Shown one piece after another: positions 1-64,000 of a DNA stretch of 64,000 nucleotides. The position numbers and the translations under genes are program-made. The notes below the pieces were generated by a model, which was not told where the DNA came from, ran no database searches, and saw only the letters and a list, made by a program, of their open reading frames with translations. Numbering within the stretch: the stretch's first letter is position 1; each line of letters starts with the position of its first letter. This stretch comes from Halpernia frigidisoli (lineage in GTDB: Bacteria > Bacteroidota > Bacteroidia > Flavobacteriales > Weeksellaceae): NCBI RefSeq assembly GCF_900113805.1, contig NZ_FOQT01000002.1, forward strand, positions 496,001 through 560,000. Direction: 5' to 3'.

Positions 1-480
1 GCCATAAAACAGGTTTGCAAAATCCCAATTTTAAAACCGGAAACTTCAGTAAAAATGGAAACCCTTTTTTCATTGACAGAAAAATTGTTGAACGTCCAAA
101 AAACTTTTGAATCAACTGGTGGAATTCATGCTTCGGCTCTTTTTGACCTGGAAGGAAATTTGATAAATTATCGTGAAGACGTTGGCCGACATAATGCTTT
201 AGATAAATTAATTGGTTCAGAACTTTTAAAATATGAAAACGAAGATTTTTCCTTAAAAAACAGAATTGTCCTTTTAAGCGGAAGAGCAAGTTTTGAATTG
301 ATACAAAAATGTGCAATGGCAGGAGTTCCGATCATTTGCGCGATTGGCGCACCAAGTTCGCTTGCCGTAGAAACTGCAGAAAATTTCGGAATAACTTTGG
401 TCGGATTTTTAAAAAATGGAAATGCCAATATTTATTGTGGTGCAGACAAATTAGATTTAAACTTAGAAAATGAAAATTAG
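1..480 (+). CDS. fdhD: FdhD, formate dehydrogenase accessory sulfurtransferase (5' end outside window)
   Basis: Reading continues in frame from base 1, so the gene is cut by the window edge; the ATG at 55 is internal. FdhD passes sulfur from a cysteine desulfurase to the molybdenum cofactor of formate-dehydrogenase-type enzymes. The visible C-terminal half has the family's landmarks: STGGIHASALF, REDVGRHNALDKLIG and LSGRASFELIQKCAMAGVPI followed by GAPSSLAVE. The conserved cysteine loop would lie upstream. The stop overlaps the next gene by 11 bases, and the FdhF/YdeP-type oxidoreductase follows, so this is a cofactor-maturation/enzyme operon. Family call is secure; only completeness is limited. 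Confidence 0.95.
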   Translation, partial: AIKQVCKIPILKPETSVKMETLFSLTEKLLNVQKTFESTGGIHASALFDLEGNLINYREDVGRHNALDKLIGSELLKYENEDFSLKNRIVLLSGRASFELIQKCAMAGVPIICAIGAPSSLAVETAENFGITLVGFLKNGNANIYCGADKLDLNLENEN

Positions 481-841
481 AATAAAAGGAAACAGCATCA
501 GATTGCGCTTGACAAAAACCGACGTAAAAAACCTGAAAAATTTTGGCAAAATTGAAGAAAAAACAGTTTTCAACGATACCAATATTTTTGAATATACTTT
601 GGAAATTGACGACAATATCTCTGAAATTTCAGCGAGATTTGATCAAAATAAAATAAACGTTTTCTTATCTAAGAAGAATGCTAAAACATTAACTGAAACC
701 AACGAGATCACAGTTCAGGGAAATCAGGAAAATGGAACAGAAAAAGGACTTTTACTTCTGATAGAGAAAGATCTGGAATGCCTTGATTCTACGACTGAAG
801 ACCAAAGCGACATGTTTAAAAACACGAAAACAGTTTGCTAA
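470..841 (+). CDS. DUF7009-like hypothetical protein in fdhD-fdhF operon
   Basis: A 123-residue soluble protein without signal peptide or membrane segment. It starts inside the end of fdhD (11-base overlap) and ends 32 bases before the oxidoreductase, so the three are probably co-transcribed and translationally coupled. The N-terminal half is beta-rich (IRIKGNSIRLRLTKTDV at 3-19) and the end has a conserved-looking acidic/cysteine segment, LECLDSTTEDQSDMF, near 102-116. I associate it with the DUF7009 family from memory of similar proteins beside FdhD in Bacteroidetes. No biochemical role is known to me. A part in cofactor insertion or enzyme assembly is inference from position only. Confidence 0.6.
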   Translation: MKIRIKGNSIRLRLTKTDVKNLKNFGKIEEKTVFNDTNIFEYTLEIDDNISEISARFDQNKINVFLSKKNAKTLTETNEITVQGNQENGTEKGLLLLIEKDLECLDSTTEDQSDMFKNTKTVC

Positions 842-873
842 TTAATTTGTAATTTACCTAAAAACTCACCGCA

Positions 874-3186
874 ATGTCCGAAAATAAAAGCCATCACAAT
901 CCAAACGCAGAAAATCCTGCAACTTTTACCGATCTAAAATTATCAGAACCAGAAACTTACGCTGCAGGAAAAGAAGCCGTTTTGGTCTCTGCGGAACATA
1001 TTTTAAAGGCGATGAATCCAGTTCGCGGATTTAAAGCATTAAATCAATTGAATGCTTACGACGGTTTTGACTGTCCAAGTTGTGCTTGGCCAGATCCGGA
1101 TGATGATCGAAGCGCAGTTGCAGAATATTGCGAAAATGGTGCAAAAGCAATTTCAGAAGAAGCGACCACAAAAGTAATTTGGGAAGATTTTTTTGCTCTG
1201 CACTCTGTTGAACAATTGTCGAAATTAGATGATTATCACATCGGCAAAAGCGGAAGAATTGGTCGACCGATGTATCTTCCGGAAAACGGGACGCATTACG
1301 AACCAATTTCCTGGGAAAATGCCTTCAAAATAATCGCCGAAAAATTAAACGGTTTAAATTCGCCAGACGAAGCAATTTTTTACAATAGTGGTCGTACAAG
1401 TAATGAAGCAGCGTTTCTTTATCAACTTTTTATAAGAGAATTTGGGACAAATAATATGGCAGATTGTAATAATTTATGCCATAGAAGTAGTGCGATCGCG
1501 CTTGAAGATACCGTCGGGATTGGAAAAGGTTCTACAACTTTACAAGATCTTTACGAAGCCGAAGCGATAATTATTATAGGACAAAATCCTGGAACAAACC
1601 ATCCAAGAATGCTTTCTGCATTGAAAAAAGCACGAGAAAATGATGCTTTAATTATTGCTGTAAATCCATTAAAAGAGGCTGGTTTGCAAAATTTCACCGA
1701 TCCACAATCTATTGCGGGAATTTTAGGTCGGGAAGTTACGATCTCTAATTACTACCTTCAAATCAGAGTTAATGGCGATATGGCTTTGATGCAAGCTATC
1801 GCAAAATTTTGGTTCCAATTTGAAGATGAAAATCCAGGACAAGTTTTAGATCAAAAATTTATTACGGAAGAAACAGCAGGATTCGAAGCCTTTAAAAAAC
1901 ATATTATAGAGCAGGATCTTGACATTTTATCTAAAAAATGCGGTATTCCTTTGGATAAGATAAAAGAAATAGCAGAGAAATTAAAATTTAAAAATAAAAT
2001 TGTGATCTGCTGGGCGATGGGTTTAACGCAGCATAAAAATTCAATAAACACGATCAAAGAAGCGGTTAATCTACTTTTAATGAAAGGCAGCATCGGAAAA
2101 CCCGGCGCCGGAACTTTTCCTGTTCGCGGTCACAGCAACGTTCAGGGTAATACGACGATGGGTATCAATGAAAAAACCGAAGATTGGCTCCTAGAAAATA
2201 TCGAAAAAGTTTACGGTTTTGTGCCACCCAAAAAAGACGGTTTTGACGCGGTAGATTCCATTACTGCGATGCACAAAGGCGATGGAAAAATATTTTTTGG
2301 CTTGGGCGGTAATTTTTTAAGCGCCACGTCAGACACCAAATACACTGCGAAAGCGCTTCAGAATTGTGAATTGACAGTGCATGTTTCAACAAAACTTAAC
2401 AGAAGCCATTTAGTAACCGGTAAAGAAGCACTCATTTTACCAACTTACGGCAGAAGTGATATTGTTCTTGAAAATGGTAAACCGCAATTTATTTCCACAG
2501 AAAATTCAACGGGCGTTATACAAAACAGCAAGGGAAATCTTGAACCGGTTAGTAAACAATTGCTGAGTGAAACCGCTATAGTTTGTCAAATGGCACTCGA
2601 AGTTTTAGGTGACAAAACAAAAGTAAACTGGAAATCTTATAATGAAAATTACGATTTAATTCGCGACGATATTGAAAAAGTGATTCCGGGTTTTGATAAT
2701 TATAACGAAAGAGTGCGACTGAAAGCAGGATTTTATTTGCCGAATGCAGCCCGCGAAGGTAAATTTAACACTGAAAATTCAAAAGCCAATTTTAGCGTTT
2801 CTGTTGCCGATACTTTAGAAGTGAAAGAAAATGAGTTGATCATGATCACCATCCGAAGTCACGACCAGTTTAACACCACTATTTATGGCATGAATGACCG
2901 TTACCGCGGAATCAAAGATGAAAGACGCGTTATTTTTATGAATGAAAAAGACATGGCAAAACGCGGACTTAAAAAACTGGACGTTGTCGATCTATTCAAT
3001 TATTACGGCAATGTGGAACGTGTTGCCAGAAAATTTTTGGTAATTCCCTACTCTATTCCCGAGGAATGTTGCGCCACATATTTCCCCGAAACTAATGTTT
3101 TGGTACCCATAAATTCAGTGGGTGATGGAAGTAATACGCCGACGAGTAAATCTGTGATTATTGAGGTGAAAAAATCCGTTGATTAA
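874..3186 (+). CDS. FdhF/YdeP family molybdopterin oxidoreductase
   Basis: A 770-residue cytoplasmic molybdopterin oxidoreductase, the expected length for the FdhF/YdeP family. Motifs include FYNSGRTSNEAAFLYQLFIREFGTNNMADC (about 167-196; an active-site-region cysteine at the end), IIIGQNPGTNHPRML (the family's cofactor-binding loop), GKPGAGTFPVRGHSNVQG, and a C-terminal cofactor-binding domain with TIRSHDQFNTTIYG (about 658-671). The N-terminus has CPSC but no complete four-cysteine [4Fe-4S] motif, as is usual in YdeP relatives. No in-frame TGA suggests selenocysteine. FdhD upstream supports a sulfurated Mo-bisMGD enzyme. The true substrate is unknown; YdeP is linked to acid resistance in E. 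coli, and formate oxidation should not be assumed. Confidence 0.9.
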   Translation: MSENKSHHNPNAENPATFTDLKLSEPETYAAGKEAVLVSAEHILKAMNPVRGFKALNQLNAYDGFDCPSCAWPDPDDDRSAVAEYCENGAKAISEEATTKVIWEDFFALHSVEQLSKLDDYHIGKSGRIGRPMYLPENGTHYEPISWENAFKIIAEKLNGLNSPDEAIFYNSGRTSNEAAFLYQLFIREFGTNNMADCNNLCHRSSAIALEDTVGIGKGSTTLQDLYEAEAIIIIGQNPGTNHPRMLSALKKARENDALIIAVNPLKEAGLQNFTDPQSIAGILGREVTISNYYLQIRVNGDMALMQAIAKFWFQFEDENPGQVLDQKFITEETAGFEAFKKHIIEQDLDILSKKCGIPLDKIKEIAEKLKFKNKIVICWAMGLTQHKNSINTIKEAVNLLLMKGSIGKPGAGTFPVRGHSNVQGNTTMGINEKTEDWLLENIEKVYGFVPPKKDGFDAVDSITAMHKGDGKIFFGLGGNFLSATSDTKYTAKALQNCELTVHVSTKLNRSHLVTGKEALILPTYGRSDIVLENGKPQFISTENSTGVIQNSKGNLEPVSKQLLSETAIVCQMALEVLGDKTKVNWKSYNENYDLIRDDIEKVIPGFDNYNERVRLKAGFYLPNAAREGKFNTENSKANFSVSVADTLEVKENELIMITIRSHDQFNTTIYGMNDRYRGIKDERRVIFMNEKDMAKRGLKKLDVVDLFNYYGNVERVARKFLVIPYSIPEECCATYFPETNVLVPINSVGDGSNTPTSKSVIIEVKKSVD

Positions 3187-3231
3187 AGCAACTATTTGAA
3201 AATCATATAAATAAATAATAAGATTTCTTTT

Positions 3232-3347
3232 TAGAAGCAACAAGATTTTCGCTTCTTTGAAGATTGTACCCGCTTTCCATTACAATCTTTTTTGCGCTCG
3301 CTTTCGCTCGCGCAAAAAAGGATTTCCATTTCAATCGGGGCTAGAAG
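3232..3347. repeat. Dispersed palindromic repeat, family A copy 1
   Basis: One of six copies in the window. The outer ends are tagaagcaacaagatttt and the inverse of tagccccgattga; the inner stem is attacaatctttttt/aaaaaaggatttccatt. The centre here is gcgctcgctttcgctcgcgc, itself a palindrome. It lies after the FdhF/YdeP gene and before the leader of the 2OG-dioxygenase gene. It may act as a bidirectional terminator for the oxidoreductase operon, but this is inference. Confidence 0.85.
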
Positions 3348-3428
3348 TTCTTTTATTTTTATTGCCCGACTAGAAGAAGAGTAATTTCTTGAATTATGGT
3401 TTTTACAATTTTATCGAATTCCTTTTTC

Positions 3429-3436
3429 TATATTTG
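3429..3436 (+). promoter_or_regulatory. Bacteroidetes-type -7 box (TATATTTG) before the 2OG/HEPN pair
   Basis: TATATTTG fits the Bacteroidetes TAnnTTTG -7 consensus and lies 104 bases before the ATG at 3540. The same box with a similar downstream leader occurs at 8445-8452. A clear -33 TTTG is not obvious. The roughly 100-base leader contains a small hairpin (cacgtatttgcgtgg) and the conserved stretch tagttttgccatacatatata. Confidence 0.5.
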
Positions 3437-3539
3437 GTTGGATATAAAGTATTTCGATATTCATAAAAACCATCACGTATTTGCGTGGTTATATATAGTT
3501 TTGCCATACATATATAAAATTTGGCAGTAATTAAAAAAA

Positions 3540-4139
3540 ATGACAGAACTTAAAATAGATAATGAAGATGATTTTTTAAAGCTTGCTTGTGAATTAGGCA
3601 GGCCAATATCTTCAAGAATTAATGGAAGTTTGATTGATAATTTGATTCCATTAAAAAAAGAAAATGCTCATAAACAATCTTTATCTGCAAATTTTGGTAC
3701 TAGTGATTTTCCTTATCATACTGATGGTGCATATTTTAAAATTCCACCAAAATTTATCTTATTAAGATACACTAATGGAATTTCAAAGCCAACACCAACA
3801 ATATTATGTAATTTACAAAACATAAATTCTTTTGATAAACAAATACTAAAACATTCCGTTTGGAAAGTTAAATCAAAAGATTCATCATTTTATTCATCAA
3901 TATTATCAGAGGATGAAAAAATTTTTAGATTTGATAATTGTATAATGCAACCTATTGATATGAAAAATGATAACTCTACACATTTAGAAAAATTGATTTC
4001 CTCACTGCCTAAAAAAATAATAAATTGGGAAATTAATAAAACAGTAATTATTGATAATTGGAAATATTTACATACAAGACCAGAGGTTAAAGACAATGAA
4101 ATTGATTTTAGAAACATTCAAAGAATTATGATACAATGA
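3540..4139 (+). CDS. TauD/TfdA-like Fe(II)/2-oxoglutarate dioxygenase
   Basis: A 199-residue protein with the metal-binding facial triad of TauD/TfdA-type dioxygenases: His60 and Asp62 in FPYHTDGAYF, and the distal His178 in NWKYLHTRP. Arg191 or Arg195 near the C-terminus is suitable for binding 2-oxoglutarate. It lacks the long N-terminal part of classical TauD, so it is a compact member. The substrate cannot be read from sequence. It overlaps the next gene by four bases (ATGA), implying translational coupling with the HEPN-like/zinc-ribbon protein. Very low GC and the flanking repeats suggest an accessory, horizontally acquired cassette. Hydroxylation of a small molecule, nucleoside or partner protein is possible. 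Confidence 0.7.
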   Translation: MTELKIDNEDDFLKLACELGRPISSRINGSLIDNLIPLKKENAHKQSLSANFGTSDFPYHTDGAYFKIPPKFILLRYTNGISKPTPTILCNLQNINSFDKQILKHSVWKVKSKDSSFYSSILSEDEKIFRFDNCIMQPIDMKNDNSTHLEKLISSLPKKIINWEINKTVIIDNWKYLHTRPEVKDNEIDFRNIQRIMIQ

Positions 4140-5065
4140 GTTTTGATAGCGCTTGGACTTACGAAAAATTATGGTTAAAAGCTAAAGTTTATATAAGCAA
4201 AGCACTTTCAGAAGACAGAGAAAGTGAAATGTTTCCTTTTTTTTCAGCAATTGCACTTGAATTTATTGCAAGAGCAACTTTAGCAAAAGTTCATCCTGTT
4301 TTACTAGCTGACCCAAGAGAAGGAGAAAATATCCTTTATGTTTTTGGCTTCCAAAAAAAGCCATTATATATTCCTATTTCTGTTCCAACCAAAACAGTTT
4401 TAGAAAGATGTGAAGTGATTGTTCCAAATTTTACAGAAAATGAAAAAACATTTTGTAAAGAAATAACTATCAAGCGAAATGAAGAACTTCATAGTGGAAA
4501 TTTAGGATTCGATAATTTCCCCACAAAAATATGGCTTTCAAAATACTATAAAACTTTAAAAATATTATTAGAATTTCAAGAAAAAACACTGTTGGATTTT
4601 TTAGGAAGTGATGAAGCAGATGCAGCTGAAGAAATGATTGCCGAGAGAGAAGCAAATCTCGAAAAAACTATAAAAGATAGGATTTCAAGACACAAAAAGA
4701 GTTTCAAGGCCCTTTCTATTGAAATACAAACTGAAAAAATTTCAAATTCAGAAAGAGACAAATGGTTTGGAAGTCGAGTATATAGAAAAGATGAGATTTG
4801 TCCTTCTTGTGGAAATAATGGTATATTAACAGGTAAACTAATTTCGATTTCAGAAGGTAAAGCAAGTGATTCTGATATTACCCAAAACTTAAATATTTTA
4901 CCAACCTATTTTATTTGTTTATGTTGTGATTTGCAACTTACAAACCACCAAGAATTAGACTCAATTGAACTTGGTGGCCAATATAAAATTGAGGAAATAT
5001 TTGACCCAAGAGAATATTTTGAAATTGAAAATATTGAACCAGATTTTGACTATGGAAATGACTAA
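4136..5065 (+). CDS. HEPN-like protein with C-terminal zinc ribbon
   Basis: I do not recognise a named family for this 309-residue protein. Residues 1-150 are helical and carry an R-x4-H motif, Arg114-NEEL-His119 (IKRNEELHSG), which matches the active-site signature of HEPN ribonucleases. A charged helix follows (about 160-195). A zinc-ribbon-like region has CPSC at 222-225 and CLCC at 261-264. The start codon overlaps the dioxygenase stop, and the two genes form a two-gene unit. The gene ends just before an inverted-repeat element at 5073. HEPN domains are common RNases in toxin-antitoxin and phage-defence systems, so a defence role is reasonable but unproven. It could instead be a regulatory or DNA-binding protein whose R-x4-H is coincidental. 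Confidence 0.55.
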   Translation: MSFDSAWTYEKLWLKAKVYISKALSEDRESEMFPFFSAIALEFIARATLAKVHPVLLADPREGENILYVFGFQKKPLYIPISVPTKTVLERCEVIVPNFTENEKTFCKEITIKRNEELHSGNLGFDNFPTKIWLSKYYKTLKILLEFQEKTLLDFLGSDEADAAEEMIAEREANLEKTIKDRISRHKKSFKALSIEIQTEKISNSERDKWFGSRVYRKDEICPSCGNNGILTGKLISISEGKASDSDITQNLNILPTYFICLCCDLQLTNHQELDSIELGGQYKIEEIFDPREYFEIENIEPDFDYGND

Positions 5066-5072
5066 AATAACT

Positions 5073-5102
5073 ATTGCCAACAGCGGTTTTGCGAGATTGC
5101 GA
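5073..5102 (+). repeat. attC-like arm at the end of the 2OG/HEPN cassette
   Basis: The segment ttgccaacagcggttttgcg follows the HEPN-like gene's stop by only a few bases. The same left-arm type (ccgctagcagcggttttgc) follows the gene ending at 10479, and gctgctaacgtgggtttggc follows the gene ending at 11538. The partner arm is not visible here, perhaps lost to the palindromic repeat inserted at 5180. The left border of this cassette may be aatttggcagtaa at 3519-3531. Confidence 0.5.
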
Positions 5103-5179
5103 AATATGTGAAAAATTCAAGTTTTTCTTTCGCAAGAAATTTTATCTTAACAGAATAATCTCTGTTCCGAAGTTCACCC

Positions 5180-5259
5180 CGCTGACGCGAGCGTCTCGCT
5201 CGTGCCTTAAAAAAAAGTTAAAAAAAAAGATTGGACACGAGCGAGACGCTCGCGCAAGC
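5180..5259. repeat. Inverted repeat of family C (cacgagcg...gcgcaagc), copy 1
   Basis: Two near-perfect inverse arms, gctgacgcgagcgtctcgct plus cgtgcc on the left and ggacacgagcgagacgctcg plus cgcaagc on the right, are separated by an A-rich spacer of about 26 bases. The second copy is at 11721-11800. In both places the right arm is followed by a similar spacer (tttatttttaac...cgtcccttc) and then a family A repeat in the same orientation, making a composite of about 300 bases. Confidence 0.8.
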
Positions 5260-5330
5260 AAATGCAAATATTTCACTTTATTTTTAACATACTTTTCGTC
5301 CCTTCGAAAAAAAACAATAAACCTTCTTTT

Positions 5331-5475
5331 TAGCCCGGATTGGACGAAAATCCTTTTTTGTTATTGCGATTATAAAAATGTTCAACGGATTGCTTCGTAC
5401 CTCGCAATGACAAAAAAGATTGTAGGGAAAGCCGGACTTAATTTCAAACAAAAAAAAACTTTTTCTTGCTTCTAA
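5331..5475. repeat. Dispersed palindromic repeat, family A copy 2
   Basis: Inverse orientation relative to copy 1: it begins tagcccggattgg and ends cttgcttcta. The centre holds a different palindrome, ttattgcgat...cctcgcaatgac, which is the third repeat type also found at 8129-8203. This shows that the centre is interchangeable or is an insertion point. Together with the family C copy it fills the space between the HEPN-like gene and the convergent DUF2207 gene. Confidence 0.85.
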
Positions 5476-5540
5476 AAAAACCAAATAATTCGGTTCTAAT
5501 ATGCGTTTACAAAAAGCGAATAGAATTATTTAAAATAATC

Positions 5541-7442
5541 CTACCAACCGCCACCACCGCCACCACCGCCACCGCCGCCAGAAAATCCGCCGCCGCCGGA
5601 ACCACTTCCCGAACTTGAAGGTGGCGTTGCAGCCGTACTTAGCGAATTGGTCATGCTGCTGCCAAAAGAACTGGCAAACATCATATTATTAAAATTCCCA
5701 CCGATGTACCAACTGTTTTGATAAGGCTGATTCATCGATTGAAGCGTATTTTCAAACTTTTTGCCCCAAATTTCATCCACACCCAAAATCATCGCAAAAG
5801 GCAAATATTTCTCAAAAACTTCAGGTGTCATTTTTGGCGGATTGTGAAATTTCATCAACTGATTTTCCGCCGCGCTCAGATACATTTCAAAACCATCGAT
5901 CAAAGATTTTTGTTCTAATTTTTCGACTGTTGGTTTTCTGATGAGATAACTGTAAACCATCAAACCAGAAAAAGCGATCATTAAAAATAAATAGCAAAAA
6001 TTAAAATTTTGATCATTTAAAGAAGTCAAACCGACTTTTAAACCCATCGTTGAGATAAAAAAGAAAAAGAACGGCACGATCCAAAAAAGTTTAGCAGAAA
6101 ATTTAAACTTTCCAAAAAACTGAACGATGAAGAATACAACAGTCAAGGCAACGAAAATTAGTCCGCCCAACACTATTTTTCCAAAATCCGGATCAAGGAA
6201 ATAACTTGTAAATAAGGCAATTCCATAAAAAGCCAGGATCGCTAAAGTTGGCAAAATTAATTTGTTTTGATTATTTCCCGCCGTTAAAAAAGCATCGTGC
6301 TGAAAATTTAAACTCGCTTTCACCGAATTGACCATCGTCTCAATCCCGCTGTCATATTGATTATCTAAAGTGATGGAAGTTTCATTTCCATTAAATAAAC
6401 GGTCGATAATTTCCTGCTCTTCCGCAGGCAAATTTTTATCACTGTCCTGAACTTTTAAGATCGTATATCTTTTCTGTTTAAAATGACCGAAAAGTCCACC
6501 TTCCTCGGTTTCAGTAATTTTTAGATAACCTTTTATGGCTAAATCTACAACGCCTGCCGTGATAAAACTATTGTCAAATCTTTCTTTTTTCAGATAACCA
6601 AAAGAAGCCGGCGACAAATTATTCGGCACATTAAACTGCGGATAAATCGTCGGTGATTCCGGATCTCTGCCATATTTGTCCCACGATTGATAAAAGAAAA
6701 TAAAGAGGCCAATTAAAAACACAATTGCTGCCCCTAAAATGCTGTATTTTTCTAAAAAAGTGGGCGGTGGCGGCGGAATAATCAAACCTTTCTCAAAACC
6801 GATCGCAACCGTTAAACCTTCATTTTCAGAAAAATTATTTGCCGAAAAAGATATTTCATTATCAGAAATTTTCTCATAAGTACAATCTTGTCCTTTCTCG
6901 CCATACTTTCCCGTGTAGCAGGAATTTTGAATGATTTTTGCGCCGTCCGGTAATTTGATATTGGCTGAAATATTTTCAGTCTTAAAATCCCAGGCGATTC
7001 CATTTACATTCCAGTAAAATTCATCATATTTCGGAAAAAAACCAATTTGATTTTTCGCCGTGTAATTGATCACATAATCGTAAACGTCCGGCGTCAGGAA
7101 AACATCTTTTTTACCGACGTAAATTACCAGATTTCCATTATTTGTTTCCGTGTGATAATCTTCCTTTTCACCATTTTTCGTGATAGAAATATCAGAATAC
7201 CGAACCTGTTCTTCCTTATTATTTAAATTTCTGGTTTCCGGAAGCGTTCTAAAAATCCCGCGACGAATAGTATTTCCTGTCGCATAAACTTTGATATGTT
7301 CCGAAACCTGAATGCCACCTTTTTGATTCACCACAATATCAGAATGGAAAGAAATAATTCTTTCTTCCGTATTTAATGAATCCGTCTGCGCAAAAGAAAA
7401 TGCCCAAAAACTAAGGAATAAAAAGACAAAAAACCGCTTCAT
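5541..7442 (-). CDS. DUF2207 domain membrane protein with glycine-rich tail
   Basis: A 633-residue protein with a signal peptide (MKRFFVFLFLSFWAFSFAQ). A periplasmic beta-rich DUF2207 domain (about 25-225) has the family-style IKVYATGNTIRRGIFRTLPET. A transmembrane segment follows at about 232-251, then a cytoplasmic region, a cluster of membrane helices (about 395-495), and an extreme C-terminal run of about 25 glycines and serines ending GGGW. Such tails are typical of DUF2207 proteins. It sits downstream of lemA on the same strand (91-base gap), a pairing that recurs in many bacteria, and the two are probably one operon. The molecular function is unknown; an envelope role is inferred. Confidence 0.9.
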   Translation of the reverse strand: MKRFFVFLFLSFWAFSFAQTDSLNTEERIISFHSDIVVNQKGGIQVSEHIKVYATGNTIRRGIFRTLPETRNLNNKEEQVRYSDISITKNGEKEDYHTETNNGNLVIYVGKKDVFLTPDVYDYVINYTAKNQIGFFPKYDEFYWNVNGIAWDFKTENISANIKLPDGAKIIQNSCYTGKYGEKGQDCTYEKISDNEISFSANNFSENEGLTVAIGFEKGLIIPPPPPTFLEKYSILGAAIVFLIGLFIFFYQSWDKYGRDPESPTIYPQFNVPNNLSPASFGYLKKERFDNSFITAGVVDLAIKGYLKITETEEGGLFGHFKQKRYTILKVQDSDKNLPAEEQEIIDRLFNGNETSITLDNQYDSGIETMVNSVKASLNFQHDAFLTAGNNQNKLILPTLAILAFYGIALFTSYFLDPDFGKIVLGGLIFVALTVVFFIVQFFGKFKFSAKLFWIVPFFFFFISTMGLKVGLTSLNDQNFNFCYLFLMIAFSGLMVYSYLIRKPTVEKLEQKSLIDGFEMYLSAAENQLMKFHNPPKMTPEVFEKYLPFAMILGVDEIWGKKFENTLQSMNQPYQNSWYIGGNFNNMMFASSFGSSMTNSLSTAATPPSSSGSGSGGGGFSGGGGGGGGGGGW

Positions 7443-7532
7443 ATAAAGTTTTTACTGTTTTAAAAAAGACCAGGCAAACGCCCAATTTCGCGAATGTCTA
7501 TTTTCAAACCTATTAAATAACGATTTCAAACC

Positions 7533-8087
7533 TTAAAATTTCACCTCAGGAACCGCTCTTTCCGCCGGACTTTCCAGTTCAAAGAAAGGTGATTTCACAA
7601 ACTTGTACATATTCGCGATAAAATTACTTGGGAAAGTATCCACCAGAATATTATTCTCACGCACCGTTCCGTTGTAGTACCTGCGGGATTTTTCGATGTC
7701 AGATTCCAGGTCAGACAATTGACCCTGCAACTGCATAAAATTCTTGTTCGCTTTCAGATCCGGATACTGTTCCGCTACCGCGTTTAAATTGACCATTGCC
7801 TGACCAAGATTTTTTTCCGCCGCCTGCTTTTCTTCCACAGTCGTTGCGTTCACGGCCTGCGTTCTCGCGCGCGTCACACTATCAAGCGTTGCGCGTTCAT
7901 GCGTCGCGTAGCCTTGCACCGTCGCCACCAGATTCGGTATCAGATCGTGGCGTTTTTTCATCATCACATCCATACTGCTGAACGCTTCCTGCACCATCGT
8001 GCGAAATTTCACCAATCTGTTGTAAATAGAAACGCCATACATCACAAAAATCACAACCAGTGCGACAATAACCAAAAGAATTACCAT
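7533..8087 (-). CDS. lemA: LemA family membrane protein
   Basis: A 184-residue LemA protein: one N-terminal membrane segment (MVILLVIVALVVIFVMYG) and a helical domain with the hallmark KKRHDLIPNLVATVQGYATHERATLDSVTRAR and the conserved tail FELESPAERAVPEVKF. I chose the ATG at 8087. An in-frame extension to 8162 would add 25 poorly conserved residues encoded partly by a dispersed repeat (cattgcgag...), and AAATTTTAAAACT just before 8087 is a typical flavobacterial initiation context. LemA often pairs with DUF2207 proteins, as here. The exact role is unknown. Confidence 0.92.
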   Translation of the reverse strand: MVILLVIVALVVIFVMYGVSIYNRLVKFRTMVQEAFSSMDVMMKKRHDLIPNLVATVQGYATHERATLDSVTRARTQAVNATTVEEKQAAEKNLGQAMVNLNAVAEQYPDLKANKNFMQLQGQLSDLESDIEKSRRYYNGTVRENNILVDTFPSNFIANMYKFVKSPFFELESPAERAVPEVKF

Positions 8088-8128
8088 AGTTTTAAAATTT
8101 AAAAGTAAAGATAAACAATTTCCCCAAG

Positions 8129-8203
8129 CCATTGCGAGCAAAGTTTTGTCATTGCGAGACACTTTTCAATCTTTTCGTCATTGCGAGGAACGAAGCAATC
8201 CCT
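8129..8203. repeat. Tandem cattgcgag repeats
   Basis: Three partial copies of the dispersed motif cattgcgaggaacgaagcaa lie upstream of lemA (cattgcgagc, cattgcgagac, cattgcgaggaacgaagcaa). The same motif occurs inside the centres of family A copies 2 and 3. It looks like a REP-type element that inserts into or exchanges with other palindromes. Confidence 0.7.
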
Positions 8204-8219
8204 TGACATTATAAAAACT

Positions 8220-8363
8220 TAGAAGCAACAAGATTTTCGCTTCTTTGAAGATGGTACCCGCTTTCTACTATATCTTTTTTGTCATTGCGAGGAACGAAGC
8301 AATCCGTTGAAAATGATCGCAATCGCAATAACAAAAAAGGATGCCGTTTCAATCGGGGCTAAA
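8220..8363. repeat. Dispersed palindromic repeat, family A copy 3
   Basis: Same outer ends and orientation as copy 1 (tagaagcaacaagattttcg... to caatcggggcta). The centre is longer and contains gtcattgcgaggaacgaagc followed by gatcgcaatcgcaataac. It is followed by a segment (8385-8535) similar to that after copy 1, including a TATATTTG box. Confidence 0.85.
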
Positions 8364-8444
8364 AGTTTGGGTATTTTTCGTTCGAAAGGAAGAATAGTAA
8401 TTTCAAATTACGGTATTCCGTAATTATTATTCAATTCAATTTTC

Positions 8445-8452
8445 TATATTTG
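8445..8452 (+). promoter_or_regulatory. Bacteroidetes-type -7 box (TATATTTG) upstream of accessory genes
   Basis: TATATTTG matches TAnnTTTG. Downstream come the hairpin acccataaatgggt (8487-8500) and tagttttgtcatacatatata, almost the same as the leader at 3481-3516. The first downstream gene starts only at 8741, so the stretch 8535-8740 is a long untranslated leader or the remains of a lost gene; I see no convincing coding frame in it. Confidence 0.45.
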
Positions 8453-8740
8453 ATTTATTAATAAAGTCAGCAGTCATACATATCTACCCATAAATGGGTG
8501 GCTTTGTGTAGTTTTGTCATACATATATACAAGTTGTAAGATATTTTTAGGATGGAACGTTATCGAAAGATTGTCTAATGAAACTTTGATTTTTCATATT
8601 CAAAACTGTCGAAACGCTTTGACAACAAAGATTTCAAATTAAAAAAATTGTGCAACGGGTTGGAATTAACCGAAAACCTGCCTTCATAATGAGAAGTTAC
8701 TATAACAAAATAAGTAGGAAAAAACATTAAAATAAATTTT

Positions 8741-9392
8741 ATGAAAAGAACATTTTCAATTTTAGCGATTTTTTCAGTATTAACATTATCTATAATCTAC
8801 TCGTGTAGAAGTGGTGAAAATGGAAATACAGAAATGTTATCAACGACTGAATCACTTTATAATAAAAAAGAAAGCACATTATTACAAAAAAAGTACGGAT
8901 TTGTTTCTATAAGTAATTATGTTAACAAAACCGATAAAATGACATTTAATAATATTAAATCATCAAACAGTTTTTCAAAAAATGCTTTTTCGGCAGATGA
9001 TTTGGATTTGACTAAAGTCACTGAAACAGTTTGGGAAGACGCCGCAATTTCCTATACAATTGTATTTAAAAATAGTACGACAAAATTTTTGGTAGTTTCA
9101 GTTAAGAAAAATGAGACCTTTGATGTTAATAACGGGGTAATAATTGAAAATTTGGTTGATAATAAAGGTAATGGTGAAATGTTTTATACAAATGTGAGAA
9201 GGAGAAACAAAACAATATTTTGAAAATGGTAAAGAAATCAACTCAACACTTGCATACGGGAGACGACCATTTAGAGAATGTTTCGACCAAGCATACAATG
9301 ATATCTGCGATGGTTTCATAGGCTGTGTCGCTTGGTATTCTAACTCTGCTGTTCCACTTGTAGCTGCGGCATATTGCCAAATTCATGGATAA
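8741..9392 (+). pseudogene. Frameshifted lipoprotein with Cys-rich C-terminus
   Basis: The first frame (8741-9223) codes a lipoprotein signal peptide with lipobox IIYSC (Cys22) and about 138 further residues. It ends in a low-quality basic tail, NVRRRNKTIF. In the +1 frame coding resumes near 9200 as GETKQYFENGKEINSTLAYG, then RRPFRECFDQAYNDICDGFI, ending GCVAWYSNSAVPLVAAAYCQ-IHG and a stop at 9392. One base lost or gained around 9197-9212 would restore a single protein of about 216 residues. I do not recognise the family; the C-terminal part has four cysteines. A small membrane protein follows 21 bases later. It could be a real pseudogene or a sequencing error. Confidence 0.65.
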
Positions 9393-9413
9393 AAAATTAA
9401 AATATAAATTAAT

Positions 9414-9587
9414 ATGACAACTAGAAACAAAATTTTATTATTATCATCAATATTTGCATCAATTATTGGAGTACTATTAAAACTCAATCAGTACAAATTT
9501 TTTGGTAATGTATTTATTGCAATAGGCACTTTAATTTGGTTCTACTTAATTGCATTAGTTATTTATAAATATCTAAAGACCACTTAA
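9414..9587 (+). CDS. Small two-helix membrane protein (57 aa)
   Basis: MTTRNKILLLSSIFASIIGV begins a 57-residue protein with two hydrophobic helices (about 7-23 and 32-50) joined by a short loop KLNQYKFFGN. The ATG is 21 bases after the frameshifted lipoprotein's stop, in a context of AAATATAAATTAAT, so it is probably in the same transcript. The family is unknown to me. Its size and its pairing with a secreted Cys-rich protein would fit an immunity or accessory membrane protein, but this is speculation. Confidence 0.6.
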   Translation: MTTRNKILLLSSIFASIIGVLLKLNQYKFFGNVFIAIGTLIWFYLIALVIYKYLKTT

Positions 9588-9597
9588 AGAAAACATC

Positions 9598-9676
9598 TTA
9601 CAACAAGATATTTGCAAAAAAAGCCCCAAAAGTACATTGTGCATAGGGGCTTTCTTCGCAAATACCCAAACGTTAG
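9598..9676 (+). repeat. attC-like imperfect inverted repeat between two accessory genes
   Basis: Left arm caacaagatatttgcaaaaa plus aagcccc (9601-9627) pairs with right arm ggggctttcttcgcaaatac plus ccaaacgttag (9646-9676), with bulges. The right end, cgttagcggt, is 45 bases before the next ATG. Outer arms with unpaired bases and the CAAC/GTTAG ends recall integron attC sites, but the classical RYYYAAC/GTTRRRY boxes are imperfect. The inner gcccc/ggggc hairpin could also act as a weak terminator. Confidence 0.5.
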
Positions 9677-9720
9677 CGGTAATTTTAAAAAAAAACAGGA
9701 AAATTCAACATTTTTAGAAA

Positions 9721-10479
9721 ATGGATAAAACTCAAGGAAAAGAACTATTAGAAATTAAAAACATAATATTGAAACAATTCGGTCAGTCAGAATGGTTAGA
9801 ATTGGGATTTTATTTAGGATGTAATGATATAATTGAAAATCATCCTCGATTATTGAGAAGTTTAAGTTTTGGAGATGAAGATTATGAGGGAAATGTTTTA
9901 ACTGTATTGGACGAAATAATAAAACTTGACACCAATAATTTTAAAGAGATAAAGATTTATCTTTCTGAAAAATTTTCTAATCCACAAGTTTCTGAATATA
10001 TTTCAACAGCACATACTGAAGTGCCTAAAAAAATGATGACATTTTCTCCTCAAGTTTTTAGTATTCCTACTAAATCTCAAAATGATAAATTAGTTACAGT
10101 TATGCTACCATTTTCTCAACAAGGAACATTTAACGCTGTAAAAAATGCTTGTGACAATTTAGGTTTAGAATGCAAAAAAGCAGATGATATTTGGGAAAAC
10201 ACTACATTTATTCAAGATATTTTTGAGCTTATTTTTACTTCTAAAGTAATGATTGCTGATTTTACAGGAAAAAATCCAAATGTATTTTATGAAGTTGGAA
10301 TTGCTCATACTTTGGGAAAAACTGTAATACCAATTACTCAATCCATTAATGATATTCCTTCAGATTTGAAACATCACAGAGCATTAGTATATCATCCAAT
10401 CGAACAAGGCTATAAAGAACTGACCAACGAAATTGATAAACGCTTAAGAACTCTATTTCCTGAAAAAGAACTTTGGTAA
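9721..10479 (+). CDS. Death-like/EAD-type N-domain with nucleoside 2-deoxyribosyltransferase-like effector domain
   Basis: A 252-residue soluble protein of two parts. Residues 8-90 form a helical module (SEWLELGFYLGCNDIIENHP...) that resembles the small death-like effector-associated domains of bacterial conflict systems. This match is by pattern only. Residues 123-246 resemble the nucleoside 2-deoxyribosyltransferase/TIR-like fold: VTVMLPFS at 125-132, then Asp180 in MIADFTGKNPNVFYEVGIAH, with Asn185/Asn187 and Glu191 in the positions expected for catalysis. Relatives hydrolyse nucleosides or act on nucleotide cofactors such as NAD. It stands alone between two attC-like repeats, so it is probably a mobile single-gene cassette. 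A defence role is inferred. Confidence 0.65.
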   Translation: MDKTQGKELLEIKNIILKQFGQSEWLELGFYLGCNDIIENHPRLLRSLSFGDEDYEGNVLTVLDEIIKLDTNNFKEIKIYLSEKFSNPQVSEYISTAHTEVPKKMMTFSPQVFSIPTKSQNDKLVTVMLPFSQQGTFNAVKNACDNLGLECKKADDIWENTTFIQDIFELIFTSKVMIADFTGKNPNVFYEVGIAHTLGKTVIPITQSINDIPSDLKHHRALVYHPIEQGYKELTNEIDKRLRTLFPEKELW

Positions 10480-10483
10480 AAAA

Positions 10484-10621
10484 ACTACCGCTAGCAGCGG
10501 TTTTGCAATAGTGCGGGATTCTCGCAAATTTAAAGATTTTAAATATTCCGATGTTTAGTTTATAAAAGAAAGATTTATCATATTAATCCGCACCATCGCA
10601 AAGACATAAAGCGTTGGTAGC
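10484..10621 (+). repeat. attC-like imperfect inverted repeat after the deoxyribosyltransferase-like gene
   Basis: Left arm actaccgctagcagcggttt plus tgcaatagtgcggga (10484-10518) pairs imperfectly with right arm atccgcaccatcgcaaagac plus ataaagcgttggtagc (10586-10621). The outer stem is ctacc/ggtag and the inner stem gtgcgg/ccgcac; a loop of about 67 bases lies between. It starts five bases after the upstream stop codon and ends 36 bases before the next ATG, the spacing expected of a recombination site between cassettes. Confidence 0.6.
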
Positions 10622-10657
10622 AAATATAAAAACCCGTAACATAGACAAACAATTAGT

Positions 10658-11538
10658 ATGACAAAAAGATTTTTATTATTTCTTGTGCTTTGGACGACCT
10701 TTTTGAAAGTTCAAGCACAGACAACATTTGAGCAAAACTACCTTGGCGATGAATTTTCACTTTACAAAGGAGTTCTTCTGAAATTAATTGACAATCCAAT
10801 TTCAGGCTTTGACCACACTTTTTATTCAGACATAAAGTATTGTCAGTCTGCCTATGACAATAATGTAATATATCCAGACACGAAATATAATTTTGTTACT
10901 GTTAAGGATTCTTTAAAAAACAGAAATTCCTTGTAGAAAATATTATTGATAAAACAGGACAAGAGTGGAATGAATCTTCTAAAACGGATTATTTTGCTAA
11001 ACCACTATTCGTTTTGAAAGATACTGCAAGCGGACAGAAAATTTATTATAAGTATGACAAAGAATATGAGCATAATTTTCCATTCAACACCTCTAAGATA
11101 AAGTATCCAACAGACTATTTTTGCTCTAAAATCGAAAAAGAAAAAGATGAATTCACAAGTGAACTCAAATTTAGTTCCCCTTTAATGAGTGGTAGACAAA
11201 TATCACCGATGATAATCTATAAGCATATTAATAAAGGAAAATCAGTTTATTATTTGAGTTTGCATACAAATGGAAGTACAGTGAATGTTAATGAAAGTGG
11301 CGTTATAATTTTATTCCAAGATGGCACAAAATGGACACGATCTTCAAAAATTGATGTTGATGCAGGAAGTAATGGTTTTGATTATTCATCATTTATTACA
11401 TTGACATCAACAGACCTTTTGACATTTTCAACAAAGAAAATTAAAAAATTCAGACTATATATTTATGACGAAGATGTTGATCCAAGTAGTGCTGAAAAAT
11501 TCAAATTATATACAGAATGTATCAAAAACTCAAAATAA
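10658..11538 (+). pseudogene. Frameshifted secreted protein of unknown family
   Basis: The gene opens with a signal peptide (MTKRFLLFLVLWTTFLKVQA) and reads to a stop at 10936. The +1 frame then continues without interruption from QKFLVENIIDKTGQEWNESS to the stop at 11538. The switch falls in the A6 run at about 10915-10921, so one missing base explains it. The restored protein would have about 293 residues. The mature part is hydrophilic and beta-rich with no motif I recognise. It is the last gene of the cassette-like series and is followed by another inverted repeat. A homopolymer error in the assembly is as likely as true loss of function. Confidence 0.65.
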
Positions 11539-11540
11539 GT

Positions 11541-11713
11541 GCTGCTAACGTGGGTTTGGCAAAATAGGGGTAGAAATGCTGAATTGAGCATTTGGAATTT
11601 GTAGTTTTTTAGGAATTATTAATTTTGAATTTTAAAAATAGCACCCGCTGCCGCACGATTGCCCCGCCAGCGCTAGCGTCCCGCTAATGCCGAACAAAAC
11701 CCACCATCTTAAC
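11541..11713 (+). repeat. attC-like imperfect inverted repeat after the broken secreted-protein gene
   Basis: Left arm gctgctaacgtgggtttggc (11541-11560) pairs with right arm gccgaacaaaacccaccatc plus ttaac (11689-11713): gctaac/gttaa- and gtgggttt/aaacccac. The loop is about 130 bases and includes the separate short palindrome atgctgaattgagcat. A family C repeat starts eight bases later. Confidence 0.5.
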
Positions 11714-11720
11714 CCCCCCC

Positions 11721-11800
11721 GCTGGCGCGAGCGTCCCGCCCGTGCATAAATAAAAAATCTTCATAAAATGATTGGACACGAGCGTGACGCTCGCGCCAGC
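11721..11800. repeat. Inverted repeat of family C, copy 2
   Basis: Arms gctggcgcgagcgtcccgcc plus cgtgc (11721-11745) and ggacacgagcgtgacgctcg plus cgccagc (11774-11800). The spacer is A/T-rich. As in copy 1 it is followed by a shared spacer (tttattttaac...cgtcccttc) and a family A repeat. Confidence 0.8.
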
Positions 11801-11870
11801 AAAATATAATATTCGCAATTTATTTTAACCGCATTTTTCGTCCCTTCAAAAATAAAATTACCCATCTATT

Positions 11871-11978
11871 TAGCCCGGATTGAAGCGGCATCCTTTTTCT
11901 TTTTTTTACAAAAAAGAAAAAGATATAGCGGAAAGCCGGTACCAATTTGAAACAGAAAAATCTTGGTCTTGCTTCTAA
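11871..11978. repeat. Dispersed palindromic repeat, family A copy 4
   Basis: Begins tagcccggattgaagcggca and ends tcttggtcttgcttcta. The centre is a run-rich palindrome (ctttttcttttttttacaaa/aaaagaaaaag) rather than a GC-rich one. It ends 30 bases before the aminotransferase ATG, so that gene's promoter must lie within or upstream of the element. Confidence 0.85.
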
Positions 11979-12008
11979 AAATCCTTAAATTTGTAAAAAA
12001 TAATTGCA

Positions 12009-13208
12009 ATGCCAAAAATATCCCGGCGCGCGCAGGAAATGCCCGCTTCACCCATAAGAAAATTGATTCCCTACTCTATCGAAGCCAAAAAAAGAGGCAC
12101 GAAAGTCTACCATTTAAACATCGGTCAACCCGATATTGAAACGCCGGAAACTGCTTTGAATGCCTTGAAAAACATCGATCTAAAGGTTTTGGAATATTCA
12201 CTTTCTGAAGGAAATCTGGAATACAGAACGGCGCTCAATAATTATTACCATTCTTTGGGATTTAATGATTTAACAACCGATAATTTCATCGTGACAAACG
12301 GTGGTTCGGAAGCCTTGAATTTTGCAATTTCCACGCTTTGCGACGCAGGTGACGAAATTATTATTCCGGAACCTTATTATGCGAATTATAATGGTTTTAC
12401 AGCAGCCTATAATGTGAAAGTTGTAGCCATTCCATCAACGATTGACACAGGTTTTGCTTTGCCACCGATTGAAGATTTTGAGAAAAAAATTACGGATAAA
12501 ACACGCGCAATCATTATTTGCAATCCGGGAAATCCGACAGGTTATTTGTACACGAGAGAAGAATTGCAAAAATTAGCGGAAATTGCCTTGAAACATGATA
12601 TCGTCGTGATTTCTGATGAGGTTTACCGCGAATATGTTTATGATGGAAAACAACAAGTTTCAATGTTAGAATTTCCAGAACTGGCGGAAAATTGCATCAT
12701 AATAGATTCTGAATCAAAACGTTATAGTATGTGTGGCGTAAGAATTGGTTTTATGGTGACGCGTTCGAAAAAAATCCATGATGCCGCGATGCTTTTTGCA
12801 CAGGCGAGATTGAGTCCGGTTTTAATTGGACAAATTATTGCGGCGGCGGCACATCAAAATGACCACGCTTACATCCAAAGCGTTCGTGAAGAATACACGA
12901 AACGTCGAAATCTTTTGGTAGATTTATTAAATGGAATTCCCGGCGTTATTTGCCCAAAACCAAAAGGTGCTTTTTATTGCGTGGCAGAATTGCCGGTTGA
13001 CGATACCGATAAATTTGCGCAATGGCTTTTAGAAACCTATTCTCACGACAACGAGACAATTATGGTTGCGCCAATGGGCGGTTTTTACAGCAATCCGGAA
13101 TTAGGAAAAAAACAGGTAAGAATGGCGTATGTTTTAAATGAAACTGATTTAAAAAGAAGTGTGGAATTGCTTCACAATGCACTTATTCAATATAATTCAG
13201 TGAAATAA
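12009..13208 (+). CDS. PLP-dependent class I/II aminotransferase (aspartate aminotransferase type)
   Basis: A 399-residue fold-type I aminotransferase of normal length. The pyridoxal-phosphate lysine is Lys237 in SESKRYSMCGVRIG, with Arg245 as the phosphate/carboxylate contact. Asn175 in NPGNPTGY and Asp203/Tyr206 in SDEVYREY are the standard cofactor contacts; LNIGQPDIETPE at 36-47 is the substrate-entry segment. It is most likely an aspartate or general amino-acid aminotransferase of the cytoplasm; the exact amino donor cannot be read. A small lipoprotein gene begins six bases after its stop and murB follows, so the three may be co-transcribed. Confidence 0.92.
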   Translation: MPKISRRAQEMPASPIRKLIPYSIEAKKRGTKVYHLNIGQPDIETPETALNALKNIDLKVLEYSLSEGNLEYRTALNNYYHSLGFNDLTTDNFIVTNGGSEALNFAISTLCDAGDEIIIPEPYYANYNGFTAAYNVKVVAIPSTIDTGFALPPIEDFEKKITDKTRAIIICNPGNPTGYLYTREELQKLAEIALKHDIVVISDEVYREYVYDGKQQVSMLEFPELAENCIIIDSESKRYSMCGVRIGFMVTRSKKIHDAAMLFAQARLSPVLIGQIIAAAAHQNDHAYIQSVREEYTKRRNLLVDLLNGIPGVICPKPKGAFYCVAELPVDDTDKFAQWLLETYSHDNETIMVAPMGGFYSNPELGKKQVRMAYVLNETDLKRSVELLHNALIQYNSVK

Positions 13209-13214
13209 TTCTTT

Positions 13215-13667
13215 ATGATAAAATTGATTAAAATATCAGGATTTTTGAGTGTCATTTTGCTTTGTTTTTTAAGTTGTAATACGACGGCGCAAACAAACAA
13301 AAATTTAAGCACGATCAATTCTGTTTCCGTGACCAATACTTTTGGCAGAGGCGGAACAGTGAGTATTACGGCGACCAAAGATTCTTTAATTTCTGTGAAC
13401 AACAGCATTGCCACGAAAGAAATCCCGACAAAAAGCAGCAAGATTGATATCAAAAACTGGAACTCAATTGTTGCAGGTTTAAATCTGGAAGACATAAAAA
13501 ATACGCAAAGTGGAAAAAGCAGAGGTTATTATGACGGTCCGGATGAGATTTATGAAATAGTGACAAACAACAAAACGTACACATTAACCAACGTTTCTGA
13601 TCCAGTAAAGTCTAAACAACTCAAAAATTTGAAAGTTATTCTTCAAAAAATGGCTGCACAAAAGTAA
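13215..13667 (+). CDS. Small putative lipoprotein
   Basis: A 150-residue protein with lipoprotein signal peptide MIKLIKISGFLSVILLCFLSC; Cys21 is the modified residue. The remainder is a compact hydrophilic domain with KEIPTKSSKIDIKNWNSIVA and a predicted beta-rich core ending DGPDEIYEIVTNNKTYTLTN. I do not recognise a named family; similar small lipoproteins are common in flavobacteria. The stop codon overlaps the murB start (TAATG), so translation is coupled. Confidence 0.8.
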   Translation: MIKLIKISGFLSVILLCFLSCNTTAQTNKNLSTINSVSVTNTFGRGGTVSITATKDSLISVNNSIATKEIPTKSSKIDIKNWNSIVAGLNLEDIKNTQSGKSRGYYDGPDEIYEIVTNNKTYTLTNVSDPVKSKQLKNLKVILQKMAAQK

Positions 13668-14686
13668 TGAAGGAAAAATTTTCTTTAAAAAACTACAACA
13701 CTTTTGGCGTTGATGTTTCGGCAAAATATTTTGCGGAAGTGTCGACTGTTGAAGAATTAATAGAAATTTTAAACAACCAAAAACAAGAAACCAAAAACCA
13801 AACACCATTATTTCTCGGTGGCGGAAGCAATATTCTTTTCACCAAAGATTATAATGGTTTGGTTATTCAATTAAATTTAAAAGGAATTTCAGAAGAACTA
13901 ATTTCTGAAAATGAAGTTTTAGTCACTGTAAAAGCCGGAGAAAATTGGCATGAACTGGTTCAATATTGTTTGGCTAAAAATTATGGCGGAATTGAAAATT
14001 TATCTTTAATTCCGGGAAATGTTGGAACGTCGCCAATGCAAAATATTGGCGCTTATGGCGTGGAAATTAAAGATTCTTTTGTGAGTTGCCAGGTTTTAAA
14101 TTTAGAAACTTTAGAAGTCGAAGTATTTGATAAAGAAAAATGCGATTTCGGTTACCGCGATTCAATTTTCAAAAAAGAAGGCAAAGGCAAATATGTAATT
14201 CTGGAAGTGACTTTTAAATTGACCACAAAAAATCACCTCATCAAAACAGAATACGGCGCGATAAAAGTGGAATTGGAAGAAATGGGAATTGAAAACCCAA
14301 CGATTCAAGATGTTTCAACAGCCGTAATTGCAATTAGACAAAGCAAACTGCCCGACTGGCGAAAAACCGGAAACGCGGGAAGTTTCTTTAAAAACCCGAC
14401 TATTTCAAAAGAAAATTATTTAAAGTTAAAAGAGAATTTTGACACCATTCCAGGTTATCCAAATGAAAACGGCATTAAAGTTCCTGCAGGTTGGCTGATC
14501 GAACAATGTGGTTGGAAAGGGAAACAAATCGGAAATGTGGCAAGTCACAAAGACCAATCTTTGGTCATAATCAATGCAACCGGAAATGCGACAGGTAAAG
14601 AAATTTATAATTTTTCACAAATGATCATTGATTCTGTTCAGGAAAAATTTGGAATATTACTGGAACGGGAAGTGAATATTATTTAA
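13667..14686 (+). CDS. murB: UDP-N-acetylenolpyruvoylglucosamine reductase
   Basis: MurB reduces UDP-GlcNAc-enolpyruvate to UDP-MurNAc with NADPH and FAD in cytoplasmic peptidoglycan precursor synthesis. The 339-residue protein has the FAD-binding PLFLGGGSNILFT (about 44-56), the IPGNVGTSPMQNIGAYGVE segment (about 119-137) and the catalytic-serine region GNAGSFFKNP (about 236-245). NTFGVDVSAKYFAEV at the N-terminus is typical of the family. Length and motifs fit the type I, E. coli-like enzyme. It overlaps the preceding lipoprotein gene by one base and has no close downstream partner on this strand. Confidence 0.97.
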   Translation: MKEKFSLKNYNTFGVDVSAKYFAEVSTVEELIEILNNQKQETKNQTPLFLGGGSNILFTKDYNGLVIQLNLKGISEELISENEVLVTVKAGENWHELVQYCLAKNYGGIENLSLIPGNVGTSPMQNIGAYGVEIKDSFVSCQVLNLETLEVEVFDKEKCDFGYRDSIFKKEGKGKYVILEVTFKLTTKNHLIKTEYGAIKVELEEMGIENPTIQDVSTAVIAIRQSKLPDWRKTGNAGSFFKNPTISKENYLKLKENFDTIPGYPNENGIKVPAGWLIEQCGWKGKQIGNVASHKDQSLVIINATGNATGKEIYNFSQMIIDSVQEKFGILLEREVNII

Positions 14687-14718
14687 AAGACTTTTAGATT
14701 ATAGATTGATAGATAATA

Positions 14719-14803
14719 GATTTTTCTCTCGCAGATTTGACAGATGACGCAGATTAAAATTCAATAGTTTAAAAATCTGCTAAATCTGCGAGAAAAATAT
14801 TAC
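14719..14803. repeat. Palindromic repeat of the ctcgcagatttg type
   Basis: ttctctcgcagatttgacag and, inverted, aatctgctaaatctgcgaga form a long imperfect hairpin between the convergent murB and the sulfite-oxidase-like gene. Related motifs (cacagatt...aatctgtgaaatctgtg) occur at 17448-17540 and (aatcagccaaatcagcgaga) at 20114-20136. It may serve as a bidirectional terminator. Confidence 0.6.
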
Positions 14804-14830
14804 GATGATTATAATGAATTACTTCAAAAT

Positions 14831-15577
14831 CTAAAATCCACAATAATAATCATAACCTCTTTCGTACCAATAATCTTTTGGACGGTCATTAGAGAAAACA
14901 ATTGTTCCAATTCTTTTTAAATGTTTCACGCCATACTTTACAGGAATTATTAATCTGATCGGATAACCTTGGTTTGCAGGCAGAGTTTTGCCGTTCATTT
15001 CGTAAGCCAAAATTGTCTGTGGCTGAATCATACTTTTATGGTCAATTCCTACATAATACTGTTTATCCGGCGTTGACATTCCTACATAATTTAATGCATT
15101 TTCATTTTCCAAATGATAGGCTTTTATAAAATCCGTGAATTTTACGCCGCTCCAATTGGTAATTTGACTCCAACCTTCAATGCATTTAAAGTTAAAAGTA
15201 ACTTCTGTTTTTGGTAATTTTTTAAGTTCATCAACGCTCACTTTTAAAGTGTCGCCGTTATTTTTTACAATACTAATAAAATAATTTTCACGATCTGGCG
15301 CATCTTGTATTCCTACATAACCATTTACGCGAACGTTTTTTGCGGCTTCGCTTTTATCAAAAACTCGGGTAGTTTTTGTTATGTTAAAAGCATTGTTTGC
15401 TATTTTTTCATTTAAATCTAAAGTTTTGCGCAAAGTGTTTGGTGTTCCATTATCTTGTTTCTCAGCTTTCAATTTTTTAAATAAAAATACTGAACCAAAA
15501 ATAAATATCAAAAATATGACGCCGGAAATAATTGAAGTTCTTGCGATGTATGATTTAGAGACCTGCTTATTCTTCAT
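14831..15577 (-). CDS. Sulfite-oxidase/MsrP-like molybdopterin oxidoreductase
   Basis: A 248-residue protein with one N-terminal membrane segment (ARTSIISGVIFLIFIFGSVFLF) followed by an oxidoreductase molybdopterin-binding domain. The Mo-ligand cysteine is in FNFKCIEGWSQITNWSGV; MSTPDKQYYVGIDHK and NQGYPIRLIIPVKYG-KHLKRI are family segments. I place the start at 15577 (MKNKQVSKSY). It overlaps the cytochrome b stop by 11 bases, which argues for coupling; an upstream start at 15607 is also possible. With the cytochrome b it makes a membrane-anchored redox pair like MsrPQ or a sulfite dehydrogenase, acting on the periplasmic side. Substrate unknown. Confidence 0.85.
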   Translation of the reverse strand: MKNKQVSKSYIARTSIISGVIFLIFIFGSVFLFKKLKAEKQDNGTPNTLRKTLDLNEKIANNAFNITKTTRVFDKSEAAKNVRVNGYVGIQDAPDRENYFISIVKNNGDTLKVSVDELKKLPKTEVTFNFKCIEGWSQITNWSGVKFTDFIKAYHLENENALNYVGMSTPDKQYYVGIDHKSMIQPQTILAYEMNGKTLPANQGYPIRLIIPVKYGVKHLKRIGTIVFSNDRPKDYWYERGYDYYCGF

Positions 15578-16250
15578 CTTTAATTTTTTTCTTTTTATTA
15601 ACCTCAAAACCTCTTACCATCGCAATAAAATTCTGCCAGCCTGCCAAAATCACCTGTATAACGTGAACAAGGAAAAATAAACAGAATAGAATTGTCAAGA
15701 CAAAATGGATGATTCTTGCATTAGAATAACCTCCGAAAATATAAGTCAAACCACTCAACTGCACTGGCTTATAAATTGCCAAACCCGTTAATAAAGAACC
15801 TACTCCCATTAAAATAACCAAAGTGTAAGCAATTCTTTGTGCAGCATTATATTTGGTTTGTTCTGGTTTTGTTTTTCTAATTTTTAAATCATACAAAACG
15901 ACTTGAAAAGCTTCTTTAAAAGACCTTTTTTGTGGAAGCAAATATTTATATTCTTTTGAAAAAATCAGGTAAAGCACGTAGATAATTCCGTTAAAAAAGA
16001 AGAACCACATAAAGAAAAAATGCAGATTCATCCCTTCTGCCAGTCTGTAAGGAATTCCCAAAGCTGTAAAAAACTCTTTCGGGAAAAAATGAAAAATAAC
16101 AGTATTGCCGATTTTAATATTGTAAACGCTGCTTGCCCAATAAATTAGCAAACCGCTCCAGATCATCAACGCCAAAATGGGAAAATTTACCCAATGAAAC
16201 CACCTTATTGCTAGCGGGTGTTTTTCAACAATTTCCTCTTTTCCTTCCAT
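15567..16250 (-). CDS. Cytochrome b/b561-type membrane subunit
   Basis: A 227-residue integral membrane protein with four or five hydrophobic helices (about 18-36, 72-95, 130-150, 175-200). Histidines in HPLAIRWFHWVNFP, NLHFFFMWFFF and IIHFVLTILF-CLFFLVHVIQV are placed as haem b ligands. It belongs to the cytochrome b/b6-N or Ni/Fe-hydrogenase b-type cytochrome class. The downstream molybdopterin gene overlaps it, so this subunit probably feeds or accepts quinone-pool electrons for that enzyme. Confidence 0.85.
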   Translation of the reverse strand: MEGKEEIVEKHPLAIRWFHWVNFPILALMIWSGLLIYWASSVYNIKIGNTVIFHFFPKEFFTALGIPYRLAEGMNLHFFFMWFFFFNGIIYVLYLIFSKEYKYLLPQKRSFKEAFQVVLYDLKIRKTKPEQTKYNAAQRIAYTLVILMGVGSLLTGLAIYKPVQLSGLTYIFGGYSNARIIHFVLTILFCLFFLVHVIQVILAGWQNFIAMVRGFEVNKKKKIKDEE

Positions 16251-16400
16251 TGTGATAGATTTATAGTTCAGTAAAGTTAAAATAATTTACTATAAATTTT
16301 CAATAAAAGATTTAACGAATACAAAAATTCAAGATTAATGAAATTTTGGCAGAATTTTTACAGAAAAATCAATTGGTTCAAAATTTGAGAAACTTAAGCT

Positions 16401-17420
16401 ATGAAAAATACCCAACTCAAAATATCGACTTTAGATTTAGCGACTGTAAAAGAAAACAGAAGTTTAAAACAAACTTTTGATGAAATTTTAGAGTCTGCCC
16501 AACATATAGAAAATCTTGGCTACGAAAGATTCTGGCTCGCAGAACACCACAATATGGCAAGTATCGCAAGTTCTGCGCCTTCCATTTAAATAGGTTATGT
16601 CGCAAATGGAACGAAAAAAATCCGGGTTGGTTCCGGTGGAATTATGCTTCCAAACCACAGTTCTTTGGTTATTGCCGAACAATTTGGAACATTAGAAAGT
16701 TTATTTCCCGGCCGAATTGATCTTGGAATCGGAAGAGCTCCCGGAACAGATGGTTTGACAGCGCAGGCTTTGGGAAGAGATGCAAGAAATATAAATCAAC
16801 ATTTTCCAAGACAAATCTTTGAACTTCAAAATTATTTTTCTGAAGATAATTCGTCAGCGCAAGTTCGAGCAATTCCTGGTGAAGGTCAAAATATTCCGAT
16901 CTATACTTTAGGTTCGAGTACCGACAGCGCTTATTTGGCAGCTGAAATGGGTTTGCCTTATGCTTTTGCCGGACATTTTGCGCCGGAAATGATGCGTGAA
17001 GCTTTTTACATTTATAGAGAAAACTTTCAGCCTTCAGAATATTTGGATGAATCTTATATTATTGCCTGTGTTAATGGAATTGCCGCAGAAACTGACGACG
17101 AAGCAAAAAGTTTAGCAACCACACTTTATCAGGCCTTTTTAAATATAATCCGCAATGACCGAAAACCTTTTCCTGCGCCTTCAACTGATATGGATAATAT
17201 CTGGAGTCCAATGGAAAAAGCGGCAATTTTGCAAAAACTGAAATATAGTTTTATTGGTGATGCAGAAAGTATAGAAAATCAAATAAAAGAATTTCAGGAC
17301 ACTTTTCATGTGGATGAATTGATGATCACATCACATATTTACAGTCAAAAAGCCAAATTGCGATCTTATGAAATTTTAAAAACGGCGGTGAATAACTTAA
17401 ATCAAGTTGTAGCAATTTAA
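16401..17420 (+). pseudogene. LLM-class flavin-dependent oxidoreductase with an in-frame stop
   Basis: The frame from ATG 16401 to the stop at 17420 codes a full-length (about 340 codons) luciferase-like FMN/F420-type monooxygenase, interrupted only by TAA at 16587-16589. Upstream is LGYERFWLAEHHNMASIASS; downstream reading resumes at once with [52 protein letters not shown], all classic LLM signatures. The context SI-stop-IGYVA suggests a Leu codon TTA changed to TAA by one substitution. An internal start at 16644 would give a shortened, probably inactive product. Either a recent pseudogene or a base-call error. Confidence 0.9.
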
Positions 17421-17447
17421 TATATTTTTTTTAAACTCAAATAAGAG

Positions 17448-17540
17448 TCGCACAGATTTTCACAGATAAACAACTTGTAATATAGTAAATTTAAAACACT
17501 GAAAAAGTAAATCTGTGCTAATCTGTGAAATCTGTGAGCC
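17448..17540. repeat. Imperfect palindrome of the aatctgtgaaatctgtg type
   Basis: gcacagattttcacagat and, inverted, aatctgtgctaatctgtgaa atctgtgag lie on either side of an AT-rich loop. It is related in pattern to the ctcgcagatttg palindrome at 14719. Confidence 0.55.
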
Positions 17541-17590
17541 AAGAAATTGAAATCACAGCTTCAGAATTTGATAAATCTAATCAAAAAATC

Positions 17591-17627
17591 AAAGCGTAAA
17601 ATTTTGTAATTTTACGCTTTAATTTTT
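17591..17627 (+). terminator. Rho-independent-type terminator before lnt
   Basis: The stem aaagcgtaaaatt/aattttacgcttt is followed by aattttt. It closes the transcript of the broken LLM gene just 13 bases before the lnt ATG. Confidence 0.7.
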
Positions 17628-17639
17628 CTATGAAATAAC

Positions 17640-19268
17640 ATGAAATATATTGTTCTCAGTCTAATTTCTGCCGTGCTTTTAAGCCTTTCCTGGCCCACTT
17701 ACGGCATTCCGTTTTTTATATTTTTCGCCTTCGTTCCATTGTTGATAATGGAACACGAAATTTCAAAATTCAGCAAAATAAAAAGAAAACCTTTGGTCGT
17801 TTTTGGCTTGAGTTACTTGGCTTTTATGATCTGGAATATCGTAACGACTGGCTGGCTCTACAACGCCTTAAATCCTGACGGAAGCCATTCTTTGATGGCC
17901 GCTATTTTCCCGGTTCTATTTAATTCCGCGTTAATGTCAATCACTTTCTTAATTTACCACAAATACAAAAATGCCGCAGGAACTTATTTCGGCCTGGTTT
18001 TTTTCGTAGTAATTTGGATGGCAATGGAAAAACTCACCCTTGAATGGGAATTTTCCTGGCCCTGGTTAAATTTAGGAAATGCTTTCGCAGATTATCCGAA
18101 AGTCATTCAATGGTACGACACAATTGGCGCAACCGGCGGTTCATTCTGGATTCTTTTAATTAATGTTTTCGCCTTTTATACTTTAAGAATTTGGGAAGCC
18201 GGACGAAAACCAAAAGATTTATTTAAAAACTTAGCGATTTTAGGTGCAATCATTTTTATACCGATTATAATTTCTTTTATAAAATATGAAAATTTTAATG
18301 AAAAACCAATCGGGAAAGCCAACGTCGTTTTGCTTCAACCCGATCTTGATCCTTACAATGAAAAATACACTGTTGACAGTATTCAGATTTTAAAAGATCT
18401 TCTCAAAATTGCAGAAGTTAAACCAGGCGCTAAAGTGGATTATTTTATTGCACCTGAAACGGCACTTCCCGGTTACGGTTCCATTTCTGAGAACGGTTTT
18501 CAGCAAAGTTTACTATTAAATAATGTCAAAGATTTTATTAAAAATACACCAAATTCTATTTTCGTAACCGGCATTTCTTCCCATAAAGTTTACCCAAACG
18601 AAGAATCGAAATCTGAAACTGCCTATCTTACGCCGCAGGGATTTTATGTGGACAGTTTTAACTCTGCCATTCAAATAATGCCCGATAAAAATGTGGAAGT
18701 TTACCACAAAGCGAAACTAGTTCCCGGCGTAGAAATGTTTCCCTACATCAACTATTTAAAACCAATTTTGGGCAACGCCATGATCGATCTTGGCGGCACA
18801 ACTGCTTCTCTCGGAATGGACAAAACGCGGAAAGTTTTTACCAATCCATTCAACAAAGGAAAATTGGCGCCAATCGTTTGCTATGAAAGTATATACGGCG
18901 ATTATGTTACAGAATATGTGAGAAATGGAGCTAATTTTCTTGCAATAATGTCCAACGATTCCTGGTGGGCAAATTCTCTGGGCCACAAGCAGTTAATGGC
19001 TTATGCCAGACTTCGCGCAGTAGAAAATCACCGTGAAATTGCACGCGCAGCAAACAGCGGAATTTCCGCGCACATTAATGCGCGTGGCGATGTTTTAGAA
19101 GACACTTTTTACGGCGACATCACCGCGCTTCCCGCAACAGTTCAATTGTATAATAACCTTACTTTTTACAGCAGAACGGGCGATCTAGCATCCAGAATAT
19201 GCATTTTTGCCCTCGGGTTTTTGGTTATTTATTACTACGGAGAAAAATGGTTGGCACGTAAAAAGTAA
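17640..19268 (+). CDS. lnt: Apolipoprotein N-acyltransferase
   Basis: Lnt adds the third acyl chain to lipoproteins in the inner membrane. The 542-residue protein has about six N-terminal helices (ending near 225) and a periplasmic nitrilase domain. The catalytic triad is visible: Glu in IAPETALPG, Lys in YHKAKLVPGVEMFP, Cys in PIVCYESIYGDY. SNDSWWANSLGHKQLMAYARLRAVENHREIARAANSG is the strongly conserved substrate region. A final membrane helix (ICIFALGFLVIYYYG) closes the protein. It starts just after a terminator hairpin and ends before a family A repeat, so it is a single-gene unit. Confidence 0.97.
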   Translation: MKYIVLSLISAVLLSLSWPTYGIPFFIFFAFVPLLIMEHEISKFSKIKRKPLVVFGLSYLAFMIWNIVTTGWLYNALNPDGSHSLMAAIFPVLFNSALMSITFLIYHKYKNAAGTYFGLVFFVVIWMAMEKLTLEWEFSWPWLNLGNAFADYPKVIQWYDTIGATGGSFWILLINVFAFYTLRIWEAGRKPKDLFKNLAILGAIIFIPIIISFIKYENFNEKPIGKANVVLLQPDLDPYNEKYTVDSIQILKDLLKIAEVKPGAKVDYFIAPETALPGYGSISENGFQQSLLLNNVKDFIKNTPNSIFVTGISSHKVYPNEESKSETAYLTPQGFYVDSFNSAIQIMPDKNVEVYHKAKLVPGVEMFPYINYLKPILGNAMIDLGGTTASLGMDKTRKVFTNPFNKGKLAPIVCYESIYGDYVTEYVRNGANFLAIMSNDSWWANSLGHKQLMAYARLRAVENHREIARAANSGISAHINARGDVLEDTFYGDITALPATVQLYNNLTFYSRTGDLASRICIFALGFLVIYYYGEKWLARKK

Positions 19269-19293
19269 GAACGTGCTTCTAGCGCGTTCAGAT

Positions 19294-19406
19294 TTAGAAG
19301 CAACAAATTTTCGCTTTTTCCGAAGATTGTTCCCGCTTTCCATTACAATCTTTTTTACGGTCGCTTCGCTCGCGTAAAAAAAGGATTTCCATTTCAATCG
19401 GGGCTA
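19294..19406. repeat. Dispersed palindromic repeat, family A copy 5
   Basis: Same orientation as copy 1: ttagaagcaacaaattttcg to caatcggggcta. The centre is acggtcgcttcgctcgcgt. It lies 26 bases after lnt and could serve as its terminator. Confidence 0.85.
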
Positions 19407-19480
19407 TTTTTCAAAAGTTTTTTTTCTTTCGAAACGTTATTGTAAGGAATTAAACTATTGCAATTTAAGTAAGTGTGTTT

Positions 19481-19525
19481 GTCATTCCGCAGGAATAAAA
19501 ACAGTTGAGATTCCTACGGAATGAC
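19481..19525. repeat. gtcattccg inverted repeat, copy 1
   Basis: gtcattccgcaggaat (19481-19496) is the inverse of attcctacggaatgac (19510-19525). A second, decayed copy lies at 20012-20054 on the other side of the broken GNAT gene. Confidence 0.75.
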
Positions 19526-19564
19526 AAAATTATTTAAAAAAATCTATCAAAAAAATTTATATAA

Positions 19565-19959
19565 TTGGAAATTAAAAACAGCAATTTAGAAGATCTTCCA
19601 GAAATTTTCAGGCTTTATAATGTAGCGACAGATTATCAAAAAAAACATTTCCCCGGAAATGTCTGGCCAGAATTTGATTCTGATCTTATTACTCAAGAAA
19701 TTAAGGAAAACAGACAACAAATCCAAAATTTAGAGGACAAAATTTCGTGAAAAGAATCACAGAATGGTCTAAAGAATTTGCCAAAGAACAAAACAAAAAG
19801 TTCGTAAGAATGGACACTTGCGGCAAAAATATGGTTTTGATCAACCATTATAAAAATTGCGGCTTTAATTTTTTAGGAATGCACAAATTGAAAGATTCAT
19901 CCAAACTTCAAGCGCATTATCAAAATGCAGATGTTTGTTTTTTTGAAATTGAACTTTAG
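19565..19959 (+). pseudogene. GNAT acetyltransferase with internal deletion and frameshift
   Basis: A TTG start at 19565 opens MEIKNSNLEDLPEIFRLYNV...QEIKENRQ, the usual N-terminus of a small GNAT N-acetyltransferase. Immediately afterwards the next frame reads TNPKFRGQNFVKRITEWSKE and continues to the end at 19959. TNPKFRGQNF is the acetyl-CoA pyrophosphate-binding motif A that should follow only after about 35-45 more residues. The middle strands are therefore missing and the frame is shifted at about 19709-19720. This cannot be a single base-call error, so it is a real deletion derivative unless the assembly collapsed. Repeat copies flank the gene on both sides. Confidence 0.85.
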
Positions 19960-20011
19960 TAGTTTTTGTTAATTAGCGCTTTATATTAGAACATAACATC
20001 AACAGAGTTTT

Positions 20012-20054
20012 GTCATTCCGTAGGAATCTCAACCGTTTAGATTCCTATGGAAAT
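20012..20054. repeat. gtcattccg inverted repeat, copy 2 (decayed)
   Basis: gtcattccgtaggaat is followed 13 bases later by the damaged inverse arm attcctatggaaat. Copy 1 is at 19481-19525. Confidence 0.65.
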
Positions 20055-20151
20055 CGAAGATTCGACGTAATCAATTACAAAATACTGTAAATTACTATCA
20101 TAGAAAATCAGCCAAATCAGCCAAATCAGCGAGAAAAAAATAAAAAATCAA

Positions 20152-21054
20152 ATGCTTCCAATCGCCTTTCATCCAATTTACAAACATCCTTTGCCCGAAG
20201 GTCATAAATTCCCCATGCTGAAATATGATCTTTTACCTCAACAATTAATCTTGCAGGGAATCACAGAAGAAAGCGATTTTTTTGCACCGGAAATTGTCGA
20301 TTTAAAATACGTTTTAGCAATACATGAAAAAAATTACGTCGATTCTTTGTTGAATTTAACTTTAGATGCAAAAGCACAACGGAAAATTGGATTTCCATTG
20401 TCTGCAGAATTAGTTGAACGCGAATTAAGAATCACAAAAGGTACCATTTCAGGTTGTGAAAAATCGCTTCAAACCGGCATTTCTTTCAATATCGCGGGCG
20501 GAACACACCATGCTTTTTCAGATCGTGGCGAAGCATTTTGCATGTTAAATGATCAGGCAATTTCCGCGCAATATTTATTAGATAAAAATTTAGCCAAAAA
20601 AATGTTAATTATTGATCTCGACGTTCATCAGGGAAATGGAACGGCAGAAATTTTTCAAAAAAATTCAAAAGTTTTTACTTTTTCTGTTCACGGAAGAACC
20701 AATTATCCTTTTAGAAAAGAAGAATCTGATCTTGATATTGCGTTGGAAGATAAAACTTCGGACGACGACTATTTAAAAATAATCAATGAATTTGTCCCAA
20801 AATTAATTAACCAGGAAAAACCGGATTTTATCTTTTATTTAAGCGGCGTTGATATTTTAGCGACAGACAAATTGGGAAAATTAGGTTGTACAATCGAAGG
20901 TTGTAAGAAGCGAGATGAAATTGTTTTCTCAAACTGCAACAAATTTGAAATTCCTGTGCAAGTTAGTATGGGTGGCGGTTATTCACCGGAAATAAAAACT
21001 ATTATTGATGCTCATGCGAATACTTATCGGGTGGCAGCAGATTTTTATTTTTAA
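20152..21054 (+). CDS. Histone-deacetylase-family amidohydrolase
   Basis: A 300-residue zinc-dependent deacetylase of the HDAC/AcuC/acetylpolyamine amidohydrolase superfamily. Visible active-site elements are NIAGGTHHAFSDRGEAFCML (paired histidines), LIIDLDVHQGNGTAEIF (Asp and His zinc ligands), YLSGVDIL (third metal Asp) and MGGGYSP with its tail. Bacterial members deacetylate small molecules or proteins; the substrate here is unknown. It stands alone after the broken GNAT gene, with aatcagcgagaaaaaaataa as its upstream context. A putative membrane-anchored protein gene follows after 58 bases. Confidence 0.92.
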   Translation: MLPIAFHPIYKHPLPEGHKFPMLKYDLLPQQLILQGITEESDFFAPEIVDLKYVLAIHEKNYVDSLLNLTLDAKAQRKIGFPLSAELVERELRITKGTISGCEKSLQTGISFNIAGGTHHAFSDRGEAFCMLNDQAISAQYLLDKNLAKKMLIIDLDVHQGNGTAEIFQKNSKVFTFSVHGRTNYPFRKEESDLDIALEDKTSDDDYLKIINEFVPKLINQEKPDFIFYLSGVDILATDKLGKLGCTIEGCKKRDEIVFSNCNKFEIPVQVSMGGGYSPEIKTIIDAHANTYRVAADFYF

Positions 21055-21112
21055 ATACATAATTTCTTTTCTTATATTTCGGTGTAATAATAAACAGAAT
21101 TATAATCATAAA

Positions 21113-21664
21113 ATGAAGAAATTTTTTAAAATCTTTGTAATTATTATCGCTATTATTATAATTGTGATTACTTCTTTGTATTTCATTTTATTTACAAAAA
21201 TTGAATTTCAAGAAAAAATTGCCAGTTCCAAAGAAATAAAAAATCTTGACAATAAAATTTTTTGGGATCTCGGTTATTATAAACCTGAAAAAATAAGTAC
21301 TGACTTTTCTTTAGGGAAAAAGAAAAATGATACTGTTTGTCACGATTTTAGCGTCTCGCAAAATAAAAATCACAGTCAAATCGGATATTTTAGACTTAGT
21401 CAATCTAACGGATTTGGTGGAAATGTTATCCAAATCTATAAATTAGGAAATAGATTTAGAATTGAAATGGAAGATGTTTCAGATAATGTGATTGAGAACA
21501 CATCAAAAAAAGGCTACAAAATTCTTTCTCAAAAACTTATTTTAGATAAAAAGAATTATAATATTAAGGATAGTATTTTTGGGGAAATAAAAATTAAGTT
21601 TCGTAATAATGAAGACAACTCTATAAATTACGGAAGTGGATTTTTCAGAACGACAGTTAACTAA
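21113..21664 (+). CDS. Hypothetical membrane-anchored protein
   Basis: I chose the ATG at 21113 (MKKFFKIFVIIIAIIIIVIT). An upstream start at 21005 would run inside the HDAC-like gene. The 183-residue protein has one N-terminal hydrophobic helix (about 4-27) and a hydrophilic, probably periplasmic remainder with lysine- and asparagine-rich sequence and segments such as GYFRLSQSNGFGGNVIQIYK. No family recognised. The gene follows the HDAC-like gene by 58 bases and precedes the monooxygenase by 47, with no clear functional link. Confidence 0.75.
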   Translation: MKKFFKIFVIIIAIIIIVITSLYFILFTKIEFQEKIASSKEIKNLDNKIFWDLGYYKPEKISTDFSLGKKKNDTVCHDFSVSQNKNHSQIGYFRLSQSNGFGGNVIQIYKLGNRFRIEMEDVSDNVIENTSKKGYKILSQKLILDKKNYNIKDSIFGEIKIKFRNNEDNSINYGSGFFRTTVN

Positions 21665-21711
21665 AATTTTGCAAAAGAAATCTTAACAGGTTCAAAATTA
21701 TAATCGATTTA

Positions 21712-23169
21712 ATGACCAAAAAAAAAACTTCTTTCACAGTCTGCCCGGAATGTAAAGGTCTCGGCAAAAAAAAGGGCAGAATAAAAAACAGATTTCGGCT
21801 GCGTTATGAGGCAGAATTAGAAAAATTTAGAAAAAATAACAACGAAGGAATTGAACCAATTCGTCCGCAAGCGCACTCACATTCTTGCGAGAATTGTTTT
21901 GGTTCAGGAATAATTCCCTCTGAAAATTTCCCAATTCGCGATGACAGTTTTCCGCACGTTGCGATTATCGGAGCAGGAATTGGTGGCATTGCTTTAGCAA
22001 TCGGCTGTTTGCATCGTGGTATTCCATTTACCATTTATGAAAAAGACCAAAGTTTTAATGAGCGTTCGCAAGGCTACGGATTGACCTTACAACAAGCCAG
22101 AAAAACGTTGGAAAATTTCGGGATTTTCAATTTAGAAAATGGCATTATTTCCAATCACCACGTGGTTCATGCGCCAGATGGAAAAATCGTGGGACAATGG
22201 GGAATGAGAAAATGGCTGGGAAAAGTTGACAAATTTACGACTCAAAATAATATTCAAAAAAGCAATATTCACATTGCCCGACAAAATCTTCGCCTTCAAT
22301 TACTGGAACAATTGGACGGCGACGATCAAATAAAGTGGAACCATCAATTTGTCGGTTACGATAAAAATGCTGAGGGAAAATTTCACCTTCATTTTTTAGA
22401 AAATAATGTTCCTAAATTTTATCCCGCAGATCTGCTAATTGGTGCAGACGGCATCCGAAGTGCTGTGCGAAATACGATCATTCCTGAAGAAAAATCACCT
22501 TTGAGATATTTAGATTGCATGGTGATTTTAGGGATTTGTGACCTGTCTAAACTTCAACATTTAGAAAATCCTTTACTCGATTCTGCCACGGTTTTTCAAA
22601 CAGCAAACGGAAAGGAAAGAATTTACATGATGCCTTTCGACCAAAATTCAATCATGTGGCAACTCAGTTTTCCAATTGAAGAATCCGCAGCAAAAAAACT
22701 GAGTGCCGAGGGAAAATCTTCCCTTAAAAATGAAGCTATCCGCAGAACACAATGGCACTCGCCTATTCCTGAAATTTTGATGGCAACAGATGAAAATAAA
22801 ATTACCGGCTATCCAGTTTATGATCGGGAGTTGCTGACTTCTGAAATGCTAAAAAATGCAGGTTCAGTCACCTTACTCGGCGATGCAGCGCACCCGATGA
22901 GTCCGTTTAAAGGACAGGGCGCAAACCAGGCCTTGCTCGACGCTTTGTCTTTGGCGCGCGAAATTTATAAAAATTGCCAACCTTTATCTCACTGGCGCGA
23001 AACAGAACTAAGGAAAAATGTTTTAAAAGATTTTGAAACAGAAATGCTGGAACGCACCGCCACAAAAGTAAAAGATTCTGCCGCCGCCGCACAATTTCTG
23101 CATTCTGATATTGCACTTTTTGAGGGAAATGAACCGAGGGGAAGGGTTTTGAAAAGGAAGGATCTGTGA
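21712..23169 (+). CDS. FAD-dependent monooxygenase with N-terminal DnaJ-type zinc-finger motifs
   Basis: Residues 1-70 hold two CxxCxGxG motifs, CPECKGLG (11-18) and CENCFGSG (59-66), separated by a basic helix. This is the pattern of the DnaJ zinc-binding repeat. Residues 81-485 are a group A flavin monooxygenase: the ADP-binding IIGAGIGGIALAIG (85-98), LIGADGIRSAVRNTI, and LLGDAAHPMSPFKGQGANQALLDA, which contacts FAD. The substrate is unknown; the family hydroxylates aromatic or other small molecules with NAD(P)H and O2. Its 3' end is seven bases from the convergent KAP NTPase gene. The zinc-finger fusion is the unusual feature. Confidence 0.88.
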   Translation: MTKKKTSFTVCPECKGLGKKKGRIKNRFRLRYEAELEKFRKNNNEGIEPIRPQAHSHSCENCFGSGIIPSENFPIRDDSFPHVAIIGAGIGGIALAIGCLHRGIPFTIYEKDQSFNERSQGYGLTLQQARKTLENFGIFNLENGIISNHHVVHAPDGKIVGQWGMRKWLGKVDKFTTQNNIQKSNIHIARQNLRLQLLEQLDGDDQIKWNHQFVGYDKNAEGKFHLHFLENNVPKFYPADLLIGADGIRSAVRNTIIPEEKSPLRYLDCMVILGICDLSKLQHLENPLLDSATVFQTANGKERIYMMPFDQNSIMWQLSFPIEESAAKKLSAEGKSSLKNEAIRRTQWHSPIPEILMATDENKITGYPVYDRELLTSEMLKNAGSVTLLGDAAHPMSPFKGQGANQALLDALSLAREIYKNCQPLSHWRETELRKNVLKDFETEMLERTATKVKDSAAAAQFLHSDIALFEGNEPRGRVLKRKDL

Positions 23170-23175
23170 AAAATC

Positions 23176-25770
23176 TTACAACGTTGTAAAATTAAAGTTT
23201 ATAAAATTTTTAAAATCATCTCGTTCGCATTTTCGGAAGAAAGATTTGAATTCTTCTAAGAATGGATTTCTAATTTGATCTAAATCTTCCAAAAATAATT
23301 TGAAATTATCTACATTGTCAAAAACAGTATCGATAAAACTTCTTCGTATGTGCAAACTGTTTTCGTTTCTATTGTTAGTCTCAATAAATAGTCGCAGAAA
23401 AGAATTAATATTATTATCCTTTCTACCAATAAAAATTAGTTTTTCTTTCACATCGTCATCTAAATATATTTTTTCCTCAAGTCGTTTTATGTTACTTCCT
23501 GCTTCGTGTTCAATATATTCTATTGTTTTAGCACCATGATAGTAATTCCAAAATTCATCAGATTTTATACCGTGATCATCTAAAAATTTAAAAAAATAAT
23601 TTTTCAATATTATGTGAACTTCTTCTCGACTCAAAATTTTGTTCTCGAACTCTAAAACATTTTTATATGGACCTTTTTCATATAGAGATATTAAAAAATC
23701 AAGATTAAAGAGATTATTGCTACTTTCTAATTCATCTAAAAAAACATCTTTTATTTGACTATTGTTTAATTCAAGAATTTGTTTTGTAGAATCATTTGGG
23801 AAAGAAAATAAATTTAATAATTGCTTTGTGCTGATATTTATTTTACCGCTGAAATTTGTAGATGGTGTTTTACTTATTTGAAAAATAATGTATATGAAAT
23901 TTATAAATTGTTCATAATTAACAAAATTTTGAAAATTTTCCAATCTTTCAATTAAATCCTCTTCTTTTCCCTCCTCAACATACTTACTTATCAATAAGAA
24001 CATTTCTTCTTTATCATTAGAATTAATGAGTTGATTCCATTCAATTTCTGATAGATTTTCTCGAGAAATAATTTGCGCAAAATATCTTTCAAATTTTCTT
24101 GCTCTATTAACAGTCAAATAATTTTCTTTCTTTTCTCTAAAATTCGTAAAACCTATTCCTGAATTGTCCTTTAAAGAAAAAAGTTTTCTGAAAAGTTCTA
24201 CTACTTTCCCTTTGTCTTCTCGTAACAGTGAACCTTTACGAATCAAATCAGTTAAATAAAAGTTAAAAAAAGTTTTAGAAAAATCATTAATTTCATTTGT
24301 ACGATTCTCATGACTTGTGATCTTCGGTTTAATATAAAGTATTCCATTATTTTCATAAAAAAGATCATCTTTCTTATTGAAAATTAACTTATAAACATTA
24401 GGGTATTTTAAGTGTAAAATTTCTACAATTAATAAATCTTCAAAATCAACATCTTCCAATAATCCATCGAAATTTATATAAATAGAATCTGCAAGTTTCT
24501 TGATATCACGAATATTGGTAATCCAATAGCCAAAAGAATTCTTTTGATCTAAACCATCAAGAAAAAGATCCATTTTATCGAATGAACTAATTGCCTTTGT
24601 TATTTGCTCTCTATAGTTTTCACCAATTAAATTTAAAACTTTTTTTATAAAAATATTTGAAAGAATATTTTTATCATAATAAGGTAAAGACAATTCAATG
24701 TTAATTATTTTATTCAAATAATTGTTTGAAGGAAAAGAATTTACTTTCACTATTGCATTATTAATATAATCTCGATCATATGCTATTACAAAAAAAGTAT
24801 TTCTAAAATTTGCTGTGTTTCTAATTAATTTTAACAACTGAAATACTTCTTCATTATCCAATCTATCAACATCATCAATAAAAATAATTAATTTTTTATT
24901 CAGTATTGTGAGACTGTTATTTATTTTATCAAAAATGGTTTCTAAAGATTTATGATCATCCAAAAAGGGAACAAAACTTTTTATAAATTTAGAAAGAGAT
25001 TTGTCTTCATCAATTAATTTACTTGCATACTCTGTTATTTGTTTAGATAAAATATCATTCGAGAGATTTTCAGTTATAGATTTAAAAAAATCACCAACAA
25101 GAATTTTATTATCGAAACTTAACCATGGATTGAAATCAATTAAAACATAATCATCAGAGTTTTCTGAAACATTTAGTTTATTTTTTAAAATATTCAATGA
25201 TGAAGTTTTTCCGTCTCCCCATTGAGAATTAATACCTATAGAATAAGCAGTTGAAAAACAATTTTCTCTTATAATTGTATTAATCTTTTCTACGAACTTA
25301 TCTATTCCATCCCCAAGTTCATTATCTTCAATATTTTTTAAAGCAGAATCACCATAAAGTTTAGAAATTGGAAAAGTTTTAGACGGCGAAAGTATCTTTA
25401 AGTATTTTCCAAGGTCTAAGGCAAATATCAAATATATTACGTCTAAATATTTGATTTTACTTTCGTATGGAAGGAACTCAATTACATCACCACAATATCT
25501 ATGATATGAGTAATAAAATACAATCAGTAAAAGAAAATATGTGTTTTTTTTATCTGGAATTGATTTGGAACATTTTTTAACTGTTATGGAAGTTATCAGA
25601 AAACAGATTATGATGAAAATGAAAATAAAATATACGTTTGATTCAAATTGAGAAGAGTATTCGTTAATATATTTAGTAAAAAGAAATATAAAAATTGGGT
25701 TACAGAAAAAAACAAGAAATATTCCTAATAAAAAATATAAAATCTTTCCACTAACTTTTTCAAATTTCAT
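23176..25770 (-). CDS. KAP-family P-loop NTPase, membrane-anchored
   Basis: An 864-residue KAP NTPase. Two N-terminal helices (about 11-31 and 45-63) and probably two more (about 79-90 and 110-120) sit before Walker A GINSQWGDGKTS (179-190), the family's characteristic form. Walker B is LIIFIDDVDRLD (Asp299/Asp300). The KAP signature WLSFD (216-220) precedes a helical C-terminal half of about 500 residues without recognised domains. KAP proteins such as Kidins220 relatives and phage PifA are membrane-associated, and several exclude phages. The gene is very AT-rich, isolated, and convergent to the monooxygenase, which suggests acquisition. Function here is unproven. Confidence 0.88.
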   Translation of the reverse strand: MKFEKVSGKILYFLLGIFLVFFCNPIFIFLFTKYINEYSSQFESNVYFIFIFIIICFLITSITVKKCSKSIPDKKNTYFLLLIVFYYSYHRYCGDVIEFLPYESKIKYLDVIYLIFALDLGKYLKILSPSKTFPISKLYGDSALKNIEDNELGDGIDKFVEKINTIIRENCFSTAYSIGINSQWGDGKTSSLNILKNKLNVSENSDDYVLIDFNPWLSFDNKILVGDFFKSITENLSNDILSKQITEYASKLIDEDKSLSKFIKSFVPFLDDHKSLETIFDKINNSLTILNKKLIIFIDDVDRLDNEEVFQLLKLIRNTANFRNTFFVIAYDRDYINNAIVKVNSFPSNNYLNKIINIELSLPYYDKNILSNIFIKKVLNLIGENYREQITKAISSFDKMDLFLDGLDQKNSFGYWITNIRDIKKLADSIYINFDGLLEDVDFEDLLIVEILHLKYPNVYKLIFNKKDDLFYENNGILYIKPKITSHENRTNEINDFSKTFFNFYLTDLIRKGSLLREDKGKVVELFRKLFSLKDNSGIGFTNFREKKENYLTVNRARKFERYFAQIISRENLSEIEWNQLINSNDKEEMFLLISKYVEEGKEEDLIERLENFQNFVNYEQFINFIYIIFQISKTPSTNFSGKINISTKQLLNLFSFPNDSTKQILELNNSQIKDVFLDELESSNNLFNLDFLISLYEKGPYKNVLEFENKILSREEVHIILKNYFFKFLDDHGIKSDEFWNYYHGAKTIEYIEHEAGSNIKRLEEKIYLDDDVKEKLIFIGRKDNNINSFLRLFIETNNRNENSLHIRRSFIDTVFDNVDNFKLFLEDLDQIRNPFLEEFKSFFRKCERDDFKNFINFNFTTL

Positions 25771-25911
25771 ATAAAAGTGCTTTTTAACAAATTTACTAAT
25801 ATTTATATAGCCAGGACTTTTTCTAAAGTAAATTCTGCATTTTTTGAGTTACAATTATTAAAGTTTTATCATATCTAGATCTAATAATTCTAAAAGTTTT
25901 TTAGAGCAAAT

Positions 25912-25947
25912 AAAAAAGCACAATCTCTCTCGAAATTGTGCTTTTTA
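25912..25947 (-). terminator. Hairpin terminator of the J-domain/KTSC gene
   Basis: aaaaaagcacaatctctctc and its partner cgaaattgtgcttttt form a stem of about 12 pairs with a T-run in both directions. It is 18 bases beyond the stop of the minus-strand J-domain gene. It could also stop transcription coming from the right. Confidence 0.8.
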
Positions 25948-25965
25948 AATTTTATATAAAAAAAA

Positions 25966-26412
25966 TTAATCTTCCATCGCTTCGCCGTTTTTTCTGTAAA
26001 TGAATTTACCGTAAATGTGTCTTCTGGCAAATCGGCTCGGCGAATCTGAATTGACCATTTTGATGTACGTATTTCTTGGAACACCGATGTATTCAAACTT
26101 TTTACCGTTCGTATGCTGAACTTTTAAAATTGATTTCTCAATATGAAAATCCTGGATCATAGATTTTGAAATGGTTTCCGTGTATTCTTCTTTGTATTTT
26201 TCCTGCGTTTCCGGGTTGATGCTTACCAAAAAATGATACGCCTCGATCACGGTTTTACTTTTTTCCTCGGCTTCCAGTTTCCCGGCTTCGTCATTTACAA
26301 ATTTATCAGGATGCGCATCCTTCATGGTGTTTCTGTAAATTGTTTTTAAGTCTTTTAATGTTGCCGTTTTATCTACGCCAAGTGTTTTTCTGTGTTCGCC
26401 AATTCTTTTCAT
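25966..26412 (-). CDS. J-domain protein with C-terminal KTSC domain
   Basis: A 148-residue protein with an N-terminal J domain. His-Pro-Asp is in MKDAHPDKFVND (about 31-42), preceded by the helix VDKTATLKDLKTIYRNTMKD. The C-terminal 45 residues (GKKFEYIGVPRNTYIKMVNSDSPSRFARRHIYGKFIYRK) match the KTSC domain pattern of small nucleic-acid- or lysyl-tRNA-synthetase-associated proteins. The J domain suggests recruitment of an Hsp70. No partner gene is adjacent. A hairpin terminator follows its stop. Confidence 0.8.
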   Translation of the reverse strand: MKRIGEHRKTLGVDKTATLKDLKTIYRNTMKDAHPDKFVNDEAGKLEAEEKSKTVIEAYHFLVSINPETQEKYKEEYTETISKSMIQDFHIEKSILKVQHTNGKKFEYIGVPRNTYIKMVNSDSPSRFARRHIYGKFIYRKNGEAMED

Positions 26413-26745
26413 AATATGAGAGGTCTATTTTCGGGGTGCAAAATTAGGGTTTTATTTTTTAATGCAATATTCGAAAATGGCTGATTTTCATGAAATTAAT
26501 CACGATATATTAAAATTAAATAATGTTGAAATTTTTAACGCAAAGAGCGGAAAGATTTTGTTTCAATTGATCAAAAATTAAGACTGAAAAGGAGTTTGCA
26601 TTTCTTTATCAAAAATTTTCTTTCCCCGACCCTAAAGGGCGAAAAATTTTAAACAATTTGTGAGCATAGAAGATTTTTACTTAGCAACGTTTTGGTTTTT
26701 TGGAGAAGATTGCAAAAGTGATAAAAATTTAAAATACTAAATTCT
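26413..26745. other. Intergenic region, no gene seen
   Basis: This 333-base AT-rich gap separates the J-domain gene from the sterol-desaturase-like gene, both on the minus strand. It holds fragments like aacgcaaagagcggaaag and ccctaaagggcgaaaaa that resemble decayed dispersed repeats. I see no coding frame or clear hairpin. Confidence 0.5.
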
Positions 26746-27474
26746 TTATTCCATTTTGCGGCTTTCGGTTTTCATTATTTTGTCCCAAAAGGTGAAATAT
26801 AAACCATAATTGGTGAGAAATTCTTTGTGGTGAAAATGATGGTGCGTGGCATCGATCCATAATTTGCCGAAAGCACTTTTGCGAAAAGATTCTGGGTAAA
26901 CTTCGATGTCTAAATGGTTAATTACACTGCTAAACGTCATAAATACAAGATAAAAAAGCAAGACATAAATATTAACAGGTAAAACTATTAAGATGATCGG
27001 CACAATTAAGGCTTCTAAAATACTTTCCCAGGGATGAAATGAAAAGGCCGTCCAAGGTGTGGAACTCAAACTGTTGTGGTGAACTTTATGGATTATTTTA
27101 TAAATTTTTGGAAAATGCATAAAACGGTGAAGCCAATAATAATAGGTTTCGTGAATGATCAAAACTAAGAAAAGACTGATTGGCAAATACCATATCCCGA
27201 ATTTTAATGGATCAATATAAATCGCTGTGAAGTTTTCTAAATAAAGCCAATATGTAACAGCGCCAAAAAATGCAAAGATAGCTGATGAAATTATAGACCA
27301 GAAAATTTCTTTTTTGATCTGAGCGGTTTTTGGTGGTCTTTTGCTTAAAATTTTGTCTGTTGATTCACTACTTTTTATTTTGTGGTAATAGGCATAAAAT
27401 GAACCTGCGGCTGCGAAATAACGCAAAAGCAGAATGCCGAAAAAGATTAAAATATAAGTGAGAAAATCGGTCAT
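26746..27474 (-). CDS. Sterol desaturase/fatty acid hydroxylase family membrane protein
   Basis: A 242-residue integral membrane di-iron oxygenase. The histidine clusters are all present: HETYYYWLHRFMHFP (about 130-144), HKVHHNS (about 149-155) and the terminal HHHFHHKEFLTNYG (about 212-225). Helices occur at about 5-28, 56-74, 93-112 and 170-192. Family members hydroxylate or desaturate lipids (carotenoids, fatty acids, sterol-like compounds); the substrate here is not readable. No operon partner is evident. Confidence 0.92.
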   Translation of the reverse strand: MTDFLTYILIFFGILLLRYFAAAGSFYAYYHKIKSSESTDKILSKRPPKTAQIKKEIFWSIISSAIFAFFGAVTYWLYLENFTAIYIDPLKFGIWYLPISLFLVLIIHETYYYWLHRFMHFPKIYKIIHKVHHNSLSSTPWTAFSFHPWESILEALIVPIILIVLPVNIYVLLFYLVFMTFSSVINHLDIEVYPESFRKSAFGKLWIDATHHHFHHKEFLTNYGLYFTFWDKIMKTESRKME

Positions 27475-27737
27475 TTTGTGGTGATGAATTTAGGTCAAAG
27501 TTAGGGAAACTATCTTGGGTAATTATAGAGTTATCTGATTAATAAAAGGTTAATTGTATTTACATTATCTATTTTGATTTGGTTTTAATTTATTGCAAAT
27601 TTTAATTTTTGAACGCAGAGTGCACAGAGATTTATATTTCATGATGACAATTTGAGGTTCGCAGAGGCGTTTCACTTTGCTGAGTTTTTGAAAAAAATGT
27701 TGAAAATCTTTTGAAAACAAAAAAAGAAATGAACTTC

Positions 27738-27848
27738 TAGCCCCGATTGAAGCGGCATCCTTTTTTGGCGCGAGCGAAGCGAGCGCCAAAAAAGATAGAG
27801 CGGAAAGCGGGACGGGTCTTCGGAAAAAGCGAAAATTTTCTTGCTTCA
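27738..27848. repeat. Dispersed palindromic repeat, family A copy 6
   Basis: Begins tagccccgattgaagcggca and ends attttcttgcttcaa, the inverse orientation of copy 1. The centre is ggcgcgagcgaagcgagcgcc, a perfect-looking GC-rich palindrome between tttttt and aaaaaa. It fills the space between the minus-strand desaturase and the plus-strand ribosomal operon. Confidence 0.85.
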
Positions 27849-27871
27849 AATTCTTAAAAAATTAGTTTGAA

Positions 27872-27879
27872 TAAATTTG
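27872..27879 (+). promoter_or_regulatory. Possible -7 box (TAAATTTG) of the rpmB operon
   Basis: TAAATTTG fits TAnnTTTG and lies 67 bases before the rpmB ATG, just after repeat copy 6. A well-spaced TTG -33 element is not clear. A second near-match (gttattttgc) lies at 27899-27908. Weak evidence only. Confidence 0.3.
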
Positions 27880-27945
27880 TAAGAGTGAAAAAATAGTCGT
27901 TATTTTGCAAACTCAAATACTTAATCGTAAAAAGAACATCGAGTT

Positions 27946-28188
27946 ATGTCTAGAATATGCCAAATTACAGGTAAGCGTGCAATGGTTGGAAACAATGTTT
28001 CTCACGCTAAAAACAGAACGAAACGTCGTTTTGAAATTAATCTACTGGAAAAGAAATTTTTTCTTCCTGAGGAAAACAGAAGTGTAACTCTAAAAGTGAC
28101 AGCTCACGGATTAAGAATTATTAACAAAATCGGTATCGAAGAAGCTGTGCAAAGAGCGACTAGAAACGGTTTCATTAAAAAAGCATAA
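27946..28188 (+). CDS. rpmB: 50S ribosomal protein L28
   Basis: An 80-residue L28 with the diagnostic start MSRICQITGKRAMVGNNVSHAKNRTKRRFEINL and the end VTAHGLRIINKIGIEEAVQRATRNG. It is the first gene of the rpmB-rpmG-DUF4295 operon, with six bases before rpmG. Only one zinc-type cysteine is present, as is usual in Bacteroidetes forms. Confidence 0.98.
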   Translation: MSRICQITGKRAMVGNNVSHAKNRTKRRFEINLLEKKFFLPEENRSVTLKVTAHGLRIINKIGIEEAVQRATRNGFIKKA

Positions 28189-28194
28189 GAAATA

Positions 28195-28377
28195 ATGGCA
28201 AAAAAAGGTAACCGAGTACAGGTAATTCTAGAGTGCACAGAGCACAGAGAAAGTGGTATAGCAGGTATGTCCCGATACATCACGACTAAAAATAAAAAGA
28301 ATACGACTGAGAGATTGGAATTAAGAAAATTTAATCCGGTTTTGAAGAAATATACTGTTCACAAAGAAATTAAGTAA
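28195..28377 (+). CDS. rpmG: 50S ribosomal protein L33
   Basis: A 60-residue L33 with the signature [20 protein letters not shown] and the end [22 protein letters not shown] single cysteine shows it is the zinc-free (C-) form. It sits six bases after rpmB and 19 before the DUF4295 gene, the standard order in Bacteroidetes. Confidence 0.98.
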
Positions 28378-28396
28378 TTTTATAAAATAACTTACC

Positions 28397-28552
28397 ATGG
28401 CAAAAAAAGTAGTAGCAACCCTTCAAGGTGGTGCAGGAACTAAAAAAATGACTAAAGTAATAAAAATGGAAAAATCAGATAAATCTGGTGCTTACGTTTT
28501 TAATGAAAAAGTAATGAACGCAGAAGAAGTTGATGAATATTTGAAAAAATAA
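28397..28552 (+). CDS. DUF4295 small basic protein
   Basis: A 51-residue lysine-rich protein (MAKKVVATLQGGAGTKKMTK...) of the DUF4295 family, which occurs almost only in Bacteroidetes directly after rpmG. Its consistent place behind two large-subunit protein genes suggests association with the ribosome, but I know of no demonstrated role. A strong hairpin terminator follows 23 bases later. Confidence 0.92.
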   Translation: MAKKVVATLQGGAGTKKMTKVIKMEKSDKSGAYVFNEKVMNAEEVDEYLKK

Positions 28553-28574
28553 TTATCTAGTCTAACTAAATATA

Positions 28575-28607
28575 AAACTATCCAAAATTTTTGGATAGTT
28601 TTTTTTT
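28575..28607 (+). terminator. Terminator of the rpmB-rpmG-DUF4295 operon
   Basis: aaaactatccaaaa/ttttggatagtttttttt forms a perfect stem with a T-run directly after it. It separates the ribosomal operon from ftsY. Confidence 0.9.
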
Positions 28608-28794
28608 ATATTTGTTTTTGCCTAAAGTTAGGATTTAGTTTAATTTTCATCAAAAATACTTCCCCACCGTAAAGGGTGTATTTTTGTTAAAATTTCGTGA
28701 TAAATTCTTCTTCCTTTAGGTTTGGGGCAACAGAAAATTGTTTTAATAATTAAATAAAAACCAGATCATTTAAATAAAATCTGGATTAAAAACT

Positions 28795-29751
28795 ATGAGT
28801 TGGTTTAAAAAAATATTTAAAAAAGAAGAGAAAGAAACTTTAGATAAAGGTCTTGAGAAATCCAGTCAGGGGTTTTTTGAGAATATTTCTCAGGCGGTTG
28901 TAGGGAAAAGTGTGGTGGATGAAGAGGTTTTGGATGATCTGGAAGATGTGTTGATCGCATCTGACGTTGGTGCCGAAACGACCATTAAAATCATTAAAAA
29001 AATAGAAGCGCGCGTTGCAAAAGATAAATACACGAATGTTTCCCAATTAAATGAAATTTTAAAAGAAGAAATCTCTAATCTTCTGCTTGATAATCCACAC
29101 GCACAAACGGGAAATATCGATGAAAGTAAAAAACCTTACGTAATAATGGTTGTCGGTGTAAATGGCGTGGGGAAAACTACGACGATTGGGAAACTGGCAC
29201 ATCAATTTAAATCTGACGGCAAAAATGTAGTTCTTGGCGCAGCTGATACTTTTCGAGCAGCGGCGGTTGATCAATTGGTGATCTGGAGCGAAAGAGTTGG
29301 CGTGCCTATCGTGAAACAAAATATGGGATCCGATCCGGCGTCTGTTGCTTTTGACACGGTGCAAAGTGCAGTCGCGCAAAATGCAGATGTTGTGATCATC
29401 GACACTGCCGGAAGATTACATAATAAGGTCAATTTGATGAATGAATTGACCAAAATAAAACGTGTAATGCAAAAAGTTTTGCCGGATGCGCCACATGAAG
29501 TTCTTTTAGTTTTAGATGGTTCTACCGGGCAAAATGCTTTTGAACAGGCAAAACAATTTACGGCTGCTACGGAAGTTACTGCACTGGCAATCACAAAATT
29601 AGATGGAACAGCGAAAGGAGGCGTGGTAATTGGGATTTCTGATCAGTTTAAAATTCCGGTGAAATATATAGGCGTTGGTGAAAAAATGACTGATTTACAA
29701 TTGTTCAATGGCACAGAGTTTGTGGATTCTTTTTTCAGGAAGCGGAATTAG
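28795..29751 (+). CDS. ftsY: Signal recognition particle receptor FtsY
   Basis: A 318-residue SRP receptor GTPase with a short N-terminal extension. GTPase motifs: G1 GVNGVGKTTTIGKLA (about 119-133), DTFRAAAVDQL, G3 DTAGRLHNK, G4 TKLDGTAKGG, and the end GVGEKMTDLQLFNGTEFVDSFF. It docks SRP-ribosome complexes at the inner membrane for co-translational insertion. The acidic A domain of E. coli FtsY is absent, as is common in this phylum. It follows a terminator and a leader of about 185 bases, so it has its own promoter. Confidence 0.97.
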   Translation: MSWFKKIFKKEEKETLDKGLEKSSQGFFENISQAVVGKSVVDEEVLDDLEDVLIASDVGAETTIKIIKKIEARVAKDKYTNVSQLNEILKEEISNLLLDNPHAQTGNIDESKKPYVIMVVGVNGVGKTTTIGKLAHQFKSDGKNVVLGAADTFRAAAVDQLVIWSERVGVPIVKQNMGSDPASVAFDTVQSAVAQNADVVIIDTAGRLHNKVNLMNELTKIKRVMQKVLPDAPHEVLLVLDGSTGQNAFEQAKQFTAATEVTALAITKLDGTAKGGVVIGISDQFKIPVKYIGVGEKMTDLQLFNGTEFVDSFFRKRN

Positions 29752-29858
29752 AAATTATTTTTAAAATAAATTTGTGGAAATTATTTTTTTTAAAAATTAT
29801 TTTTTAACTTCACTTTTATTAACAAACAAAAATTATTAACAATTAAATTTTTAAAACT

Positions 29859-30119
29859 ATGGGAATTTTAGCTTGGCTTCTTTTTGGCCTTATCGTTGGT
29901 GCAATTGCAAAATTTATTATGCCTGGTGCACAAGGTGGTGGATGGATCATCACAATTATTTTAGGCATCATTGGTGCATTAGTAGGTGGCTGGATAGGCA
30001 CTTTGCTAGGTATCGGTTCTGATGCATCAAGTTTCACTTTTGGTGGAATTGCGATGGCAGTACTCGGAGCAATTGTCGTCTTGTTCATTTATGGCGCTTT
30101 AACGAAAGGTAGAGCTTAA
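29859..30119 (+). CDS. GlsB/YeaQ/YmgE family stress-response membrane protein
   Basis: An 86-residue glycine-rich protein with three hydrophobic helices (about 2-20, 28-48 and 56-80) and the family core LLFGLIVGAIAKFIMPG, followed by GGWIITIILGIIGALVGGWI. It belongs to the transglycosylase-associated/GlsB family, whose members rise under stress in several bacteria; the molecular role is unclear. A hairpin terminator follows 20 bases after the stop. Confidence 0.92.
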   Translation: MGILAWLLFGLIVGAIAKFIMPGAQGGGWIITIILGIIGALVGGWIGTLLGIGSDASSFTFGGIAMAVLGAIVVLFIYGALTKGRA

Positions 30120-30139
30120 TTAAATTAAGACAAAATAAT

Positions 30140-30174
30140 AATCCCGGTTTGAAATATCAAATCGGGATTTTTTT
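30140..30174 (+). terminator. Terminator of the GlsB-like gene
   Basis: aatcccggtttga/tcaaatcgggattttttt is a strong stem with a T-run. It is almost the same sequence as the hairpin at 30347-30380 and belongs to a duplicated block. Confidence 0.85.
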
Positions 30175-30290
30175 GTGCTTAAATTATAAATTAAAATTTT
30201 ACATTAAATCGTTTTTACCCTAATTCCTTCTTTATATTTAGGATTGTAGAACGGCTCAAACATTTGATAAATTCTATTTTACTATTTGCA
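30140..30290 (-). repeat. Degenerate duplicate of the sppA 3' end and its terminator
   Basis: From the hairpin at 30140 to about 30290 the sequence follows that from 30347 to about 30480. The order is hairpin, cttaaatt, ttaaaattttacattaaa, then the inverse of the sppA C-terminal codons (ccttctttatatttaggatt, gctcaaa-atttgataa). The copy offset is about 205 bases. The copy carries substitutions and small gaps and is not part of a reading frame, so it is a remnant of a tandem duplication or of a lost second sppA. Confidence 0.75.
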
Positions 30291-30346
30291 ATGTTATTCA
30301 AAGTATATTTCATATTTGTAACTCTCTTTTAAATCATCAAAAATAA

Positions 30347-30380
30347 AAATCCCGGTCTGAGATATCAAACCGGGAATTAT
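30347..30380 (-). terminator. Terminator of sppA
   Basis: The stem aatcccggtctga/tcaaaccgggaatt lies 18 bases past the sppA stop on the minus strand. T-runs exist on the minus-strand side (attttta when read from sppA). Confidence 0.75.
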
Positions 30381-30397
30381 TTTACTTAAATTCTTCG

Positions 30398-32152
30398 TTA
30401 AAATTTTACATTAAACATTGTTTTCATCATTATTCCTTCTTTATATTTAGGATTGAAGATCTGCTCAAATGTTTGATAATTGTCTTTACCAATCTCATTC
30501 TCAATAATTTTAGTAGAAATTTCATCTTCATTCATGCCTTTAAATAGCTGCTCAAATTTGTTCATCTTTTTCGGATAAGAACTGATGTCATAAGATTTAA
30601 CTTTTGCTAAACCTGCAGCGTATAAAATAGCGTCGTCCAAAGTGCCCAATTCATCAACCAAACCAATTTCTTTTGCTCTTGTTCCGCTCCACACTCTTCC
30701 ACCGCCAAGTGCGTCTATCTGTTCGAAAGATTTTTTTCTGTTTTGGGTTACGAAATAGACAAATCGCTTGTAAGTTCCCTCTACATTTCTCGTCATGATG
30801 CTTACCGTTCCGGGAGTTAATCCGTTGATTGGAGAAACCATCAACGAGTTCGCATTAGTAGAAACAACGTCGGACCGAATTCCATTTTTATTGGCAATAT
30901 CTTTAAAATAAGGAATTATGCCAAAAACGCCTATTGAACCAGTAATTGAATTTGGTTCACAATAGATTTTATTGGCTGCCATTGCAATGTAATATCCGCC
31001 CGAAGCTGCATAATCACCAAAAGAAACAACTAAAGGTTTTTTATTTTTAAGTTGCTGAAGTTCAAATAAAATTTCGTCTGCTGCATTTGCACTTCCACCA
31101 GGTGAGTTTACACGAAGAACGACTGCTTTCACATCCTTATCATCCGCTAATTTTTTAATCTGTTTTTTAAAATTTTCAGCGTAAATTCCATCATAACCTT
31201 TTCCACCATAAATTTCACCGGAAGCATACAATACCGCGATCTGATTATCTTTATCAGAATCATCCTGTTTATTAGATTCTACATAGTTTGCGAATGAAAT
31301 TTTATTCAATTTTTCATCTTTCTTAATATTAAGCTTTGCTTTTAAAATAGCTTCGTATTGAGATTCCTGAATAAGCTGATCTACTAGTTTATTTTTTAGA
31401 CTTAAATCCGGCATCAAAGAATAAAGACTGTCAACAGTTGTTTTAAAACTTTCTGGTGATATATTTCTGGATTTTGCAATTTCTGATGAAGTTCTTCCCC
31501 AAATATCATTTAATAAAGTGGAAAGCTGCTCTTTATTTTCAGGAGAAATTTCGTTTTTTAAAAATGGTTCTACCGCTGCTTTGAATTTACCGTGGCGAAT
31601 AACTTCTGCGTTGATACCATATTTATCCATAAAATCTTTAAAAAAGACAACTTCCGCTGCCATTCCTTTTAATTCTACGCCACCTGCTGGATTTAAATAA
31701 TATTTGTCCGCTACCGATCCTAAATAATAGGCCGGTTGACTCACCGTATTTCCGTAAGCGTAAACAAATTTTCCTGATTTTTTAAATTCCAGTAATGCAT
31801 TGCGAACATCTTCCAGTTGCGTTATTCCTGCATTAATATTGTCGGTCTCAATACTTATCCCTTTAATTTTATCATCATTTTTTGCTTTTTTTACAGATTG
31901 AATGATATTATATAAGGTGACATTGTTTTGATCATCATTAAAATTAAAAATATTCTCCTTTCCTTCTGCAGGACTATCTATTATTTTTGTTTTAAAGTCT
32001 AAAGTTAATATCGAATTGCTTTTTACGGTAACCTCTTTTTTACCATTTATAGCTGAAGCTGCGATAAAGAGAAAGAAAAAAACAACAATTCCTGTCAGCA
32101 TTAATGCTATTGCGACTATATTTGCCAGGACTAACTTAAAAAAATTCTTCAT
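30398..32152 (-). CDS. sppA: Signal peptide peptidase SppA, 67-kDa type
   Basis: A 584-residue membrane serine protease that degrades cleaved signal peptides. It has an N-terminal transmembrane helix (about 7-35) and two S49 domains, as in the long E. coli-type SppA. The catalytic lysine is in YLGSVADKYYLNPAGGVELKG (N-domain) and the nucleophile serine in FGDYAASGGYYIAMAANKIY (C-domain). RVNSPGGSANAADEI and GSIGVFGIIPYF are further conserved segments. It is divergent from folK, whose ATG is 23 bases away, so the two share a very short promoter region. A degenerate copy of its 3' end lies downstream. Confidence 0.96.
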   Translation of the reverse strand: MKNFFKLVLANIVAIALMLTGIVVFFFLFIAASAINGKKEVTVKSNSILTLDFKTKIIDSPAEGKENIFNFNDDQNNVTLYNIIQSVKKAKNDDKIKGISIETDNINAGITQLEDVRNALLEFKKSGKFVYAYGNTVSQPAYYLGSVADKYYLNPAGGVELKGMAAEVVFFKDFMDKYGINAEVIRHGKFKAAVEPFLKNEISPENKEQLSTLLNDIWGRTSSEIAKSRNISPESFKTTVDSLYSLMPDLSLKNKLVDQLIQESQYEAILKAKLNIKKDEKLNKISFANYVESNKQDDSDKDNQIAVLYASGEIYGGKGYDGIYAENFKKQIKKLADDKDVKAVVLRVNSPGGSANAADEILFELQQLKNKKPLVVSFGDYAASGGYYIAMAANKIYCEPNSITGSIGVFGIIPYFKDIANKNGIRSDVVSTNANSLMVSPINGLTPGTVSIMTRNVEGTYKRFVYFVTQNRKKSFEQIDALGGGRVWSGTRAKEIGLVDELGTLDDAILYAAGLAKVKSYDISSYPKKMNKFEQLFKGMNEDEISTKIIENEIGKDNYQTFEQIFNPKYKEGIMMKTMFNVKF

Positions 32153-32175
32153 AATTTTATATCAATTTGGAATAT

Positions 32176-32598
32176 ATGTCGCAACATTCGGTGGTTTTGT
32201 TACTCGGAAGTAATCTTGGTAATGCAAAATTAAATATTGATCAGGCTTTGTTTTTTCTGCAGGAAGAAATTGGCGAAATAAAACAGAAATCAGAACATTT
32301 ATCATCTTCCGCCGTAGAATTTGAAAGTTGCAATATTTTTTGTAACATTGCACTTAGAATATTTACCGATTTATCGCCTTTTAAGCTACTTCAAAAGCTT
32401 AAACAGTATGAAAAAAAAATGGGAAGGCAGATTGATTCTGCAGATTTGGGCAAATATTCTGACAGAATCATTGATATTGACATCGTGTTATTTGATAATT
32501 TAACTTTTAAGAGTAAAAAATTAACGATACCACACGATAAAAATCTTAATGAGCGTGATTTTTCTAAAAAACTGATCGCGCAATTAGTAGACAACTAA
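32176..32598 (+). CDS. folK: 2-amino-4-hydroxy-6-hydroxymethyldihydropteridine pyrophosphokinase
   Basis: FolK transfers pyrophosphate from ATP to 6-hydroxymethyl-dihydropterin in folate synthesis. I chose the ATG at 32176 (MSQHSVVLLLGSNLGNAKLN); the TTG at 32167 adds only three residues. The 140-residue protein has the GSNLGN start motif and DRIIDIDIVLFDNLTFKSKKLTIPHDKNLNERDF, which contains the signature Asp pair and the PH region. It is on the short side but otherwise complete. Only 12 bases separate it from the following outer-membrane gene, so these may be co-transcribed. Confidence 0.94.
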   Translation: MSQHSVVLLLGSNLGNAKLNIDQALFFLQEEIGEIKQKSEHLSSSAVEFESCNIFCNIALRIFTDLSPFKLLQKLKQYEKKMGRQIDSADLGKYSDRIIDIDIVLFDNLTFKSKKLTIPHDKNLNERDFSKKLIAQLVDN

Positions 32599-32610
32599 AA
32601 ACACTCAAAT

Positions 32611-33690
32611 ATGAAAGTAAAATTATTTTTAGCGGCTATCATGCCGATGGCGTTTTTTGCGCAACAGTCAAAAATTGACACACTAAGTTCTGGTGCTACT
32701 ACATTTTCTTCCGGTAGTGCAAATATTCAAAAATTTGACAACAGTTCCCGACTATTCAATGACTGGTCCATCTCAGTAGGTGGTGGCGGTTCATTTATGC
32801 ATTCCGCGGATCTGACTTCATTTTATGGAAAAAAAATAAATTATGGCTATAATGGCTATATCAGTTTAGATAAACAAATTTCTCACACTTTTGGAATGAG
32901 TTTACTCTACCAAAAAGGGAGAACTAATCAAAAAGGACAATTGCCTGGCGCAGCTGGCGTTAAAGCAGGAGTTGCAGAAGCATATACAAAATTCGATCAG
33001 ATCTCTGTAATTGGTGATATTAATTTCTCCAATATTATGAGACGTGTTGATAACCATTCTAATTACAGATGGGCTCTTCACGGTTACCTTGGTGCTGGTT
33101 TTATGGGTTATAATACGCAGCTTATTGATAATGATACTTCAAGATTTAGTACAGTGCCAAGAAGAATCCCAATCATGGTTGAACAAAAACTTGGTATACA
33201 GTCATTCTTCTATGAATTTGGTACGGGCGTGAAATTTAAAGTAAGTAGATTAATTGATCTTGAAGCCAGAGCAATGTACATTTTCTCCGGAGATGATGAA
33301 TTTGATGGTGGTGGATTTACTCAATTTGATGCTTACAACAAAATTAATACGGCCAGAGCTGATAATATGTTCACCGTTAATTTAGGGTTGACGTTTAAAT
33401 TAGGAAAGCATCCTTCTCATCTGACTTGGCATGATCCATTACAAAATGCTTACGATAGAATGAATATTTTGGAAAACAGGTCTGAAGATCTTTTAGTATG
33501 TAAAAAAGGTGATCAGGATAATGATGGTGTTTGTGATGATTGGGATAGAGAATTAGATACTCCTGCAGGTGCAAGGGTTGATGGATCAGGTAAAGCACTT
33601 GATATGGATCTTGACGGTGTTATTGATTTAAATGACAAATGCGTAACAGTTCCGGGATCTGTAGAAAATAATGGTTGTCCAGTAAAATAA
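32611..33690 (+). CDS. Outer-membrane beta-barrel protein, OmpA paralog lacking the OmpA C-domain
   Basis: A 359-residue protein with signal peptide MKVKLFLAAIMPMAFFAQ, a barrel of about 260 residues (NDWSISVGGGGSFMHSADLT, WALHGYLGAGFM, DEFDGGGF) and a calcium-binding TSP3-like linker (KKGDQDNDGVCDDWD, MDLDGVIDLNDKC). It ends at GSVENNGCPVK. The next gene is a close paralog that continues into a peptidoglycan-binding OmpA domain; this one stops exactly where that domain would begin. There is no trace of a frameshift at the stop, so it is a stable short form. It is probably an outer-membrane structural or adhesive protein. Confidence 0.88.
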   Translation: MKVKLFLAAIMPMAFFAQQSKIDTLSSGATTFSSGSANIQKFDNSSRLFNDWSISVGGGGSFMHSADLTSFYGKKINYGYNGYISLDKQISHTFGMSLLYQKGRTNQKGQLPGAAGVKAGVAEAYTKFDQISVIGDINFSNIMRRVDNHSNYRWALHGYLGAGFMGYNTQLIDNDTSRFSTVPRRIPIMVEQKLGIQSFFYEFGTGVKFKVSRLIDLEARAMYIFSGDDEFDGGGFTQFDAYNKINTARADNMFTVNLGLTFKLGKHPSHLTWHDPLQNAYDRMNILENRSEDLLVCKKGDQDNDGVCDDWDRELDTPAGARVDGSGKALDMDLDGVIDLNDKCVTVPGSVENNGCPVK

Positions 33691-33775
33691 AAATTGGCAC
33701 ACCTTTTGTTAAGAAGTAAAAAAATTAACATAATTTTCGTTAAAACAAAAAATAATAAATATAAAATAAACAATT

Positions 33776-35224
33776 ATGAAACTAAATTTAGCTAGCGTAG
33801 CTCTAGCATTGGTTTTACCAACTGCAATTTTCGCGCAAGACTCGATGGCAGTAGCAACAGAAATGGCTCCAACGACCTTTTCTTCAGGTTCATCCAACGT
33901 ATCTCCATTCACACAGGATTCTAAAAGATTCAATGACTGGGCAATTTCATTTGGTGGTGGTGTTCCATTAATGCAATCAGCAGATTTAACATCTATCAAA
34001 AATGGTAACGGTAAAAACCTTTTCGGTTATTCAGCATATATCAGTATTGATAAAGCTATTACCCACGCTTTTGGTTTAAATCTTCAGTATGACAGAGGAG
34101 AAACAAGACAAGGTTTTTACAATACTAAAGATGCAATCCCAACAACTGGTAACCCTTACCAACAAATTGGTGCAAGAACTCAGTATGATGCGATATCACT
34201 TTTAGGAGATCTTAACTTTTCTAACTTATTAAGAAGAGTTGATAACAAATCAAACTTCAGATGGGCTCTACACGGTTATGCAGGTATTGGTACATTAGCT
34301 TACAGAGCTTACCAAAAAACTCCAGCAGGACAGGTTTTAATGACAGAAATTAAACCTTTTCAATTTAATTCACTTTTTGGACAAGCTGGTGCAGGTCTAA
34401 AATATAAAGTAAGCAGAAGAATTGATCTTGAAACTAGATTAATGTATGTTGTAACTACTGACGATCAGTTTGATGGTGGAGGTGCTCCAACAAGTGCTGT
34501 TAATCAAAGAGAAGAAGGAACTTCTGATAATTTCTTCAACGCAACAGTTGGTTTATCTTTAAAATTAGGAAAACACGAATCTCACTTAATGTGGCATGAT
34601 CCATTGCAGGAAATTTATTACAAATTAGATGTATTAGCTGCTAAAAATCAGGATATCGAAGTTTGTAAAAAAGGTGATGCTGATAATGATGGCGTTTGTG
34701 ACGATTGGGACAGACAATTAGATACACCAGCCGGAGCAAGAGTTGACGGTGCAGGTGTAGCTTTAGATACAGATTTAGATGGTGTAATTGACCTTTATGA
34801 TAAATGTGTTGTAGTTCCAGGTCCAGTAGAAAATCAAGGTTGTCCTGTTGCAGGAACTGGCGTTGTTACTGATCCACAAAGAGCTTTAGAAGGAATCGAA
34901 TTTGATTTAAATTCTGACAGAGTTTTATCTTCAAATACTCCAATTCTTAATAGTGCTGCCAGTTACATTAATTCTTCTAATACATCTTACAGTGTAATAG
35001 GTGGAACTGATACAAGAGCATCTGATTCTTACAATCAAAATCTTTCTGAAAGAAGAGCAAATAACGTAAAATCTTACTTGGTGAAAAACGGAGCTGATGC
35101 TGCTAAATTAGACGCAATCGGTAGAGGTGAAAAAGACCTTAAATATCCAGAATGTGATCCAGCTACTAAATGTCCTGAATGGAAAAACAGAGCAAATAGA
35201 AGAGTTTACTTCGAAGCAAAATAA
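33776..35224 (+). CDS. OmpA family outer-membrane protein
   Basis: A 482-residue protein: signal peptide MKLNLASVALALVLPTAIFA; barrel (about 40-285) with NDWAISFGGGVPLMQSADLT; TSP3-like Asp-rich linker KKGDADNDGVCDDWD...DTDLDGVIDLYDKC (about 300-350); then the OmpA/MotB peptidoglycan-binding domain, with GIEFDLNSDRVLSSNTPILN, NLSERRANNVKSYLVKNGAD and NRRVYFEAK at the end. It anchors the outer membrane to peptidoglycan. It is a tandem paralog of the preceding gene (85-base gap). A hairpin terminator follows. Codon use (many GCT/GGT/AAA codons) suggests high expression. Confidence 0.95.
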   Translation: MKLNLASVALALVLPTAIFAQDSMAVATEMAPTTFSSGSSNVSPFTQDSKRFNDWAISFGGGVPLMQSADLTSIKNGNGKNLFGYSAYISIDKAITHAFGLNLQYDRGETRQGFYNTKDAIPTTGNPYQQIGARTQYDAISLLGDLNFSNLLRRVDNKSNFRWALHGYAGIGTLAYRAYQKTPAGQVLMTEIKPFQFNSLFGQAGAGLKYKVSRRIDLETRLMYVVTTDDQFDGGGAPTSAVNQREEGTSDNFFNATVGLSLKLGKHESHLMWHDPLQEIYYKLDVLAAKNQDIEVCKKGDADNDGVCDDWDRQLDTPAGARVDGAGVALDTDLDGVIDLYDKCVVVPGPVENQGCPVAGTGVVTDPQRALEGIEFDLNSDRVLSSNTPILNSAASYINSSNTSYSVIGGTDTRASDSYNQNLSERRANNVKSYLVKNGADAAKLDAIGRGEKDLKYPECDPATKCPEWKNRANRRVYFEAK

Positions 35225-35246
35225 TTTTAAATAATTATTTTTATAT

Positions 35247-35275
35247 AAAAAGCCACGTATTGCGTGGCTTTTTTG
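35247..35275 (+). terminator. Terminator after the OmpA gene
   Basis: aaaaagccacg/cgtggctttttt with loop tattg forms a strong stem and T-run 23 bases after the stop. Confidence 0.9.
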
Positions 35276-35303
35276 ATTTCTAAATTTTCTTTACTTTTAC
35301 CTA

Positions 35304-37202
35304 ATGATTTCCAATACTAATTTTCAAGACCTGAAAATGAAAACGCTTCTCCATTTTTGGGGCTTTTCCGCATTTAGAGAAAATCAGGAGGAAATTATTG
35401 ACTCTGTAATTTCAGGCAATGACAATCTTATACTTTTGCCCACAGGTGGAGGTAAATCATTGTGCTACCAATTACCCGCTTTACTTCTAGAAGGAACCTG
35501 TCTGGTCATCTCTCCATTACTTTCACTAATGAAAGATCAGGTTTCGCAGCTAAAAAACAGAGGAATAGAAGCAGAATATATTTCCTCCGAATTAGATGAT
35601 ATTGAAGCGGAGATTATCTACAACAACTGCAGAGATGAAGTTACCAAACTCCTCTATGTTTCTCCGGAAAGATTAATGGATCCAATATTTTTGAATCATT
35701 TAAATGATATTAAACTATCATTTATTGCCGTTGATGAAGCGCACTGTATTTCAGAATGGGGTCAGGATTTTAGACCAAGTTATCAGAATATATCAAAATT
35801 TAGAAGCAATTTTTCTCAGCTTTCGTGTATAGCTTTAACGGCAACTGCGACGCCCAAGGTTTTAAATGAAATTGAAAAAAAATTAGAACTAAAAAAAGTA
35901 CAATTATTTCAAAAGAGTTTTAGAAGGAAAAATATTAAAATTTTTGTTGACGAAATTTCAAATAAATACGAACGAATTTTAAATTTATTAAATTTCGCCA
36001 ATTCCTCCGGTATTATTTACGCAAGAACCCGCAAAGAAACAGAAGATCTATGTGCATTTTTAAAAAAGCAAAATAAGAGTGTAGATTTCTATCATGCTGG
36101 TTTATCGGCACAGGACAAAAATAGGATACAGGAATTCTGGCTTAAAAGCGCAAATCACGTGATTATAGCAACAAATGCCTTCGGGATGGGTATTGATAAA
36201 GATAATGTTCGTTTTGTGATTCATCTGTCACCATCTGCTTCCATTGAAAACTATTATCAGGAAATTGGGAGAGCCGGAAGAGATGGGATTTTGAGTTACG
36301 CTTTTTTACTTTGGAATAAATCCGAGATCAGCTCTATAAATGACATTTTATATAATGCGATACCAGGTAAACAAGAATTTTTAAAAATTAATTCTTTTTT
36401 ATATTCTACATTTCAAATTGCAGAGCACGATCTTCCTGAAGAAATATTTGAACTAAAAATTCAAAATATTCAAAATTTCACAAAACTTTCCGCGGCAAAA
36501 ATTAAAAATGTTTTAAATTTTCTCCACACTCAGGAAATTATTTTTTACCAAAATAAAAAATCAAAAAGTACGCTGGAACTAAAGATTTCTTCCGACGAGA
36601 TCGATCAGCTTCCATCGAAAGATTCGTATTTTATTGAACTTTTACTTCGTAATATTTCAGGATTTTCTTCATACAAAGTCTCTTTTAACGAAGATTATTT
36701 AAGTGAAAAACTTCAAATTAATAAAAATATCATCAAGGAGCGTTTAAAAGATCTGGTAAGAAAAAATTATCTCAATTATCAGGATGGAGATTCTGCTTCT
36801 ATAAAGTTTTTAAAACACAGAAACGAACGCCTAACAGAAAATTCATACTGGCAATTATTCGAACAGATCCAAAAAAATAAGCTGCAAAAATGGGAAGAAA
36901 TGAAATTTTTCATGGAAGACCAAACTTATTGTAAAATGAAACTGATACTCTCCTATTTTGGCGAGAAGAACGTTCAAGATTGTGGCATATGCAATATTTG
37001 CGAGCATAATAAAATGTTCCTAAATCCTAAAACATTACCAGATCTAATTATAGAATTGCTTGCAAAAAATAAATTTTCGCTGGAGCAGATCTGTGTACAA
37101 TTGCCTGAATTTAACAAAGAAAAAATACTTGAAAATGTAATATTACTTTTAGATCTGGATAAAATAAAAATGGCAGATTTTAAAACCTATACTTTAAATT
37201 AA
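35304..37202 (+). CDS. recQ: ATP-dependent DNA helicase RecQ
   Basis: A 632-residue 3'-5' helicase. Helicase motifs: FRENQEEIIDSVISGNDNLILLPTGGGKSLCYQLP (motifs 0 and I), VDEAHCISEWGQDFRPSY (motif II with the aromatic loop), ALTATATP (III), and NAFGMGIDK plus EIGRAGRDG (V, VI). The zinc-binding module follows with CKMKLILSYFGEKNVQDCGICNIC (about 548-571). No clear HRDC domain is visible, so it is a RecQ-zinc form, one of several usual in this phylum. It lies 14 bases before fmt and may share its transcript. Confidence 0.94.
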   Translation: MISNTNFQDLKMKTLLHFWGFSAFRENQEEIIDSVISGNDNLILLPTGGGKSLCYQLPALLLEGTCLVISPLLSLMKDQVSQLKNRGIEAEYISSELDDIEAEIIYNNCRDEVTKLLYVSPERLMDPIFLNHLNDIKLSFIAVDEAHCISEWGQDFRPSYQNISKFRSNFSQLSCIALTATATPKVLNEIEKKLELKKVQLFQKSFRRKNIKIFVDEISNKYERILNLLNFANSSGIIYARTRKETEDLCAFLKKQNKSVDFYHAGLSAQDKNRIQEFWLKSANHVIIATNAFGMGIDKDNVRFVIHLSPSASIENYYQEIGRAGRDGILSYAFLLWNKSEISSINDILYNAIPGKQEFLKINSFLYSTFQIAEHDLPEEIFELKIQNIQNFTKLSAAKIKNVLNFLHTQEIIFYQNKKSKSTLELKISSDEIDQLPSKDSYFIELLLRNISGFSSYKVSFNEDYLSEKLQINKNIIKERLKDLVRKNYLNYQDGDSASIKFLKHRNERLTENSYWQLFEQIQKNKLQKWEEMKFFMEDQTYCKMKLILSYFGEKNVQDCGICNICEHNKMFLNPKTLPDLIIELLAKNKFSLEQICVQLPEFNKEKILENVILLLDLDKIKMADFKTYTLN

Positions 37203-37216
37203 GTTTAAAACAATAA

Positions 37217-38164
37217 ATGAAAAAATTAAAAGTGGTGTTTTTCGGAACACCTGATTTTGCACGAACATCGCTTGAAGCAATACATAAATCCTCACACGAA
37301 ATAGTTGGCGTGGTGACAGTCGCTGATAAACAGTCTGGTCGCGGCCAAAAAGTAAATAGTTCGCCAGTTAAAAAGTTTGCCGAAGAAAATAATCTTTCGC
37401 TTTTTCAACCCCTAAAATTAAAAGACGAAGATTTTTTAGCTGAAATGAAAAAATTAGAAGCTGATATTTTCGTAGTTGTTGCTTTTAGAATGATGCCGAA
37501 AATCTTATTTGAAATGCCAAAATTAGGAACATTTAATCTACACGCCTCACTTCTGCCCGATTACCGCGGTGCTGCTCCTATTAATTTTGCCATAATAAAT
37601 GGTGAAACAAAAACCGGCGCAACCACTTTTTTTATCAACGAAAAAATTGACGAAGGCAATATTTTATTACAGGATGAATTAGACATTTCTTCTACGGAAA
37701 ATGCTGGCGAACTTCACGACAGATTAATGGATTTAGGCGCAAAACTCATCGTAAAAACTTTAGACGGTTTAGCTGAAAATAATATTCAAGAAAAACCTCA
37801 GCCTGAAGTTGAAGATCCAAAAAACGCCTTTAAAATTTTCAAAGATGATATGAAAATTGATTGGGATCAACCAGCGGAAAAAGTTTATAATTTCATCCGC
37901 GGACTTTCGCCTTATCCTTCTGCTTTCACGACAATCAAAATTAATAATGAAGAAAAAACTTTAAAAATATTTGCAGGAACTTTTGAAGAAAACGAGGAAA
38001 ATTCGCCATCTGGAAAGTTAGAGATTTCTAAAAAAGAGTTTAACATTTTTACTAAAAATGGAATTTATAAACCTACGGAAGTTCAATTAGAAGGTAAAAA
38101 AAGAATGTCTGTAAAAGATTTTCTTAATGGTTTCAGGAATTTTGAGAATATTGAAATAATATAA
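37217..38164 (+). CDS. fmt: Methionyl-tRNA formyltransferase
   Basis: A 315-residue enzyme that formylates initiator Met-tRNA from 10-formyl-THF. N-domain: VVFFGTPDFARTSLEAI, HKSSHEIVGVVTVADKQSGRGQ, then the catalytic Asn-His-Asp region with FNLHASLLPDYRGAAPINFAIINGETKTGAT. The C-domain (about 205-315) has the OB-fold with IRGLSPYPSAFT and the usual end. It follows recQ by 14 bases. A hairpin shared with recA lies past its stop. Confidence 0.97.
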   Translation: MKKLKVVFFGTPDFARTSLEAIHKSSHEIVGVVTVADKQSGRGQKVNSSPVKKFAEENNLSLFQPLKLKDEDFLAEMKKLEADIFVVVAFRMMPKILFEMPKLGTFNLHASLLPDYRGAAPINFAIINGETKTGATTFFINEKIDEGNILLQDELDISSTENAGELHDRLMDLGAKLIVKTLDGLAENNIQEKPQPEVEDPKNAFKIFKDDMKIDWDQPAEKVYNFIRGLSPYPSAFTTIKINNEEKTLKIFAGTFEENEENSPSGKLEISKKEFNIFTKNGIYKPTEVQLEGKKRMSVKDFLNGFRNFENIEII

Positions 38165-38176
38165 AATTTAGCACAA

Positions 38177-38210
38177 AAAAAGTCGACTTATAAAATAAGT
38201 CGGCTTTAAT
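38177..38210. terminator. Bidirectional terminator between fmt and recA
   Basis: aaagtcgactta/taagtcggcttt with A- and T-runs on the two sides serves both convergent genes. Confidence 0.85.
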
Positions 38211-38221
38211 TTAAAAGAAAA

Positions 38222-39229
38222 TTACTTTTTATTTTCTTTGATCTTGTCTTTAATTTTACCTTCAAGTTCGTCTGCCAATTCCGGATTGTCTTTTATAACT
38301 TCCTTTACGGCATCTCTTCCTTGTCCCAATTTTGTTCCTTCATAACTAAACCAAGAACCACTTTTTTTGATGATTTCTAAATCTACACCTTGATCTAAAA
38401 TCTCACCAACTTTAGAAATTCCTTCGCCGTACATGATATCAAATTCTGCAATTTTAAATGGCGGCGCCACTTTATTTTTTACAATTTTCACCTTCACGCG
38501 ACTTCCAACGGCTTCATCACCATTTTTAATTGGCGCACTTGCTTTTCTAATATCAATTCTTACAGAAGCATAAAATTTCAAGGCGTTTCCACCGGTCGTT
38601 GTTTCAGGATTACCGAACATTACACCAATTTTTTCTCTTAATTGGTTAATGAAAATCACAGTACATTTTGTTTTACTAATTGTTCCGGTTAATTTTCTTA
38701 AAGCTTGAGACATCAATCTTGCATGAAGACCCATTTTAGAATCCCCCATTTCGCCTTCAATCTCTGCTTTCGGCGTCAATGCTGCAACTGAATCAATTAC
38801 CACGATATCGACTGCACCAGAGCGAATTAAATTATCAGCAATTTCCAAAGCCTGCTCACCATTATCTGGTTGAGAAATAATTAATTCGTCTAATTTTATT
38901 CCTAATTTTTTAGCATAACCTCTATCAAAAGCGTGTTCTGCATCGATAAAAGCTGCAGTTCCTCCTTGTTTTTGAGATTCTGCGATTGCATGTAAAGTTA
39001 AGGTCGTTTTTCCCGAAGATTCTGGACCATAAATTTCAATTACACGACCTCTTGGATATCCGCCAACTCCTAAAGCCAGATCGATACCTAAAGAACCTGA
39101 TGGAATTACTTCGATATCTTCTATCGTTGCGCCATCATCTAAAGTCATTACCGTTCCTTTCCCGTACGTTTTATCTAATTTTTCGAGCACCAAACTCAGT
39201 GCTTTTTTCTTATCTTCTGCTGTAGCCAT
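38222..39229 (-). CDS. recA: Recombinase RecA
   Basis: A 335-residue RecA of normal length. Walker [20 protein letters not shown] (about 68-86), [37 protein letters not shown] (Walker B and the L1 region), [36 protein letters not shown] (L2 region with the Q/N/E residues) are all intact. C-terminal residues are acidic/basic ([13 protein letters not shown]). It promotes strand exchange and SOS co-protease activity. It is transcribed alone toward fmt. Confidence 0.98.
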
Positions 39230-39432
39230 TTATAATATTTAGAACGTAAAAATACGGAATAAAACTCGAATTTCACTTACAATTAAAAATGAAAGTTGCT
39301 ACAAATTATAGCATAAAAAAACTTTTTCAGAATTAAGTCTAAATAGTGAAAGATCTGTTTTTGGTTTTAATTGCATTTCAGAAATCCAGTTTTTAACCAA
39401 AAAAAATATATTTAAAAAAAATCAAATAAAAA

Positions 39433-39463
39433 TTGCTTGGTATAAAAATTATTTTTAGATTTG
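39433..39463 (+). promoter_or_regulatory. Promoter of tRNA-Gln
   Basis: The -7 box TAGATTTG is at 39456-39463 and a -33 TTG at 39433-39435, spaced 20 bases, matching the Bacteroidetes consensus (TTG-N19/20-TAnnTTTG). The tRNA begins 19 bases after the -7 box. Confidence 0.7.
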
Positions 39464-39481
39464 CACCACCAAAATAAAGAC

Positions 39482-39553
39482 AGACCCATGGTGTAATTGG
39501 TAACACACCGGTTTTTGGTACCGACATTCGGGGTTCGAGTCCCTGTGGGTCTA
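39482..39553 (+). tRNA. tRNA-Gln (anticodon TTG)
   Basis: The acceptor arms agaccca and tgggtct pair fully. D-arm atggtgtaattggtaacac, anticodon arm ccggtttttggtaccg with anticodon TTG, and T-arm cggggttcgagtccctg complete the cloverleaf with discriminator A. CCA is not encoded. Its 3' end (from 39540) is the left attachment repeat of the integrated element; the tRNA remains intact. Confidence 0.95.
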
Positions 39554-39554
39554 C
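39540..39554. repeat. attL: 15-bp direct repeat in the tRNA-Gln 3' end
   Basis: tccctgtgggtctac is repeated exactly at 48745-48759. The similarity continues loosely through the hairpin aacgcgctgattttcag on both sides. This is the expected product of site-specific integration into the tRNA 3' end. Confidence 0.85.
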
Positions 39555-39566
39555 TTATTTACTATT

Positions 39567-39596
39567 AACGCGCTGATTTTCAGCGCGTTTTTTTTT
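39567..39596 (+). terminator. tRNA-Gln terminator (left copy)
   Basis: aacgcgctga/tcagcgcgtt with a T-run. A nearly identical copy with one changed base is at 48771-48798, so the hairpin may have been duplicated with the attachment site. Confidence 0.8.
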
Positions 39597-39600
39597 ATTT

Positions 39601-39619
39601 TAGTCAGCATTTAGTCAGC
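39601..39619. repeat. Arm-type direct repeat, left end of the element
   Basis: tagtcagcatttagtcagc, itself two copies of agtcagc, is exactly repeated at 48579-48597. Both lie inside the element, 47 and 147 bases from the att repeats, as expected for integrase arm-binding sites. Confidence 0.75.
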
Positions 39620-39886
39620 AAGTTGGAAATTTAATACTTTTAGCCGTTTTTTAATAGTCTTACTGATAGTCGGATTTTAGAACTATTACGATAAACTAAA
39701 CGACTTCTTAACTTTTCCTTTATGTTATTTCTAAAAGTAAATTTCCTCTATTACTTCTTACGCAAAAGGAGTTCTTTCGCCATCTAAGATTTTAATATTA
39801 TATAAGGCGAGAAACGTTTTTATACCTTCACATTATATATCAATTTAGAAATCACAAATTTTAAAAATCTGTGGCAAAAACTTCAA
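39620..39886. other. Left-end noncoding region of the element
   Basis: These 267 AT-rich bases between the left arm-type repeat and the 3' end of the MmeI-like gene show no convincing reading frame. cttttcctttatgttatttc and aaggcgagaaacg are unremarkable. It may hold further integrase or excisionase sites. Confidence 0.4.
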
Positions 39887-42640
39887 TTACTTCTCAACCG
39901 TTTTTTTAATCTTTCTAGGTTTCTCTTTTGTGAAAAGATCTGCGGTGTATTTTTCATAAAGTTCAAACAAAAATTCCATTCGTTTGGCTTCTGATAAAAA
40001 TGGCTGTGAGCGGTAAGCCAGATCTACCGCCTTGTCTAATTCATTGTGCGCCTTTGTAAGACTTGGTGGCATTGTTAAAGGATTATAAAGATCTGCCAAA
40101 GAACTATTGGGAAAATTTAAACGAACATCTAAAACCTGCTGTGCCTTTTCTTCAATTGATTTTATTTGTTTTTCTGTGGGATTTTCAGGCCATGGAAAAT
40201 TATTATAAACAATGCTCGCTGAATATTGAAAATCACTTTTCATTCTTCCACAAGTTGTTCTCATCCAAGCCATATGCATTTCAGAAGTCATTACACCAAA
40301 TAAATATAAATTAGCATTAGGAATCATTAACGTACTTCCACTTGCAATAGTTGTTGGCTCCAAAATTCCTATTGGAATGTACTTTCTATTTTCTGAAGAT
40401 ATTTTTGGAATAATTATATATCTGGAAGAGGGCTGCCTTATTTCTCCAAATAACATTGGTTTCTCAGCAAGTTTATTCGTTGCGGCTCTTCCACTATCTA
40501 ATCTAAATTGTCTAGTCTTCTCGATTCTTTCAAGAATAAATTTTGAATTCTTTAAAATATTTGGTTCAACATTTAGCAACCATAAACACCAACGTTTTTT
40601 GTTATTAATAAATTCATCACCTCCAGTATATTTTTTAATAGTTTGTAAAATATAAGGCTCATTTTGTAATGCTTCCTCTTTATCTTCATCTGTCAATATC
40701 AAATGACCTTCATCAATTGGCATATTCCCATAGTTCATTTCAGGTACATCACATAAAGGAGATTTCCGATTTTCAACAGTAATATCTTTTCCTACAACTA
40801 AAAAAGGATTAATATTTTTAACCCGAAATTCATGCGGTTCGCCTTTAATATCCTCATACTCAAAAATGTTTTTTTGTACAGTATCAAAGTTGGCGAATCC
40901 TACAATAACACAATGAACTGCTGCATTACCTTTTGCTTCATTGCTCCAACTAAATGTTCTATGCGCAAAATGAATTTTAATATTATATTTATTGAAAAGA
41001 AGTTTCCATAGTAATCCAACTTGTTCACCCTGATTAATTGAATTTGTTGAAACAAATGCTACTTTAATTTTTGTTTTTTGTATATATTTTGCCGCTGTAA
41101 TATACCATGCACAAACATAATCTAAAACCCCCGTTCCCTTCGAACCTGCGAAAATTTGTCGCATATCATTTTTTTGTTCTATCGTCTGTTCTTTCTTTCC
41201 AATAAAAGGTGGATTTCCAATAATAAAAGATAATTCATCTTTGGGGCAAACTTCTTCCCAATCAACTTCCAATGCATTTCCATTAATAATTTTTGCAGAT
41301 TTTTTTAAAGGCAAACGCGCAAAGTATTGTCCAAATTCTGCACTTACGAGCATATTCATTTGGTGGTCAATCAGCCACATCGCAACCTCAGCAATTCTTG
41401 CGGGAAATTCTTCGTATTCTATACCGTAAAATTGATCGACGTCAATCCACAAAATTTGGCTTACATCAAGAAAGGCTTGTCCAGACTTATTCTGCGCCTT
41501 TAAAACCTCAAACTCTAATAATCGTAATTCTCTGTAAGTAATTATCAAAAAGTTCCCACAACCACACGCTGGATCAAGAAATTTCAGTGTACTTAATTTC
41601 TTATGAAATTCTGGTAGTTTATTTCTGTTTCCCTTTATATTTTCAAACTCCGCCCATAGTTCATCAAGAAAAAGAGGTTTAATTAATTTTAAAATATTAG
41701 TTTCACTTGTATAATGTGCGCCCAAGTTTCTACGCTCTTTCGGGTTCATCACACTTTGAAACATGGAGCCAAAAATCGCGGGAGAAATTTTACTCCAATC
41801 AATACGCGAACAATCTAAAAGAGCCTGTCGCATTTTACTGTCAAAACTTGCAGTTGGTAGAATTTCTGCAAAAAGGTTCCCATTGATGTAAGGGAAGTTC
41901 GCTAATTGCTCATCAAGATTTTTAAAACGATTTTCTGGGGAAGTATTTAGAACTTGGAAGAGTTCTTGTAGTTTTCCGGCGAGATCACTTCCATCTTGTG
42001 AAGTACGCTGCACAACAAATGCCTGAAACTGTTCTTTCTCAAAAATCGTGGTGTCTTCGGCAAACATACAAAAGAGAATACGGACCAAATAGACTTCCAA
42101 TGCATGGCCAGAATAACCTATTTCCTCCAATCTATCGTGAAGTTTACCCATTAATTCCGCAGCCTTAATATTGGCGGGATCTTGTTCTTTGTAAATTTTC
42201 TTTTGGTAGCCTAATAAATAGCCGAAATGTTGAACGTTATCGACAAGTTCTTTAAGAGTAAATTCAATGATTTTATCTTCTTCAAGGTCGTATAATCTGA
42301 AATATTCAAAATCACAAATCAAAATGTACTTTGGGAGTTCAAATTCTTTCAGACCAAAAGTATATTCTTTGGCTTGTTCAAATGCCTTATCGAGATTTTT
42401 ACCCCGACTTTTCATTTCTATTAAAATGTTGCCTTTCCAGAGTAAATCAATATAGCCGTCTTTTTGGTTCAATTTTTTTACACGATGCTCAAAGGTAGAA
42501 ACGCGTTTACTTGAAATGCCAAAAACATTGAAAAATTCTACTAAAAAGGGTTTTGCATCCGCTTCTTCTCGTTCGGTATCTTGCCATTCTTTTGAAAATT
42601 TTAATGCTCTATCCTTAATTTCGTTCCAACTTAAAGCCAT
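39887..42640 (-). CDS. MmeI-like type IIL restriction-modification enzyme
   Basis: A 917-residue single-chain restriction-modification protein, almost exactly the length of MmeI. The N-terminal nuclease domain has the PD-(D/E)xK pattern Asp65...Glu75-x-Lys77 (GYIDLLWKGNILIEMKS). The gamma-class N6-adenine methyltransferase follows, with motif I LKFLDPACGCGNFLI (about 350) and motif IV IIGNPPFIGKKEQT (NPPF, about 475). A target-recognition domain (about 620-850) precedes the helical C-terminus. It would methylate one strand of a short asymmetric site and cut about 20 bases away; the site cannot be read. No separate specificity or endonuclease gene is nearby, in line with type IIL. Confidence 0.88.
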   Translation of the reverse strand: MALSWNEIKDRALKFSKEWQDTEREEADAKPFLVEFFNVFGISSKRVSTFEHRVKKLNQKDGYIDLLWKGNILIEMKSRGKNLDKAFEQAKEYTFGLKEFELPKYILICDFEYFRLYDLEEDKIIEFTLKELVDNVQHFGYLLGYQKKIYKEQDPANIKAAELMGKLHDRLEEIGYSGHALEVYLVRILFCMFAEDTTIFEKEQFQAFVVQRTSQDGSDLAGKLQELFQVLNTSPENRFKNLDEQLANFPYINGNLFAEILPTASFDSKMRQALLDCSRIDWSKISPAIFGSMFQSVMNPKERRNLGAHYTSETNILKLIKPLFLDELWAEFENIKGNRNKLPEFHKKLSTLKFLDPACGCGNFLIITYRELRLLEFEVLKAQNKSGQAFLDVSQILWIDVDQFYGIEYEEFPARIAEVAMWLIDHQMNMLVSAEFGQYFARLPLKKSAKIINGNALEVDWEEVCPKDELSFIIGNPPFIGKKEQTIEQKNDMRQIFAGSKGTGVLDYVCAWYITAAKYIQKTKIKVAFVSTNSINQGEQVGLLWKLLFNKYNIKIHFAHRTFSWSNEAKGNAAVHCVIVGFANFDTVQKNIFEYEDIKGEPHEFRVKNINPFLVVGKDITVENRKSPLCDVPEMNYGNMPIDEGHLILTDEDKEEALQNEPYILQTIKKYTGGDEFINNKKRWCLWLLNVEPNILKNSKFILERIEKTRQFRLDSGRAATNKLAEKPMLFGEIRQPSSRYIIIPKISSENRKYIPIGILEPTTIASGSTLMIPNANLYLFGVMTSEMHMAWMRTTCGRMKSDFQYSASIVYNNFPWPENPTEKQIKSIEEKAQQVLDVRLNFPNSSLADLYNPLTMPPSLTKAHNELDKAVDLAYRSQPFLSEAKRMEFLFELYEKYTADLFTKEKPRKIKKTVEK

Positions 42641-42944
42641 TTTTATCGTGTGTATTTTTGGTAACAGAGGTACTTTTCTAAAAAAATTATACTCTTAGTA
42701 TTATTTTAATTGTAAATATATAACAATACCTCAAAATAAAAACGCACCCCAACTTTAGATTTCTGAGACCCACCCCTCAAAATTTCAAATGGAATTTTTT
42801 CAAATTCAAAGTCGATTTTGTACAGAGCAAGAATTAAAACTTGTCTACCGGAATAATGATTTAAGAATTCCATTCCAACGAATCGTCAAGCAAAAAATGA
42901 TATTAACAAAGAAGTACCCTGTGAATTGCAGGGTAAACAAAGAT

Positions 42945-43160
42945 TTAGTTTTGAATAACTTTATCAAATGGATCTGTACTAAAAGGCTTTGCTCTTAGAT
43001 TTATTTCTACAAAACTACAATTGTCTTCTAAAGTATATTTCGTGGTTAGATTATTTATGGTGATGATTTGTTCACGGATAAAGAAGTTAAATAATTCAGC
43101 CGTAGCAACGTCTAAAAGTTCCTATATTTCTTCAATTGATAATTCTTTTTTGTCTTTCAT
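42945..43160 (-). pseudogene. Small element gene with an in-frame TAG at codon 13
   Basis: MKDKKELSIEEI is followed by TAG (43122-43124) and then an uninterrupted frame ELLDVATAELFNFFIREQII...NLRAKPFSTDPFDKVIQN to the stop at 42945. One change (CAG to TAG) would explain it; the intact protein would have 71 residues. There is no ATG after the stop from which the rest could start. It begins 10 bases after the Rep-like gene's stop, so it belonged to the same transcript. Family unknown. Confidence 0.6.
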
Positions 43161-43169
43161 ACTTGTAAA

Positions 43170-44453
43170 TTAATTGTAGGTAAATTGAAATTGTTTTTGG
43201 CTTGGATGATAGTGATGCCGATCAAATCGTTTTCGATTATTCTGGGGATTTGTTTTTGTATTTCTGATATTATGACCTATGTGATAAATCTGTTTTTCCA
43301 ACGAAAGTCCTCTTGTTTTATCCGTAAGAAATTTTAAACACAGTTTTCCAAATGTTTCTGGATCATTCTCTTTATAGCATTTTAAACCTGTCGAGCATAA
43401 ATATTTACTGCTCTTTTTCTGCATTGAAATATCCAAGCCGGTTACTTTACAAAGTCTACTATTTACCTCATCTTTTTCCCTAAAAGGTGCATATTCCAAG
43501 TTTATCCTATTTGATAGGGATTTCTCATTAGGTAACTTTCCTTTATGAATGGCAGTTTTCTCTGTGGAATTTGCACCTTTTTGTAATGCTGTAATTTTAT
43601 CTATAATTTTACATTTGATTAGGTGGTGCAAATCGTTTTTTAGGGCTAAATTTTCGTAATATTTTAGTTTAGTTTTAGAGAATTTATTACGGTATTTCTG
43701 CTCCAAAATATCGCTCCAAAATTTGGGCGTATTTTCTTTATTTGTAAGTTCTAAATTTATAATCAAAACATTTTCCCACTCATTATTCAAAGATTGAAAT
43801 AAGGCATTATAAACTTCAATATTTAGAAGGTCTGCAATTGTATTAATACCTAACTTTTTAATGTTTTTACTTTGTTTGGTTCGCACTTCAAAACGAAAAG
43901 TATTTATGTCAATTCCGTAATGAGGAAAATTTGCAAACTGTAAACCTTTGGCGTAAGCCTTTATTTCTTTGTAATTTGTAGAGAATGAAATTTTAAAATA
44001 TTGGTGCGCTGGATTCGGTATTATAAAAGAAGTTTTCTTTGTGTACAAAATACCGTTCACTATTAATTCAATTAACAGACCTGTGATAAGGTTTAATGCA
44101 TATTCTAAATTTACTACCTTAAAATCTATCAATTCACTTTCTTCAATACCAATTTTTAAAAACGTTTCTCTAATTGTCTTAATGCACTCCAAGGGCGCGA
44201 AATCATTTCCATTATGCAAGTCGTTATTAAAAAGATAATGTGGACTAAAACAAATCTCCAAGTTATAAAATCCCGCTAATTTTCCCTTGTAAATGATCTT
44301 GCGAAACTCCAAACGAAAACGGCCTGAACCGTTACTAAAACAAACATAATTATTATTTTGTGGTCTGTGCGGTTTTAGATAATTTTCCGCATAAGAAAAC
44401 AACCTATTTATGTAGGTTTGATTTTCCGTTTTTGCCTTTAAAAAATCTATCAT
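43170..44453 (-). CDS. Putative replication-initiator-like protein of the element
   Basis: A 427-residue basic, soluble protein that I cannot assign with certainty. Its layout (N-terminal YVCFSNGSGRFRLEFRKIIYKGKLAGFYNLEI, then FEVRTKQSKNIKKLGINTIADLLN in the middle) recalls rolling-circle or phage/plasmid replication-initiation proteins that share an FEVR-type strand. The C-terminal tail is rich in His, Arg and Gln (RKRFDRHHYHPSQKQFQF). Related proteins are common in Bacteroidetes integrative elements beside an HTH excisionase, as here. The upstream region contains a hairpin at 44517. Alternative: an unrelated nucleic-acid-binding protein. Confidence 0.45.
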   Translation of the reverse strand: MIDFLKAKTENQTYINRLFSYAENYLKPHRPQNNNYVCFSNGSGRFRLEFRKIIYKGKLAGFYNLEICFSPHYLFNNDLHNGNDFAPLECIKTIRETFLKIGIEESELIDFKVVNLEYALNLITGLLIELIVNGILYTKKTSFIIPNPAHQYFKISFSTNYKEIKAYAKGLQFANFPHYGIDINTFRFEVRTKQSKNIKKLGINTIADLLNIEVYNALFQSLNNEWENVLIINLELTNKENTPKFWSDILEQKYRNKFSKTKLKYYENLALKNDLHHLIKCKIIDKITALQKGANSTEKTAIHKGKLPNEKSLSNRINLEYAPFREKDEVNSRLCKVTGLDISMQKKSSKYLCSTGLKCYKENDPETFGKLCLKFLTDKTRGLSLEKQIYHIGHNIRNTKTNPQNNRKRFDRHHYHPSQKQFQFTYN

Positions 44454-44516
44454 TTTGATTATAAAATATTATCTTTGTTTTTACAATAGCGTAAGCAATT
44501 GTAAGGTTTGAACGCC

Positions 44517-44552
44517 AAAAGGGAATACATTTATTTGCATTCCCTTTTTTTT
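44517..44552. terminator. Hairpin between the Rep-like gene and the HTH gene
   Basis: aaaagggaat/gcattcccttttttt forms a stem with a T-run in the plus direction and an A-run on the other side. It may terminate or attenuate transcription entering the Rep-like gene. Confidence 0.6.
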
Positions 44553-44661
44553 AGTTTAGATTAATAATTTTGATATAGAGTTTTGCATGCAATTCCTTTG
44601 AAATTGGATTGCAGTAACGAAGCGCCTTTTCTAACGCGATTATTTTTTCTACGATTAACAT
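44551..44661 (-). CDS. Possible 36-aa protein downstream of the HTH gene
   Basis: MLIVEKIIALEKALRYCNPI... reads for 36 codons starting 11 bases after the HTH gene's stop and ends at the hairpin. The sequence looks like a helical pair with a YCNP turn, and its spacing fits an operon. It may be chance in AT-rich DNA. Confidence 0.35.
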   Translation of the reverse strand: MLIVEKIIALEKALRYCNPISKELHAKLYIKIINLN

Positions 44662-44672
44662 ATTATAAAATA

Positions 44673-44951
44673 TTAATCGTTAATAATCATTGCATTTTCT
44701 ATATCTGACATGCGATAGAAAACACGTGAACCCCATTTGTAAGACTTTAATAATCCTCTACGCCGATATTCATGAATAGTCGGCTTTGAGATATTAAACC
44801 GCTCACATACTTCCTGTGCAGAAATGTATTTGTTGGGTTGGTTCTCGTTGAAAGTTTTGGTAAGTTCCGAAAGTAGTTCGGTTTTTAGTTTCTCGACAAT
44901 TTCGGAAATAAGAGCATTTGGTGTTGTACCTATAAATTGAATGTTTTCCAT
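44673..44951 (-). CDS. MerR/excisionase-type HTH protein
   Basis: A 92-residue protein whose second half is a winged HTH_17 domain: YISAQEVCERFNISKPTIHEYRRRGLLKSYKWGSRVFYRMSDIENAM. This is the form usual for excisionases and copy-control proteins of Bacteroidetes integrative elements, where it supports excision with the tyrosine integrase or controls the adjacent replication gene. The N-terminal 45 residues are a predicted coiled helix (SEIVEKLKTELLSELTKTFN). Confidence 0.85.
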   Translation of the reverse strand: MENIQFIGTTPNALISEIVEKLKTELLSELTKTFNENQPNKYISAQEVCERFNISKPTIHEYRRRGLLKSYKWGSRVFYRMSDIENAMIIND

Positions 44952-45028
44952 TTGTACTATTTTTAATTAATAGTGCAAAGGAATTAATGGGAATTTGATG
45001 GGAACGTTCTATTTTCCCATTTCTTACT

Positions 45029-45649
45029 TTATTGAAAAATCTTAGTTAAATCAATATTGAATCTATTAATACTCTTATTTGCTAATTGTAGATTTTTAGA
45101 GTTTTTATAAGGGCTATTTTTATCAGTATCTTTTTTATTATGTGGTAACATCACACCTAAATTTTTTGCAATAGTTCCCGAAGTTATGCCAGTAAATGAA
45201 GACAATATTTCTGCGGTTTGTTTTTCATTAAATCCATCATTCTGCAAAGATTTAATATATTTTATAACGCCTAGTTTTTCTAAAATTATCATTCGCTCTA
45301 ATGGTTTATTATCTGAAAAATCATTTTCGGGTGTTTCGCTATTTTCAGATTTAATATTGGATTTTAAAGATTCTGAATGTTTTATTTTTTCAATTTCAAT
45401 GAACCTTATTATTTCTAATACTTTATTTACTGAATTATTTGTTTTATCGTATAAATCTAACTCCTCACTTTCAATTGTAGTATTACTAATTTTTGTCTTA
45501 CCAACATCTAAAATATTTTGTGCTAATATGTTGTATAAATCACTCTGATTAATTAAAAAATCTAAATAATTAAGTTTTTCTTGATCTGCGAAATCTTTCA
45601 TATAAAATTTTTCAAAATCACTTAGGCTTGTGTAAAGAGGTAGTTCCAT
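45029..45649 (-). CDS. Hypothetical protein of the integrative element
   Basis: A 206-residue, highly charged soluble protein. Residues 120-175 (LEKLGVIKYIKSLQNDGFNEKQTAEILSSFTGITSGTIAKNLGVML) have an HTH-like look, and proteins ending this way occur in many Bacteroidetes integrative elements. The rest is helical and low in complexity. It is followed by the excisionase-type gene after a 77-base gap. Function unknown; a regulatory DNA-binding role is possible. Confidence 0.65.
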   Translation of the reverse strand: MELPLYTSLSDFEKFYMKDFADQEKLNYLDFLINQSDLYNILAQNILDVGKTKISNTTIESEELDLYDKTNNSVNKVLEIIRFIEIEKIKHSESLKSNIKSENSETPENDFSDNKPLERMIILEKLGVIKYIKSLQNDGFNEKQTAEILSSFTGITSGTIAKNLGVMLPHNKKDTDKNSPYKNSKNLQLANKSINRFNIDLTKIFQ

Positions 45650-45896
45650 TTTTTATGCTTAATCGTTTTTAAAAAAGTAGTACATCCACTACTATATTCT
45701 AATAAAAATAAAATCGGGATTTAGTTTAAGGCAGAAACTATTTTACGAAAAATCTGCATTGAGTTAAGGGTTAAATTCTAATTAGAAGTAACTCTAAATT
45801 CATAATTCTAACTAAAACTGTTAGTAAACTCATTTGCAGATATTCTAAATAGACAATAAGTTCCGCTATAATTGTATTTACTTCGATAAACTCATA

Positions 45897-46496
45897 CTAA
45901 TCAATTTTTTTCATCATGAGTTCTTTCAAAACATTCTTAACAAAGAGTTCATAAGTTAAATTGTCATTTGGTCTAAAATTTTCCTTTAATTCTTTTTCAT
46001 TTATACCAGACATGTATTTAATTGTTTGTAAAATTTGTTCATATGTGAAAGTGTTGATGGCTTTAGTAATTGACACTTCTTTCATTAATTGTTTCAGAAC
46101 ACCAACTTGATATGAATGATTTAACTCTTGATTAGCCCTTTTTACGGTATATTCTACCTGTTCTACCGTCAATTGATCACTTTCAAGATATGGGGCTAAC
46201 TTAATAATCTCATCTCCAAATAATTTTAATCTTTTAACCTCTATATTCACAGCATTATAGTCTGCACCACTTTTAAGTAAATTGGTAGCAATTGTTTCTA
46301 AATTTTCAAAATATCGATCTGCAAAATTTTTAAGTTTGTCTGCACTCTGTTTTTTGTATTGATCAGCCTTTATTCTGTTATAAGTACTCTCATAAAGATA
46401 TTGATTACTTCTATCAATTTCGACAACTATCTTATTTGATTGTGCATTTGCGAATACTCCTACAAATACCACTACGATAAGTAAATATTTTTTCAT
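45897..46496 (-). CDS. Hypothetical exported protein
   Basis: A 199-residue protein with signal peptide MKKYLLIVVVFVGVFANAQ and a helical mature part (for example SADKLKNFADRYFENLETIA and SDQLTVEQVEYTVKRANQEL). No recognised family. Between it and the next gene (45650-45896) is an AT-rich gap of about 250 bases in which I see nothing. Its presence as cargo in the element is unexplained. Confidence 0.65.
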   Translation of the reverse strand: MKKYLLIVVVFVGVFANAQSNKIVVEIDRSNQYLYESTYNRIKADQYKKQSADKLKNFADRYFENLETIATNLLKSGADYNAVNIEVKRLKLFGDEIIKLAPYLESDQLTVEQVEYTVKRANQELNHSYQVGVLKQLMKEVSITKAINTFTYEQILQTIKYMSGINEKELKENFRPNDNLTYELFVKNVLKELMMKKID

Positions 46497-46525
46497 ATTT
46501 TTTAGTTTATTTTAAAAATTTTATT

Positions 46526-46840
46526 TTACGCTATCTGCAAACTCAAACCCAATGCATTAATAATCTGCACAAAATTAGAAATCTGCATATCGGTTTTGCC
46601 CTGTTCTATTTTGGCTATGTATTCCCGCTCTTTTCCTACTTTTTGCGCCAAATCCTTTTGGGTTAATTTCTGCTCTTTACGGCTTTCTTTTATCAATTCC
46701 CCGTAATAGTAAGATAATGCCTTTGCGCTAAATTCTGCACGTTCGGGTGTTCCTATTTTTCCGTGTTCCTTATTTAAATAGTCGTTTGCGCTGTGGGTTT
46801 CCTTTTTTAGTTTTTCTAAATTTAGTTTTGGTCGTTCCAT
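46526..46840 (-). CDS. XRE-family antitoxin (HigA-like)
   Basis: A 104-residue protein with a C-terminal Cro/C1-type HTH: RKEQKLTQKDLAQKVGKEREYIAKIEQGKTDMQISNFVQIINALGLSL (about 55-102). Its start overlaps the end of the RelE-type gene by 19 bases. The toxin-first order and overlap are those of HigBA. It would bind the toxin and repress the shared promoter. Confidence 0.88.
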   Translation of the reverse strand: MERPKLNLEKLKKETHSANDYLNKEHGKIGTPERAEFSAKALSYYYGELIKESRKEQKLTQKDLAQKVGKEREYIAKIEQGKTDMQISNFVQIINALGLSLQIA

Positions 46841-47160
46841 TGTTCTAATATTTTAATTGCCTTTTTTATTTGTTTATCGTAATCCTTTGTAGATTTTTTA
46901 AGAAATGCATTTATAAATAAAATTTCTTTTGCCTGTGTTATATTCTCAGTATCTATACAAAAACATAAAATCCTGTATTCATTATTTACCTGTATTCTAA
47001 TTTCGTACAGATAGGTATTAACCAGTTTCTTTGCTATTTTGGTATTTATTACCGATTGATTTATAAGGACGTCTAAAATGTAATCTATTTTTATTTTTAC
47101 GTTCGGGTCTGCACCGTTTATAAATTCTAAAACCTCATCGGTAAAATCTACTTTTCTCAT
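46822..47160 (-). CDS. RelE/ParE-superfamily toxin (HigB-like)
   Basis: A 112-residue protein: EVLEFINGADPNVKIKIDYILDVLI, then LVNTYLYEIRIQVNNEYRILCFCID and a helical end FINAFLKKSTKDYDKQIKKAIKILE. These are the elements of the RelE/HigB fold (phage-derived Gp49-like form), whose members cleave mRNA at the ribosome. The gene lies just downstream of the integrase (39 bases) and is coupled to the XRE antitoxin gene. It may help stabilise the element. Confidence 0.88.
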   Translation of the reverse strand: MRKVDFTDEVLEFINGADPNVKIKIDYILDVLINQSVINTKIAKKLVNTYLYEIRIQVNNEYRILCFCIDTENITQAKEILFINAFLKKSTKDYDKQIKKAIKILEQWNDQN

Positions 47161-47199
47161 ATCAAATATAATGCAAATGTAACAAATTAGTTACAAATA

Positions 47200-48534
47200 T
47201 TAATTAACGTTTTTTAATTCTTTGTTTTCCTGTTCCGTTTTTTCGGTTTCCAGTTTATCCCAATAATCAAACATTTGCGAGGTTAATTCGTCACTGTCTT
47301 TACCGATATATTTTAGAAATTCTGTTTCGGTCTTATGTTTGGTAACACTCATTATTATTGGTGTTGCTATTTTACCGTAATACATTGTTGCAAAAGTTCT
47401 GCGACATAAATGCGAAGAAACTAATTTGTGAAGTGGATACATCCCAAAAATATATTTTTTCTGCTCCTTGTCATAAATACGCCCTTTGTCTAATCTATCA
47501 ATTCCCGCCCGTTCGGTAATCTGTTTTAGATATTTGTTAAAAATGGTTTTATTACTTTCTAAACTTTGAGAATAAACGGGTGGGAAATTTCCTTTATATT
47601 TTTCTAAAATCTTTTTTACTTCCTTACCAATTGGTATTTTTACCCGTGCCTTTACTTTTGCCTGTGTTAAGTTTATAAATTCCCGCTCGTTTTGGTCTTT
47701 GGTAATCATTTCTTTTTTCATACTAAATAAATCTCCCGCACGCTGACCCGTATAGCATCCTATTATCAACCAGTCACGTGTAATTTCCCATTTTACATTT
47801 AAAAAAATTAGTTTTTGGATTGTTTCAAGTTCTTCGGGCGTAAAAATAACGGTTGGGGTTTCTACGGTAAAACCTTTTATTTGGTCAATGTTTGAGTTGG
47901 TTTGAATATCTATTTTATAAGCATCTTTAATGATGGTTTTAGAATACTTTAAATATTTTCCTACGGTATTTTCGTTGAGATTATCTACTATTCGTAAATA
48001 GGTTACAAATTCGTTTCCCATCGATTCCCCGTAATCCGAAACACGAACGTTTTTATTTAACGTCTGCAAAAAAGATTTAAGTTTAGAAATAATGGTAATC
48101 TGTTTTTGTTTGGTTCGGTATGCTATGGGTGAACCTTTGTATTTTCTGAATGGTAAAATATAGGTTTCGTAATAATCTAAATAGTTAGGAAGAAAATCTA
48201 ATTTTTCAATTTTTCGCCCACCATTATAAAATGCTTCTAATATTTCACTTAACCAATCCCCGTTTATTATTTCGGTTTCATTTCTTTGATTATAGGCATT
48301 CAAAACAAAACTTTCTATTGCCGATAATTTTTGTTTTAAATTTTCTAAATCTTTAATAGTTTCAGCCGTGCCCGATTTTATATTTTTCGGTGCGCCCTTT
48401 TTTGCTTCCCACTTATCGGGATTTATTGTTTCCCTTGTTTTGCGTTTAATGGTTTGGAATTTGGAAACTGATAACCTTGCGTAAATAGGTGCGTTTCCAT
48501 TCTTGGATTGCAAGATAAATTTTAATGTAGCCAT
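47200..48534 (-). CDS. Tyrosine recombinase/integrase of the tRNA-Gln element
   Basis: A 444-residue integrase with an N-terminal arm-binding domain (MATLKFILQSKNGNAPIYAR...), a SAM-like core-binding domain (about 100-200) and a catalytic domain. Catalytic residues: Arg in CYTGQRAGDLFSM, Lys in QAKVKARVKIPI, His-x-x-Arg in SSHLCRRTFATMYY, His in VTKHKTETEF and Tyr in FLKYIG. I chose the ATG at 48534; the upstream extension to 48588 covers the arm-type repeat. It is the type that integrates into tRNA genes and lies 211 bases inside attR. Confidence 0.93.
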   Translation of the reverse strand: MATLKFILQSKNGNAPIYARLSVSKFQTIKRKTRETINPDKWEAKKGAPKNIKSGTAETIKDLENLKQKLSAIESFVLNAYNQRNETEIINGDWLSEILEAFYNGGRKIEKLDFLPNYLDYYETYILPFRKYKGSPIAYRTKQKQITIISKLKSFLQTLNKNVRVSDYGESMGNEFVTYLRIVDNLNENTVGKYLKYSKTIIKDAYKIDIQTNSNIDQIKGFTVETPTVIFTPEELETIQKLIFLNVKWEITRDWLIIGCYTGQRAGDLFSMKKEMITKDQNEREFINLTQAKVKARVKIPIGKEVKKILEKYKGNFPPVYSQSLESNKTIFNKYLKQITERAGIDRLDKGRIYDKEQKKYIFGMYPLHKLVSSHLCRRTFATMYYGKIATPIIMSVTKHKTETEFLKYIGKDSDELTSQMFDYWDKLETEKTEQENKELKNVN

Positions 48535-48578
48535 AATGTAAGATTTGAACAAATCAAAGATACACATTAAAATTAATC

Positions 48579-48597
48579 TAGTCAGCATTTAGTCAGC
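48579..48597. repeat. Arm-type direct repeat, right end of the element
   Basis: tagtcagcatttagtcagc, identical to 39601-39619. It is upstream of the integrase start and may also be part of its promoter control. Confidence 0.75.
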
Positions 48598-48744
48598 CGA
48601 TTTGTATTTTAATCTTAATTAACCTTACCTCATCTTACTACAAAATATTTATAATTGATTCTAAATAACCATTAATAGAGGGTTTATGAAAAATAAAGAG
48701 AAATTAGTAATTTGTTATAATTTAAGGTAAATAAGGTGTTGCAT

Positions 48745-48759
48745 TCCCTGTGGGTCTAC
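48745..48759. repeat. attR: 15-bp direct repeat
   Basis: tccctgtgggtctac, the same as the end of tRNA-Gln at 39540-39554, here with no tRNA body before it. Confidence 0.85.
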
Positions 48760-48770
48760 AATTTATTTAT

Positions 48771-48798
48771 AAACGCGCTGATTTTCAGTGCGTTTTTT
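48771..48798 (+). terminator. Duplicate tRNA-Gln terminator hairpin (right copy)
   Basis: aacgcgctga and its partner tcagtgcgtt are followed by a T-run; one base differs from the left copy at 39567. It is probably the original chromosomal terminator of tRNA-Gln, displaced by the insertion. Confidence 0.7.
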
Positions 48799-48931
48799 GA
48801 TTTTTTAAATTTAACCAAATAAATTTAATCATATTTTATAATCTTAATAAGATTTTTAACCATTGGATCTGAGTAATTTTTCTAACCTTAATTGAAATTG
48901 CAAAATTTTACAGTAAAAAATGTTTTACATC

Positions 48932-51619
48932 TTAAAAATTATTCAAAAAAACATACAAGTCATCGTCGGGTCCTAAATCTAATTTTTTATGAAGTCTGGA
49001 ACGCTTCACATACAAACTTGAAGGCAAAACTCCCAATATTTCAGAAATCTCCTGAGTATTTAGACCTGTTTTAAGATAAGCACATAAACGCAAATCATAA
49101 ATTGAAAGCACGGGATGTGCGTTCTGTAATTGTTTAAAGAAATTTTGATGTAACTCATCCATCTGTATCTCAAAAGTATGATCTTCTGCTTTTAACGAGG
49201 ATTCTAAAAGACGTTTGATTTCTTTTTGGCGAATTCCATTTTGTGACGGATTACTTTGAGCGTCTTCCAGTTTTTCTTTTATGATCACAAGCATTCGCGT
49301 TTTATCATCATCTTCTTTTGCCTTTATCGCAAGCTCTATGGTTTTATCTTTTACCTGCTGCTGAAGCTGAAATTTTTCTTTTTCCAGTTGAATTTGTTCG
49401 TTAAAAGCCTTTTCCTGTTGAAATTTTTCAGATTGTTTTTCTAATTTTTTTTGCTGTCTTGCCAGCAAAACTTTCTTCTGATTGGCAAGCAATCGTTCTT
49501 CCCTCTTTCTGTAAAGGATAAATGCTAAAATGGCTAATAGCAAGTAAAATAGGTAAGCATACCAACTCCTATAAAATGGCGCGGCGATAATAAAACTAAT
49601 TTTCACAACGTCATTAATATGGTTTTTAATTTTTGCTCTTACATAAAAGTCGTATTTTCCTTCTTTTAAGTTTAAAAAAACAAACTGGTCATTTGCCGTC
49701 CAAAAACTCCACTTTTTATCGCCACCAAATCTATACTGAAAAACCGCATTTTCAGTTTGCGGTACTATAAAATTGAGACGTACATTATTAAAGTCATAAT
49801 CGATTTTTGTATCTAAAGAAATGCTCTTCCGCTCAGAATTATTAAAAATTTCCAAACTCCGGAAAAGTGTTGGATTAAAATATTCATCAGTCTTTTTCGC
49901 ATAAACTTTTTCTAATGCAAAACCGTTGTCAATACAGTGAAAAAGATAGTCTTTCGAAATAGAAACCGGAATTTTAAAGGGATTAAGAAGTTGATTTTCA
50001 TTATTTAAATTCTGCTGTATATAACTTGAATTAAATTTATTTGTTTTATCATCAAAGACGTAATCTTTTAAGTTTGTCTGAACATGAATCTTATTGTTTT
50101 TTTGGTAAAGATTAAAATTATTTCCCTCAAAGTCTTCTGTGACAAAAGTTTTGATGTTTGATGTATTTAGATGATCATCAAGATCAGTTTTTATAATGCC
50201 GTAATTTGGAACATTTACCCAAAGCTTGTTATCATTTTGAAGAACGATCTGATTACAGGATCCACCAATTCCATTTAATTTTTTTTGAAATTGCCAAATA
50301 TTATTAATTTTTTTAAAAACTGATATTCCATTATAATTTCCTGTCAAAAGATAATTATCCTTTAAAAAATTCATTGTCCAGACACCGTGGTGCGCATCTA
50401 TTTTTTCAAATTTTTCACCGCTTATTTGAAACAAACCCTGGTCGTGGCCTATCAGTAAATCTCCTTTAATATTTTGCAAACTCCAAACCTGTCCCTCAGA
50501 ACCAGGAATTAACTTGAATTGATTTAAAGGTTGAGAGTCATCCAAATTTTTCCAATCAGAAATATAAAGTCCTTGGTTTGTTCCAAGATAGAATTTATTT
50601 TGCCAGATTACAGCGCTAGTTGCCGAGCCAAAATTCCCCGTATTATCAAAAAAGTAAGACAGATTATTTTGTAAATTAATTTTACTTAAACCAAAATCCA
50701 TCGCACACCACAAACTTCCTACATTATCACATTCTAAATTTAAAATTGTATTATTTGCTAAGCCTTTCTTTTTATCAATATGATGCAGAATATCATCTTG
50801 AAGATCTGTAATATAAAGACCATTTATAATAGTTCCAAAGGTCAAAAGTGAATTATTTATTTTTTTAAAGCTAAAGATTTTTTCAATTTTAAGTTTGTCT
50901 GATAAAGAGTTGTGAACCTCTGTCAATTTATTATTTGCGAAAGTAAAAAGCCCATCACTTCTGGTTACTACAATTAATTTATTTTCTATTGTACTAACGC
51001 CTACTATCTGCAGATTTTTATTTTCCGGATAGGCGAACAGTAATCTTAATTTGTCATTATCAAGTAGAAATAACCCCTTATTTTCATCCGCAAAGTAGAT
51101 CTTACCTGCATCTTCAAAACTGGCGTAAAACTTAGAAGGAGCTTTGATCAAAGATAATTTACTGTTTTTTTGAATGTAAATATTTTCATGAGAAGCGAAA
51201 ATTATTTGATCTGAACTTTTATAAACACCCCAAAATTCTTCATATTCATTAGCAGATTTATTCTTTTTAGAATAAAGAGAACGGTAGTTAAATCTATTAA
51301 ATTTATCTTTTTTCCAAATTCCAAAGTCAACATCTGAGCCTGTATAAATAGTTGAATCGTTTTCCACTAAAAGTGAACGCGTGAAACCTTTACTTCCTTT
51401 AAAAAGCTGCCATTTTTTACCGTCGAATTCTAAAAGTCCCAAATCTGCAGCAAAGTAGAGAATGCCATTTTTTGCAGAATTAATATCCCAGATTTTACCC
51501 GCATTTTTGTATTGCGCAGGCACAAAATTTTCTATTAATGGAACACCTTTCACTTCAATACTTTGAGCATGAACGAATGTGCTTAAGAAAATAATAGATA
51601 ATAGGATTAATTTTTTCAC
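48932..51619 (-). CDS. Y_Y_Y/Reg_prop sensor with LuxR-type HTH (glucan-locus regulator)
   Basis: An 895-residue single-membrane-span regulator. Signal peptide MKKLILLSIIFLSTFVHAQ; periplasmic two-lobed Reg_prop beta-propeller (about 30-560; for example GILYFAADLGLLEFDGKKWQ); Y_Y_Y domain (about 600-690, RFGGDKKWSFWTANDQFVFL); one helix (YLFYLLLAILAFILYRK); cytoplasmic coiled coil (about 720-800); and a C-terminal LuxR HTH (LRLCAYLKTGLNTQEISEILGVLPSSLYVKRSRLHKKL). This is the architecture of Bacteroidetes glycan sensors without a kinase. It lies next to the beta-glucan operon and probably senses its oligosaccharides. Confidence 0.9.
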   Translation of the reverse strand: MKKLILLSIIFLSTFVHAQSIEVKGVPLIENFVPAQYKNAGKIWDINSAKNGILYFAADLGLLEFDGKKWQLFKGSKGFTRSLLVENDSTIYTGSDVDFGIWKKDKFNRFNYRSLYSKKNKSANEYEEFWGVYKSSDQIIFASHENIYIQKNSKLSLIKAPSKFYASFEDAGKIYFADENKGLFLLDNDKLRLLFAYPENKNLQIVGVSTIENKLIVVTRSDGLFTFANNKLTEVHNSLSDKLKIEKIFSFKKINNSLLTFGTIINGLYITDLQDDILHHIDKKKGLANNTILNLECDNVGSLWCAMDFGLSKINLQNNLSYFFDNTGNFGSATSAVIWQNKFYLGTNQGLYISDWKNLDDSQPLNQFKLIPGSEGQVWSLQNIKGDLLIGHDQGLFQISGEKFEKIDAHHGVWTMNFLKDNYLLTGNYNGISVFKKINNIWQFQKKLNGIGGSCNQIVLQNDNKLWVNVPNYGIIKTDLDDHLNTSNIKTFVTEDFEGNNFNLYQKNNKIHVQTNLKDYVFDDKTNKFNSSYIQQNLNNENQLLNPFKIPVSISKDYLFHCIDNGFALEKVYAKKTDEYFNPTLFRSLEIFNNSERKSISLDTKIDYDFNNVRLNFIVPQTENAVFQYRFGGDKKWSFWTANDQFVFLNLKEGKYDFYVRAKIKNHINDVVKISFIIAAPFYRSWYAYLFYLLLAILAFILYRKREERLLANQKKVLLARQQKKLEKQSEKFQQEKAFNEQIQLEKEKFQLQQQVKDKTIELAIKAKEDDDKTRMLVIIKEKLEDAQSNPSQNGIRQKEIKRLLESSLKAEDHTFEIQMDELHQNFFKQLQNAHPVLSIYDLRLCAYLKTGLNTQEISEILGVLPSSLYVKRSRLHKKLDLGPDDDLYVFLNNF

Positions 51620-51640
51620 GTCTAAAGATAATTAAATAAA

Positions 51641-51672
51641 TAAAGCTGCCTGAAAAAATCAGACAGCTTTAT
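51641..51672 (-). terminator. Terminator after the CBM/T9SS gene
   Basis: aaagctgcctga/tcagacagcttt forms a stem of about 10 pairs. It lies 20 bases beyond the stop of the minus-strand gene 51692-53212. Confidence 0.85.
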
Positions 51673-51691
51673 TATTTAGAAAATTGTTAAT

Positions 51692-53212
51692 TTATTTTAC
51701 GATCAGTTTTGAACGTTTTACAGAACCATCTTCCTGTATTGCTTCTACGATATAAATACCTTTTGCCATTCCCTGAGTACTAATTTGTGAAGAAGAGGAA
51801 GTTTTTACAACCTGTCCATTCATACTGTAAACCTTTACAGATTTAACTTTACCTGTAATATTAAAGTTTGAATTAGCAGCTACAGGATTTGGATATACCT
51901 GTAAATTGTTTTTTGCGGAAACTTCTCCCGTTGCCAAAGGCGATCCTTTGTAAACATAAAAGTTGTCATACCATAATTTCCCCAAATTACTGGAAATTAC
52001 TGCTTGCGCGATATCATCTCTTGTTACAGAACCAGCAACAAGACCTCCAACTGCAGTGATTGGAATATCGATAGATATCCATGAACCTAATTTAGTAATA
52101 CCAGGATTTGTTCCGTCATTAATATTTACCTGTAATGAGGAAGATTCTCCCGCGCCACCTGCAAAATTTACTAATTTAAGATTGAATACACGTCCAACTA
52201 AACTCACATCTTCTGTATAAAAATCGATGTGAAGGTGATCAAATGCGGATAAATTCTTGTGGTTACCTGCCCCGGAAAAGTCTATACCCTGACAAGCGTT
52301 ACCTGTCCATCTTCTAATATTGTCACCTGCAACCTGAATATTTTCAATTGAGTTTGCTCCACAATATCCTGCATCCTGACTATTTACAACAATTGGCGTA
52401 TAAGCATCGCTGAAAAGTGAAACTACATCTGCCGCATTTCTTGCTGGCGGTGTTGGAGCTGGTGTAGCAGGACCTGATAAAATGTAATTTACAGTGTACG
52501 TTTTCATTGTTGATCCATCTACAGCGGTAACATTTACAGTTGCAGTTCCCGGCAAAGCAGTTGCTTGAACGATAGCAGCAGACGCCGCAACATTACTTTT
52601 TGTGACAGATGTAATTTGTGGAATTGTTGTAGTGCCAGTTGGCAAACTGTACGTATAAGTAGTTGTATCTGGACTAAAACCAATAATTGAAGTTCCATTT
52701 ACTTTTAAGTCAGTTAAAGTTGCATCTGTAGTTGGATCTGCTACAAAAACTTTTAAAGAAACATTATCAATTCTTACAATCCCTGTTTGAGCTCCCATAT
52801 CAAAAATTATTCTACTGTTAGTATCAGTAACTGTAGGTGTAAAGTTCATCGTATAAGTAGTTTGGGTAGCTGTAATATTTTGAGTTGTAGTTACAGAAGT
52901 ATAAGGATCATGATTTAATCCTAATCCAACAATAAAAGCTCTGGGCGCTGTTGACCATGAATCAAATGTAAGCGTGTATTTTGTGCCTCCCGTTAATGGA
53001 AGAACATAGCTTAAATTTGAATCGTAGGCATTTCCAGCAGCTGCAACATTAGCTTCATTATAACTGTTGCCGCCAACAGTTACTACATTTAATGCATTAC
53101 CAGACCATCCGGTACCTCCTGCATTAAAGTTTCCGTTCGTTACGAGTTCCTGCGCAGAGCCAATGGCAAAAGCAAAAACTGCGATTAAAAGAGATAGAAA
53201 TTTTGTTTTCAT
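51692..53212 (-). CDS. Secreted carbohydrate-binding protein with T9SS sorting domain
   Basis: A 506-residue secreted protein. Signal peptide MKTKFLSLLIAVFAFAIGSAQ; CBM4/9-like module (about 22-155, ELVTNGNFNAGGTGWSGNAL...IVRIDNVSLKV); cadherin-like beta-sandwich (about 160-245); a second carbohydrate-binding-type domain (about 260-425, LSAFDHLHIDFYTEDVSLVG...WYDNFYVYKG); and a type A T9SS C-terminal domain (VYPNPVAANSNFNITGKVKS...). The second domain is repeated in the truncated gene at the right edge (63688). It probably holds beta-glucan at the cell surface. It has its own promoter box at 53287. Confidence 0.85.
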   Translation of the reverse strand: MKTKFLSLLIAVFAFAIGSAQELVTNGNFNAGGTGWSGNALNVVTVGGNSYNEANVAAAGNAYDSNLSYVLPLTGGTKYTLTFDSWSTAPRAFIVGLGLNHDPYTSVTTTQNITATQTTYTMNFTPTVTDTNSRIIFDMGAQTGIVRIDNVSLKVFVADPTTDATLTDLKVNGTSIIGFSPDTTTYTYSLPTGTTTIPQITSVTKSNVAASAAIVQATALPGTATVNVTAVDGSTMKTYTVNYILSGPATPAPTPPARNAADVVSLFSDAYTPIVVNSQDAGYCGANSIENIQVAGDNIRRWTGNACQGIDFSGAGNHKNLSAFDHLHIDFYTEDVSLVGRVFNLKLVNFAGGAGESSSLQVNINDGTNPGITKLGSWISIDIPITAVGGLVAGSVTRDDIAQAVISSNLGKLWYDNFYVYKGSPLATGEVSAKNNLQVYPNPVAANSNFNITGKVKSVKVYSMNGQVVKTSSSSQISTQGMAKGIYIVEAIQEDGSVKRSKLIVK

Positions 53213-53286
53213 TTTTAAAATTTAAGTTAATATTATTTATTTATTTTGATTTTTGAATTGATTATGATTTTTAAAAAATTGGTTCT

Positions 53287-53294
53287 CAAATATA
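53287..53294 (-). promoter_or_regulatory. -7 box (TATATTTG) before the CBM/T9SS gene
   Basis: Read on the minus strand the sequence is gttatatttgag, matching TAnnTTTG, 75 bases before the ATG at 53212. A clear -33 TTG at the right distance is not evident. Confidence 0.4.
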
Positions 53295-53385
53295 ACAACT
53301 TGCCCCAATTAAATTATTGTAATACAGCAAAATACGAACTTGTATATATAATGTATAGATAGTGGATTGTTTCGGTTTTAAACTT

Positions 53386-55095
53386 TCATTCTTTAATTAC
53401 CTTGAGCGTTTCTGTTTTATTTAAATTTTTAACTGTGAGATAATAAAGACCTGCTGGATATGATGCTAAGTCAACTGTGAAACTCCTACCTGCTTTCTTA
53501 TTTAAAATTACTTTACCACTTTGATCAGCTAGTGTAATATCATTTTCTGCAGATTCTAAATCTATGTGAAGTACGTTCTTTACAGGATTTGGATAAATTT
53601 TAGCACCTTTGTAAAATAATTCAGACGTTCCAAGGACGCAATTACTACCTACTACATACTGATAATACTTTGTAACAGAAAGTCCCCCTGCGAAAGCGAA
53701 TTTTACTGCGTAGCTAATGGTAGAGTATAAAGTCTGATTCGAGACTGTTTGTGTAAAAGTATTATTTCCTAAAGCATTCATGGGCGTTTCCTGAAACGGA
53801 TTTTCCCTAAAAAGATAAGCAACCACACCACTTTTGTCAGTATCCAGTAATTTAAATGTAAATTTCACATCATTCCCTATTGTTTGAAACTGATAATTAT
53901 AGCCGATGCTAAATGATCCCTGACTCGCAACAGCACTCGTTCCTGCGCAATCTGTACTTGTGCTGTTTGTTGTTTTTGCACTAATACTTAGTGGACTGTT
54001 TGCAGCACTATTTCCAGCACTATCCGATGCTGAAACTACAAAATTATAGGTTGTATTTGGTGCAAGATTATTTATAATTACAGATTTATCTACTCCAGAT
54101 GCGCCAGTTATGTTATTTTCAATTCCATTATAGGAAATTTTATAATTTAAAGTACCTAAATTATCTGTTGCATTTAACAAAAGCTCTATTGAATTATTTG
54201 ATATATTACCCGTTTTAGCAGTGAAAAGAGTTGGAGATTCAGTGTCGGGCGCTGTATTTTGATAAACCCGCACATAGTCGATCTGCATTGCAGTTTCCAA
54301 AAAATTTGCCGGAACTGCACCTGCTACTCCACCCATTGCTATATTTAAAAGTAAATACTGTTCTTTATCAAAAGGCCAGGTAGAGGCATTTTTTACAGAA
54401 GGATTATACGTATAATAAGCAACGCCATCCAGTAAAAAAGTGATCTGATTGGGTGACCAGTTCAAAGAATAAATATGATAATTTGATTGTATATCACTAT
54501 CGGCAATTGTACTTCCGTGGTTTACAGAACTTCCTGAAGAAGATGGTGTATGCAAAGTACTTTGGATGTAGTTTGCTGGTTTTCCACTGAAAATACCGTA
54601 TTCCATCATATCAATTTCTCCACACGCGGGCCAATTTGATGTACCAAAATCTGCATTGTAATAACCTCCGGGTTCGTTGACATTTTTTCCGAGCAGCCAA
54701 AGTGCTGGCCATGATCCTTTATCAACAGGTACTTTTGCACGGATATCGACTCTGCCATATTTAAAAGAAAATTTAGAATTTAATCTTGCAGACGTATAAT
54801 CTTTTGTTACACCTTGATCTGTATAAGTTTTCTTTTTAGCAACTAAATTAAGAACGCCCGAAACTACATTACTGTTTTCCTGTAGATTTGTATAATGCTG
54901 TAATTCACCATTATACCAACCAGTAGATGTAGGAATTTAAGTTTGGTGAAACCTTTTACCGTTATCAACAGCACCGTTTACATTAAATTCGTCCGAGAAA
55001 ACCAGGTCTTGATAAACAACATCTACTTGTGCTTTCCCAAAAATAGAAATGCATATACTGACAAAAAATAATCTAAAAAATAAAGGCTTAAACAT
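53386..55095 (-). pseudogene. GH16 endo-beta-1,3-glucanase with T9SS domain, interrupted by TAA at codon 53
   Basis: The frame starts at ATG 55095 (signal peptide MFKPLFFRLFFVSICISIFG) and reads FSDEFNVNGAVDNGKRFHQT, then TAA (54937-54939). It continues at once IPTSTGWYNGELQHYTNLQE and on to 53386. GH16 catalytic residues CGEIDMMEYG are intact, followed by a fibronectin-III-like domain (about 285-380 of the restored 569 residues) and a T9SS type A domain (IYPNPVKNVLHIDLESAEND). One change (AAA to TAA) would account for the stop. Its start overlaps the end of the GH17 gene by eight bases, so it is the last gene of the operon. Confidence 0.88.
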
Positions 55096-56035
55096 AATTT
55101 AATTTTAAAATAGTATTATCATTGACCGCCTGCTTTGGCGATCGGTTTTCATAAAATAAACCCCAGTGTTTTTCAGGTTCTAGAGGATCTTCTGAACCTT
55201 TCCAGAGTTCATCGAAAGCTTCGAAATAATAGCATAAAATGCTTTCGGTATTGCACCAATTCATTAAAGCAAGAAAATAATCCTGTTGTGCAATTTCGTT
55301 GGCATTATGTGCGGGAAATCCTTTCCCATTGGCATTTGTTGCCCACCCTGCTTCTGTAATCACAATCTGTTTGTGAGGATATTTATTTTTTACCTCCCAA
55401 TAATTTTGTTTCGTGAAATCTAATGCTTCTTCAATATCTTTGTGCTCCCAAAGTGGATAAGAATGTATTGAAATAAAATCTACAGTTTCTGCTAAAGTTT
55501 GCAATTCATTGATCCAAGGCAAATAATTTTCACAAAAAGTTACCGGTTGCTTTGCATTTTTTTGAACCATTTTTGTATAATTAACAACACTTTCCTGCGA
55601 AACCAAATGATCTGTCCAACTTACGCATGCTTCGTTTCCTACGGATAAAAATGAAATAATCGTTGGATACAAATTGGATAAATCTATTAATTTTTCAATT
55701 TTAACTTCATTACTTTGTTTGTTTTTATCTAAATTTTCATCAGACAAAAAAGGCATTTCCCACGGACAGTTTTCATTATTTTTTTCTGCTTCGATATACG
55801 CTCCAAGCATTATTTTAAAATTAAAATTTTCTTTGCTAATGACTTCCAAGACGGTTTCCGCATGCACATCTACATCGTAAATCTTTAAATATTTAAAATA
55901 GGGTCCAAGTAAATTCAAATCTTCTTTAATTTCCTCATAAGAGGGATATTTCCCGCCCGGTTTTTGACCCGCACGAAAACCAGAATAGCAAATTGCGTTT
56001 CCAGGTAAAAGTTGATATTTATCAAAAATTGTCAT
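55088..56035 (-). CDS. GH17-type beta-1,3-glucan hydrolase
   Basis: A 315-residue TIM-barrel enzyme without signal peptide. The GH17 catalytic pair is visible: acid/base Glu135 in LSVGNEACVSW and nucleophile Glu228 in VITEAGWATNANG. NAICYSGFRAGQKPGGKYPS at 13-32 is the usual first strand of this bacterial subgroup, and YYFEAFDELWKG-WGLFYENR the last. It would act on short beta-1,3-glucans in the cytoplasm or periplasm. It is part of an operon with two related GH17 units, one broken and one fused to a transporter; this is the most divergent of the three. Confidence 0.85.
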   Translation of the reverse strand: MTIFDKYQLLPGNAICYSGFRAGQKPGGKYPSYEEIKEDLNLLGPYFKYLKIYDVDVHAETVLEVISKENFNFKIMLGAYIEAEKNNENCPWEMPFLSDENLDKNKQSNEVKIEKLIDLSNLYPTIISFLSVGNEACVSWTDHLVSQESVVNYTKMVQKNAKQPVTFCENYLPWINELQTLAETVDFISIHSYPLWEHKDIEEALDFTKQNYWEVKNKYPHKQIVITEAGWATNANGKGFPAHNANEIAQQDYFLALMNWCNTESILCYYFEAFDELWKGSEDPLEPEKHWGLFYENRSPKQAVNDNTILKLNYV

Positions 56036-56043
56036 GACTGATT

Positions 56044-56942
56044 TTAAAATTTTAATTTTTCATTTTTATCCCAAATTCCCCAATAAGCACCGACTTCTCC
56101 TTCTACGCCAACCTTCCAGGATTCATCAAAAGAAGAGAAATAAAACATCGGTATTTCCTCATCCAAAGACCAAAGTTGAGAATTGATAAAATATTGCAAG
56201 GCATTATCATGAGATGGATTTGCACCTTTTAAACCTTCGCCTTTGCTTGGCCATCCCGTTTCTGAAATGATGAATTTTTACCATTTCCAGCATCTTTTGC
56301 CTGATGGTACATTTGCTTCATATATTTTAATGAATTTTCAAACGAAGCACCTTCCCAATAAGGATAACAATTGCACAAAATAACATCACAAACCTCTGTA
56401 ATTCTCGGTCTTGCTGAAAACTCATAATACGCATCAACATAACCTACAGGAATGTTTTTTGGGATATTTTGTTTTACTTTATCAATGAAATCTAATAATT
56501 CATCTTCGCTTAAATCATTTCTGTACATCACTTCATTTCCAACCGCTGCGATATCTACAAAACCTTCATTTGACAATTTTATTAATGCTTCAATTTCTAA
56601 TTTATTTAATTCCGGATCATTCCCAAGCCACGCTCCTACAAGGGTTTTCATCCCAAATTCTTTTGCAATTTTTGGTATAAATTCATTGCCTTCAATACAG
56701 GAAAATGATCGAACCCAATTGGTATGAGGTTTTAAAATCTCCATTCTTCGCCTTACTTGTTGCTCAGAAATAATGTCACCAGGTTTTTGTCCGTCTTCAT
56801 ACAAACTAAAACAAAAGCCATAAACGCCATTTTGAAGTATTTCTGTGAACAAATTTTTAATTTCTACCTCAGATTTTCCTTCTAAATAATCTTCTTGATT
56901 TACTTCAGGAAATGATAAATATTTTTCTATTCTATATGACAT
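56044..56942 (-). pseudogene. GH17-type enzyme broken by a 1-base frameshift
   Basis: The first frame (56942 to 56229) includes acid/base Glu137 in AAVGNEVMYRND, then goes off frame at GNGKN. In the next frame IISETGWPSKGEGLKGANPS...MFYFSSFDESWKVGVEGEVG-AYWGIWDKNEKLKF continues to the stop at 56044. It supplies the nucleophile Glu in ISETGWPS. A missing A in the A-run near 56269-56275 is enough. The restored 299-residue protein is close to the GH17 part of the downstream-strand neighbour fusion (gene 59336-56958). Either recent inactivation or a homopolymer error. Confidence 0.88.
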
Positions 56943-56957
56943 CTTCTGGTAAATTTT

Positions 56958-59336
56958 TTATTGATATTTAAAATTCTCATCATTATCCCACAATCCCCAG
57001 AAACTTCCAGCCGACCCTTCAAAATTGGTTTTCCAGGACTCATCAAAGGAAGAAAAATAATGCATTTCCGCATTTTCTTTTTGCGCCCAATTTTGAATTT
57101 TAATAAAATATTTCATCACATTTTCTGCGGAAGGTTCTGCGTTTCCAACCTTATTTCCTTTACTTGGCCAACCGGTTTCCGTAATAATTACCTTTTTTCC
57201 GTTTGCAATATTTTTAGTTTTTTGATACATTTCCTGAAGTGAAAATCCAGCATTATCAATTCCTACACCTTCCCAAAACGGATAACAGTTAGCAAGAATT
57301 ATATCACATGCAGCGGTTAAATTTGGCCTGTTTATAAATTGATAATACACATCAACACAGGCAACAGGAATTCCATTTGCGATACTTTTAATTTTTTGGA
57401 TGTAAATAATTACCGTTTCTTCACTCAATTCATTTCTGAAAAGCACCTCATTTCCAACGGCAGCGATATCGACCAAATTTGCATTGATTAATTTTGATAA
57501 AGATTGTAGTTCTAATTCATTTTCTTCTGGTTTACCATTTATCCAGGCGCCAACCAAGGTTTTTAAACCCATTTCTTTGGCAATTTTCGGAATATTTTCG
57601 TGACCATTTAGACAAGAAAAAACACGAATCCATTTTGTATGAGGTTTTAAAACTTCTAATTTTCTTCTAATTTGATCTTCTGTAATTTGATCGCCAGGTT
57701 TTTGTAAACCGTCGTAAGCGCTAAAACAAATTCCATGCATTCCGGAATTAAATACTTTTTGAAATTCTGTTTTTAAATCCTGCGCAGAAATTGCTTTAAA
57801 ATCAATTGTAGAAGTTGACATAAAAGGATATTGCGCTTTTAATTCTGCTTCATTTAAAAATGTAAAATTTATTCCCGCTCCCAAAAGCGTTTCAGAAAAT
57901 CCGGATGGATTAATTAGTTCTGCTTTTCTTTCTTTTATTTGTGCGCTGATTCCAACGGCTTTTTCTTCTGTTAAATCATAATTTCGCATTATCCACATCG
58001 CGCCGAGAGTTCCCGCAATTGGTAATCCTGAGAAAAATAATCTTAAACCATGAACTGATTCCGGGGAATTTACCGCATCTGGAACAAAACCTACAACGGT
58101 CATAATTACGCCAGTTAACAATCCTGCAATGGCGAAACCAAATTTTACCATCCACCAATAAATGGCGCCAAAAATCCCTTCTCTTCTTTTGCCAGTTTCC
58201 AATTCGTCCAAATCACAAACATCGGCTGTCATAGACATCATGATGGTAAATAAACTTCCAATTCCAAAAGAGAAAAACGGCAATGCAAATAAAAACAGGT
58301 AAGGTTTCCCGGGGACCAATAAAAAATAAAGTAAAATATAACCAAATACGGAAATTCCTTGCGAAAGCATAAATGCATCTTTTTTACCCATTTTTTTGGA
58401 CATCCAGGCTACAATCGGTATCACAATAAAAGTTGTTGCCAAAGCACCGACACAACCAAATAATGTTGGCCAAAGTCCGGCGTCTGTTGCATTACCTTTA
58501 AATAAATAATAAACGATGATGAAAAAAGTAAAACCTGCAACAGTGTTAAAAGCATTAAAAATTAAAAAAGTAGAAAAGCAAAGTTTTCTAAAAGACGGAT
58601 AACTAAAAGCATCTTTAAAACCTGTAAATATTTCAGACAAACTTTTTCCTGCACCCTTTAAAGATAATGGCGAATACGAAGTTTCGTCAACGGTCGATTT
58701 ACTTTTAATAAAAAATGCAGGAACCATGGCTAAAAGTGCGCACGAAATTCCAACCCAAATTGCTAAAGTTCTGGTCGCCACATCACCGGATGGAAACCAT
58801 TTTGGATCATACATTATTACCCAAAACCAAGGCGCAATTACCCACGCCCATTGACCGATCCATTGCGCGATCGCCATAATATTGGTTCTTTCATTATAAT
58901 CTTCGCTCATTTCATAACCCATCGCTACATAAGGAACACTGAAAATGGAAAGTCCCAAATAAAACACGAAAGACCACAAAAGAAAATAGACAAAATTATA
59001 ATTAACGCCGTCTGCTTTCGTCATTTGCCACATTAAGGAAAAAGAAATTCCCATAATGATGGCGCCAATAAAAACATATTGTCTTCTTCTACCCCAAACT
59101 GATCTTGTATTATCCGTAATAAAACCCATAATTGGATCGACAAAGGCATCAAAAATTCTCGGGAAAAAGAACAAAGTTCCCCACATCCAGGTTGGGAAAC
59201 CTAAATTTTGAACCAAAACAACCATAAAAATCCCCAAGGCAGCGGGGAACATTTGGTTGGCGAGCATACCAAAACCAAAGGCAATTTTTTGTCCCATTGC
59301 TACTTTTCCTTGCGTAAGAGAGGCGTTTTGATCCAT
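56958..59336 (-). CDS. MFS (GPH) sugar transporter fused to GH17 hydrolase
   Basis: A 792-residue fusion. Residues 1-465 form a 12-helix GPH:cation symporter (MGQKIAFGFGMLANQMFPAA; RIFDAFVDPIMGFITDNTRSVWGRRRQYVFIGA, the family signature; CDLDELETGKRREGIFGAIYWW). After a linker, residues about 495-792 are a GH17 domain with AAVGNEVLFRNE (acid/base Glu) and VIITETGWPSKGNKVGNAEP (nucleophile Glu). There is no stop or frame change between the parts, so the fusion is real in this sequence. It would couple uptake of beta-1,3-oligoglucans to their cleavage at the cytoplasmic face. Position in the glucan operon supports this. Confidence 0.9.
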   Translation of the reverse strand: MDQNASLTQGKVAMGQKIAFGFGMLANQMFPAALGIFMVVLVQNLGFPTWMWGTLFFFPRIFDAFVDPIMGFITDNTRSVWGRRRQYVFIGAIIMGISFSLMWQMTKADGVNYNFVYFLLWSFVFYLGLSIFSVPYVAMGYEMSEDYNERTNIMAIAQWIGQWAWVIAPWFWVIMYDPKWFPSGDVATRTLAIWVGISCALLAMVPAFFIKSKSTVDETSYSPLSLKGAGKSLSEIFTGFKDAFSYPSFRKLCFSTFLIFNAFNTVAGFTFFIIVYYLFKGNATDAGLWPTLFGCVGALATTFIVIPIVAWMSKKMGKKDAFMLSQGISVFGYILLYFLLVPGKPYLFLFALPFFSFGIGSLFTIMMSMTADVCDLDELETGKRREGIFGAIYWWMVKFGFAIAGLLTGVIMTVVGFVPDAVNSPESVHGLRLFFSGLPIAGTLGAMWIMRNYDLTEEKAVGISAQIKERKAELINPSGFSETLLGAGINFTFLNEAELKAQYPFMSTSTIDFKAISAQDLKTEFQKVFNSGMHGICFSAYDGLQKPGDQITEDQIRRKLEVLKPHTKWIRVFSCLNGHENIPKIAKEMGLKTLVGAWINGKPEENELELQSLSKLINANLVDIAAVGNEVLFRNELSEETVIIYIQKIKSIANGIPVACVDVYYQFINRPNLTAACDIILANCYPFWEGVGIDNAGFSLQEMYQKTKNIANGKKVIITETGWPSKGNKVGNAEPSAENVMKYFIKIQNWAQKENAEMHYFSSFDESWKTNFEGSAGSFWGLWDNDENFKYQ

Positions 59337-59381
59337 ATAATTTTTTTAATGATTGTAGTTTTATTGCTTTTTAAATCTTCA

Positions 59382-62300
59382 TTATCTCAATTGTTCTTCT
59401 AAAATTCCCACGGTAATGGCTTTTATTTCACCAGTTCGTTCCCAGATTTTAGCGCTTAGTTTTTCATTTAAAGTATTGGAAGAAATTTGCTCTTCCCGAT
59501 CTGAATATTTTATCTTAATGAACTTTTCATTTGAAATTAGATAAACTACAGGAACTTGGCAAAGCGTAAAACCCATAGATTTTGCTGGCAATTTTAAATT
59601 AATTGCTCCATTGTTGACATCCGTAATTTTTATTTCAGATTCAGTTTCAATAAAATTTGATTTTCTCAATAAAAAAGGATCAAATTTTACGCAACCACCT
59701 TCCACCACAATTCCCAGTTCGCCCCATCTTGCAAGCAAATCTTCTTTTACTTGTCCCGTCATTCCCGGTTGTTGCGCACCACGGTGAAAAGGCGTGTGGG
59801 AATAAGGATCTGTCGGAAAAGAACCATAATTTTTCGGTGATTTATGCGCGCCAATTCCATCTTTTATATCTTCGTAATGATCGATTAATTGATTTAAAAT
59901 TTCTGCAGAATTTCCTTCTTTTCTTGCTTTGATCGTTACTTCTTGTAATGCCAAAAGTAATTTTGAAACCATGTGCCAATAAATTGAACCCAAACCTTCA
60001 TAACCGAAAAAAGTTCCAGATCTGCCGGTAAATTCTTTGTGATTAAAGACGTTTTCGTAGATATTTAGGATTTTAATTATTTCATTTTTATCAATATTTA
60101 AAACTTCTAATTCTTGTTTTAGATCATCTGCATTTTTAAAATTGCTGTTAAAATGATAATGGTTTTTAACGTCTTTTTCTATTAAAGTTTTATTGCCTGA
60201 TTCTATATGATTTTTTAAAATATCAGAACTAAAAACTTCACTTTCTGGAATTACGTTTTTAGTTAAAAAACCTTTTATTTGATTATTTGGATAAAGCAAA
60301 TAACTGTTTTGATCTTGTCGGTACAAATCGCTTTTTCTTAACGCATCCAAAACTTCCAAAGATTCATTTCCGGATAAATGACCAGAACTTAAAACCGCCA
60401 CTTGACCTTCCAGCATATCACTTAGATGCGAAATTGTTGCCGAATTTTCTATGTAAGAAACTAAATTATACGCGTGATAAAGTCCATTTTCTTTTTTATT
60501 TGCATCAATTGTTTTGTCTAAAAACGCCAAAGAAACGGTCATTAATTTTAAAATTTCTGACGATTTTATGGATTTAAAATTTCCAGAAAAATCATTATTA
60601 TAAATTTGTTCTCTGTAATTACTTCCCGCATTTCCAAGCAAATCCATCATTTTTTTTCTGGATTCATCAGTAATTTTACTTTGAAGAAGAGATTGATTTT
60701 CGGTAAATATTTCCAATAAACTTTGAAAAAACACTTCTAATTCTACAGAAATTTCAACTGATTTTTCTTCCGATTTTTCTAAAATAGTTTTAAAGAAATT
60801 TAGAAATCTGCTTAAGTAATTCAGCGTTACCATAGAAACGCCATTTCCAACCAAAGCGTTGTTCGCATCGTTCCATTCCGGACGTTGCGTGTTCATCCAA
60901 ATTCCGCCTTCCGGGATAAAATTTGAAAGTTTGCTTAACGTTGTTGCCAGAATTTTTTCTAAAAAAGTAACGTGGTGAATTTCATTTTTTTGATTGAATT
61001 TCAACGTTGCATCTTCACCTAAAAGTGCTTTATTTTTATGAATTTCTAACTCGTCTTTTTGAACAAAATCAATGGTAGATTTTGGATTTTTTAAAATTTC
61101 TTGGTAATTTTTGATTCTATAAGGAACATTTGCGTAAACAAAAGATTTTTGCAGAAAAAGATCTTCCAAATATTTTGGATAATAATTTTCAGAAAATTCT
61201 AAAAATTTAAGAAGATAAATAATCTGGTGATCTCCCCAATAACCGATATAAGACCAAGGATCATCTGGCTCAATGGTTTCCCAATCGAAGCCATTTTTTA
61301 TAATTCTGTATGGATTATAACCTTCAAAAGTAGAAGCATTTAAAAATCTAAACAACATCGAGTTTTGCCACGCTGGAAAAGCGTGCGCCAAAGCCTCCCA
61401 ATTTTGGAAAATATCGCGCCAGTTTCCTTCGTAGTTTAAAATTTTTGAACCGTCTTTTTCACTTCTTGTTTCAATGGAAAATTTATTCCACGGACGCGAA
61501 GGATCTCCGTGTCGACGGCTAAATTTTAAAGGTAAATATTCTACACTTAATCTTTTTAAATCCTCATTTCCTAACTTTTCAACTAATTCTGAGAGTTCAA
61601 ATTTTGTAAAAACTTCTGGTAATTGATTTAATTCTTCGAAATAATGAGTGAAAATTTTAGAATTTCTTTTTTTAATTGAAACAAGAAAATCTTGCTTCTC
61701 AATATTGTATTGATCATCAAAAATTCCACCGCGCATTATGTTGAAAAGCGTGTTTGAGTAATATCTTGTGTCATCCCTCAAATCCGCAGTATGCTGAATT
61801 CCGTCCGCAGAATTGATTAATTTTAAAAGGTTTTTTGTTCCTAATTTAATATCAGAATTTATGTTTTTAATTAAATTTTCTTTGTCAGAAATCTCAGAAC
61901 TTAGACTCACAATATTTGAGATATTCTGGTTTACGTTTGCAACGATTGTCCATTCTTTGGTTTCATCAGCAGAAAGGTTGAAATCTGAAATGATAAAATA
62001 CGCCCCTTTTTCTCCTTTGGAATCAGTCTCTTGCGAAACATCTTTCTTATCTCTAAAATTTTGAAGTTGAGTTGATGACAATAAAATTTTAGAATTTTTA
62101 AAACCCAGAGAATAAGCAATGTTTGCAGTTAAAGATTCATTTGGTTCGGCTTTATCAACAATTGTAGCACTCAAAGCGAAAATCCCAATTTTTGAAGCAG
62201 AATCTAACTCACTTCTTTTATAAGCATCAACTAAATTACTTGTACTATTTTGCAAATCGCTTCCGACTCCGGCTGGCAAAATATTCTGCAAACCATCACA

Positions 62301-62819
62301 AATACTAACATTGATGTCAAAATCTGAAATATTTTTTAATTCCGTTTCGCGAACAAAACCATAAACATTGGAATTGCTCCATTTGTACTTAAAAACGAGA
62401 CCTAAATCTTCGTTAATTTCTTCAAAAATTACTGAATTTCCATAGAAACTTTTGTACAGATTTCTTTTAATATTTTTAAAATGATTTCTAATTGAAAAAG
62501 GTTCCCAAATTAAAACCTCATCGTTTTTTGAAACTTTAATAATGGTTTTGCTTCCAGTAATTTCCGCAGATTCTGTTATTTTATCATCTGTATAATAAGG
62601 AAAAAGAGCCAATTCACTATTTTTTCTTCCCGCGCTCAAAGCACCGTTACTTGAAATAAACATCCAATGATTGGAATCGCTTACAATACTCATGAAAAAT
62701 GGACGCATTTCATCAACATTAGAAATTTTAAAAAAAACTTCATTGTCAATATTAATTTGAGACATTTTCACGGAAGAAATATTTTCCTCAGTCATATTTG
62801 GAACAGCATCAATCATCAA
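59382..62819 (-). CDS. GH149/GH94-like beta-1,3-glucan phosphorylase
   Basis: A 1145-residue cytoplasmic protein without signal peptide. The layout is that of the GH94-like phosphorylase clan: N-terminal beta-sandwich (about 1-310), linker helices, then an (alpha/alpha)6 barrel with TADLRDDTRYYSNTLFNIMR, the probable general-acid Asp651 in RPEWNDANNALVG, and HRGAQQPGMTGQVKEDLLARWGELG near 1045-1070. The length and its place among GH16/GH17 genes fit family GH149 (beta-1,3-glucan phosphorylases); I assign this from memory of the family. It would cut oligo-beta-1,3-glucans with phosphate to give glucose-1-phosphate. GH94/GH161 remains possible. Confidence 0.75.
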   Translation of the reverse strand: MMIDAVPNMTEENISSVKMSQINIDNEVFFKISNVDEMRPFFMSIVSDSNHWMFISSNGALSAGRKNSELALFPYYTDDKITESAEITGSKTIIKVSKNDEVLIWEPFSIRNHFKNIKRNLYKSFYGNSVIFEEINEDLGLVFKYKWSNSNVYGFVRETELKNISDFDINVSICDGLQNILPAGVGSDLQNSTSNLVDAYKRSELDSASKIGIFALSATIVDKAEPNESLTANIAYSLGFKNSKILLSSTQLQNFRDKKDVSQETDSKGEKGAYFIISDFNLSADETKEWTIVANVNQNISNIVSLSSEISDKENLIKNINSDIKLGTKNLLKLINSADGIQHTADLRDDTRYYSNTLFNIMRGGIFDDQYNIEKQDFLVSIKKRNSKIFTHYFEELNQLPEVFTKFELSELVEKLGNEDLKRLSVEYLPLKFSRRHGDPSRPWNKFSIETRSEKDGSKILNYEGNWRDIFQNWEALAHAFPAWQNSMLFRFLNASTFEGYNPYRIIKNGFDWETIEPDDPWSYIGYWGDHQIIYLLKFLEFSENYYPKYLEDLFLQKSFVYANVPYRIKNYQEILKNPKSTIDFVQKDELEIHKNKALLGEDATLKFNQKNEIHHVTFLEKILATTLSKLSNFIPEGGIWMNTQRPEWNDANNALVGNGVSMVTLNYLSRFLNFFKTILEKSEEKSVEISVELEVFFQSLLEIFTENQSLLQSKITDESRKKMMDLLGNAGSNYREQIYNNDFSGNFKSIKSSEILKLMTVSLAFLDKTIDANKKENGLYHAYNLVSYIENSATISHLSDMLEGQVAVLSSGHLSGNESLEVLDALRKSDLYRQDQNSYLLYPNNQIKGFLTKNVIPESEVFSSDILKNHIESGNKTLIEKDVKNHYHFNSNFKNADDLKQELEVLNIDKNEIIKILNIYENVFNHKEFTGRSGTFFGYEGLGSIYWHMVSKLLLALQEVTIKARKEGNSAEILNQLIDHYEDIKDGIGAHKSPKNYGSFPTDPYSHTPFHRGAQQPGMTGQVKEDLLARWGELGIVVEGGCVKFDPFLLRKSNFIETESEIKITDVNNGAINLKLPAKSMGFTLCQVPVVYLISNEKFIKIKYSDREEQISSNTLNEKLSAKIWERTGEIKAITVGILEEQLR

Positions 62820-62845
62820 AAATTTCTAAAGTTTAGATTTAAAAA

Positions 62846-63676
62846 CTATTTATAAACACGAATATAATCGACCGTCATCTCTTGCGGAAACGGCGTTAAA
62901 GAAGTTGGAAATCCCACATAATTTCCGCCAACCGCTAGATTTAAAATCAGATAGAAATCATGGTCAAAAACCCATTTCCCAGTTACTTTTTCAGGTGTGA
63001 TCCATTGGTATAAATAATCGTCTACGAAAAAATCGATTTGATTTGGTGACCATTCTACAGAGAATCTGTGAAAGTCTTTGTCAAATCTGTCATTCTGCAA
63101 ACCATATTGTTTTGTGATAGAAGCACCTCCGGAATAGCCAGGTCCGTGGACTGTTCCGTTGATCATATTTGGTGTTTGTCCGCGAAGTTCCATTATGTCG
63201 ATCTCACCGCAGTTAGGCCAGCTGTTTGTATCTTCATCTGCGCCAATCATCCAGAATGCCGGCCAAATACCCGGTCCGTACGGTGTTTTGATTCTTGCTT
63301 CAACTTTACCGTAAGTAGTTTTAAATAAACCTTTAGTTTTAATCCTGCTAGAGGTGAACTGACTTCCATTATAAACCTCACTTTTTGCCGTGATAACCAA
63401 ATTACCACTGCCATTTTGGGAGATATTTTGTGGTCGACTGGTGTAATATTCTAATTCTTGATTTCCCCAACCGGAAATACCGTTTCCAATGTCAAAATTC
63501 CAGTTTTTTGCATCTGGCGCACTTCCTGCAGCGCCTTCAAATTCGTCACTCCAAACCAATTGCCAATTGTGATCTGGTAAATCCTGAACAGCTTCTCTCT
63601 GGCAAGAATTTATGGCCAAAAGTGCTGTCGTGAAAAAAATTACTGAACTGAATTTATATAAAATTGTTTTTTTCAT
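62846..63676 (-). CDS. GH16 beta-1,3-glucanase, surface lipoprotein
   Basis: A 276-residue laminarinase-type GH16 enzyme with lipoprotein signal peptide (lipobox AINSC, Cys25). The catalytic motif is GEIDIMELRG: nucleophile Glu158, Asp160 and acid/base Glu163. WSDEFEG at 42-48 and the terminal MTVDYIRVYK are family landmarks. It is a single domain without T9SS signal, so it is anchored in the outer membrane and probably cleaves laminarin outside the cell. It lies 26 bases before the phosphorylase gene in the same operon. Unlike the second GH16 gene (55095) it is intact. Confidence 0.95.
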   Translation of the reverse strand: MKKTILYKFSSVIFFTTALLAINSCQREAVQDLPDHNWQLVWSDEFEGAAGSAPDAKNWNFDIGNGISGWGNQELEYYTSRPQNISQNGSGNLVITAKSEVYNGSQFTSSRIKTKGLFKTTYGKVEARIKTPYGPGIWPAFWMIGADEDTNSWPNCGEIDIMELRGQTPNMINGTVHGPGYSGGASITKQYGLQNDRFDKDFHRFSVEWSPNQIDFFVDDYLYQWITPEKVTGKWVFDHDFYLILNLAVGGNYVGFPTSLTPFPQEMTVDYIRVYK

Positions 63677-63687
63677 TTTTGTAAAAT

Positions 63688-64000
63688 TTATTTATAAAGA
63701 AATACGTTGTCTGCATAAAAATTATCGATGTTTGTACCCGATAAAATGATTTGAGCTAAATGTTTTCTGTTTACCAAACTACCCAGCGAAGAAAAAGGAA
63801 TATCTAAACTCACCCATTTTTGACCCGCTAAAATTGGTGATGAAAAAATTCTAGTCGCATTAGTGTCATCATTTCCACCATAAACTCCATCTGCACCCCA
63901 ATCGATCAATTGTACTGAAAAATTTGCACCTTGCTTCAGGGCTTGTGGTAAAAATATATCGATATGAAAACTTGTCATTGTAGAAGCATCAATTGTAGGT
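63688..64000 (-). CDS. Glycan-binding domain protein, C-terminal part (gene continues beyond the window)
   Basis: The frame is open to base 64000 and beyond; the ATG at 63978 is internal. The visible 104 residues resemble the second domain of the CBM/T9SS protein at 51692 (MTSFHIDIFLPQALKQ...; WVSLDIPFSSLGSLVNRKHL; IDNFYADNVFLYK). There is no T9SS domain, as the protein ends with this module. It is only 12 bases before the GH16 lipoprotein gene and thus the same operon. It is probably a surface glycan-binding protein. Confidence 0.75.
   Translation of the reverse strand, partial: PTIDASTMTSFHIDIFLPQALKQGANFSVQLIDWGADGVYGGNDDTNATRIFSSPILAGQKWVSLDIPFSSLGSLVNRKHLAQIILSGTNIDNFYADNVFLYK

Follow-up and report, generated by a model that had tools for sequence, protein, structure and literature searches.

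Gene pair and flanking elements

The window, a 64,000-nucleotide stretch of the Halpernia frigidisoli genome (G000; contig C3, positions 496,001 to 560,000), holds two overlapping genes on the plus strand. The first (3540–4139) encodes a compact TauD-like Fe(II)/2-oxoglutarate (2OG) oxygenase of 199 amino acids, and the second (4136–5065) a HEPN/zinc-ribbon protein of 309 amino acids whose start codon lies inside the oxygenase stop codon (ATGA). These coordinates and the overlap had been given by an earlier, sequence-only reading of the same DNA, and they are correct. Chance open reading frames were rejected given an 82% identical homolog and 96 relatives. The homolog is in Chryseobacterium sp. 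FH1, where the 82% identity at the protein level is accompanied by 80% DNA identity that spans 3531–5061, with nothing outside it.

The pair is preceded by an AT-rich leader of ~150 bp (3387–3539, plus strand), presumed from its position to contain the promoter. The sequence-only reading had called this leader promoter-like, which is not borne out by its 15 consensus promoter matches versus 10.6 ± 3.0 expected by chance. The repeat that it had seen upstream does exist: it is one of the ordinary, dispersed Flavo-1 RNA elements (RF01705), located at 3262–3346 on the minus strand. Six of these elements occur in the 64 kb (3262–3346, 5328–5442, 8250–8364, 11868–11946, 19325–19409, and 27735–27818), and they account for most of the dispersed intergenic repeats around the gene pair. 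On the downstream side, the segment at 5066–5178 (plus strand) is an attC-like recombination-site remnant that retains the 5′ arm TGCCAACAGCGGTTTTGC and the center; the 3′ arm is missing.

A compact oxygenase related to amino acid hydroxylases

The HxD...H metal triad had been read from the sequence as His60, Asp62, and His178 (codons 3717–3719, 3723–3725, and 4071–4073, plus strand), and this numbering holds in an alignment of 61 oxygenases of the family: His60 and His178 occur in 61/61 and Asp62 in 60/61. Arg180 and Arg191 are likewise present in all 61. The protein thus combines the two hallmarks of the TauD/TfdA group, an HxD...H triad and a 2OG-binding Arg in a double-stranded beta-helix, and it matches Pfam TauD with E = 1.7e-5 (score 25.3, just under the cut-off of 27).

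When searched singly against PDB sequences, the oxygenase gave chance matches only. A profile built from the 61 relatives matched clavaminate synthase (E = 1.6e-15), as well as L-lysine 3-hydroxylase and AsnO. With the model of a relative, the top Foldseek match of the oxygenase part was AsnO with its product (2og7, E = 4.4e-11), with IsnB, BBOX1, and KDO1 close behind; ranked by sequence profile, clavaminate synthase comes ahead of AsnO. The oxygenase is a compact member of the amino acid hydroxylase side of the TauD superfamily. It has the TauD fold and the HxD...H and Arg ligands in common with AsnO, clavaminate synthase, and the lysine and arginine hydroxylases, but is smaller (~200–230 amino acids vs. 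~270–390 for the TauD-fold PDB matches). It is also always encoded beside a HEPN gene and not in a biosynthetic cluster.

A HEPN domain joined to a zinc ribbon

Conservation in the downstream protein was assessed in 66 sequences, which is what is left of 96 (the window copy included) after removal of those more than 85% identical. The sequence-only reading had singled out Arg114 and His119 as an R-x4-H motif and Cys222, Cys225, Cys261, and Cys264 as two Cys pairs. All six residues are correctly numbered and present in 66/66 proteins, as is Asn115; conservation of Arg114 and His119 was a condition that the sequence-only reading had set for its own proposal. Glu42 is also found in all 66, and position 46 is Arg in 51 and Lys in 15.

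An AlphaFold2 model of the protein, built with 61 sequences (the alignment contained no plasmid-derived rows), has a pLDDT of 91.9. Residues 1–157 (4136–4606, plus strand) make up the HEPN domain, with helices at 9–25, 32–52, 101–120, and 130–147 and an insert (54–95) between helices 2 and 3. A long helical linker follows (residues 158–216; 4607–4783, plus strand; helices 158–191 and 195–208), and then a zinc-ribbon-like beta domain (residues 217–289; 4784–5002, plus strand), defined by the four Cys and by modeled strands at 217–221, 228–238, 248–261, and 283–289.

The HEPN superfamily has a helical core whose third helix ends with an R-x4-6-H motif, the Arg being followed by a polar residue (N, D, or H); many families also have an E-x3-[KR] motif in helix 2, which provides a second conserved acidic residue (PMC3710099). 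Each of these traits is found here: E42-x3-R46 is in helix 2, R114-N-E-E-L-H119 is at the end of helix 3, Asn follows the Arg, and 130–147 forms helix 4. The predicted topology is that of a HEPN fold, the outcome on which the sequence-only reading had made its proposal depend, and the best Foldseek matches of this part in the PDB (ranks 1–3 and 5) are toxins of HEPN-MNT pairs (8xeh_B, 8xdj_C, and 6m6u_H), with TMt 0.43–0.47, probability 0.69–0.82, and E-values of 0.36–0.68 that are not significant alone. Searched against the PDB by sequence, the profile of the HEPN protein gave chance matches only and no HEPN match, and searches of Pfam, NCBIfam, PADLOC, and PHROGs returned no family for it, only weak zinc-ribbon and chance matches. 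Because motif, motif position, and Foldseek rank all agree, we regard the assignment of residues 1–157 to HEPN, made from sequence and model, as firm despite the weak E-values. Metal-independent RNase activity is a trait of the superfamily (PMC3710099), and the protein is referred to below as a putative RNase.

A near-invariant Asn at the C terminus

At its C terminus the HEPN protein has a flexible acidic stretch closed by Asn-Asp/Glu (e.g., DYGND, EFNNE, QFSND, EYDNE, and DDNNER). In the window this tail (5045–5062, plus strand) ends in DYGND, with Asn308 and acidic residue 309. The Asn is present in 64/66 aligned proteins, nearly the conservation of the catalytic residues, and the last residue is Asp or Glu in 63/66. 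The pattern N[DE]x0-3-end occurs in 92 of the 96 proteins, versus 10% of shuffled tails. Column entropy is 2.9–3.75 bits at positions −25 to −6 and drops over the last five positions; anchoring the rows on the Asn gives 0 there, a value that the anchoring itself forces, unlike the alignment count (64/66). The distance between the last Cys pair and the tail motif varies from 35 to 64 residues, and the tail has a pLDDT of ~52 in the AlphaFold2 model.

A short conserved motif that closes a variable, disordered linker is what would be expected of a modification or recognition site, and Asn308-acid309 is thus a candidate substrate or recognition site. AsnO beta-hydroxylates asparagine. Given that the nearest fold to the partner is an asparagine hydroxylase, hydroxylation of the tail Asn by the oxygenase would be the most economical hypothesis; the idea that the tail is a substrate draws on two things, conservation and the similarity to AsnO.

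A diverged copy on the Agrobacterium tumefaciens plasmid pAt (L122) has the tail YQDE, in which Asp replaces Asn. Its oxygenase is unannotated, yet an open reading frame with HTD and LHGR is present; the neighbors are tyrosine recombinase, phospholipase D-like, and AAA genes.

Obligate pairing and co-inheritance

In a screen of 149 relatives, homologs of either protein were found in the same two genomes only, adjacent and in the same order. A wider collection was then seeded with the HEPN protein and drawn from plasmids (47 records), species genomes in GTDB (80 of 159 relatives kept), and viral contigs (7, all from IMG/VR). In 96/96 copies the HEPN gene directly follows an oxygenase gene of this one family, in the same orientation, so the adjacency of homologs, on which the sequence-only reading had also staked its proposal, is without exception; the most common spacing is the 4-nt overlap (52 of the 95 copies outside the window). 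By record title, the copies come from Bacteroidota, alpha-, beta-, and gammaproteobacteria, Actinomycetota, Bacillota (Paenibacillus and Ornithinibacillus), Verrucomicrobiota, Planctomycetota, Acidobacteriota, and Desulfobacterota, about eight bacterial phyla overall. Neither protein was found in phage records, and a viral fold library gave no significant match.

Since the HEPN protein had served as the seed of this collection, the test was also made in reverse, starting from the oxygenase. Among 395 Bacteroidota genomes, the HEPN profile is matched in five and the oxygenase profile exceeds 100 bits in the same five, all other oxygenase matches being below 50 bits. Among plasmids, the HEPN protein was detected in 46 records and the oxygenase in 43, all of them among those 46; the three records that lack an oxygenase match (Acinetobacter and two Streptomyces) have more diverged copies. 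The distance matrices of the two families are correlated (r = 0.81, a value reached in 0/2000 permutations).

At several loci both genes are in one frame, parted by a stop codon and a few bases only. For one of these, from Algoriphagus (L039), the stop was read as Gly and the fusion was modeled as a single chain with paired and unpaired rows. The model has a pLDDT of 91.4 and a pTM of 0.83, subject to the caveat that the artificial linker is short. Well-folded parts without a defined mutual orientation (212 + 321 residues) could hardly exceed a pTM of ~0.6, and a specific contact between oxygenase and HEPN protein is therefore predicted. This fusion model does not put the tail into the active site of the oxygenase (tail pLDDT <50).

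Cassette-like context in Bacteroidota

The sequence-only reading had ended the unit at an attC-like arm, and the case for that arm has become stronger: the segment at 5066–5178 is a 3′-truncated copy of a palindromic element of ~130 bp that has at least five more copies in the same genome (C3:12014, C3:13348, C2:2966, C5:422551, and C11:2780), with 79–91% identity. In this genome the palindrome TGCYAACAGCGGTTTGC...GCAAACCGCTGTTRGCA is found in array-like order after single genes or gene pairs. A complete copy from another locus (L160) folds as a long hairpin, with z-scores of −4.0 and −4.6 on the two strands.

The element also lies directly after the pair in another genus (L004, 1851–1987), where the pair itself is only ~31% identical. 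There the pair is framed on both sides, on the left by ...GTTAGCACCAATT-ATG and on the right, after the stop codon, by a complete ~130-bp palindrome. The left edge of the pair is the same at L107, and in both of these genomes the start codon is ~9 bp after ...GTTAGCA. The window copy has the element downstream only, ending at 5178; upstream of this pair, nothing is recognizable as an attC-like element.

Judged by these sequence boundaries, the pair appears to behave as a cassette in Bacteroidota. In L004 it sits between attC-like palindromes, as integron gene cassettes sit between attC sites, but the core heptamer is TGCYAAC/GTTRGCA, as compared with the usual RYYYAAC/GTTRRRY of integrons, and no integron integrase over the TIGR02249 cut-off was found in the H. 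frigidisoli genome. An intact integron was rejected on this last ground. The attC-like arrays are possibly an unusual Bacteroidota cassette system.

Mobility and defense neighborhood

Of the 46 plasmids with the pair, 32 are predicted to be conjugative. The sequence-only reading had proposed to look for defense genes nearby, and PADLOC models indicate that the neighborhood is indeed rich in them. First neighbors match 283 models over 113 proteins and second neighbors 384 over 107, many with E-values below 1e-80; 80 genomic control proteins match 11 models, the best at 3e-27 (two Flavobacteriia only). With redundant models and a narrow control, this is an enrichment of defense genes beside the pair and not a rate. 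The neighbors include Gabija (L014), AbiV and AbiH (L013), type I restriction-modification (L074), a match to a long-Argonaute model, SIR2-like genes (L125, and L003 by sequence inspection), and the candidate systems PDC-S06 and PDC-M46B (L036 and L043). Recurrent transporter or pathway genes were not found beside the pair.

Larger arrangements were also seen. A gene for a TrlF-family AAA-like ATPase lies beside the pair on Pseudomonas, Agrobacterium, and Paracoccus plasmids (L123, L126, and L127), joined by a GIY-YIG nuclease gene in L126 and L127 but not in L123, as a recurrent larger cluster. In Paenibacillus (L071, 3747–5210) a TniQ-like gene adjoins the pair, which suggests that the pair there is cargo of a Tn7-like element. 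In the window itself, 4.7 kb from the pair, lies what is likely another abortive-infection gene (9721–10479); its product combines AbiJ N-terminal domain 5 (Pfam E = 6.8e-34) with a C-terminal part that weakly resembles nucleoside deoxyribosyltransferases.

Relation to known HEPN systems

HEPN RNases are among the most common effectors of bacterial immune systems and of toxin-antitoxin modules, and to our knowledge their known modifying partners are nucleotidyltransferases. The closest parallel is the type VII HEPN-MNT (HepT/MntA) module, which is likewise a two-gene unit that combines an R-x4-H HEPN RNase with a small partner enzyme, and whose toxins (8xeh, 8xdj, and 6m6u) match the HEPN part best in structure. 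In HEPN-MNT the toxin is neutralized by its partner, which adds three AMPs to the Tyr of RX4HXY (PMC7641770). That acceptor (R-x4-H-x-Y) is missing from our family, in which H119 is mostly followed by S/T-G and position H+2 is Gly in 63/66, and an AMPylation-target Tyr of the HepT kind was rejected as absent. Moreover, the HEPN-MNT partner is a nucleotidyltransferase (GSx10DxD) and not a TauD-like 2OG oxygenase. The missing Tyr and the oxygenase partner together set the pair apart from HEPN-MNT. It also differs in that the gene for the modifying enzyme comes first, and in that its HEPN protein is 309 amino acids long, with a helical linker, a zinc ribbon, and a conserved tail.

The HEPN abortive-infection proteins (AbiF/AbiD, AbiV, AbiJ, PrrC, RloC, Swt1, DUF4145, etc.) have the Rx4-6H and Ex3[KR] motifs and a defense-island setting in common with this family, and some of them have zinc ribbons (PMC3710099). 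The same HEPN survey describes no dioxygenase-linked family, and the words “dioxygenase,” “oxygenase,” and “hydroxylase” are absent from its main text (PMC3710099). PADLOC-DB 2.0 (2023) has no match for either protein at E ≤ 10, and mostly open-access full-text literature yielded no pairing of HEPN with a TauD-type or other 2OG oxygenase in toxin or defense contexts. The suggestion that this two-gene module was undescribed therefore stands for the libraries and open literature searched. In kind, the pair would be a HEPN-based toxin or defense module; its control chemistry would be categorically new if the hypothesis set out below holds.

Proposed mechanism and alternatives

The sequence-only reading had suggested a defense or toxin module whose oxygenase modifies the RNase, its target, or a signal; to this hypothesis the analysis adds a defense-rich neighborhood and a candidate site of modification, the penultimate Asn. 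The reading that we favor, tentatively and at somewhat less than an even chance, is a type-VII-like toxin-antitoxin (or abortive-infection) module whose RNase would be inhibited through hydroxylation by the oxygenase. The module would be horizontally mobile and obligately two-gene, with a HEPN endoribonuclease carrying a zinc ribbon as its effector, encoded downstream. The dedicated oxygenase, encoded upstream, would bind this RNase and hydroxylate it, most plausibly at the near-invariant penultimate Asn of the flexible tail. Hydroxylation would keep the RNase off, which would be type-VII-like logic with oxidation in place of HEPN-MNT AMPylation. If phage infection or loss of the plasmid or cassette removed the oxygenase, its cofactors (2OG, Fe(II), and O2), or the binding, the RNase would be freed and would stop growth. 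There is a precedent for a HEPN toxin that is neutralized by a modifying partner enzyme (PMC7641770). The reading also has in its favor the constant pairing and co-inheritance, the self-contained block of similarity to Chryseobacterium sp. FH1, the HEPN hallmarks, the intact catalytic residues of the oxygenase and its likeness to amino acid hydroxylases, the predicted contact, the tail Asn, and the defense neighbors. Counting against it are the unplaced tail in the fusion model, the weak Foldseek E-values for HEPN, the lack of a HEPN match in the PDB by sequence, and the small lead of AsnO over other TauD-fold enzymes, itself reversed in the sequence profile. The more specific proposal, a new class of toxin-antitoxin or abortive-infection system in which hydroxylation of the C-terminal Asn couples RNase release to oxygen, iron, and 2OG status, is possible, though less likely than not.

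Damaged copies bear on the polarity. The HEPN gene is intact and the oxygenase reading frame broken in L016 (a plasmid, N-terminal frameshift), L021 (a MAG, in-frame TGA), and L085 (a draft, C-terminal frameshift). The reverse, a broken HEPN gene with the oxygenase family still there, is seen in L111, L124 (where the oxygenase also lacks its N terminus), and L128, and L018 has an active-site change in the HEPN protein (R114Q). The third of these patterns has its counterpart on a sister plasmid: of two Bradyrhizobium plasmids, L018 (7974–8933) has the Arg-to-Gln change with an intact oxygenase, and L016 (7474–8936) has the intact HEPN protein with the N-terminally damaged oxygenase. An intact HEPN gene beside a damaged oxygenase disfavors a strictly lethal toxin, unless the damage reflects sequencing errors or working remnants. 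The damaged copies, few and partly from drafts, argue mildly against strict toxin-antitoxin.

Damage to either gene with the other intact is what would be expected if activity needs both, and together with the defense-rich neighborhood it speaks for the opposite polarity, in which hydroxylation matures or arms the HEPN RNase, or in which the oxygenase acts as a sensor of infection or of metabolic state (2OG, O2, or iron) that switches the RNase on. This would be a two-component abortive-infection system without an antitoxin, and we think it somewhat unlikely: the damaged reading frames are few and partly from draft or metagenome assemblies, and the oxygenase-first order, the ATGA coupling, and the life of a small mobile cassette resemble antitoxin-first toxin-antitoxin modules. 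The oxygenase might instead hydroxylate an RNA base, a tRNA, or a small-molecule signal, the HEPN/zinc-ribbon protein cutting RNA according to the mark and the tail serving only as a docking peptide or degron. 2OG oxygenases that act on nucleic acids do exist, RNA binding would suit a zinc ribbon, and conservation of the tail does not require that it be a substrate. However, the oxygenase resembles amino acid side-chain hydroxylases and not AlkB-type nucleic acid enzymes, and the two proteins are predicted to touch directly in the fusion model, so that we consider this reading decidedly unlikely.

The predicted interface would also fit an oxygenase fold that merely binds and blocks the RNase, its catalysis being irrelevant. 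Binding alone would need none of the Fe(II) and 2OG ligands, which are practically invariant over about eight phyla, and we give this explanation very little weight. Even less probable, in our judgment, is an ordinary metabolic operon for TauD-like substrate oxidation with a regulatory HEPN-like protein. Characterized members of the Pfam TauD family are indeed mostly metabolic, but the pair is patchily present (5/395 genomes), travels on plasmids and in cassettes, has defense genes as neighbors, and keeps its catalytic RNase residues invariant; with no recurrent transporter or pathway genes linked to it, this alternative was considered and rejected.

The conserved Asn-Asp/Glu tail gives a prediction at the level of a single residue, in a pair that is small and compact. 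With an obligate oxygenase partner, carried across about eight phyla on plasmids and in cassettes, oxidative protein modification would join the chemistries by which bacteria control themselves, and toxin release would be tied to metabolic state; protein hydroxylation would then be a bacterial immune or addiction switch.
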